This document shows positions 1 to 35,654 of a DNA stretch of 35,654 nucleotides, piece after piece (within the stretch, counting starts at the first letter, position 1; each line of letters starts with the position of its first letter). The notes under the pieces were generated by a model. It saw only the letters and a program-made list of their open reading frames with translations. It was not told where the DNA came from and searched no databases. Location: assembly GCA_021325035.1 (NCBI GenBank), contig JAJPHW010000091.1, positions 1-35,654 of the forward strand, given 5' to 3'. The DNA comes from Terriglobia bacterium (GTDB lineage Bacteria > Acidobacteriota > Terriglobia > Terriglobales > Acidobacteriaceae). Made by a program: the position numbers and the translations under genes.

Positions 1-1
1 G

Positions 2-190
2 AAGAGCTACTATGATCGTCGCGTAAGAGACTTCGATGAGTATGCGGCCTTTCGAGAATATATGCGCGAGAACCCGGTCAGGAAAGGTCTTGCTTCGGAG
101 GCGAGTGCGTATTTCTATAGTTCCGCACACCCGGAATTTAATCTGGATGGAATCCCTCCGCGGCTAAAGCCATTCGGTTCTTGTGCTTGA
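2..190 (+). CDS. REP-associated tyrosine transposase (RAYT), C-terminal fragment
   Basis: This is an open frame entering from the left edge and ending at TGA 188-190. The visible 62 residues begin K-S-Y-Y-D-R-R-V-R-D-F-D-E-Y, continue with Y-M-R-E-N-P-V-R-K-G-L and then Y-S-S-A. That succession is the C-terminal signature of Y1-type transposases of the IS200-like/TnpA-REP family: a histidine- or tyrosine-bearing helix, then 'NPVxxGL', then 'YSSA'. RAYTs are single-copy domesticated transposases that act on REP palindromes, and a candidate palindrome follows five bases after the stop. The catalytic HUH part lies outside the window, so intactness cannot be judged. Confidence 0.8.
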   Translation, partial: KSYYDRRVRDFDEYAAFREYMRENPVRKGLASEASAYFYSSAHPEFNLDGIPPRLKPFGSCA

Positions 191-194
191 GATC

Positions 195-245
195 GCAGCG
201 GTAAACCGCTGCGCCACCCAAAAGCGGCAAGGGCTTTAATCCCGC
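195..245. repeat. REP-like palindromic element behind the RAYT gene
   Basis: Bases 195-202 (GCAGCGGT) and 205-212 (ACCGCTGC) form a perfect 8-bp inverted repeat with a 2-base loop. It is followed by a second, looser palindromic stretch, roughly AGCGG at 222-226 and CCCGCT at 240-245, around GGGCTTTAA. Position immediately after a RAYT gene and the compact GC-rich palindrome match REP elements. It could also act as a terminator for the RAYT transcript, although no T-run follows. Apart from this repeat and a possible -10 box near the mnmG start, nothing else was recognised between 191 and 389. Confidence 0.55.
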
Positions 246-373
246 TCAAGCTGAGGGGCAGATCCAATAGATAACCCGCGCAATATAGAAGTCAAAAGAA
301 ATCACGTGTTGGATTCTTTCCACTCCACCTAGATGTACACCGACTACGGTTAGCCTCATTGGCGCCCTACCGC

Positions 374-379
374 TACAAT
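374..379 (+). promoter_or_regulatory. Candidate -10 box (TACAAT) just before mnmG
   Basis: TACAAT ends 10 bases before the mnmG ATG at 390 and no Shine-Dalgarno sequence lies between. If used as a -10 element, transcription would begin about 3-5 bases before the start codon, giving an almost leaderless mRNA. The matching -35 region (about 350-355, TTAGCC) is poor, so this is tentative. Confidence 0.35.
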
Positions 380-389
380 ATAAATAGCA

Positions 390-2486
390 ATGCCTTCCTT
401 TACCGAACAATTCGACGTGGTCGTGGTCGGCGCGGGACATGCCGGATGCGAGGCGGCGATGGCGTCCGCGCGCATGGGGTTGAAGACCGCGTTGTTCACG
501 TTGAACGTGGACTTGATTGCGCAGATGTCGTGCAATCCGGCGATTGGCGGCATTGCCAAGGGGCACCTGGTGCGGGAAGTGGACGCGCTGGGCGGCATTA
601 TGGGCGAAATCACCGATGCTGTGGGCATTCAGTTTCGGCTGCTGAATACTTCGCGTGGGCCGGCGGTGTGGTCTCCACGGGCGCAGTGCGACAAGCAGGC
701 CTACCGGCTGAAGATGCGGGAAGTGTTGGAGTCGCAGCCGAATTTGAAGATCAAGCAGGCGGAAGTGGCTGATTTGATTATTGAAGAGTCATCTCTTTCC
801 ACTTGTCATTCCGAGGAACGAAGTGACGAGGAATCTGCTTTTTTCGATAGCGGAACTACGCTCCGCCGGATGGGCGAGGACGCCCGTCCCTACGCAAGAA
901 CCGTCCGCGGCATTCGTCTCCGCGATGGCCGCACGGTTGGCGCGGCGGCCGTCATCATCACTACCGGAACATTTCTCAATGGCCTCATCCATTGTGGCGA
1001 GCAGCAATATCCCGCGGGACGCAGTGGGGAGCCAAATGCGGTTCTCCTCGGCGAGTCGCTCAAGAAACTTGGCTTGCGCGGATGCCGCCTCAAGACGGGT
1101 ACTCCGCCTCGGCTCGACGGTCGCAGCATTGATTGGTCAAAATTTCAGTTGCAGCCGGGCGACGAAGATCCGACGCCGTTCAGTTTTCGCACGAAAAAAG
1201 TCACGCACCACGATTCGCAGGTCCCGTGTTATATCGCTTGGACAACGGAAGAAACGCAGCGCATTATCCGCGAGAACGTGCACCGCTCGCCGATGTATAG
1301 CGGGCAGATTCAGTCCATTGGACCGCGCTATTGCCCGTCGATTGAAGACAAGATTGTCAAGTTTCCCGACAAGACGACGCACCAGCTTTTTCTCGAACCC
1401 GAAGGCCTGAACACGCACGAAATTTATGTGAACGGCATGAGCACGTCGCTGCCGGTGGAAGTACAACTCGAAATTTTGAAGTCGGTGCCGGGGCTGGAGA
1501 ACGCTGAGATGCTGCGGCCGGGATATGCGATTGAGTATGACTCGATCGATCCGACGGAACTGGACCGCACCCTGCAAACCAAGCAGATTGCGGGATTGTT
1601 TCTGGCGGGACAGATCAATGGCACCAGCGGCTACGAAGAAGCCGCGTGCCAGGGATTGATGGCGGGAATTAACGCGGCGTTGCAAGTAAAGAATGAAGAG
1701 CCTCTGATTCTCGACCGCACGGAAGCTTACACCGCGATTCTGATTGATGATTTGATTTCGAAGGGCACGAATGAGCCTTACCGCATGTTTACTTCGCGTG
1801 CCGAGTTCCGCTTGCACCTGAGAATCGACAACGCCGATCGCCGTTTGACTCCGCATGGACGGCGGGTGGGATTGATTTCGGATTCGGCATGGGCCGATTT
1901 CGAAGCCAGGCAAGAGCGCATGGCGGCGATGAAAGCGCTGCTCGAGAAAACGCGGCTGACGGGCGAGATGGCGGAACGCCTTAAAGAGACGCGTCATCCC
2001 GAGCGAAGTGAGGCGCAGCCGAACGCAGTCGAGGGACCTGTTGTTTCTTCTGCGCTCGGCCAAACTCTGGCCCAATTGCTCAAGCGTCCTGAAATTACAA
2101 TCGAGCAACTCGCTCCGGCGCTTCGCGAAATCGATCCAGCATTTTTTGATCGCGATTCGGCGAACTCCCCGGTGAAGCTTTCCTCCGAAGTTCACAACGA
2201 ACTAAAATCCGTCGAAACGGAAATCAAGTACGAAGGCTATCTGCTGCAACAGCAGCGGGCGATTGATCGCCTGAAGAAAGCCGAGCACCGGACGATTCCC
2301 GAATGGTTCGACTATCGAAACATCAGCGGGCTTTCGATGGAGATGCAGGAGAAGCTTTTGAAAGTTCGTCCCAATACGCTCGCCCACGCTTCACGCATTC
2401 CCGGGGTCACGCCGGCGGCGTTGTCCCTCGTCAACGTCTTCATCGAAATTCAGGCCCGCCGCCGCGACCAAGCAGCCGCGATTTAA
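390..2486 (+). CDS. mnmG: tRNA uridine-5-carboxymethylaminomethyl(34) synthesis enzyme MnmG (GidA)
   Basis: MnmG works in the cytoplasm with MnmE to place a carboxymethylaminomethyl group on U34 of certain tRNAs, using FAD and methylene-tetrahydrofolate. The FAD-binding glycine motif GAGHAGCEA lies at residues 14-22. Family signatures are [11 protein letters not shown] (231-241), [11 protein letters not shown] (311-321), [13 protein letters not shown] (407-419) and the helical C-terminal domain with KYEGY and GLS. At 698 residues it exceeds the usual roughly 620-640. The surplus is two stretches with no family counterpart, at about residues 133-171 and 535-552. Both coincide with dispersed-repeat DNA read in frame. 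The frame is open throughout, so it is called intact. MnmE is not in this window. Confidence 0.96.
790..896 (+). repeat. Composite dispersed repeat inserted in frame in mnmG (first)
   Basis: The DNA from about 804 reads TGTCATTCCGAGGAACGAAG and continues to GAGGAATCTG at 837. Its ends (ATTCC and GGAAT) are inverted. In the mnmG frame it encodes [11 protein letters not shown] (residues 139-149). It is followed by a second palindrome, GGGCG at 872-876 and CGCCC at 881-885, encoding M-G-E-D-A-R-P-Y. Both are of the dispersed-repeat type common between genes in acidobacterial and related genomes. Ordinary MnmG sequence stops near I131-E132 and resumes near V172-R-G, so about 40 residues are extra. 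Exact ends are approximate. Confidence 0.75.
1993..2037 (+). repeat. Dispersed repeat inserted in frame in mnmG (second)
   Basis: The DNA reads GTCATCCCGAGCGAAGTGAG and continues through CGCAGTCGAGGGAC. In the mnmG frame it encodes [16 protein letters not shown] (residues 535-550). It lies in the variable linker before the C-terminal helical domain. It is a different version of the same general repeat type as the element near 804, and is read in the same phase (CAT as His). Confidence 0.75.
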
Positions 2487-2566
2487 TCGAAATCAGCCGT
2501 TTTCAATTCATGTCCGAAAACGGCTAGTTATTTCGGGACTCAGCGTCTATCTTCGTAACAGACGCC

Positions 2567-4132
2567 ATGCTCAGCACCGCCGTATGTTCCCGTGCCCGCC
2601 GCACTCGCGATCCCCGCTTTGATGGACGCTTTTTTATCGGCGTTCTATCCACAGGAATTTATTGCCGCTCGATCTGTCCGGCACGCACGGCAAAAGAAGA
2701 AAATGTTCGTTATTTCCCCAGCGCCGCGGCCGCGGCAGAAGCCGGCTTGCGCCCCTGTTTGCGTTGCCGCCCGGAGTGTTCACCGGGAACTCCGGCGTGG
2801 CTGGGTACTTCGGCGACCGTGTCGCGCGCGCTGCGCCTTATCAGCGAAAGTGCGTTGGAGGATGAAGACGGCGGCATCGAGTCACTTGCTGAACGGCTTG
2901 GCATCGGTGGACGCCACTTGCGCCGGCTTTTTCTTCAGCATCTCGGCGCGAGCCCAGTGGCCGTTGCGCAGACGCGGCGCTTGCATTTCGCAAAAAAATT
3001 GATTGATGACAGCCGCTTGCCCATGAGCGAGGTTGCATTGGCTTCGGGGTTCGGCAGTATCCGGCGCTTCAACGCGGCCTTTCGCAAAACTTACAATCGC
3101 ACGCCGACGCAACTGCGAAAATTAGGACGGCTAGCGGCCAATGTTTCCGCTGATTTGTCGAACGACGAATACCGTTTTGTGCTCCGCTTCCGTCCACCGT
3201 TTGATTGGGCCGCGCTGCTCGCTTTTCTCGCGCCACGCGCGACGCCGGAAGTCGAATCCGTCGAAGAGTCGCGTTATACTCGCGTATTTACGTTGCCAGC
3301 TGACGAAAAAGCAAGTGCTATCGGCTGGCTGCAAGCGTCACTGAGTGAATTGGGCGATGCCATCATTCTTCGGATTCGCTATCCGCACCCACGCTCGCTT
3401 TTCCTGATTGTCGAACGCGTGCGGCGATTTTTTGATCTGGGCGCTGATCCCAATGAAATTTCCTCGCACTTGCGTTCCGATCCCTGGCTTGCAGCGCATA
3501 TGGGAGCATGCGGCGGCCTGCGCGTTCCCGGGGCATGGGACGGATTTGAACTGGCCGTACGAGCCATTCTTGGGCAACAAGTTACTGTGCGCGGCGCGAC
3601 CACGCTGGCCGGGCGTTTGGCCCGCGAGTTTGGCACAAAGGTCAAGGGCTATCCCGGTTTCACGCATCTTTTTCCGAGTGCCACGCAACTTGCGAACGCA
3701 AACTTGACCAGCATTGGTTTGACGAAAGGTCGTGCGCAGACCATACGTACATTTGCGCGAGCGGTTGTCGAAGGGAAAATTTCATTTTCCAACACCGACG
3801 TCGAAGACTTCATATCGCGCTTTTGTGTACTGCCCGGCATAGGCGATTGGACGGCACAATATGTTGCCATGCGCGCATTCAAAGAGCCTGACGCATTTCC
3901 GGCAAGCGATCTGGGATTATTGCGCGCCGCTGGGCTGAGCAATCCCAAAGAGCTTGCTGCCAAAGCCGAAGCGTGGCGGCCATGGCGGGCCTACGCCGCG
4001 ATGTATTTGTGGCAGACGAAGAAGCCTCTGGAAGAACAGGAAGGGAAAAAAGATGACGACAACTTGCGATATCGAGATCAGCTATACGCAAATCGAGAGC
4101 CCGGTCGGGCCGCTTTTGCTAGCGGGCGATGA
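2567..4132 (+). CDS. alkA: Ada N-terminal domain / AraC HTH / AlkA 3-methyladenine DNA glycosylase fusion
   Basis: This three-part alkylation-repair protein has an Ada-type zinc domain at about residues 1-75, with four cysteines C33, C37, C64 and C67. C33 matches the methyl-phosphotriester-accepting cysteine of E. coli Ada. An AraC-type helix-turn-helix region spans about 85-185 (SEVALASGFGSIRRFNAAFRK). An AlkA N-domain and HhH-GPD glycosylase follow to about 482 (GQQVTVRGA; hairpin LPGIGDWTAQYVA; catalytic Asp likely D448 in PASDL). It probably excises alkylated bases and may sense methylation to regulate itself and the next gene. The frame continues about 35 residues past the expected AlkA end (YLWQ), and this tail is translated from DNA that also encodes the start of ogt. 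The start at 2567 fits the position of the Ada domain. Confidence 0.92.
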   Translation: MLSTAVCSRARRTRDPRFDGRFFIGVLSTGIYCRSICPARTAKEENVRYFPSAAAAAEAGLRPCLRCRPECSPGTPAWLGTSATVSRALRLISESALEDEDGGIESLAERLGIGGRHLRRLFLQHLGASPVAVAQTRRLHFAKKLIDDSRLPMSEVALASGFGSIRRFNAAFRKTYNRTPTQLRKLGRLAANVSADLSNDEYRFVLRFRPPFDWAALLAFLAPRATPEVESVEESRYTRVFTLPADEKASAIGWLQASLSELGDAIILRIRYPHPRSLFLIVERVRRFFDLGADPNEISSHLRSDPWLAAHMGACGGLRVPGAWDGFELAVRAILGQQVTVRGATTLAGRLAREFGTKVKGYPGFTHLFPSATQLANANLTSIGLTKGRAQTIRTFARAVVEGKISFSNTDVEDFISRFCVLPGIGDWTAQYVAMRAFKEPDAFPASDLGLLRAAGLSNPKELAAKAEAWRPWRAYAAMYLWQTKKPLEEQEGKKDDDNLRYRDQLYANREPGRAAFASGR

Positions 4133-4559
4133 CTCCGGGCTGCGGGAAATCAATTTTGTGCATGGGCGGCATCCGGCCGCTCCCGATCCCTTATGGAAGC
4201 AGGATCGTCGAGCATTCAGCGAAGTCATCGGCCAACTCGAAGCTTACTTTGCCGGCAAGCTGGAAGAGTTCGATGTGCCGCTGGTTCCCGAAGGCACGCC
4301 GTTTCAGCAAAGGGTCTGGAAGAACCTTTGCGACATACCTTTTGGCGAAACGATCTCTTACGGCGAACTGGCACGGCGAATCGGGAATCCCAATGCCTCG
4401 CGGGCTGTAGGTTTGGCCAACGGAACCAATCCCATTCCCATTATTATTCCCTGCCATCGTGTGATTGGCAGCAATGGCAAACTGACTGGCTACGGCGGAG
4501 GTTTGCCTATCAAAGAAAAGCTGCTGGCACTGGAGCGCAAACAGTTGCGGCTGCTTTAA
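4053..4559 (+). CDS. ogt: Methylated-DNA-[protein]-cysteine S-methyltransferase (Ogt type)
   Basis: This suicide enzyme takes the methyl group of O6-methylguanine (and O4-methylthymine) onto its own cysteine. The 168-residue frame carries the active-site motif I-P-C-H-R-V, with C134 as acceptor. It also has the helix-turn-helix arginine-finger region (FGETISYGELARRIG) and the conserved GYGGG tail. The ATG at 4053 follows GGAAGGGAAAAA, an acceptable ribosome-binding site, and gives a protein of normal family length. An upstream in-frame ATG at 3954 would add only sequence overlapping alkA. The gene begins inside the last 80 nt of the alkA frame, implying coupled translation. It supplies the methyltransferase activity the Ada/AlkA fusion lacks. 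Confidence 0.94.
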   Translation: MTTTCDIEISYTQIESPVGPLLLAGDDSGLREINFVHGRHPAAPDPLWKQDRRAFSEVIGQLEAYFAGKLEEFDVPLVPEGTPFQQRVWKNLCDIPFGETISYGELARRIGNPNASRAVGLANGTNPIPIIIPCHRVIGSNGKLTGYGGGLPIKEKLLALERKQLRLL

Positions 4560-4661
4560 AATCAATCGGTTACCGGCCTACTCGCCAAGCAGGGTGGGGT
4601 TCGGCTACCATAGGTGCAGCGGAAAACGCCTAGAATTTCCGTTATCCGCATCTAAACATTT

Positions 4662-5270
4662 ATGACCAGAAAATCGCTGATCTTTTCGTTCTTATCATCG
4701 CTCTTATTGCTGAGTTTTGCCCTTCCCGCTTCATTCGGCTTCGCGCAGCCGAATACAAACGACCCCGCGCTGCGTCCGCCAAAAGGCTCGCAGTTGGCAC
4801 TAGTGGTTTTCGAGGATTTGCAGTGTCCGCAATGCCGGTTGTCGGCGCCATTGATTAAGCAAGCGGGACAGTCCTACAAGATTCCCGTCGTGCGCCATGA
4901 TTTTCCGCTGCCCATGCATAACTGGTCGTATCAGGCGGCGGTGACAGCGCATTATTTCGACGCGCAGTCCAAGCAGCTTGGCCTCGAATATCGGGATTAT
5001 ATTTTTGAGCACCAGCCTGAAATTTATCCTGCGAACCTGCGCAGCGTTTCCGAGAAATTCGCCAGTGACCATAAAGTGGACTTGCCGTTTGTGATGGATC
5101 CGCAGGGCAAGTTTGCCGCGGAAGTAAATGCGGAGCGGGATTTAGGGAATCGCGTTGGCATCAATCACACACCGACGATTTACGTGGTCAGCAGCAAGCC
5201 GGGCGGCAAACCGTTGATGGAAGTGACCGACCGCTCGCAGTTGTACCAGACGATTGATGCGATGAAATAA
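4662..5270 (+). CDS. Secreted DsbA-like thioredoxin-fold protein
   Basis: The 202-residue protein has an N-terminal signal peptide: a charged start, a leucine-rich core at residues about 6-22, and likely cleavage near F-A-Q at 27-29. A thioredoxin_4/DsbA-type fold follows, with active-site C55-P-Q-C58 after the strand ALVVFEDLQ. A helical insertion comes next, and the conserved cis-proline segment H-T-P-T-I-Y is near the C-terminus. It probably oxidises or isomerises disulfides, or reduces a specific partner, in the periplasm. CPQC differs from the CPHC of classical DsbA. No DsbB-like partner is adjacent. It converges with the GloVer gene, the two stops being separated by 5 bases. The exact redox role is undetermined. 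Confidence 0.85.
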   Translation: MTRKSLIFSFLSSLLLLSFALPASFGFAQPNTNDPALRPPKGSQLALVVFEDLQCPQCRLSAPLIKQAGQSYKIPVVRHDFPLPMHNWSYQAAVTAHYFDAQSKQLGLEYRDYIFEHQPEIYPANLRSVSEKFASDHKVDLPFVMDPQGKFAAEVNAERDLGNRVGINHTPTIYVVSSKPGGKPLMEVTDRSQLYQTIDAMK

Positions 5271-5275
5271 GGACC

Positions 5276-6484
5276 TTATCGGGATAGATTGATTTTAAAC
5301 ACGGCACCTTGACCGTAAGCTCCGCCAGAATATGTCGTGCCGTAAAAAATTCCCGCTTTATCCTCAATCACGTTCCCTGGCCCCACACCATCGGCCCCGC
5401 CGAAATTGAAGAGTTGCAGATGTTCCCCATTACCAGTGATTGCCCAAAAAACGCCCATATGGTAAAGACCGCCGTCGAAGCCCGTCCCGAACAGTGCACG
5501 TCTCGGATCAACGATGACGGGAGCGCTCGGTGAAATCATTTCTTGTGCCGCTTGATTACTTAGAATCGGCTCAGACGCTACTCGGCCAGTTTGTGGATTA
5601 ATCAAGAATATTAACGAATCACTCAGGGCATAAAACTCACCATTTCCGTTGAACGCAACCGGTGCAACTGGTCCTCTGAAAGGTGGGGAGCTTACGTTGA
5701 CGAGGACTTTCTCAGTCCAGCCGTTGCTACCAGGCGAGAGTTCAAAAAACGTTCCGCCCTGGTATGCGCCACCTAAGCTTGTCGTTCCGTAAAGATTACC
5801 GAACTTATCAAATCGCACGCCAGCGGCTGGATTGGCGCCCTCGGGACAGTTTTGAGTAACGCAAAAGCTGTAAAGTACGCTATTGCTCCAACCAGACTTG
5901 CCATACGACAGCTTGAAAACAGTCCCACTCTCATACTCGTAAATCCCCTGCCCTCCGAGGTTAGTTGTCCCGTACAAGCTCCCGTGCGAGTCAAATATCA
6001 AATCCGCGTTGGGCGATGCACCGTCTGCACCACCGCCGAAAGCGTGAAGCACTGTTTCCGTCCACGGACCCCCGTTTACGGGACGTAAGAGTTCGAACAG
6101 AACACCGCATCCGCCATTTTCGTTACCACAGGCACCGCCTCCGGTGCCACCAGACCCCGTAGTGCCGTACAGGTTTCCGTCTGTGCCTATAATCAGTCCA
6201 ACTGGAGCGAAGCCATCCGGACAATCGGGATAATTTGGGCAGAAATCGTAGAGAGTGGTTGCAGTCCAGGAGCCATCAGCATTGGGGGAAACCTCGAAGA
6301 TACTGCCAGCGAAATTATTCCCGCCATGAATGTCCGCGCCGTAAAGGTTCCCCTTGCTGTCGATCGCAAAAACTGATGCGATATTTCCGTACTCGGGACT
6401 CCAAATAACTTGTTCATGAGCTTCACCGACCAACTTTGTGGTGCTTGGGGCAAGGAAGAGGAGACAGAAAAGAAGCTTTCGCAT
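5276..6484 (-). CDS. Secreted GloVer-repeat (TIGR03803-like) protein
   Basis: The 402-residue product has a signal peptide (MRKLLFCLLFLAPS). It then has multiple roughly 40-60 residue repeats of the pattern D-x-x-G-N-L-Y-G-T-T-x-x-G-G followed by G-x-x-F-x-L-S and a hydrophobic strand. Examples are 'DSKGNLYGADIHGG', 'GTDGNLYGTTGSGG', 'DSHGSLYGTTNLGG' and 'DKFGNLYGTTSLGG'. These match the GloVer repeat family, which likely folds as a beta-propeller-like exported protein of unknown function. The ATG at 6484 is preferred over the longer open frame because GTGGAGG sits 6-7 bases upstream and the signal peptide begins there. It diverges from the thioesterase gene, with 54 bp between start codons. 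Confidence 0.85.
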   Translation of the reverse strand: MRKLLFCLLFLAPSTTKLVGEAHEQVIWSPEYGNIASVFAIDSKGNLYGADIHGGNNFAGSIFEVSPNADGSWTATTLYDFCPNYPDCPDGFAPVGLIIGTDGNLYGTTGSGGTGGGACGNENGGCGVLFELLRPVNGGPWTETVLHAFGGGADGASPNADLIFDSHGSLYGTTNLGGQGIYEYESGTVFKLSYGKSGWSNSVLYSFCVTQNCPEGANPAAGVRFDKFGNLYGTTSLGGAYQGGTFFELSPGSNGWTEKVLVNVSSPPFRGPVAPVAFNGNGEFYALSDSLIFLINPQTGRVASEPILSNQAAQEMISPSAPVIVDPRRALFGTGFDGGLYHMGVFWAITGNGEHLQLFNFGGADGVGPGNVIEDKAGIFYGTTYSGGAYGQGAVFKINLSR

Positions 6485-6509
6485 GAGAACCTCCACGAGA
6501 AGCCCGGCC

Positions 6510-6519
6510 AGTGTACACT
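6510..6519. promoter_or_regulatory. 10-bp palindrome AGTGTACACT between divergent starts
   Basis: This is a perfect 10-base palindrome lying between the GloVer start (6484) and the thioesterase start (6539), only 6 bases from the thioesterase ribosome-binding site GGAGGAGG (6525-6532). It could be an operator for either gene. No promoter elements were recognised with confidence in this short spacer. Confidence 0.3.
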
Positions 6520-6538
6520 CGCGCGGAGGAGGCATGCA

Positions 6539-6916
6539 ATGGCCAAGCTTATCCCCATTGGCGTACGTGGCGAAGCTTCTCAGATGGTGGAGTTCAAGCA
6601 CACGCTGACGGCGCACCATCCCGATTTGCCGCCGGTGTATTCCACGCCGGACATGATTCGGGTGATGGAGATTGCGGCGTTCCATGCTTTGCAGCCTTAT
6701 TGTGAAGAGGGAGAGATCACGGTCGGGACGGCCATCAATATTGAAAATCGCGCCGCATGCGGGATTGGCGCCAAAGTGACAGCGCAGGCGGCGCTGGAAG
6801 CATTCGATGGCCGGTTTTATACGCTCCGGGTAACAGCGCGGGACGACCTACGGGAGATTGGGCGTGGCACGGTAGGCAGGGCTGCGGTAAAGCTTGAGAC
6901 TTTCCGGGAAAAGTAG
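6539..6916 (+). CDS. Hotdog-fold thioesterase, FlK-like family
   Basis: The 125-residue single-domain protein resembles fluoroacetyl-CoA thioesterase FlK and its relatives. It has the family order Y-S-T-P-x-M, V-M-E-I-A, E-G-E-x-T-V-G-T and G-x-G-A-K-V. T36 and E44 fall at the positions of FlK Thr42 and Glu50, with the same spacing. The third triad position (FlK His76) is N70 here. It probably hydrolyses an acyl-CoA or acyl carrier thioester, but the substrate is unknown. The start is fixed by GGAGGAGG 6 bases upstream of ATG 6539; an alternative ATG at 6534 is out of frame. Confidence 0.8.
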   Translation: MAKLIPIGVRGEASQMVEFKHTLTAHHPDLPPVYSTPDMIRVMEIAAFHALQPYCEEGEITVGTAINIENRAACGIGAKVTAQAALEAFDGRFYTLRVTARDDLREIGRGTVGRAAVKLETFREK

Positions 6917-7006
6917 CAAAGCCGGAAAGCCCGCTAGAAAAGACCCTAGTTCCTTTCATCTTTATGGCCGATGACTTTGGGGTTTTGGGGTATTTGCAAG
7001 GTTTTA

Positions 7007-7036
7007 TTGACAATAATCGCCGTATTCCATTACTCT
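7007..7036 (+). promoter_or_regulatory. Candidate sigma-70 promoter for rplM-rpsI
   Basis: A perfect -35 TTGACA (7007-7012) is followed after 18 bases by TACTCT (7031-7036), a weak -10. The predicted start leaves a leader of about 110 bases before rplM, which includes a small GCGC hairpin (7079-7091). Nothing else was recognised in 6917-7156. Confidence 0.4.
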
Positions 7037-7156
7037 TAAGACTTCGGAAGTGCTGCGGTTGCCCTCCTGAATAGTCCTGCGCCTTCAGCGCTTGTCAGGG
7101 TACTCGGCGGTCTTCTTCGCTATTTTTAATTTCTTTTTGTTTCTGGGAGATTTTGC

Positions 7157-7618
7157 ATGTCAACGTATTTCCCCAAAGCGGGGGAAATTGTGCGCAAGTG
7201 GTATGTCGTCGACGCGACCGAGCAGACGCTCGGCCGGTTGGCGTCGCAAGTGGCGCGCATCCTCATGGGCAAGGAAAGCCCGAAATATACCCCGTTTCTT
7301 GACACTGGCGATCACGTCATTGTCATCAATGCGGACAAGATCAAGACAACCGGCATGAAGGCCGAGCAGAAGCAGTATCACCACTACACCGGATATCCGG
7401 GTGGCCTGCGCACGGAAGATTACAACAAGCGCCTGGACCGCAAGCCGGAGCAGATTATCGAGTCGGCCATACAGCGCATGTTGCCCAAGAACAAGCTGGG
7501 CAAGCAGATGATCACCAAGCTGAACATCTACCGCGGCGACAAGCATCCGCATGAAGCGCAGAAGCCGCAAGAGTGGACGCTCCTGGTAAAAGCAAGCGCA
7601 AAAGAAGCGCGCGCATAA
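7157..7618 (+). CDS. rplM: 50S ribosomal protein L13
   Basis: The 153-residue protein matches the L13 family along its length. It has [17 protein letters not shown] near the start, a central DHVIVINA strand, the HHYTGYPGG loop and the conserved [17 protein letters not shown] near the end. It binds 23S rRNA early in large-subunit assembly. The ATG at 7157 follows GGGAGA by 6 bases. The short C-terminal tail (KASAKEARA) is within normal variation. It is followed 22 bases later by rpsI, the usual L13-S9 pair, probably co-transcribed from the promoter near 7007. Confidence 0.97.
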
Positions 7619-7640
7619 TTTCAGATTTTTGAGAGGCTAA

Positions 7641-8036
7641 ATGGCTGAGCAAGTTCAATATTACGGAACGGGACGCCGCAAGACGGCGATTGCCCGTGTT
7701 TATTTGCGCCCAGGCAACGGCGACATCAAGATCAACGGCCGTACCTTTGAGGAATATTTCGTGACTCCGGCACAGCGTTCGAGCGCAAAAGCTCCGCTGC
7801 TTTCCACCGAGTCCGGCGGTTCGTTCAACGTAGTCGCACGCGTCGCCGGCGGCGGCGTGAATGGCCAAGCCGACGCGGTGAAGCTGGGCATTGCCCGCGC
7901 ACTCATGGTATTCAACGGCGAATTGCGCAAGAAGCTCAAGACCGAAGGCATGGTCAGCCGCGATTCGCGTGGCAAAGAGCGTAAGAAGTATGGACAGAAG
8001 GGCGCACGTAAGCGCTTCCAGTTCAGCAAGAGATAG
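7641..8036 (+). CDS. rpsI: 30S ribosomal protein S9
   Basis: The 131-residue protein begins with the S9 core [14 protein letters not shown]. It continues through GDIKINGR and [19 protein letters not shown], and ends in the invariant basic tail K-R-F-Q-F-S-K-R. The tail's final residues reach the P-site tRNA in the ribosome. It follows rplM by 22 nt with GAGAGG upstream. No T-rich terminator follows, so transcription may continue into the rpsB leader. Confidence 0.97.
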
Positions 8037-8059
8037 GTTGTAAAGTTTTAAAAATTCTT

Positions 8060-8119
8060 CCCGCGCCTGAGGCACGGGACGGGAATGGCAATCCGGGGCA
8101 GCCTACGGGTGAGCGCCGG
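8060..8119 (+). promoter_or_regulatory. Two-hairpin leader upstream of rpsB
   Basis: Two inverted repeats lie between rpsI and rpsB. The first, 8060-8078, pairs CCCG-GCC with GGC-CGGG around TGA, with one C/A mismatch. The second, 8093-8119, pairs CCGGGGC with GCGCCGG (one mismatch) around a 13-base loop. Neither has a T-tail, so they look more like an mRNA leader structure than terminators. Ribosomal-protein operons often use such leaders for autoregulation; binding by S2 is a guess. Confidence 0.4.
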
Positions 8120-8143
8120 ATGCAGACCACATAAGGAGGTTCA

Positions 8144-9046
8144 TTGGCTAACATCACCATGAAGGAGTTGCTCGAAGCAGGTGTTCACTTCGGGCATCAA
8201 ACGAAGCGCTGGAACCCCAAGATGAAGGAGTACATCTTTGGCGAGCGCAACGGCATTTACATCATTGACCTGCAAAAGACGCTGAAGATGTTCAAGGAAG
8301 CGTCGAAATTCGTGCAGGACCTGGCCGCTGACGGCAAAATTATTCTCTTCGTTGGAACCAAGCGACAGGCGCAAGACGCCATCGCCGAAGAGGCCACGCG
8401 TTGTGGAGGTTTTTACATCAACCAGCGCTGGTTGGGCGGATTGCTCACCAATTGGGTGACGGTGCAGAAGTCGGTGAAACGGCTGAAGGAACTCGATGAC
8501 ATGGCCACGGATGGCCGCTACGAGTTGTTGCCGAAGAAAGAAGTCATCAAACTGGAGCGCGAGCGCAAGCACCTTCAGGCGAACCTCGCGGGCATCAAGA
8601 ATATGAACCGGCTGCCTGACGCGATCTTCGTCATTGACTCAAACAAAGAGCAGATTGCGGTGCGTGAAGCCCGCAAGCTGGGTATTCCCGTGGTCGCGGT
8701 GGTGGATACGAACTGCGATCCGACGGAAGTGGATTATGTAATTCCGGGCAACGATGACGCGCTACGCGCAATCCGCCTGTTTGCCACGAAGATTTCCGAT
8801 TCGATTGCCGAAGGCGCGCAAATGATGAACGACAAGCGCGACGCCGATGTGATCGCGGCAGCAAATCGGGGTGCAACGCCTGTTCACACCGAAGGCGGCG
8901 GGGAAGTTTCCGAAGCCGGAGATTTGGATGCGGTGGGCGAAGAAATCAGCATGGAAGACGTGCTCGCGGCGGGAACGCGCAAGCAACCAGTCGCTGCGAA
9001 AGACGACGCTGAGCCGATTCCGCAAGTCGAGCATCAAACTCTATAG
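8144..9046 (+). CDS. rpsB: 30S ribosomal protein S2
   Basis: The 300-residue S2 contains [15 protein letters not shown] near the N-terminus, RWNPKM, and [10 protein letters not shown]. It also contains [43 protein letters not shown] and [16 protein letters not shown]. The start codon is TTG at 8144, strongly marked by AAGGAGG (8133-8139) five bases earlier and by the family's N-terminus (ANITMKELL). About 50 residues after the S2 core form an acidic, low-complexity tail ([23 protein letters not shown]), as in many non-proteobacterial S2 proteins. It is followed by a hairpin and then tsf. Confidence 0.97.
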
Positions 9047-9098
9047 GGCAAGCTCTGTTAGAGCGAGACATCTGCAATCAGTCTCTACAGGACAAACA

Positions 9099-9124
9099 GA
9101 CCCGCGTGTTGTCCGGCGCGGGTC
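9099..9124 (+). terminator. Hairpin between rpsB and tsf (attenuator-like)
   Basis: GACCCGCG (9099-9106) and CGCGGGTC (9117-9124) make a perfect 8-bp stem with a 10-base loop, followed by GAATTTTCT. The short T-run suggests partial termination, which would set the S2 to EF-Ts ratio. Confidence 0.6.
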
Positions 9125-9158
9125 GAATTTTCTAAAGCGTAATTAGGAAGCAAAATTT

Positions 9159-9815
9159 ATGAGCACAACTACAGTGAATATCTCTGCCGCACAAGTGAAA
9201 GACCTCCGGGACAAGACCGGAGCGCCCATGATGGACTGCAAAAAGGCCCTCACCGAGGCCAAGGGCGACATCGAAGAAGCCGTTGTGCTTCTGCGCAAGC
9301 GCGGAGCCACCGTTGCCGAGCGAAAAGCGGGACGCGTGACCAGCGAGGGTTCTGTGTCCAGCTACATCCATGCCGGAGGCAAAATCGGCGTTCTGCTCGA
9401 AGTCAACTGCGAGAGCGATTTCGTTGCCCGCACCGATGACTTCAAGGAGCTGGTGCATGACATTTCCATGCACATCGCAGCGAGCGATCCGAAGTTCGTC
9501 CGCAAGGAAGACGTAACACCGGAAGCTTTCGAGCGCGAGAAAGACATTTATCGCGCCCAAGCCGCGGCGACGGGCAAGCCGCCGGCAGTGGTGGAGAAGA
9601 TCGTTGCGGGCAAGATGGATAAATTCTATGAAGAAGTCTGCCTGCTTGAGCAGCCCTTCATCAAAGACCAGACCATCAGCATTTCGCAGTTGATTGCCGC
9701 GAAAATCGGCAAGCTGGGCGAGAACATCGCGGTCCGCCGCTTCGCCCGCTTCAAGGTCGGCGATCCTGGCGAGACCATCGCCATCACGCAACCAACTGAA
9801 CAAAAAGCTGAATAA
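9159..9815 (+). CDS. tsf: Translation elongation factor Ts
   Basis: EF-Ts releases GDP from EF-Tu. The 218-residue protein has the N-terminal UBA-like helix set ([29 protein letters not shown]), where canonical EF-Ts sequences read TGAGMMDCK. It also has the core signature [19 protein letters not shown]. It is shorter than E. coli EF-Ts (about 283) and corresponds to the compact form with a reduced C-terminal half. AGGAAG lies upstream. A strong terminator after the stop closes the rpsB-tsf unit. Confidence 0.97.
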
Positions 9816-9820
9816 TCGAA

Positions 9821-9845
9821 GGGCGCCAAAAGGCGCCCTTTTTTT
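9821..9845 (+). terminator. Intrinsic terminator after tsf
   Basis: GGGCGCC (9821-9827), loop AAAA, GGCGCCC (9832-9838), then seven T. It is a perfect 7-bp GC-rich stem with a T-run, six bases after the tsf stop. Confidence 0.95.
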
Positions 9846-9861
9846 CTGTCTCGCGCTCGCC

Positions 9862-9867
9862 TACAAT
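9862..9867 (+). promoter_or_regulatory. Candidate -10 box (TACAAT) before pyrH
   Basis: TACAAT ends 12 bases before the pyrH ATG at 9880, downstream of the tsf terminator, so pyrH needs its own promoter here. No good -35 and no clear Shine-Dalgarno are seen. A very short 5' leader (about 5 bases) is implied. Confidence 0.35.
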
Positions 9868-9879
9868 TTCGAGAACCGA

Positions 9880-10596
9880 ATGACTGCTCCCATTTTCAAA
9901 CGCATATTGCTCAAGCTCTCCGGTGAAGCGCTGGCGGCCGACCAGGGTTTCGGCGTTGACACAGCGCACATCCACGCAATCGCCGCGGAAATTGCCGACG
10001 TTCGCGCCTTGGGGATCCAAATTGCCATCGTCGTCGGTGGGGGCAATTTCTTTCGCGGCGTAGCACAACAAGCCAAAGACATGGACCGCGTTTCCGCCGA
10101 CCACATGGGCATGTTGGCAACGGTCATTAACGCACTCGCCTTGCAGGATGCGCTCGAAAAACAGGGCGTCTATACGCGAGTAATGTCGGCCATCGAGATG
10201 AACCAAGTGGCGGAGCCGTTTATTCGCCGCCGTGCCATTCGCCATTTGGAAAAGGAACGGGTTGTGATTTTTGCCGGAGGCACGGGCAATCCTTATTTTT
10301 CAACTGACACCGCCGCCTCACTTCGCGCCATGGAAATCAAGGCTGACGTCATCCTCAAAGCTACAAAAGTGGATGGCATCTACGATGCCGATCCCATGAT
10401 TGTGCGCGACGCCAAGAAGTTCTCCCACATCACTTACATGGATGTGCTGAAAAAAGGACTCAAGGTGATGGACTCCACGGCCATCTCCCTCTGCAAAGAC
10501 AATAACCTTCCCATTGTCATCTTCAATCTGAACGAAAGCGGCAACATCAAGCGAGTCGTAACCGGAGAGAAGATCGGGTCTCTAGTTAGCGCGTAG
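9880..10596 (+). CDS. pyrH: UMP kinase
   Basis: The enzyme phosphorylates UMP to UDP with ATP in pyrimidine nucleotide synthesis. The 238-residue amino-acid-kinase fold shows [12 protein letters not shown] at the N-terminus, [10 protein letters not shown] (phosphate loop), [16 protein letters not shown] and [13 protein letters not shown] (nucleotide-binding segment). The ATG at 9880 gives the normal family N-terminus. The frame is open further upstream but that part overlaps tsf and its terminator, so it is excluded. In most bacteria frr follows directly; here a minus-strand four-gene unit separates them. Confidence 0.96.
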
Positions 10597-10614
10597 GAAT
10601 TCGTACCACGCGCT
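10588..10614. terminator. Hairpin at the pyrH stop, between convergent genes
   Basis: AGCGCGT (10588-10594) and ACGCGCT (10608-10614) form a perfect 7-bp stem with a 13-base loop spanning the pyrH stop codon, followed by TTGATT. It sits between pyrH and the convergent membrane-protein gene ending at 10619, so it may stop both transcripts. Confidence 0.5.
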
Positions 10615-10618
10615 TTGA

Positions 10619-11308
10619 TTAAAGATTGCTTCCCGACAAAACCTGTATTCGCTTGTATGCGCTGGCGAAGCGGACTCGCACCATCCAGAAAATCAACATA
10701 ACGAGCGGCAAGATCGCCGGAATCATCAGCACGCTGGATTGTTGCAACCAAAGCGGAAATACCTTGGTGCCTTGTCCCAGGAAAAATGACCCTGAGGCGA
10801 TGAACAATCCGAAACACATGCGCCAAAGATGACGTGAGATGCGCTGCACTCCAGAAACGCCTCGCAGAATCATACGAAGATCTCCCGCAGCAGCAAGCAG
10901 CATGATGGAACCCATGAAGATGTCCATGCCGGGAAGGACTCCGGCTTCCGTCGCCATTTTGCCGGTAATAACCGCGTATGCATGGGCCAGACTGAGAACG
11001 CCAATAGCAAATGCCACCAGAAAACCAACCCAATCGAAAATATTGCTCTCGCTATTCCTGCGTCTGGCAGTCAACCATGCTGTCGAAATCATGTAAAGCG
11101 TAAGAATGCCGCCGCCGACATTGTTCGGCTGGTGTTTCATGATCGCCAGAGGAATGGCGCTGGCGGCCATGGTCATCATCGCGATGACGAAAACATTTCC
11201 TGATTGCGCGTGGCGGCGAGATCCTTTGCGATAGATCATCGCCGCAGTTCCCGACAGAATCCCAATGATGCCCGCCGAGATATGAAGAATGAGCAATGGC
11301 AATCGCAT
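10619..11308 (-). CDS. Polytopic membrane protein, DUF2306-like
   Basis: The 229-residue protein has about seven hydrophobic segments. The first begins right after the start (LLILHISAGIIGILSGTAAMI), followed by a short basic loop (YRKGSRRHAQSGN). This arrangement, with HISAG in helix 1 and K-G-x-x-H-x-x-x-G-x-x-F in the first loop, is typical of the DUF2306 family of unknown function. H-L-W-R-M in a later helix also fits. AAGGAA precedes the ATG. It is the last gene of a probable operon with the zinc-ribbon protein (18-nt gap), anti-sigma factor and sigma factor. Confidence 0.7.
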   Translation of the reverse strand: MRLPLLILHISAGIIGILSGTAAMIYRKGSRRHAQSGNVFVIAMMTMAASAIPLAIMKHQPNNVGGGILTLYMISTAWLTARRRNSESNIFDWVGFLVAFAIGVLSLAHAYAVITGKMATEAGVLPGMDIFMGSIMLLAAAGDLRMILRGVSGVQRISRHLWRMCFGLFIASGSFFLGQGTKVFPLWLQQSSVLMIPAILPLVMLIFWMVRVRFASAYKRIQVLSGSNL

Positions 11309-11326
11309 ATTTCTGTTCCTTCTCGA

Positions 11327-11830
11327 TTACTGCGCAGCCTTATTGCCCTGCGTTGTTCCGCAGTAGGGACAATACGTATCGCCAGCGCTAACAATTCGCT
11401 GACACTGTGGACAGCTCGGACTCAATTTGTAGTTGCAACCTGGACAGAAATTGAATCCCGGCTGAATCGCATTTCCACATTGCGGGCAAGAACTGGGCAG
11501 AGGTCTTCGGAGAACAAAATAGAGAAGAAGCCCAATGCCGTTGGGAACACAAATGGCAATAATCGTCCATAACGTTGGACTCATACCGCGGCGCTTGGCA
11601 TCGCGATTTACGTAGCCGATTAAGGCGAACAGGCAGACCGCACCGATTCCAGCTAACAAGCCGAGCAGAAAGCGTCCCCAAGCCGGAGGGCATTGCGTTT
11701 GGTGAACCATTTCGAAATTAAAAAACCACTGCGCAGCGATGAACGCGATCGAGGCCAGCGCCCACGCCCACGCGGGGATAATTCTTAGGTGCGACTTAAA
11801 TCCTGTTTGAGTTTCGCTCTTAACCTGCAT
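11327..11830 (-). CDS. Membrane-anchored double zinc-ribbon protein
   Basis: The 167-residue protein has three predicted membrane helices at about 17-38, 53-73 and 87-107. The third lies in a cardiolipase_N-like stretch (DAKRRGMSP, then VPNGIGLLLYF). A C-terminal double zinc ribbon has eight cysteines in four CxxC pairs: C115/C118, C129/C132, C140/C143 and C154/C157. The ribbon should face the cytoplasm. Function is not recognised. Such ribbons bind zinc and often mediate protein contacts. Its place 24 nt after the anti-sigma gene suggests it belongs to the same regulatory unit, which is an inference. Confidence 0.75.
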   Translation of the reverse strand: MQVKSETQTGFKSHLRIIPAWAWALASIAFIAAQWFFNFEMVHQTQCPPAWGRFLLGLLAGIGAVCLFALIGYVNRDAKRRGMSPTLWTIIAICVPNGIGLLLYFVLRRPLPSSCPQCGNAIQPGFNFCPGCNYKLSPSCPQCQRIVSAGDTYCPYCGTTQGNKAAQ

Positions 11831-11854
11831 AAAGGTTTCTCCGCTTTCTTAATC

Positions 11855-12325
11855 TCAATGCTTTTCTTCGTCGTGGCTTAAATGCGTACCGCGAGCGAGA
11901 AGCAGAACACTCGCAGCCAATGCCGGCACAACACAAAAGAATGCAAAACCTGCCTGCCAAACTGAATTGGAGACGCCAGCCTGCTCCCCCATCCAGGCAA
12001 AGAGCCGCCATAAAAGAGGCGCCGTTAGCGCGGTGGAAACTCCTACGCCGACACAAGCCATCCCCACGAGCCACATACGCTCGCGGGCCTCGCGCAGCCG
12101 GGCAGCATGGAACCGCACCCTCATTTGTGTGGCGCGCACTAATCGGGAGTCGGCAGCAATAGGCTCAGAACGCAAGGCGCGAACTACTTGGCTCGCTGCT
12201 TCCTGATAATTACGACACACACCGCACTCGTTCAGGTGTTTCCCCAGCGCAATTTGCTGTGCATCCGAAAGGCTGTCAACCAGTGCGATCCACTCGCGCG
12301 CTTCATCATGTGTGTTCCGCGTCAT
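11855..12325 (-). CDS. Anti-sigma factor with zinc-binding (ZAS) domain
   Basis: The 156-residue protein has an H-x3-C-x2-C motif (H30, C34, C37) in a helical N-terminal domain, the mark of zinc-binding anti-sigma domains. Two hydrophobic segments follow, at about 84-113 and 121-145, then a short tail with several His/Glu/Asp. It should hold the preceding ECF sigma factor at the membrane. Its ATG overlaps the sigma stop (shared ATGA at 12322-12325), so the two are translated together, as expected for a sigma/anti-sigma pair. The signal it senses is unknown. Confidence 0.85.
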   Translation of the reverse strand: MTRNTHDEAREWIALVDSLSDAQQIALGKHLNECGVCRNYQEAASQVVRALRSEPIAADSRLVRATQMRVRFHAARLREARERMWLVGMACVGVGVSTALTAPLLWRLFAWMGEQAGVSNSVWQAGFAFFCVVPALAASVLLLARGTHLSHDEEKH

Positions 12326-12882
12326 GCTTGCATTCCCCCCAAATGCCCCATCAAGAGATTGAGGCCTCGATACAGCCGTGATTTCACCGTACCCACTGGC
12401 GCGCTGGTGACTGCGGCAATTTCATCCAAAGTCATACCTTCCTGAAAACGCAGCACCACCGCCTCACGATATTCCACCGGGATATTCACCAATGCCGAGT
12501 TAATGCGCTCGGCCTGCTCATGCTGGGCAACAACCTCCCATGCCATCGGACGCGGGTCGGGTGGTTCGAAGGGCGTGTTGTCTTCGTTCTCCATGAGCCC
12601 ATCAAGGCTTACAGGATTTTTCTTTCGAAAATAATCGATGACCAAGTTGCGTGCGACGGCATAGAGCCACGTGCTGAATTCCCGCTGTCCGTCATATTGG
12701 TGGCCGCGCTCCAGCACGCGAATCCAGGTCTCCTGGAAGAGATCTTCGGCCAACTCACGATTGCCGGATAGATGGATCAAATAGCGCAGCAGCCGGTGCT
12801 GATACTGCTCAATGAGACGATCCAAGAGGTCTGGGTCGCGCAGGCGAAGACCGCGAGCAATGGTGCTGGCTTCGGATTCCAT
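12322..12882 (-). CDS. ECF-family RNA polymerase sigma factor
   Basis: The 186-residue form has sigma region 2 at about residues 20-90 (LAEDLFQETWIRVLE, then STWLYAVARNLVIDYFRKK). An acidic linker follows, then region 4 at about 128-180 (PVEYREAVVLRFQEGMTLDEIA, then VGTVKSRLYRGL). It directs core polymerase to a small regulon, probably including its own operon. The start is uncertain: ATG 12882 is chosen because region 2 follows normally. ATG 12915 or the longer open frame to 13011 are possible, none with a clear ribosome-binding site. It heads a minus-strand unit of four genes. Confidence 0.9.
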   Translation of the reverse strand: MESEASTIARGLRLRDPDLLDRLIEQYQHRLLRYLIHLSGNRELAEDLFQETWIRVLERGHQYDGQREFSTWLYAVARNLVIDYFRKKNPVSLDGLMENEDNTPFEPPDPRPMAWEVVAQHEQAERINSALVNIPVEYREAVVLRFQEGMTLDEIAAVTSAPVGTVKSRLYRGLNLLMGHLGGMQA

Positions 12883-13030
12883 TACACTCACGAAATAATA
12901 AGCTGCGGCGTTCATGCTACCCGATATACGGGCGAGGGGCGAAAAAAGATGCAGAGCGGGAAATATTCGTCCACGAGACGGTAAGCCATTGATATTCGAC
13001 CAGATATTCACTAAGCTTTGTATGCTGATG

Positions 13031-13050
13031 CCGCGTCCGCGGTTTATAAT
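13031..13050 (+). promoter_or_regulatory. frr promoter region with palindrome and TATAAT
   Basis: A perfect TATAAT lies at 13045-13050, about 37 bases before frr. Immediately upstream CCGCG-TC-CGCGG (13031-13042) forms an inverted repeat inside the -35/-10 spacer region, where a repressor could act. No good -35 is seen (TTGTAT at 13018 is 21 bases away). Confidence 0.45.
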
Positions 13051-13087
13051 CTAACGTTTTAATTCCTACAAAGACGGAGCTATAGCG

Positions 13088-13675
13088 ATGGCGCAATCCA
13101 TCATGGCTGGGCTGCCTGGCCTGAAAGACACTTACGTTCAACTGAAAACCCGCATGGATAAGGCGGTGGAAGACTTCCGCAAGGCGATGGCTGCGACCCG
13201 TACAGGGCGCGCCTCGGTGCACATGCTCGATGGGGTAATGGTCGAAGCTTATGGCGATCGTATGCCCCTTAATCAGGTGGCACAGGTGCATGCGCCGGAG
13301 CCACAGTTGATCACAGTGCAACCGTATGATCCGACGGTGCTTCCTGCAATTGAAAAAGCAATACGCTCGGGCGAACTGGGCCTGAATCCCATGAATGACG
13401 GCAAGATGATCCGCGTCCCGGTGCCGCCGCTCACGGAAGAGCGCCGAAAAGACATGGTGAAGCATTTGAACAAAATCCTGGAAGAACATCGCACTGCGGT
13501 TCGGAACATCCGGCGCGATGGTAACGACGCCATCAAGAAAGCGATGAAGGACAAGAAGATCTCCGAGGATGACGAAAAACGTTCAATGGAAGAGATCCAA
13601 AAACTGACGGACGACGAAATCAAGAAGATGGAAGAGATGAGCAAAGGCAAAGAAAAAGAAGTGATGGAGATTTAA
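13088..13675 (+). CDS. frr: Ribosome recycling factor
   Basis: RRF, with EF-G, splits post-termination ribosomes. The 195-residue protein has the three-helix-bundle signatures ATRTGRASVHMLDGVMVEAY, PYDP near residue 79, and VPPLTEERRKDMVKHLNK. It also has the late helix RNIRRDGNDAIKKAMKD. ATG 13088 follows CGGAG by about 9 bases; an alternative ATG at 13103 would still leave the domain whole. It usually follows pyrH, and here the sigma/anti-sigma unit intervenes, so frr has its own promoter region. A perfect 10-bp hairpin lies 38 bases after the stop. Confidence 0.97.
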   Translation: MAQSIMAGLPGLKDTYVQLKTRMDKAVEDFRKAMAATRTGRASVHMLDGVMVEAYGDRMPLNQVAQVHAPEPQLITVQPYDPTVLPAIEKAIRSGELGLNPMNDGKMIRVPVPPLTEERRKDMVKHLNKILEEHRTAVRNIRRDGNDAIKKAMKDKKISEDDEKRSMEEIQKLTDDEIKKMEEMSKGKEKEVMEI

Positions 13676-13712
13676 CTCGACTGGGCAGACGTCCGCGCCT
13701 GCTTCAGATAAC

Positions 13713-13735
13713 ACCCGGTAACCTGGTTACCGGGT
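13713..13735 (+). terminator. Perfect 10-bp hairpin after frr
   Basis: ACCCGGTAAC (13713-13722), loop CTG, GTTACCGGGT (13726-13735). The stem is perfect but no T-run follows, so it may terminate weakly, protect the frr 3' end, or be a repeat. A similar GGTAACC core occurs after the ATP-grasp gene. Confidence 0.6.
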
Positions 13736-13748
13736 CAGCGCTCTTCTA

Positions 13749-13793
13749 CCCTGTACCTGCGTAAGAAACTCCCCCAAATCCTGGTACAGGGAG
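13749..13793 (+). promoter_or_regulatory. Leader hairpin overlapping the lipoprotein ribosome-binding site
   Basis: CCCTGTACC (13749-13757) can pair perfectly with GGTACAGGG (13783-13791) across a 25-base loop. The 3' arm contains the start of the Shine-Dalgarno AGGGAG (13788-13793) of the gene starting at 13800. When folded it would hide that site. Confidence 0.4.
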
Positions 13794-13799
13794 CTTTCC

Positions 13800-15176
13800 A
13801 TGAAACGCACTTTTGCAGTTTTCTTTACACTTGCGCTGACAGCGCTGACCTTGGCTTGCGGCGGAGGCACCTCGACCAGCTCTTCTGGCAGTGGGGCTTC
13901 CCAAGGCTCGATGTTCATCACTGGCGAGGATGCCCCGTTGCCTTCCGTCGTCTCGTTTAACATCACCATTAACAGCATTACTTTACAAAATAGTTCGACA
14001 ACCGTGACCGCGCTTTCCACGCCGACCACAGTGGACTTCGGCCGATTGGTCGGTTTGCGCTCATTGCTGGGCTTTAACACGATCCCGGCGGGTAAATACA
14101 CGAGCGCGACGTTTACTCTGGCGAATCCTGTCATTTCCTACGTGGACATGACGCAAAATCCTCCAGCGCTGACGCAGTTAAATGGCACACTCACCACCTC
14201 AACGGTGACAGTGGCTTTCCCGCAAGCGATGGTTGTAACAGCGAACGGATTGGGCGGCTTGCACATGGATTTCGATCTACGCCAGTCACTGGCAACCGAC
14301 TCTAATGGCCAGATTACCGGCCAAGTGAACCCCACGATAGACATCATGGCGGTCTCGGCATCGGACGAAGAAGGCGAGATCACCGATTTCACCGGCAACG
14401 TGATTTCGAGCAATGCTTCCTCGAATAACTTCACCATGCAAGGGCCTTACGGATTTCAGGAAGTCGTTGATGTCAACTCCTCCACACAATTCAACGGAAC
14501 CTACGGAATTGGCAGCATACCGTCGGAGGCTATTGTTTCGGTTGAAGGGACGGTCCAGGCCGATGGCAGCATTCTTGCCAAGCTCGTCGAAGTGATTACA
14601 ACCGACGAGGCCTTCATTTCCGGTCGCGTTCTGGCCATCAACCCAACAACTGGCCCCGTACAGACCGTAACGATGTATGTGGGCGAAGAGCTCAATACGA
14701 ACGGCGTTATTCCGGTTGATACAGTGCAAACCATTGACTTGAGCGCCGTCACGCAATACGACGTGTGCTTCTTCGATAACTGGTTTACTACTCTTCTGTT
14801 CAACAATTCATCTTTGGTAGTTGGGCAACGCATCTTCATCGGCGGTACGGTGGATACGACCAGCAATACATTCGTGCCCGATATGGTTTCGTTGCGCCGT
14901 CAAGGAACGATCGGCACGCTAGTTGGAAACAGCGTGAATATTGTGAGTGGAAACCAGGGCAACTTCCAGCTGAGCAACAATGGATTGCTGGAGTACTCCG
15001 CGAATGGACCATTCACAGTACAGACAGGCGACCTGACGCTCTTCCTGAACGTCAACGGATTGTCTGGATTGCAATCAGCGGGTTCAGCTAATGTGCTGGC
15101 GCGCGGAATTGTCCTTAAGGACCCCAATACCGGCCTGCCGCAGATCTGGGCTCACCGAGTACGGGTTCTGCAATAA
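13800..15176 (+). CDS. DUF4382/DUF5666-type lipoprotein
   Basis: The 458-residue exported protein has a lipoprotein signal ending L-T-L-A-C, with lipidated C20, followed by a Ser/Gly-rich linker (residues about 24-36). The N-terminal part (GSMFITGEDAPLPSVVSFNITINSI) matches DUF4382. Later repeated beta-rich modules (DFTGNVIS, GTVQADGSILAKLVEVI, ISGRVLAI, GTVDTTSNTFVPDMV) match DUF5666, a small-barrel domain of unknown function. It is probably anchored in the outer or inner membrane facing the periplasm. Such lipoproteins are frequent in acidobacteria. AGGGAG precedes the ATG and a strong terminator follows the stop. Confidence 0.85.
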   Translation: MKRTFAVFFTLALTALTLACGGGTSTSSSGSGASQGSMFITGEDAPLPSVVSFNITINSITLQNSSTTVTALSTPTTVDFGRLVGLRSLLGFNTIPAGKYTSATFTLANPVISYVDMTQNPPALTQLNGTLTTSTVTVAFPQAMVVTANGLGGLHMDFDLRQSLATDSNGQITGQVNPTIDIMAVSASDEEGEITDFTGNVISSNASSNNFTMQGPYGFQEVVDVNSSTQFNGTYGIGSIPSEAIVSVEGTVQADGSILAKLVEVITTDEAFISGRVLAINPTTGPVQTVTMYVGEELNTNGVIPVDTVQTIDLSAVTQYDVCFFDNWFTTLLFNNSSLVVGQRIFIGGTVDTTSNTFVPDMVSLRRQGTIGTLVGNSVNIVSGNQGNFQLSNNGLLEYSANGPFTVQTGDLTLFLNVNGLSGLQSAGSANVLARGIVLKDPNTGLPQIWAHRVRVLQ

Positions 15177-15199
15177 GTAAAAAGAACAATCATTCACCA

Positions 15200-15225
15200 C
15201 GGGCGGCTCCAAGCCGCCCGTTTTT
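15200..15225 (+). terminator. Intrinsic terminator after the DUF4382 lipoprotein
   Basis: CGGGCGGCT (15200-15208), loop CCA, AGCCGCCCG (15212-15220), then TTTTT. The 9-bp stem is perfect. Confidence 0.95.
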
Positions 15226-15383
15226 ATTTGAATTCTTAAGAATTATTGTCAATCGAGATGGAAAAACTTCCTCGCTGGGCAACTCCTTGTTCAATTTCTC
15301 CGTCTTGGTTGTAATAGGTGAAGGTTCTTCATCCTTACAATAACAATTAGGTGAAAATAAGGAACTCGAACGGCAGCAACAGT

Positions 15384-15414
15384 TTGGACGCTTTGTGCTG
15401 CTCTACCGTATAAT
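15384..15414 (+). promoter_or_regulatory. Candidate bamA promoter
   Basis: TTGGAC (15384-15389), a 19-base spacer and a perfect TATAAT (15409-15414) lie about 65 bases before the bamA ATG. The spacer is slightly long for sigma-70. Confidence 0.5.
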
Positions 15415-15480
15415 TACAGTTTTCCCATTCCCAGGAACTGAGGTCGCAGCATTCATCGTTCTCAAAAGAATAGCCCTGCC

Positions 15481-18378
15481 ATGAATAAGGGCAAACGTGG
15501 GCGCGTGCGGCTGGCTACTTCCGACCCATCCCGTTCATTCTTAAAGCCTTTACGGTTCTCCGGGCGTATTTTGTCCAGCTTGCTGGCGTGTATCTTGTTG
15601 TTGTCTTCCGTTAGCATCGGACAGCAGGAGTTAGTAGCCGGGATTGATGTGCATGGCAACCGGCGGATTCCACAAGAAACCATTAAGGCGCGTATTTTCA
15701 CAAGAGCCGGAGACGTTTATGACGAAACGGCGTTGGAACGTGATTTCAACTCACTCTGGAACACGGGATATTTTGAAGACATCCGCTTCGAACGCGAACA
15801 GACCGCCAAGGGCTGGCTGATTCATGTTTATGTCAAAGAACGGCCAACGATCCGCGAAATTGATTACGTTGGACTAAATTCCGTCTCGAAGAGCGATGTG
15901 TTGGATCGGTTCAAAGAGGCAAAAGTCGGCTTATCTCCTGAGAGCCAGTACGATCCCACCAAAGTGAAGAAGGCCGAAGTCACGATTAAAGATTTGTTGT
16001 CAGAACACGGGCGGCAATTCGCAACGGTCAAGACGGAAGTACATCCTATTCCACCGGCAGCCGTGAGCCTGACTTTTGTGGTGAAGGAAGGACCTAAGGT
16101 TAAAGTCGGCAAAATTTCATTCACGGGCAATGCGCACGTGAAAACCCGCATTCTGCGCGCCGCCATGAAAAATCTGCGGCCAGTTGGCCTTCCACACTCG
16201 ATTTTCCTGGAGAATTTATTTAGTAAGACGTACGACGCCACCAAGTTGGAAGAAGACACGGAACGCGTTCGAGCGGAATACCAAAACCGCGGCTATTTCA
16301 AGGTTTTGGTGTCAGATCCGAAAACTGTGATTCACGATTCCGGTCATAAAGGCTTCCATATTCCCCTGATCATGCCTGGCCCGGGCAAAGCGGTGGACAT
16401 TACGATGCCAATTCAAGAAGGTGACCGCTATACGCTGGGCGAAATCACGTTTAAAGGCAACAAGGCCATCGCGAACACCAAAGCATTACGCGCCGTGTTC
16501 CCGATCAAAGATGGGGACATCTTCGATCGCAGCAAAATCGCCAAGGGTTTGGAGTCTCTGCGCAAGGCTTACGGCCAAATTGGTTTTATTAACTTCACTT
16601 CGATTCCTGACACGCGCTTCGATGAAACCAAGAAACAGGTTTTTCTCGACATTGATTTAGATGAAGGCAAGCAGTTCAGTGTACGTAGAATTGAGTTCTC
16701 TGGTAACACCACGACGCGCGATAAAGTGATCCGCCGCGAAATCATTCTTGAAGAAGGACAGGTCTATAACCAACAACTCTGGGAAATCAGTTTGCAGCGC
16801 CTGAATCAGCTTGGCTACTTTGAACAGCTTAAGCCGGATGATCCAAACGTCACCGAACGTCACCTTGACGAAAAGAACGGCACTGTGGACTTGACCCTGA
16901 AAGTAAAAGAAAAGGGGAAAAATAGCATCGGTTTGAGCGGAGGCGTGAGCGGATTGGCCGGCTCATTTATCGGCTTGAATTATCAGACCAATAATTTTCT
17001 GGGCCGCGGTGAAACGCTTAGTGTTGCCGCCAACATCGGCAACCTGCAACGTGACATCACGTTCGGTTTTACCGAACCTTATTTCCTCGACAAGCCTCTT
17101 CAGCTCGGCTTCACTGTCTATGCCAGAAAATTTAATTACGATCAGGCGAGACAGGCGGCAATTTTCAGCGGACAACAGGTGAATCTGCCCAGTGATTTAC
17201 AGCAGAACCTTCAGAACTACACGCAATCCAGTAAAGGGTTTTCGGTCTCCCTTGGCTATGCCATTCACCGTTCGTTTAAGCGCGTGGGATTGAGCTATTC
17301 GTTTGACGATTCAACGATCGTGGCATTAACAAATGCCTCGAAACAATTGTTCGATTTCCTTGCCTTCAGCGGGGTAAACGGGCCGAACGCGCTCGACGGC
17401 ATTATTACGAGCAAGGTGATTCCGAGCTTCACCAAGAACACGCTCGATAGCAGCTTATTTCCCCACAAAGGCAGCAGCATTTACATCGCTGGAGAAATTG
17501 CGGGCTTGGGAGGAACAGTCAAGACCCTGCGTCCTATCATCGAATACAAGCGCTTTTTCCCCGTCCAGAATCGTAAGAACACCATCGGGTATCACGTACA
17601 AGCGACTTTCTTAACCGGATACGATGGGGTCGTACCGCCGCCATTTAGCCGCTCTTATCTGGGTGGCGAAAATGATCTGCGCGGATTCGATATTCGCTCG
17701 GTATCGCCTGTAGCCTTCCTGCCCACCAACGGTTCGATTGCGTTACGAAATCCTGATGGCAGCGTCGTACCCAAGGATCCCAGCAATCCGCTACGCGGCA
17801 GTTACACCGTTCCAATCCCTGTGGATCAAATCGTGTTTCCAGGCGGCGATTTCAGTATTGTGACTAATGCAGAGTACCGTATCACCATAGCCGGGCCTGT
17901 CGCGATTGCGCCTTTTGTGGATTTGGGAGTTGATCCGATCATCCGCACGTCCCAGTTGAAAGTAAGCGCGTCCCAGCTAGACTTGATTAACAGTACATCT
18001 TTCGGCTGTCCAGCATTAGACATTGGCTTGAATTGCATAGGTGGGCAAACCCCGGGCGCACCTGGTTCTACGATTCCCGCCTTCGCGCAATATCTGAAAC
18101 CGGTAGCCGGAACCAACTGGACGCCGCGCATGTCCACTGGTTTGGAATTGCAGGTTTTTCTCCCGGTCATCAACGCTCCATTTCGCATTTATTGGGCGTA
18201 CAATCCTTTGCGTTTGGATTCAACGACGCAGGCACCGGTGCAAATCACCCGGCAGATGTTCCCGGCAGGAGCAGCAGGAGATTACACCTATCAGTTGGCG
18301 AAGAACGCCTATTCGCCGCCTTATTTGTTGCGTGAGCCGCGAAAGACGTTCCGTTTCACGGTCGCAACCACGTTCTAG
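15481..18378 (+). CDS. bamA: Outer-membrane protein assembly factor BamA
   Basis: BamA inserts beta-barrel proteins in the outer membrane. The 965-residue protein has a long basic N-terminus and a signal anchor (about 28-48, cleavage near IGQQ). About five POTRA domains follow, from residue 50 to 480 (VHGNRRIPQETIKARI; VGLNSVSKSDVLDRF; FTGNAHVKTRILRAA; FKGNKAIANTKALRA; FSGNTTTRDKVIRRE). The C-terminal Omp85 barrel carries the loop-6 motif L733-R-G-F736 and a terminal phenylalanine, as required for barrel recognition. It is longer than E. coli BamA (810), partly through loops rich in G, P and N. The ATG at 15481 lacks a clear ribosome-binding site. Skp follows, the usual partner order. Confidence 0.96.
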   Translation: MNKGKRGRVRLATSDPSRSFLKPLRFSGRILSSLLACILLLSSVSIGQQELVAGIDVHGNRRIPQETIKARIFTRAGDVYDETALERDFNSLWNTGYFEDIRFEREQTAKGWLIHVYVKERPTIREIDYVGLNSVSKSDVLDRFKEAKVGLSPESQYDPTKVKKAEVTIKDLLSEHGRQFATVKTEVHPIPPAAVSLTFVVKEGPKVKVGKISFTGNAHVKTRILRAAMKNLRPVGLPHSIFLENLFSKTYDATKLEEDTERVRAEYQNRGYFKVLVSDPKTVIHDSGHKGFHIPLIMPGPGKAVDITMPIQEGDRYTLGEITFKGNKAIANTKALRAVFPIKDGDIFDRSKIAKGLESLRKAYGQIGFINFTSIPDTRFDETKKQVFLDIDLDEGKQFSVRRIEFSGNTTTRDKVIRREIILEEGQVYNQQLWEISLQRLNQLGYFEQLKPDDPNVTERHLDEKNGTVDLTLKVKEKGKNSIGLSGGVSGLAGSFIGLNYQTNNFLGRGETLSVAANIGNLQRDITFGFTEPYFLDKPLQLGFTVYARKFNYDQARQAAIFSGQQVNLPSDLQQNLQNYTQSSKGFSVSLGYAIHRSFKRVGLSYSFDDSTIVALTNASKQLFDFLAFSGVNGPNALDGIITSKVIPSFTKNTLDSSLFPHKGSSIYIAGEIAGLGGTVKTLRPIIEYKRFFPVQNRKNTIGYHVQATFLTGYDGVVPPPFSRSYLGGENDLRGFDIRSVSPVAFLPTNGSIALRNPDGSVVPKDPSNPLRGSYTVPIPVDQIVFPGGDFSIVTNAEYRITIAGPVAIAPFVDLGVDPIIRTSQLKVSASQLDLINSTSFGCPALDIGLNCIGGQTPGAPGSTIPAFAQYLKPVAGTNWTPRMSTGLELQVFLPVINAPFRIYWAYNPLRLDSTTQAPVQITRQMFPAGAAGDYTYQLAKNAYSPPYLLREPRKTFRFTVATTF

Positions 18379-18383
18379 GCGGT

Positions 18384-18413
18384 TTGACGGGCCGTAGTTG
18401 GTGTTTTTATAAT
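18384..18413 (+). promoter_or_regulatory. Sigma-70-like promoter for skp/ompH
   Basis: TTGACG (18384-18389), 18-base spacer, TATAAT (18408-18413): close to consensus. It implies a leader of about 190 bases before the ATG at 18613, which otherwise holds no recognised element. Confidence 0.7.
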
Positions 18414-18612
18414 GAAGTATCCATCACCACGGAACTGTTACGGTGCAGGGATGATTTCTGCGTGTTAAGTGTGCGCAAAAATTGAGCAACCCCAGGCAGC
18501 CTCCACTTGGGAATCTGGCATGTCCCGGTCGGTCTTGAGGCGCAGTCCAGCGTTGGCCGTGGAAGAGATCTGAAAAAATCTGAAGATTTCCCAAGGAGTG
18601 AAACACAAACCC

Positions 18613-19314
18613 ATGAAGAGCAAGTTTCTGCGAACTTTCGCAATCGCCACAGTCATCATTCCAGGCATGGTATTTGCCCAAGCCACCACGCCTGCCGCTT
18701 CCGATCCGTTGCCTGCGGCCCCCGGCACTGCAACCACCGTCGCCACCGGTAATGGTACAAAAGTTGGAACCATCAGCGTGGAGCAGGCGATTTTTGCCAG
18801 CAACGAAGGCCAGCGCGATTTTGAAGCGCTCAGCAAAAAGCTGGAACCCAAACAGACCGAACTCAAAGGACAGAACGACGAAATTGAAAGCCTGAAAAAG
18901 CAGCTTTCGACGCAGGGCGACAAACTCAATGATGATGCCCGCGCCAATCTGGTAAAGCAAATTGAAGAAAAGCAGAAGAAGCTGGAACGGGCAGTTCAAG
19001 ACGCCCGCGACGATGCACAAAATCAACAAAATGAAATTGCGCAGCGAATTCTGCAAAAGATGGCACCGATCATCGTGAAGTACGCTGGCGACAACGGATT
19101 TGGCCTGATCATTGACACTTCCAACCCGTGGCCCAACGGCCCCGTGCTCTGGGCAGGATCATCTGTGGACATCACGAAACCGGTGGTGGACACCTACAAC
19201 ACGCAGTCGGGCGTACCAGCGCCAGCGCACGCGGCTACCGCACCCACAAAGCCTGCGGGAACAGCCGCACCCAAAACAACGGCTCCTGCGGCAACCAAAC
19301 CTCAACCGAAGTAA
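18613..19314 (+). CDS. skp: Periplasmic chaperone of the Skp/OmpH family
   Basis: Skp holds unfolded outer-membrane proteins on the way to BamA. The 233-residue protein has a signal peptide ending V-F-A-Q. The OmpH pattern follows: VGTISVEQAIFASNEGQ, then a long charged coiled coil (about residues 75-150, many Glu/Lys/Gln), then the closing strand GFGLIIDTS. An Ala/Pro/Thr-rich tail of about 45 residues (from HAATAPTKPAG) is added, likely disordered. ATG 18613 is chosen; a GTG at 18598 lies inside the ribosome-binding site AAGGAG and is unlikely. It follows bamA by 234 bases with its own promoter. Confidence 0.9.
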   Translation: MKSKFLRTFAIATVIIPGMVFAQATTPAASDPLPAAPGTATTVATGNGTKVGTISVEQAIFASNEGQRDFEALSKKLEPKQTELKGQNDEIESLKKQLSTQGDKLNDDARANLVKQIEEKQKKLERAVQDARDDAQNQQNEIAQRILQKMAPIIVKYAGDNGFGLIIDTSNPWPNGPVLWAGSSVDITKPVVDTYNTQSGVPAPAHAATAPTKPAGTAAPKTTAPAATKPQPK

Positions 19315-19350
19315 TTCGGCGACACCGGAAATAACGAAAAGTTCCACCGA

Positions 19351-19380
19351 AAGACCGCGAAATTCGCGGTCTTTTCTTTT
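19351..19380 (+). terminator. Intrinsic terminator after skp
   Basis: AAGACCGCG (19351-19359), loop AAATT, CGCGGTCTT (19365-19373), followed by TTCTTTT. Confidence 0.92.
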
Positions 19381-19450
19381 GCTGGTGACAGTCGTCCGCG
19401 GCTGAATTGGTGTCCATACATGCAGTGAATCTTTCACATTGGAGGACACC

Positions 19451-20155
19451 ATGTTTGCTGATTCCCTGCTTGATTCTTCCTGGCCGCAACGTAGTCATCG
19501 CGCCAGAACCACGCTGGCGTCATTTGGCTTGCAAGCTGCCGTCATTGGAGCGTTGTTGCTGTTTTCAATTTTGCGGATCGAGAAATTGCCGTCTTCACAA
19601 CTCATGTCAGCAATCGTTGCTCCTTCGCCTTTGCCCGCCGCACCGGCGCCACGCATTGGCACCGTTGTCGGACGGGGCGGCATCGTAGCCACGGGACCAA
19701 TTTTGCGGCCCAGCTATCAGCCGCATGGGTTCGCCCCGGAAGCAGATGTGGCGCAACCAACCGCGCCTGGTTTTGATCAAATTGTGTCTGGTTCTGGGCC
19801 GGGCGTACCATTTTCCGTCGGCAATGGCTTTGTCGTGAGTGTTCCACCACCACCGATTGCGGCCAAACCTCCACGCGTTTCGCGGATGATGGAAGGAAAT
19901 TTGGTAGTGCGTGTTCAGCCGGTATATCCGCCACTCGCGAGACAGGCAAGGGTCCAGGGCACCGTGGAATTACGGGCCATTATCAACCGTGAAGGAAAGA
20001 TCGAAAACTTGCAGGCATTGAATGGATCGCCATTGCTGATACCGGCTGCGATTGATGCGGTACGCCAGTGGCGTTACAGACCATATTACTTGAATGGTGA
20101 ACCGATCGAGGTGGAAACAATGATCACAGTGAATTTCACGCTGGGCGGGAATTAG
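19451..20155 (+). CDS. Energy-transducer TonB-domain protein
   Basis: The 234-residue protein has one N-terminal membrane helix at about residues 27-43 (GLQAAVIGALLLFSIL). A Pro/Gly-rich periplasmic stretch follows, then a C-terminal TonB domain (about 150-230: VYPPLARQARVQGTVELRAIINREG, then AAIDAVRQWRYRPYYLNGEP). TonB proteins couple the inner-membrane proton gradient to outer-membrane transporters, but no ExbB/ExbD genes are nearby, so it may use a complex encoded elsewhere. The ATG at 19451 has GGAGG five bases upstream; an earlier TTG overlaps that site and is rejected. It lies after the skp terminator, so it needs its own promoter, which was not identified. Confidence 0.88.
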   Translation: MFADSLLDSSWPQRSHRARTTLASFGLQAAVIGALLLFSILRIEKLPSSQLMSAIVAPSPLPAAPAPRIGTVVGRGGIVATGPILRPSYQPHGFAPEADVAQPTAPGFDQIVSGSGPGVPFSVGNGFVVSVPPPPIAAKPPRVSRMMEGNLVVRVQPVYPPLARQARVQGTVELRAIINREGKIENLQALNGSPLLIPAAIDAVRQWRYRPYYLNGEPIEVETMITVNFTLGGN

Positions 20156-20196
20156 ACGAAGCACGGTGGTAACATCCGCGGATGATTTGCAGCCGA

Positions 20197-20202
20197 TATA
20201 AT
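20197..20202 (+). promoter_or_regulatory. TATAAT eight bases before alr start
   Basis: A perfect TATAAT ends 8 bases before the alr GTG at 20211, with no Shine-Dalgarno. If used, transcription would begin at or 1-2 bases before the start codon (leaderless). The -35 region is not recognisable. Confidence 0.4.
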
Positions 20203-20210
20203 CGCAACTT

Positions 20211-21389
20211 GTGACCATCACTGCCGTAGAACGCAAGACTCGTAGCGCAACCCGGCCCACATGGGCAGAGGTTTCGCTTTCTGCTCTTGGCCAGAATTTC
20301 CGCACCGTGCAGTCGCATGTTGGGAAAGATGTAACGATTTGCGCAGTCGTAAAAGCAGATGCCTACGGGCACGGAGCGGTGGAATGTTCGAAAGCGCTCG
20401 AGCGCGAAGGCGCGAGATGGTTCGGCGTGACCGGGCTGGATGAGGCGATCCCGTTGCGAGATGCCGGCATCGCGGGCCGTATTCTGTTGATGACCGGCTT
20501 TTGGCGTGGTGAGGAAGAGGAAATTGTCCGCCTTGGTCTGACGCCGACTATTTGGGAACCGCAGCAGATTGAATTACTGGAGAAAGCTTCGGCGCGATTG
20601 AAGGTTGATAGTCAGCCCATTCACCTAAAGATTGACACGGGCATGGGACGATTGGGCGTTGCACCAAAGTATCTGCCGGAAATCTTCTCCGCTCTACGAA
20701 ATGCAGGCCGTCTTAAGCTGGAAGGCGTTTCAACACACCTCGCTTCATCAGAAGTTCTTGATGCGCCTTCGGTTGAATCACAAAGCAAGGTTTTTACCGA
20801 CGCGTTAAAAACACTGAAGCGAGAAGGGTTGAATCCACCGATCATTCACGCGGCGAATACTTCCGCAACGATTTCGCACGGCGAGTTGCGCTACAACATG
20901 GTCCGTCCGGGTTTAGCTCTATACGGTTATTATTTGCCCTTTGAGCGTGCTGGGCGGGAGGTAACAGGCAAAGGGTTGCAACTACCGCTCAAGCCTGCGC
21001 TAACCTGGAAGACGCGCATTTTGTCTCTGCGCGACATGCCGGCAAACCAGGCTCTGGGCTATGGCGGCACATACGTGACACAAGCGCCTTCGCGGATTGC
21101 GGTGCTTCCTCTTGGATATGCGGACGGTTTGAACCGCAAAGTTTCTTCGCGCGGGCGGGTCATTGTCCGCGAGAATTACGCTCCCATAGTTGGCCGTATT
21201 TCGATGGACTTAACCCTCGTAGATGTGACCGGTATTGGCGGCGTCGAAGTTGGAGATGAAGCAGTGCTACTCGGCTCGGCCAACGGCTTGACCGTGAGTG
21301 CGCACGAGCACGCCGAGATGGCGGAGACAATCCCCTACGAGATTCTGTGCAATATTTCGAAACGTGTGCCCAGGAAGTACGTGGACTGA
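20211..21389 (+). CDS. alr: Alanine racemase
   Basis: This PLP enzyme interconverts L- and D-alanine for peptidoglycan. The 392-residue protein carries the PLP-lysine motif V-V-K-A-D-A-Y-G-H-G with K48. It also has HLKIDTGMGRLG, the ANTSATISH segment, the NMVRPGLALYG motif and the second catalytic base region ALGYGGTYVT. GYADGLNR and GRISMDLTLVD follow. The GTG start at 20211 is upstream of the conserved R-P-T-W-A-E-V segment and lacks a ribosome-binding site. It is followed after 85 bases by the hydrolase-GNAT-glyA-ATP-grasp run. Confidence 0.96.
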   Translation: MTITAVERKTRSATRPTWAEVSLSALGQNFRTVQSHVGKDVTICAVVKADAYGHGAVECSKALEREGARWFGVTGLDEAIPLRDAGIAGRILLMTGFWRGEEEEIVRLGLTPTIWEPQQIELLEKASARLKVDSQPIHLKIDTGMGRLGVAPKYLPEIFSALRNAGRLKLEGVSTHLASSEVLDAPSVESQSKVFTDALKTLKREGLNPPIIHAANTSATISHGELRYNMVRPGLALYGYYLPFERAGREVTGKGLQLPLKPALTWKTRILSLRDMPANQALGYGGTYVTQAPSRIAVLPLGYADGLNRKVSSRGRVIVRENYAPIVGRISMDLTLVDVTGIGGVEVGDEAVLLGSANGLTVSAHEHAEMAETIPYEILCNISKRVPRKYVD

Positions 21390-21474
21390 TCTGGCTTCCA
21401 GCACTTTAACCCTTCAAATCTTCCTTTCGATGCAGCTAAGGCGGCCCGCCCATCGCTCTTTGTTATCCTAAAAT

Positions 21475-22599
21475 ATGCCGTCCCGCTACGCTCAATGGAT
21501 GTACGACTGGGAGCACCGCTTAACCTCGGTGGACAACAACCGTATCGTCCGTCCGTTGGAATGGGGCGTGGAGTGGGCGCAAAACTGGCCCTGCCGCAAT
21601 GGCTACGGGCCGGGATACCTACCTGAAGACAGCGAAAAATATTTGCTTGAATACAACCGTCGCATCGTTGCGTCCAGCGACGACTTTTTCGGTTACAAGT
21701 CCCCAAAAGATTTCCGATTGGAGCGCCGCGAAGTGCAAGTTTTCAGCACACGAGAAATCCCCGATCCAAAACTAGAAGAAAAAGTTCGGGGAACTTTCGC
21801 TGATTACTTGAGATTCACCTCGCCCGTACATACTCCGTTTCCGGAAAATAATCTGGTCAACGCTCGCTGGTTCCCCGAGCCTGCCAAGAAAAAAAGTAAA
21901 AAGGCTGTCGTGCTGTTGCCGCACTGGAATTCTGACGGCATCGCCTATACGGCTTTGTGCCAAATGCTCAACTGGTTGGGCATCGCCGTTTTGCGCTTAA
22001 GTATGCCGTACCACGATATTCGTCGTCCGGCTGAGATTCTTCGCGCTGACTATGCAGTTTCATCGAACATCGGCCGCACCATCGATGCATGCCGCCAGGC
22101 GGTCATTGATGTACGCTGCTGTTTCGATTGGTTGGAACAGCAAGGCTATGAGGATTTGGGCATTGTCGGCACAAGTCTGGGCTCGTGCTATGCGTTCCTT
22201 GCGACTGCGCACGACCGCCGTATTCGCGCCGCCGCATTCAATCACGCTTCTACCTATGTCGCTGATGTGGTTTGGCATGGGCAATCCACTCGTCATATTC
22301 GCCAAGGCATCGAATCCGATCTTGACATCGATCGCCTGCGGGAACTTTGGCGCTGCGTGAGTCCCATGTCGTACTTCCAACAATTTGCCCGATGGCCGCG
22401 GAAATCGTTGGTGATTTACGCGAAATACGACTTAACGTTTCTGCCGGAATTTTCTTTGCAGACCATTGCAGAGTTTGAGCGTCATCATCTCGACCACAAA
22501 GTCGTGGCGTTGCCCTGTGGCCATTACACTACCGGCGAAACACCGTTCAAATACATGGATGGCTGGCAGCTCGCCAACTTCTTCCGGACCGCCTTTTGA
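21475..22599 (+). CDS. Alpha/beta-hydrolase superfamily protein
   Basis: The 374-residue cytoplasmic protein (no signal peptide) has an alpha/beta hydrolase core. The strand KKAVVLLPHWNSDG carries the oxyanion region. The nucleophile elbow is G-T-S-L-G-S with S234, the acid is likely D319 in IYAKYDLTF, and the histidine is H350 in PCGHYTTGE. The long N-terminal region (WGVEWAQNWPCRNGYGPG) is shared by a family resembling ABHD18-like proteins. Substrate is unknown. Its ATG follows TATCCTAAAAT directly, without a clear ribosome-binding site. The GNAT gene begins 7 bases after its stop, indicating co-transcription. Confidence 0.8.
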   Translation: MPSRYAQWMYDWEHRLTSVDNNRIVRPLEWGVEWAQNWPCRNGYGPGYLPEDSEKYLLEYNRRIVASSDDFFGYKSPKDFRLERREVQVFSTREIPDPKLEEKVRGTFADYLRFTSPVHTPFPENNLVNARWFPEPAKKKSKKAVVLLPHWNSDGIAYTALCQMLNWLGIAVLRLSMPYHDIRRPAEILRADYAVSSNIGRTIDACRQAVIDVRCCFDWLEQQGYEDLGIVGTSLGSCYAFLATAHDRRIRAAAFNHASTYVADVVWHGQSTRHIRQGIESDLDIDRLRELWRCVSPMSYFQQFARWPRKSLVIYAKYDLTFLPEFSLQTIAEFERHHLDHKVVALPCGHYTTGETPFKYMDGWQLANFFRTAF

Positions 22600-22606
22600 A
22601 GCGAGT

Positions 22607-23062
22607 ATGCATATCACGCTGACTAAAGATGGCTTCAGCCTTGGCACCGATCCCGCGCAACTTGATATTGATGTAATCCATAACTTCCTTACGAATTCCT
22701 ATTGGGCGTGGGGCATCCCGCGGGACGTAGTCGTCCGTTCCATTGAAAATTCGCTTTGCTTCGGCATATACGAAGGGCCAAGACAAGTTGGTTTTGCTAG
22801 AGTCATCAGCGATTTCGCAACGTATGCATATATCGGGGACGTGTTCATTTTGGAATCGCATCGAGGACGAGGTTTATCGCAATGGATGATGGAAGCGATT
22901 GTGAGTCATCCTAAATTGCAAAATCTGCGGCGCTGGACTCTCCTTACTCGCGATGCGCACGGCCTCTATGCCAAGTTTGGCTTTACCCAGATTGTTAGCC
23001 CGGAACGATACATGGAACTTCACAATCCCGATGTGTACAAGCGTAAACTGGAGCAGTCATGA
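22607..23062 (+). CDS. GNAT-family N-acetyltransferase
   Basis: The 151-residue single-domain protein has the GNAT fold. The acetyl-CoA loop is [12 protein letters not shown], preceded by strand YIGDVFI and followed by the late helix-strand HGLYAKFGF. The family pattern R/Q-x-x-G-x-G/A is met by R-G-R-G-L. It probably acetylates a small molecule or protein amine; the substrate is unknown. ATG 22607 is chosen because the longer open frame overlaps the hydrolase. The stop overlaps the glyA start by 4 nt (ATGA), so the two are translationally coupled. Confidence 0.87.
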
Positions 23063-24339
23063 ACAAATCTATGTCTTTGCCGTTATATGCAGTGGACCCG
23101 GAAGTCGCGGCCGCGATCGATAACGAAGCGCGCCGCCAGCACGAGGGCCTCGAACTCATCGCCTCAGAGAATTTTGTCAGCGAAGCGGTGCTTGAAGCTG
23201 CGGGCTCCGTGTTCACCAACAAATACGCCGAAGGCTATCCCGGTAAACGCTATTACGGGGGATGCGAGTTCTCCGATGTCGTCGAAAATCTGGCCCGCGA
23301 TCGGGCAAAGAAACTCTTCGGCGCAGAGCACGCCAATGTGCAACCACACGCGGGTTCGCAGGCCAACATGGAGGCCTATGCAGCTGTTCTGCAACCCGGC
23401 GATACTATTCTCGGCCTCAACCTCGCCCATGGTGGCCACCTCACGCATGGCCATCCTCTGAACTTCTCTGGGAAAACTTACAAGATTGTCCCTTACGGCG
23501 TGACCAAGGAAACCGAAACAATTGATTACGACGATCTCGAGAAGTTAGCGGAAAAAGAAAAACCGAAGATGATTATCGGCGGTGGGAGTGCCTATCCGCG
23601 AATCATTGATTTTCCTCGAATGCGCGCGATTGCCGACAAAGTTGGCGCATTATTTCTCGTGGATATGGCACACTTTGCCGGGCTCGTTGCAGGTGGCGCA
23701 CATCCTTCACCCGTTCCTCACGCGCATATTATTACTTCGACGACGCACAAGACGTTGCGGGGGCCGCGTTCTGGTTTGATTTTGTCGAAGCAGGAATTTG
23801 CCGCCGCCATCGACAAGTATGTTTTCCCTGGAGCGCAAGGCGGGCCACTGGTGCACATTATCGCAGCCAAAGCTGTAGCGTTCCGTGAAGCGCTTCAACC
23901 TGAGTTCCGCGACTATGCGCGGCAAGTCGTCGCTAACGCGAAAGTTTTGGCGGAGACATTAATGCAAGAAGGTTTCCGCATTATTTCCGGCGGTACAGAC
24001 ACGCATCTCATGTTGATTGATGTCTTCTCCAAAGGAATGTTGGGCAGCGAGGCTGAAAAAGCTCTCGGTGACGCGCATATCACCGTCAACAAGAACGCCA
24101 TTCCTTTCGATACGAACCCGCCGATGAAGCCGAGCGGGATCCGCATCGGTTCTCCTGCGTTGACCACGCGCGGCATGAAAGAGATAGAGATGCGACAGGT
24201 CGGCAAGTGGATCTCCGAAGCTCTACACCATCGCAACGAACCAGACGTATTGGCGAGAATCCGCAAAGAAGTACTTGCGCTAGCCGAAGCTTTCCCACTT
24301 TATGCCGAGCGCCGTGCCCAAGCAGAAGTAAGAGTGTAG
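23059..24339 (+). CDS. glyA: Serine hydroxymethyltransferase
   Basis: This PLP enzyme makes glycine and methylene-tetrahydrofolate from serine. The 426-residue protein shows [26 protein letters not shown], and [14 protein letters not shown]. It also has [11 protein letters not shown], the PLP-lysine motif [14 protein letters not shown] with K231, and a C-terminal [15 protein letters not shown]. Length and signatures are normal. Its ATG overlaps the GNAT stop, and the ATP-grasp gene begins 26 bases after its own stop. The methylene-tetrahydrofolate product is also the one-carbon donor used by MnmG, a pathway link rather than local co-regulation. Confidence 0.97.
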
Positions 24340-24365
24340 ACGTCAGATTTGCGAACTATATTTCC

Positions 24366-25226
24366 ATGCGAATCGCACTGGCTACGTCAAAAGACTATCC
24401 CGCGCTGACCGACGACGATCAGTTATTGCTTCAACCGCTTGCTCGGCGAGGAATTCATGCCGAGCCGGCAGTTTGGAGCGATCCTGGATGCAGCTGGAAT
24501 TCCTATAATTTCGTTGTGATTCGCTCCTGCTGGGATTATCACCTGCGCATCGCGGAATTCCGCACGTGGATTGAATCCCTCGAATCTGCTGGTGTGCGAG
24601 TGTGGAATTCTCCGACAGTTATCCGGTGGAATGCGGATAAAGACTATCTCCGGGAATTAGAAGCAAAAGGTGTTCCCATTGTGCCAACGCTCTGGTTCGA
24701 GCGGGAATCGCAAATTTCGCTGGCACATGAATTGCGCAATGCAGGATGGCAGCAAGCCGTGATTAAGCCCCGCATTTCGGCCACAGCTCATCGAACGAAA
24801 TTAATTCGCGCCGAAAAAGCCTACGATGCGCAAGGTTTCTTTGATGAACTTCGCGCTGGCCCTGGTGTGATGGTACAGAAATTTATGGAGGCCATTGTTC
24901 ATCAAGGCGAGTGGTCTCTGATGTTCTTTGACGGTAAATTTAGTCACGCCGCGCTTAAGACCCCAAAATCTGGCGACTTTCGTGTGCAGCACGATTTTGG
25001 CGGAAAAGAGCTGCCAGCTGATCCGCCGAAGTTCCTGCTAGATAGTGCCCAAAAAGCCATAAATGTAGTGAATGACACGCTCTACGCGCGCGTGGATGGC
25101 GTCGTAGAGGACGGCCAGTTCTATTTGATGGAGCTTGAGCTCATCGAACCAGCATTATTTCTCGGAAGTAGTCCCAGCGCAGCAGATCGCTTCGCCGACG
25201 CCATCGCTTTACGTGCCACAAGGTAA
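24366..25226 (+). CDS. ATP-grasp ligase, RimK/DcsG-like
   Basis: The 286-residue protein has an N-terminal Rossmann-like domain with V-I-R-S-C-W-D-Y-H (about residues 51-59). An ATP-grasp domain follows, with K92, the strand Q-A-V-I-K-P carrying K134, the hinge V-M-V-Q-K-F-M-E, and the metal-binding end M-E-L-E-L-I-E-P-A-L-F-L with E256/E258. Proteins with 'RSxWDYH' and 'ELELIEP' include the O-ureidoserine cyclo-ligase DcsG and many uncharacterised relatives. It should join a carboxylate to an amine (or close a ring) with ATP. ATG 24366 is chosen since the longer frame overlaps glyA. The substrate is unknown; glycine, serine or alanine are suggested only by neighbours. Confidence 0.82.
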   Translation: MRIALATSKDYPALTDDDQLLLQPLARRGIHAEPAVWSDPGCSWNSYNFVVIRSCWDYHLRIAEFRTWIESLESAGVRVWNSPTVIRWNADKDYLRELEAKGVPIVPTLWFERESQISLAHELRNAGWQQAVIKPRISATAHRTKLIRAEKAYDAQGFFDELRAGPGVMVQKFMEAIVHQGEWSLMFFDGKFSHAALKTPKSGDFRVQHDFGGKELPADPPKFLLDSAQKAINVVNDTLYARVDGVVEDGQFYLMELELIEPALFLGSSPSAADRFADAIALRATR

Positions 25227-25245
25227 CCAATTGCCGCTGGTTACC
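25222..25245 (+). terminator. Hairpin over the ATP-grasp stop codon
   Basis: GGTAACCA (25222-25229) and TGGTTACC (25238-25245) make a perfect 8-bp stem with an 8-base loop, spanning the TAA stop. No T-run follows. It may end the alr-to-ATP-grasp region or stabilise its 3' end. Confidence 0.45.
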
Positions 25246-25361
25246 CGCTGATATATTCACGATTTTCCTGCAAGGCGCGCACAGTCCTACGTTCTCAAAC
25301 CAAGGCTGGATGCATTCTCCCCTGGCTACAGCCAGTTGCTATTTACAAACAGGAGGGGTCG

Positions 25362-26858
25362 ATGAAAAGACTTTTATTGGTGTTGTGTTGTTTGTACGCG
25401 TCGTCGTTCGCGCAGCCGGAAGCAAAAATATCCAACGATCAGCCGGTACTCACCATCTATAACCAGAATTTCTTTGTAGCGCGCGAGCGTTTTCCACTTG
25501 ATCTGAAGGTGGGAATCAACGAGATCAATTACGCTGGTGTTGCAGCCCACTTGGAGCCAGATTCGGTCATCCTGCGCGATCCCAACGGGCGCATCTTGCA
25601 AGTGCTTGAACAGAATTACCGTAACGATCCAGTTTCTCAGGAGTTATTGCTGTCTTTTTATGAAGGCAAAACAATCGATTTTCTCGTCGGACACGGCGAG
25701 CGGCAGGATGTTGTAAAAGGCAAAATTATTCGCAGCGGATATGTTCCCAGCGGATACTATGCACAAAATTATTCGCAGCCCGCTTATGGCCAGCCGATTA
25801 TCGAGATAGACGGAGCGCTGCGCTTTGGGTTGCCAGGGCAGCCACTATTTCCGCAGCTTTCCTCAGACTCAATCCTGAAACCGACACTCACATGGCTTCT
25901 GCAAACGGACTCTACCGGAAAATCCGATGCCGAAATCTCGTATGTCGCTTCGGGCATGACTTGGCAAGCCGACTACAACCTGGTGATATCCGATCCAAGC
26001 GGCGCCAAGGCCGATCAACTCGACATGATCGGATGGATCACGATGAAAAATCAGAGCGGCAAGACCTTCGAAGATGCCCGCATCAAATTGCTGGCTGGCG
26101 ATGTGAATAAAATTAACGAAGGCACCGTCAGCAATCGCATTTACGCGGCGGAGACCAAAGCAATGGATGCGGCTGCTCCGGCACCCACAGTACGCGAAAA
26201 ATCATTTGATGAATTCCATCTCTATACGCTCGAGCGTTCCACCACGCTACGCGATAACGAAACTAAGCAGGTCGAATTTGTCAGCGCTCCGGGTATCAAA
26301 GCGCAACGCATCTACGTTTACGATGGCGCCCAATTGGATCAATACGGTTACTACAATCCCGATCAACGTCGAACGGATGCGAATTATGGGACTGCATCGA
26401 ACACCAAAGTCTGGACAATGGAAGAGTTCAAGAATTCTGAGAACAATCGCCTTGGTATCGCATTGCCCAAGGGCAAGTTACGTTTTTACCGCCGTGACAC
26501 CGATGGACATCTAGAGTTTGTCGGGGAAAACATAATCGACCATACCCCCAAAGACGAGACCATCCGCGTTTACATGGGCAATGTCTTCGATGTTGTCGGT
26601 GAACGCAAAAGAACGAAATATCACGTCGATTCCAGCCAGCATTGGATGGAAGAGTCCTTTGAAATTTATGTGCGCAATCACAAAAAAGAGCCTGTGAACG
26701 TGCGGGTGGTTGAGCATATGTACCGATGGTCGAATTGGAAGTTGATGGACCAATCGCATGACTCCCGCAAAGCGGATGCGCAGACTATGGAATTTCCAGT
26801 TACGGTCGCGGCAGATGGAGAACAAATCATCACTTACACGGTGCATTACTCCTGGTGA
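25362..26858 (+). CDS. Secreted DUF4139-family protein
   Basis: The 498-residue protein has a signal peptide (MKRLLLVLCCLYASSFAQ). A beta-rich region follows, and then the DUF4139 domain: ISYVASGMTWQADYNLVI, then IGWITMKNQSGKTFEDARIKLLAGDVN, and a C-terminal WMEESFEIYVRNHKKEPVNVRVVEHMYR. Proteins of this family contain a conserved C-terminal beta-sandwich. The N-terminal coiled coil found in the MuiA-like relatives is absent. Function is unknown, probably envelope-associated. AGGAGG (25351-25356) lies 5-6 bases before the ATG and fixes the start. A bidirectional-looking terminator follows. Confidence 0.82.
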   Translation: MKRLLLVLCCLYASSFAQPEAKISNDQPVLTIYNQNFFVARERFPLDLKVGINEINYAGVAAHLEPDSVILRDPNGRILQVLEQNYRNDPVSQELLLSFYEGKTIDFLVGHGERQDVVKGKIIRSGYVPSGYYAQNYSQPAYGQPIIEIDGALRFGLPGQPLFPQLSSDSILKPTLTWLLQTDSTGKSDAEISYVASGMTWQADYNLVISDPSGAKADQLDMIGWITMKNQSGKTFEDARIKLLAGDVNKINEGTVSNRIYAAETKAMDAAAPAPTVREKSFDEFHLYTLERSTTLRDNETKQVEFVSAPGIKAQRIYVYDGAQLDQYGYYNPDQRRTDANYGTASNTKVWTMEEFKNSENNRLGIALPKGKLRFYRRDTDGHLEFVGENIIDHTPKDETIRVYMGNVFDVVGERKRTKYHVDSSQHWMEESFEIYVRNHKKEPVNVRVVEHMYRWSNWKLMDQSHDSRKADAQTMEFPVTVAADGEQIITYTVHYSW

Positions 26859-26869
26859 GGCGGGGAACG

Positions 26870-26906
26870 CGGACCCGGCTTCCTCCTGCCGGGTCCGTGC
26901 TTTTTC
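26870..26906. terminator. Terminator between convergent DUF4139 and CPBP genes
   Basis: CGGACCCGGC (26870-26879) and GCCGGGTCCG (26888-26897) form a perfect 10-bp stem with an 8-base loop, then TGCTTTTT on the plus strand. Gene stops at 26858 and 26914 flank it. Confidence 0.9.
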
Positions 26907-26913
26907 CAAGAAT

Positions 26914-27849
26914 TCAACTGTGATATTTCACTTCAGGGTAGAGCCGGTCAAACACAACGCAGAGCAGCACTATGAGCAGGAGAACAAATACGCTGCCTTC
27001 GGGACCAGCGCTGCCCCCAGTAATCCAGTGCGAACCGGTAAAAGATGAATTCAGCAGATGGCCCGGCGAGAGCGAGCCGCTGTCGGGTACGGAAAAGAAA
27101 TAACTCTCGCCCCAATCGAATGCGGCGTGAAATCCAACTGCAAACCAGAGAGTGCCGGTACGGCGCAGCGTGAGGCAGAAGAAAAAGGCGATCATCACGA
27201 CCGCAAAAAGGCCGACTTTGTTTTCACCGCCATTGCCGGAATGCGCCGCGCCAAACATCAACGACAAGACCGCAGCCGCAGGCCAAAATCCAATACCCTG
27301 CGTTAATGTGAACTGCGTGTAGCCGCGGAACAGGAACTCCTCAAAGAAGCCCACACAAAGAAAAAATACCGCCCAAAATATTGCAAACTTGAAAACACGC
27401 GCGCCATGCAGCGCCAGCCCTGTGATCGAAAAATCCCCCACGCCGCGAATCGCCAGCAGCAGAACACTAATCGCAATAAATCCCCAGATCGCTCCAATCC
27501 CAAAATTATTGCCGAATGCGCCATGCGCTGGAAGTCCATAAACGCCAAAAGATCTGCGTTCGAAACGGGCCATGATTAAAGCTGGGAGGAAGGCTACCGC
27601 CAGGGCAACAAGCTCACCCAGGGAATCTCCCCAAATTTGCGGCAGCTTGTGGTGGATGATGCGATGAAGAGTGAAATTCAATACCATCGCGACGGCGGCT
27701 GCCAGCATGATATAGCACAAAAAGCGCCAACCGGAACGCAAACCATCCGGACCGAAAAAGAGGGTCGACGCCGGTTCTGACGGTGTAGTTATCGGAGAGT
27801 AAGCGACCGGCTCACGCGCGCCAGCCAGCGGTTCATTCTTCGTTTCCAT
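26914..27849 (-). CDS. CPBP-family intramembrane metalloprotease
   Basis: The 311-residue polytopic membrane protein has about eight helices. The CPBP (CAAX protease/bacteriocin-processing) signature appears as F-F-E-E-F-L-F-R-G-Y, with the EExxxR motif. F-G-A-A-H-S-G-N and the later G-F-H-A-A-F-D-W supply the conserved histidines. It likely cleaves or handles a membrane substrate that is not identifiable here. ATG 27849 (METKNEP) is chosen because the longer open frame to 27951 overlaps the divergent gene's upstream region and contains atypical sequence; no strong ribosome-binding site supports either. It is divergent from the glycosyltransferase-like gene with 73 bases between starts. Confidence 0.88.
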   Translation of the reverse strand: METKNEPLAGAREPVAYSPITTPSEPASTLFFGPDGLRSGWRFLCYIMLAAAVAMVLNFTLHRIIHHKLPQIWGDSLGELVALAVAFLPALIMARFERRSFGVYGLPAHGAFGNNFGIGAIWGFIAISVLLLAIRGVGDFSITGLALHGARVFKFAIFWAVFFLCVGFFEEFLFRGYTQFTLTQGIGFWPAAAVLSLMFGAAHSGNGGENKVGLFAVVMIAFFFCLTLRRTGTLWFAVGFHAAFDWGESYFFSVPDSGSLSPGHLLNSSFTGSHWITGGSAGPEGSVFVLLLIVLLCVVFDRLYPEVKYHS

Positions 27850-27922
27850 GGGTAGGGTTACGGTTTCATCGCTACAAATGTTCCGCAGATGCAGCAGACA
27901 TGGTAAAACCGATATTCGGCTT

Positions 27923-29182
27923 ATGGGCAATTTTTTTACAGGTTTCTTCAATAAAGAGCGGTTTGGGCATCCTCAGGTCATCGCCGGTGGGTTATTGCTG
28001 ATTTTCCTGGCGCAATGCCTCTGGCTGACCAAAAAAGCTGGCCCGCCCCAGGAAGTGGATGTGAATGAGCTTTTTCGCGTGCAGGAAGGCCTGCTCCAAC
28101 TCCGTGGCGATACCATCGCAGGGACTCCTTCCATGACACGGTTGGAAGCAGGCATCAGTCCTCCTCTGGAAGTCGAAGACAATGAAGGCTTTGATTCCAA
28201 TCACTCGCCGCTCTGGTATTTAGTGGCTGCCGCCCCGTTCTCCTTGTCCACGTCGCACGAAAAGACTGCGGGGTTCGTTATTCGGGAATGGGGCTGGTTT
28301 GCGAGAATTCCATACCTAATTTTCGGACTCTTGCTCGGCGCGTCGCTGTGGTACGTCTCGCGCCGTCTCTACGGCAACCAGGGTGGCTATATTGCGCTTA
28401 CGCTCTATTGTTTTTCTCCAGGTATGCTGCAGGAAAGCGCCTTGTGGCATGTTCAGCCGGAAATGGGCGCTGCTTGGGGCACATTTGGAGCGGTGTTTAC
28501 GGCCATTGCCGTCGCGCATACACTCTACGCACCGCGCGAAGTCGTCCTCTGGAACTGGCGCCGTATTTTTCTGCTTGGGCTTTCGCTCGCGCTGGCGATT
28601 GGTCATCAATTCTCGTTAATTGTGCTCGCGCCAATTGCTCTGGCATTCATGCTCTATCTCGCGCCTGCGCGTAGGCAGGCCGCTTTGGCAATTTGGGCAT
28701 CCGCTTGCGGCTTTGCATTCGTTTTATTTTTTGCCTCGTACAGATTCCAGCTTTCAATCTTCTGGCGGGCCATGCGTCATGCCCAATTTTCCGGATTCAC
28801 CTGGCGGACTCTAACCATGTCAGAGGCGTATCGCAGTGTCTTAAACCATCTTCAGGAAACCGCCCCGGCATTGCTCATCGCTCTGCCGGCGGCATTGGCT
28901 ACTTATGTACTTTGGCGAAAAACGCGTTATTTCGGCAATACTGCGCCCCTGCTCGTCGCGGTTGTCTTTCTGTTTCTAGGTTTTTGCTCACCGCATTATC
29001 CCGGCCTGGGATTTCAGCTCATGGCTGTGCCCTTTCTTTTCGTTTTTGTGGCTGGAGTTGCCGCGGACCTCCTGGAAACACCGGAGCGCAAGTTTGTGCT
29101 CACCTGCGTCTGGGGGTTGCTGCTGGTCGTTGGGCTGCTTAATATCCTGCAATTGGCCAGAATCCCCACTCCATTGCCTTAA
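27923..29182 (+). CDS. Polytopic membrane protein, glycosyltransferase family 39-like
   Basis: The 419-residue protein has an N-terminal membrane helix (about 17-34). It then has a periplasmic-loop-like segment (EVDVNELFRVQEGLLQL, then DSNHSPLWYLVAAAPF) and roughly nine further helices. The layout resembles the GT-C fold glycosyltransferases (PMT/ArnT group, GT39). These use lipid-linked sugars and bear acidic residues in the first periplasmic loop, here possibly within EVDVNE or EVEDNEGFDSNHSP. Family membership is a structural impression rather than a clear motif match. ATG 27923 is preferred because the upstream extension overlaps the divergent CPBP start region. Substrate is unknown. Confidence 0.65.
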   Translation: MGNFFTGFFNKERFGHPQVIAGGLLLIFLAQCLWLTKKAGPPQEVDVNELFRVQEGLLQLRGDTIAGTPSMTRLEAGISPPLEVEDNEGFDSNHSPLWYLVAAAPFSLSTSHEKTAGFVIREWGWFARIPYLIFGLLLGASLWYVSRRLYGNQGGYIALTLYCFSPGMLQESALWHVQPEMGAAWGTFGAVFTAIAVAHTLYAPREVVLWNWRRIFLLGLSLALAIGHQFSLIVLAPIALAFMLYLAPARRQAALAIWASACGFAFVLFFASYRFQLSIFWRAMRHAQFSGFTWRTLTMSEAYRSVLNHLQETAPALLIALPAALATYVLWRKTRYFGNTAPLLVAVVFLFLGFCSPHYPGLGFQLMAVPFLFVFVAGVAADLLETPERKFVLTCVWGLLLVVGLLNILQLARIPTPLP

Positions 29183-29299
29183 ACCGCGTTGAAAACTGCA
29201 AATCCACGCAACCTCTGCCCGTCCAAACCGTTCTAATCAGCAAGAGGTCTTGCGTAACGGCAGGTGTTCTTAACTCTTCCACTGGAGTATTATTTGCCT

Positions 29300-29965
29300 A
29301 TGATGTGCCGCAAAGCAGCGCGGGTAGCGGTTCTGGCCATTGGCATAGCAACAGTTTGGAGTCTTTGCTCTCAGGCGCAAACCGTACACGGCACGCCGCC
29401 TTCAGTAACCTCCCTTGGATTCGGCGGCACCGGGAACACACCCCACGGCTTGCCCCCCAGTGTCACTTCGCTCGGATTCGGGCATGTTGGCGCCGTAACT
29501 CCGAGGCAACCTCATCATCGCAATCCGGGCCGTGGACATGGGTCGGTTTACTATTTTCCTTACGCGTATCCATATGTCGAAGATGGTCCGCCAAGCGACG
29601 CGTCGGACGATGTAAACGATGATGAATACAATGGTGGTCCGACTATTTTCGACCGCCGCGGTCATGGCACTGCCGTTTCTGCGTCTGATTCCAGTCGAGA
29701 TTCGCTCGTCGCCACCGAAACCGCTCCAGTTCCTGTTACGCCTCCTGATTCCGCTCCCCAACCTCAAACAGTGCTTGTGTTCAAAGACGGTCACGAAGTG
29801 GAGATCGCCAATTACGCCATCGTAGGAAGCACACTCTACGATTTATCGCAGGATCGCCGCTGGAAAATTGCACTCTCGGAGTTGGATCTGCCTGCCACTG
29901 TCAAGCAAAATGATGACCGCGGCTTGGACTTCCAGGTACCTATGAGCAGCGCACAGGCGAATTAG
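29300..29965 (+). CDS. Secreted repeat protein of unknown function
   Basis: The 221-residue protein has a signal peptide (core VAVLAIGIATVWSL, cleavage near SQAQ). Two copies of P-P-S-V-T-S-L-G-F-G follow within residues about 30-60, then a Pro/His/Gly-rich and acidic low-complexity middle (DASDDVNDDEYNGG). The C-terminal segment is V-L-V-F-K-D-G-H-E-V-E-I-x-N-Y-A-I-V-G-x-x-L-Y-D-L, a small beta motif seen in other acidobacterial secreted proteins. No function is recognised. ATG 29300 (or 29303) has a weak GGAG upstream; the GTG at 29264 is less likely. It converges with the GT4 gene, with 18 bases between stops. Confidence 0.7.
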   Translation: MMCRKAARVAVLAIGIATVWSLCSQAQTVHGTPPSVTSLGFGGTGNTPHGLPPSVTSLGFGHVGAVTPRQPHHRNPGRGHGSVYYFPYAYPYVEDGPPSDASDDVNDDEYNGGPTIFDRRGHGTAVSASDSSRDSLVATETAPVPVTPPDSAPQPQTVLVFKDGHEVEIANYAIVGSTLYDLSQDRRWKIALSELDLPATVKQNDDRGLDFQVPMSSAQAN

Positions 29966-29983
29966 CAACACCCTGCAATTCTT

Positions 29984-31168
29984 TCAAGAAGCGTTTCTTG
30001 AGGATTCGAGCGGTTGCGGAGTATGCACTGGCACGACTTTGTTCGCGACATCTTCGTAAATGCGGAGAATCTTGGCCGCCGACGCATCCCAGGAAAATTT
30101 TTTGGCCTGGTTGTAACCTCGTTGCTTTAGTTTTTCGCGAAGGGATGGATCCAGCAACACACGGCGCAAAGCCCGCATCATTTCAAAAACATTTTCGGGG
30201 TTCACCAACATCGCCGCATCATCCACTACCTCCGGGATGGAGGATGTGTTTGAAGTCAGTACGGGCGTTCCATGCGCCATGGCTTCGAGTGGCGGCAAAC
30301 CGAAACCTTCGTACAGCGACGGGAAAACAAAAACTTTGGCTACGTCATAAAAGATGCGCAGCACATCAATCGGTACAAAGCCGAGAAAACGCACATCGTT
30401 TTGTACACAACCGCGAATAACGGTGCGCCGCAGATCTGGATGCTTCGACAACTCGTCCCCAATGATGATGAGTTTTAAATCCGGATACTTTTCCTCTTTT
30501 TTGAGTTCAGCTTTGAGCGCGGAAAACGCTTCGATGATGCGCACCAGATTTTTATGCGGGGTGATTCTCCCCGCATAGAGGAGAAATGGGTAGGTGATCT
30601 GATAACGCTCTGCTAGAAACTGGCGGTCGGCATCGGATGCATGCCCGTGCAGGAAACGCCCATCAATCGCGTTATAAACCACGTCAATGCGTTCTTCCGG
30701 CGTGTGGAACAGTTTCACAATCTCGCTGCGCGTAAAATTCGAAACCGCTAAAACACGGGCAGCGTTTTTCAACACTCGCCTTGTGGAATAAAAATGCAGA
30801 GACTGCCGCATTCCAGAACGATGATTCGCCCGCGCCATATGTTCCAAAACATCATGGACTGTCATTACGTAAGGGCACGGTAATGCACGCGGCAGCCAAA
30901 ACAGATGCGGAATGTGCATAACATCGCAATGCAGCCGCTTAAGAATGGCGCGGCACTCCAAAAATCCTTTGGTTGTGGTGTCTTGTTCCAGCAGGGGGAC
31001 CGCTTTGAAATTCGCGGGGAGTGCCCCTATTTCCGCAACTTTTTCCGGCGAACCGATCAGGAAGTAGTGATTGGAGTGATCAAGCCGTCCGAGAGCGCGT
31101 ACGACATTACGCGTATAGGTGCCGATGCCAAACTCGGTCGTCCGCCGGATGTCAATGGCAACCTTCAC
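29984..31168 (-). CDS. GT4-family glycosyltransferase
   Basis: The 394-residue GT-B glycosyltransferase has the N-terminal donor/acceptor Rossmann start (KVAIDIRRTTEFGIGTYTRNVVRAL). The GT4 nucleotide-sugar site is S-L-Y-E-G-F-G-L-P-P-L-E-A-M-A-H-G-T-P-V, and the C-terminal helix is typical. An R-I-T-P-H-K-N-L phosphate-binding segment lies near the domain hinge. It likely transfers a sugar for a surface glycan or glycolipid, with acceptor and donor unknown. The start is GTG (complement of 31166-31168), without a clear ribosome-binding site. It begins 53 bases after gyrB on the same strand, so may be co-transcribed with it. Confidence 0.93.
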   Translation of the reverse strand: MKVAIDIRRTTEFGIGTYTRNVVRALGRLDHSNHYFLIGSPEKVAEIGALPANFKAVPLLEQDTTTKGFLECRAILKRLHCDVMHIPHLFWLPRALPCPYVMTVHDVLEHMARANHRSGMRQSLHFYSTRRVLKNAARVLAVSNFTRSEIVKLFHTPEERIDVVYNAIDGRFLHGHASDADRQFLAERYQITYPFLLYAGRITPHKNLVRIIEAFSALKAELKKEEKYPDLKLIIIGDELSKHPDLRRTVIRGCVQNDVRFLGFVPIDVLRIFYDVAKVFVFPSLYEGFGLPPLEAMAHGTPVLTSNTSSIPEVVDDAAMLVNPENVFEMMRALRRVLLDPSLREKLKQRGYNQAKKFSWDASAAKILRIYEDVANKVVPVHTPQPLESSRNAS

Positions 31169-31221
31169 GAAGGAAATCTAACACAGGAGGCGGTTAGATT
31201 CCCTCCGATGGCAAAACCGAG

Positions 31222-33834
<2,613 letters not shown>

Positions 33835-34138
33835 TCAACTCCGATTGGTTGGCGCTCAATTTTGAGCAAAAATTCGCACTACTTTTTCAGCGGCTGGTTC
33901 GACCCAAATTGCTGAAATTATTAGCACTTATGCTGACTTTGACTATGTGTAATTATACCATGAAATGAATGGAATTTTATGCGGGAATAACGCCCGGAAG
34001 TGCCTGTATTTGCAACACAAAATTGACGATTTTTTCATTCAAAATGAGGGTAGAGTTTCGGCACCTTTGCGGGGCAAAAATCATCTAAATTTGAACCCGA
34101 CCTGATAGCATAGAAGTTTCAGGAGACAAGCAATCGCG
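33835..34138. other. 304-base divergent intergenic region, gyrB/hpnH
   Basis: The region separates divergent gyrB and hpnH and is noticeably A+T-rich around 33910-34060. It holds the minus-strand TATAAT above and a small inverted repeat TCATT/AATGA (34035-34047). A TTGACG (34023-34028) lacks a matching -10. AGGAGA (34121-34126) lies 12 bases before the hpnH ATG and is its probable ribosome-binding site. No coding frame was recognised. Confidence 0.5.
33952..33957 (-). promoter_or_regulatory. Candidate -10 box for gyrB
   Basis: On the minus strand this reads TATAAT, about 118 bases before the gyrB ATG. No convincing -35 was found upstream of it, so support is partial. Confidence 0.35.
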
Positions 34139-35257
34139 ATGAGTGTTCCGGTTTCACAAATGTGGACGGTTGCGTCCTACGTTTTGCGGCAGAAGTTAAC
34201 GGGGCGCAAGCGCTACCCACTGGTTCTGATGCTTGAACCTTTGTTCCGCTGCAATTTAGCCTGCGCCGGCTGCGGAAAAATTCAATATCCCGCGCACATT
34301 TTGAAAAAAGAGCTCACGCCGGAAGAATGTTTCAAGGCGGTGGACGAGTGCGGCGCGCCCATGGTTTCGATTCCGGGCGGAGAGCCGCTGCTGCACCCGC
34401 AGATTGCCGAAATTGTTGAAGGCCTGGTCGCGCGCAAGAAATATATCTACTTGTGCAGCAACGCCTTGCTGCTCAAGGAAAAACTTCACCTCTTCAAGCC
34501 GTCGAAATATTTGACCTTCAGCATCCACCTAGACGGGCAACGCGAGCACCACGATCTTTCCGTTTGTCTCGAAGGCGGTTACGACAAGGCTTTTGAAGGC
34601 GTACGCGAAGCGGTAAATCGCGGCTTCCGCGTGACGACTAACACAACTTTGTTCGACGGTGCCGATGCCAAGAGCGTGCGCGCTTTCTTTGACGAGATGA
34701 TGGAATTGGGCGTTGAAGGCATGATGCTTTCGCCGGGATACTCTTATGATAAAGCTCCGGACCAGCAGCACTTTCTCGGACGCGCCCGCACGCGCAAATT
34801 GTTCCGCGCGATCTTGTCGAACCGCGATAAAAAGTGGCGCTTCAATCAATCGGTATTGTTTCTCGAGTTTCTGATGGGTAAGCGCCAATATGCCTGTACT
34901 CCTTGGGGCATGCCGACTTACAACATCTTCGGCTGGCAGAAGCCGTGCTATCTGCTCCAGGACGGCTACGCGGATTCATTCGACGAATTGATTCGCGAAA
35001 CTGAATGGCAAAATTACGGCACGGAGTCAGGCAATCCACGTTGCGCCAATTGCATGGTGCACAGCGGATATGAAGCCTCGGCGGTGAATGATACGTTCGG
35101 TTCGCTGCGTGGCTTCCTCGACACCGTAAAAGCGACACTATTCGGCCGATACGACGACCCGGGCGCGTTACGGCTGCTGGACGAGCCCATCGCTGCGGCG
35201 CATCCGCTTATACAAATACAGTCTTCAAGTGCGGAGCTGGAGGAGACGCGGGCATGA
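34139..35257 (+). CDS. hpnH: Adenosyl-hopene transferase HpnH (radical SAM)
   Basis: HpnH joins the 5'-deoxyadenosyl group of SAM to diploptene, the first step toward extended (C35) hopanoids. The 372-residue protein has the radical-SAM cluster C38-x3-C42-x2-C45 in [15 protein letters not shown]. It also has the SAM-site [16 protein letters not shown], and the HpnH-specific C-terminal cysteine region C-Y-L-L-Q-D-G-Y, then [12 protein letters not shown]. Length fits the family. No squalene-hopene cyclase is in the window, so the rest of the pathway must lie further right or elsewhere. Its stop overlaps the next gene's start (ATGA at 35254-35257), indicating coupled translation. Confidence 0.95.
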
Positions 35258-35654
35258 GCGAACTCACCGCCAACCCTGACGCACTCGAAATCGCTCCCGG
35301 TACGCAACACGAAAAGCTAGAGGGTTGGATCCCCTCGCTAGCCAGTGATGAAGAGATTCGCATTGCGCTGGAGAAGGCTTTCGACTACCGCGGCGACATC
35401 ACTATCACCCGCAAAGACGGCACCTCCATCGAAGGCTATCTCTTCGACCGTCGTACGGGACCCACATTGAACGACTCGCTGGTTCGCCTCTTTCCTAAAA
35501 ATCAGAACCAGAAGATTTCCATCGCTTATTCGGATATCGCCGCACTTGCCTTCTCCGGCCGCGACACCGCCGCAGGAAAGAGCTGGGAAGCCTGGATGAA
35601 GAAATATGCCGAGAAGAAAGCGGCCGGCGAAAAGAACATCGGGCTGCATCCGGA
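35254..35654 (+). CDS. Unrecognised protein translated with hpnH (partial)
   Basis: The frame opens at ATG 35254 inside the hpnH stop and stays open to the window edge (133 complete codons), so it is truncated on the right. The N-terminus (about 1-25) is loose. A compact part follows with [19 protein letters not shown], then [14 protein letters not shown], then [16 protein letters not shown]. This alternation suggests a small beta-barrel (SH3/LSm-like) domain that is not assigned here. A helix [12 protein letters not shown] follows. GGAGGAG upstream gives a strong ribosome-binding site. No signal peptide or membrane segment is visible in the part present. Function unknown, likely tied to hopanoid synthesis by position. 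Confidence 0.8.

Follow-up and report, generated by a model that had tools for sequence, protein, structure and literature searches.

We analysed a 35,654-nt stretch of DNA (the window), which lies on contig 79 of a 3.9-Mb assembly in 232 contigs from a Terriglobia bacterium. Almost all of its relatives in the genome collection belong to the Acidobacteriota. Four ORFs lie on its minus strand between pyrH (ending at 10596) and frr (starting at 13088). In the direction of transcription, they encode an ECF sigma factor, a small membrane protein hereafter called the middle protein, a membrane zinc-ribbon protein, and a DUF2306-like protein (Table 1). The coordinates bear out the layout given in the initial annotation, with a 4-nt overlap between the sigma and middle genes, followed by gaps of 24 nt before the ribbon gene and 18 nt before the DUF2306-like gene.

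Table 1. Features of the sigma factor locus, in window coordinates
Feature	Position	Strand	Basis or detail
Candidate ECF-type promoter	12926..12953	-	-35 TGCATC, 17-nt spacer, -10 CGTAT; placed 10 nt ahead of the sigma start codon
ECF sigma factor, 197 aa	12322..12915	-	Sigma70_r2 E 1.1e-19, Sigma70_r4_2 E 1.3e-12; PDB matches SigE, SigW, SigH
Predicted membrane-anchored zinc anti-sigma factor (ZAS type), 156 aa (middle protein)	11855..12325	-	Profile, fold, and ligands (H6/H30/C34/C37); two TM helices
Membrane zinc-ribbon protein, 167 aa	11327..11830	-	DZR E 1.8e-11; N-terminal helices; structural model
DUF2306-like multi-TM protein, 229 aa	10619..11308	-	18-nt gap; GAGAAGGA upstream of the ATG

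The product of the first gene has only regions 2 and 4, with both Pfam domains (Sigma70_r2 and Sigma70_r4_2) above cut-off, and reaches 106.9 bits for NCBIfam sigma70-ECF against a cut-off of 42.9. For a named ECF subgroup (e.g., SigY or SigW), none of the NCBIfam equivalogs listed reaches its cut-off. Judging from these domains, the protein is an ordinary ECF sigma factor. We moved its start from 12882, as initially annotated, to the ATG 11 codons upstream (12915). In the nearest relatives, these 11 codons are open, in frame, and conserved as MNAxAYYF, with no change in length, and in alignments more distant homologues begin at that position too. Since one-base length differences occur upstream of 12915, the DNA there is non-coding in the clade of the window.

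Taken alone, the middle protein of the window has no match in Pfam. A profile built from 21 of its relatives matches the anti-sigma domain of RsiW (E 1.8e-5) and, weakly, ChrR (E 0.11), and 19 of these relatives match zf-HC2 at E ≤ 0.05. The AlphaFold model of the protein (pLDDT 85) has three N-terminal helices and a long fourth helix. Residues 3 to 54 superpose on PupR with Z 5.3 and residues 2 to 57 on ChrR with Z 3.5 and 26% identity, Z values in this range being weak on their own, and Foldseek alone returned no match at E ≤ 0.001. H30, C34, and C37 are invariant in the 21 members and H6 is present in at least 90% of them, which is the (C/H)n-H-x3-C-x2-C ligand pattern of zinc anti-sigma (ZAS) domains, and both fold and sequence agree with a ZAS three-helix domain. 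On this evidence, the middle protein of the window is a zinc anti-sigma domain carried on two TM helices, with inhibition of the sigma factor as its predicted function. The H-x3-C-x2-C motif is shared with RsiW of the RsiW/SigW pair (PDB 5wuq), whose zinc ligands are C3, H30, C34, and C37, the last three being numbered as in the middle protein (PMC5358783). RsiW, with the same kind of zinc motif, is insensitive to oxidation (PMC5358783). While RsiW has one TM segment, the middle protein has two, and a third gene accompanies it; because only a short loop lies outside the membrane, the protein has no obvious sensor domain. A zinc anti-sigma domain is also found in ChrR of the ChrR/SigE pair (PDB 2z2s), and ChrR is soluble.

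The ribbon protein consists of two long helices, a PLDc_N-like segment (residues 67 to 109), and a double zinc ribbon with eight cysteines in its two ribbons (residues 115 to 158). The double zinc ribbon is above the Pfam cut-off, while PLDc_N is sub-threshold in the protein of the window; 13 of 21 family members have a Pfam match to it. Since the last hydrophobic stretch is arginine-rich on both flanks, the ribbons would be in the cytoplasm. A search of plasmids for the ribbon protein gave no match. In one genome, two ribbon genes are found as a tandem pair (G065:C5:303928-305008).

Searches of 150 same-family genomes used three queries (the ribbon, DUF2306-like, and anti-sigma proteins), and 60 stretches, mostly of 10 to 17 kb, were opened. 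Triad loci were collected via the ribbon protein, and sigma pairs without a ribbon partner lie outside this sample. In 48 of 48 same-family loci opened with a ribbon protein, the ribbon gene is preceded by an ECF sigma gene in the same orientation. There is room for a 2-TM middle protein in every one of these loci, with a full-length recognised ORF in all but one. The ribbon profile was also run over 297 Acidobacteriota genomes for relatives in other families and classes, where the order sigma, small membrane protein, ribbon was found in 16 of the 17 loci opened. Since the order is kept both within the family and in other families and classes, the trio is old in the phylum. These findings show that the conserved module comprises three genes, not four, in an order that is overwhelmingly beyond chance. 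A membrane-signal module had been proposed initially, in which the zinc anti-sigma factor and the membrane zinc-ribbon protein were joined by the DUF2306-like protein. The first two are well supported as parts of such a module, co-occurring with the sigma gene family- and phylum-wide, while the DUF2306-like part of the proposal fell away: in our genome survey, adjacency to the sigma pair was confined to this genome for the DUF2306-like gene but not for the ribbon gene. No description of the trio was found in the open-access literature searched; the main ECF reclassification lies outside that scope, and the group may already be numbered. An Acidobacteriota-type triad is also carried by a record titled Betaproteobacteria (L010), by transfer or in a mislabelled bin.

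The fourth protein does not reach the cut-off of DUF2306 (PF10067), with 18.1 bits vs. 31.6, and a search of the whole genome at E ≤ 1e-3 gave no DUF2306 match. Its gene is probably co-transcribed with the triad here. The initial view that all four genes act as one functional unit, with the DUF2306-like protein supplying the input signal, would fit the common strand, the 18-nt gap with its ribosome-binding-like GAGAAGGA, and the fact that no terminator-like site was found between the ribbon and DUF2306-like genes. However, the 150 same-family genomes contain about a dozen good DUF2306-like relatives, none of which adjoins a triad (0 of 12 opened), and in the nearest triads the ribbon gene is followed by DUF4386 (two genomes), a CPBP/Rce1-like protease (one genome), or no comparable gene. 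We therefore rejected a four-gene module, and a functional unit of this kind is very unlikely. The best reading of the comparison is that the DUF2306-like gene is a local addition and a recent passenger that lies outside the conserved unit in an arrangement seen only here, and it fits a pattern of changing passengers after the ribbon gene. One DUF2306-like relative (L148, 7837-9217), in a locus that lacks a ribbon gene, is followed after ~330 nt by a different ECF sigma gene, which is probably a coincidence.

The position of the unit between pyrH and frr is likewise local to this genome. That it is an insertion, as claimed initially, is real, because the two flanking genes adjoin each other in 11 of the 14 relatives that have an frr match. 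No other triad among the same-family loci opened is flanked by pyrH and frr, and a conserved association of the unit with this site was rejected, the site being seen only in this genome among those examined. The commonest context, found in many relatives, places the triad between a divergent rlmB-type methyltransferase gene and a LytTR response regulator gene. The latter often lies 3' of the ribbon gene and in the same orientation (L119, L122, L125, and ~15 others). A decaying relocated copy, degenerate or silent in this genome, might be suspected from a unit that is the only one seen inside pyrH-frr and runs antisense to an essential gene cluster, but its ORFs are all intact, its zinc ligands are all present, its promoter is exact, and its base composition resembles the surroundings, which makes decay highly improbable.

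The consensus TGCRTC-N17-CGTAT precedes the sigma gene and is strongly conserved in the clade of the window. In the extended form TGCRTCTTT-N14-CGTAT, all 14 specified bases are present in 19 of 34 zinc-type loci and 10 to 13 of them in 14 more, while among base-shuffled copies 10 or 11 matches are rare and 12 do not occur. From the distance to the ATG, the operon mRNA is expected to be nearly leaderless. Within the 3.9-Mb genome, the only exact match is the copy before the sigma gene. When up to two mismatches were allowed, there were 43 matches vs. 48 in a reversed control, which is background, and the near-matches that were opened (the single one-mismatch case and one with two mismatches) both lie inside coding frames. 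We therefore rejected a wider regulon, for a scan that presumes a near-exact motif in the targets and that degenerate targets escape. Across the 150 genomes, an exact shorter pattern had 54 matches, about 16 of them at triads. Among the 30 exact matches opened, those with a gene start 12 to 13 nt downstream all precede sigma genes, and there is only one other plausible promoter. In that case (L214, ~1501-1800; G083:C101:2136), a second copy of the promoter, joined to ~17 bases from the 5' end of the sigma gene, is placed 64 nt upstream of a further predicted multi-TM gene without a Pfam match, and it looks like a captured sigma-dependent promoter. Because the only exact genomic match of the conserved promoter precedes the sigma gene, autoregulation is indicated, and we infer that, among targets that keep such a motif, the sigma factor switches on its own operon and little else.

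The zinc anti-sigma domain is not universal among triads. Both the HxxxCxxC motif and the complete N-terminal domain are missing from the middle protein of 20 same-family loci, which form one group, with a single loss on the sigma plus ribbon tree (SH-aLRT 99). A profile of the zinc-type tail matches all 20 shortened proteins with 17 to 58 bits, shuffled copies reaching at most 8.2, and by this measure they are truly homologous to the C-terminal part of the zinc-type proteins. Short proteins without the motif also occupy the middle position in five distant loci (L259, L260, L262, L263, and L267) and one of the same family (L156), where kinship is by position only. The 20-locus clade keeps the sigma factor, the membrane part of the middle protein, and a ribbon protein with eight cysteines. 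No triad examined, all having been found via the ribbon protein, has lost this protein, though the zinc anti-sigma domain was lost. If sigma is still held in check in the domain-less clade, either the leftover juxtamembrane helix or the ribbon protein must restrain it. CnrY-type minimal anti-sigma factors act without a zinc three-helix bundle and offer a possible model for the first option, the likeness being one of description only. As to the second, because domain-less middle proteins occur in one clade and several distant lineages in which the other parts are kept, the ribbon protein itself might be the main anti-sigma factor or sensor, and thus a new kind of ECF regulator, an idea we regard as doubtful. 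This natural loss of the anti-sigma domain, with the other parts kept, lets one ask what minimal membrane apparatus restrains a sigma factor.

In the domain-less clade, the sequence upstream of sigma has GTCTT and CGTCT at the same spacing as the promoter elements. We do not claim them as a promoter, as the stretch can also be read in frame as a conserved N-terminal extension. In L116, L120, L122, L127, L128, and others, the sigma frame runs ~27 codons further upstream and encodes a conserved amphipathic peptide, e.g., MSPIEKVQNFLSKRVFG, which overlaps the promoter-like motif.

Taking the conserved unit as a whole, we favour, with a probability of about 0.55, a three-gene, membrane-tethered, positively autoregulated ECF switch in which the ribbon protein is a co-anti-sigma factor, as in SigM-YhdL-YhdK. 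In Bacillus subtilis, the anti-sigma of SigM is made of YhdL and YhdK, two membrane proteins that are encoded in the SigM operon and are both needed for full inhibition, and loss of yhdK raises the SigM regulon about 100-fold (PMC6827917). That system and the triad share an ECF sigma factor, a membrane anti-sigma factor, and a second membrane protein in the same order in one operon, which is autoregulated for SigM (PMC6827917) and, in the triad, conserved in 48 of 48 and 16 of 17 loci. The two differ in phylum, and their likeness is one of gene order, not of a sequence comparison with YhdK or YhdL. YhdK is not known as a zinc-ribbon protein. In the SigY operon of B. subtilis (sigY-yxlC-yxlD-yxlE-yxlFG), too, the sigma gene is followed by small membrane regulators, among them PLDc_N-type proteins, a segment that recurs in the ribbon family. 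It differs in that it is not known to encode zinc ribbons and in that an ABC transporter follows.

In the switch that we favour, the anti-sigma factor would hold the sigma factor at the membrane, and the ribbon protein would sit in the same complex, with its ribbons in the cytoplasm, as an obligate co-anti-sigma factor like YhdK with YhdL. It is gene order that points to contact of the ribbon protein with the sigma or anti-sigma factor. An envelope or membrane signal would loosen the complex, and sigma would then transcribe its own operon, which would raise the levels of sigma, its inhibitor, and the ribbon protein alike, and of the product of any downstream membrane gene. In this genome, the unit would have moved between pyrH and frr, and the DUF2306-like gene would have come into the output position. 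Alternatively, sigma and the zinc anti-sigma factor may be an ordinary pair and the ribbon protein their output, a conserved effector of the autoregulated operon. As this operon is the one that carries the sole exact promoter copy of the genome, its products are the leading candidates for the output, and the downstream membrane genes vary among relatives (DUF4386, CPBP/Rce1-like, and DUF2306-like). This alternative deserves to be taken seriously but is the less probable one, as every triad retains the ribbon protein, even where the middle protein has lost its recognisable anti-sigma domain; that same retention suits a ribbon protein in the control complex. ECF sigma factors are one of the main means that bacteria have of sensing their own surface, and the Acidobacteriota, abundant in soil, are difficult to culture and have been little studied. 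A phylum-wide sigma unit with a membrane zinc-ribbon partner is a concrete and testable case.

Beyond the unit, between frr and the BamA gene, the window encodes a 458-aa predicted secreted, lipoprotein-like protein (13800-15176), relatives of which are found in the same place after frr in two other genomes, G111 (L276) and G006 (L269).
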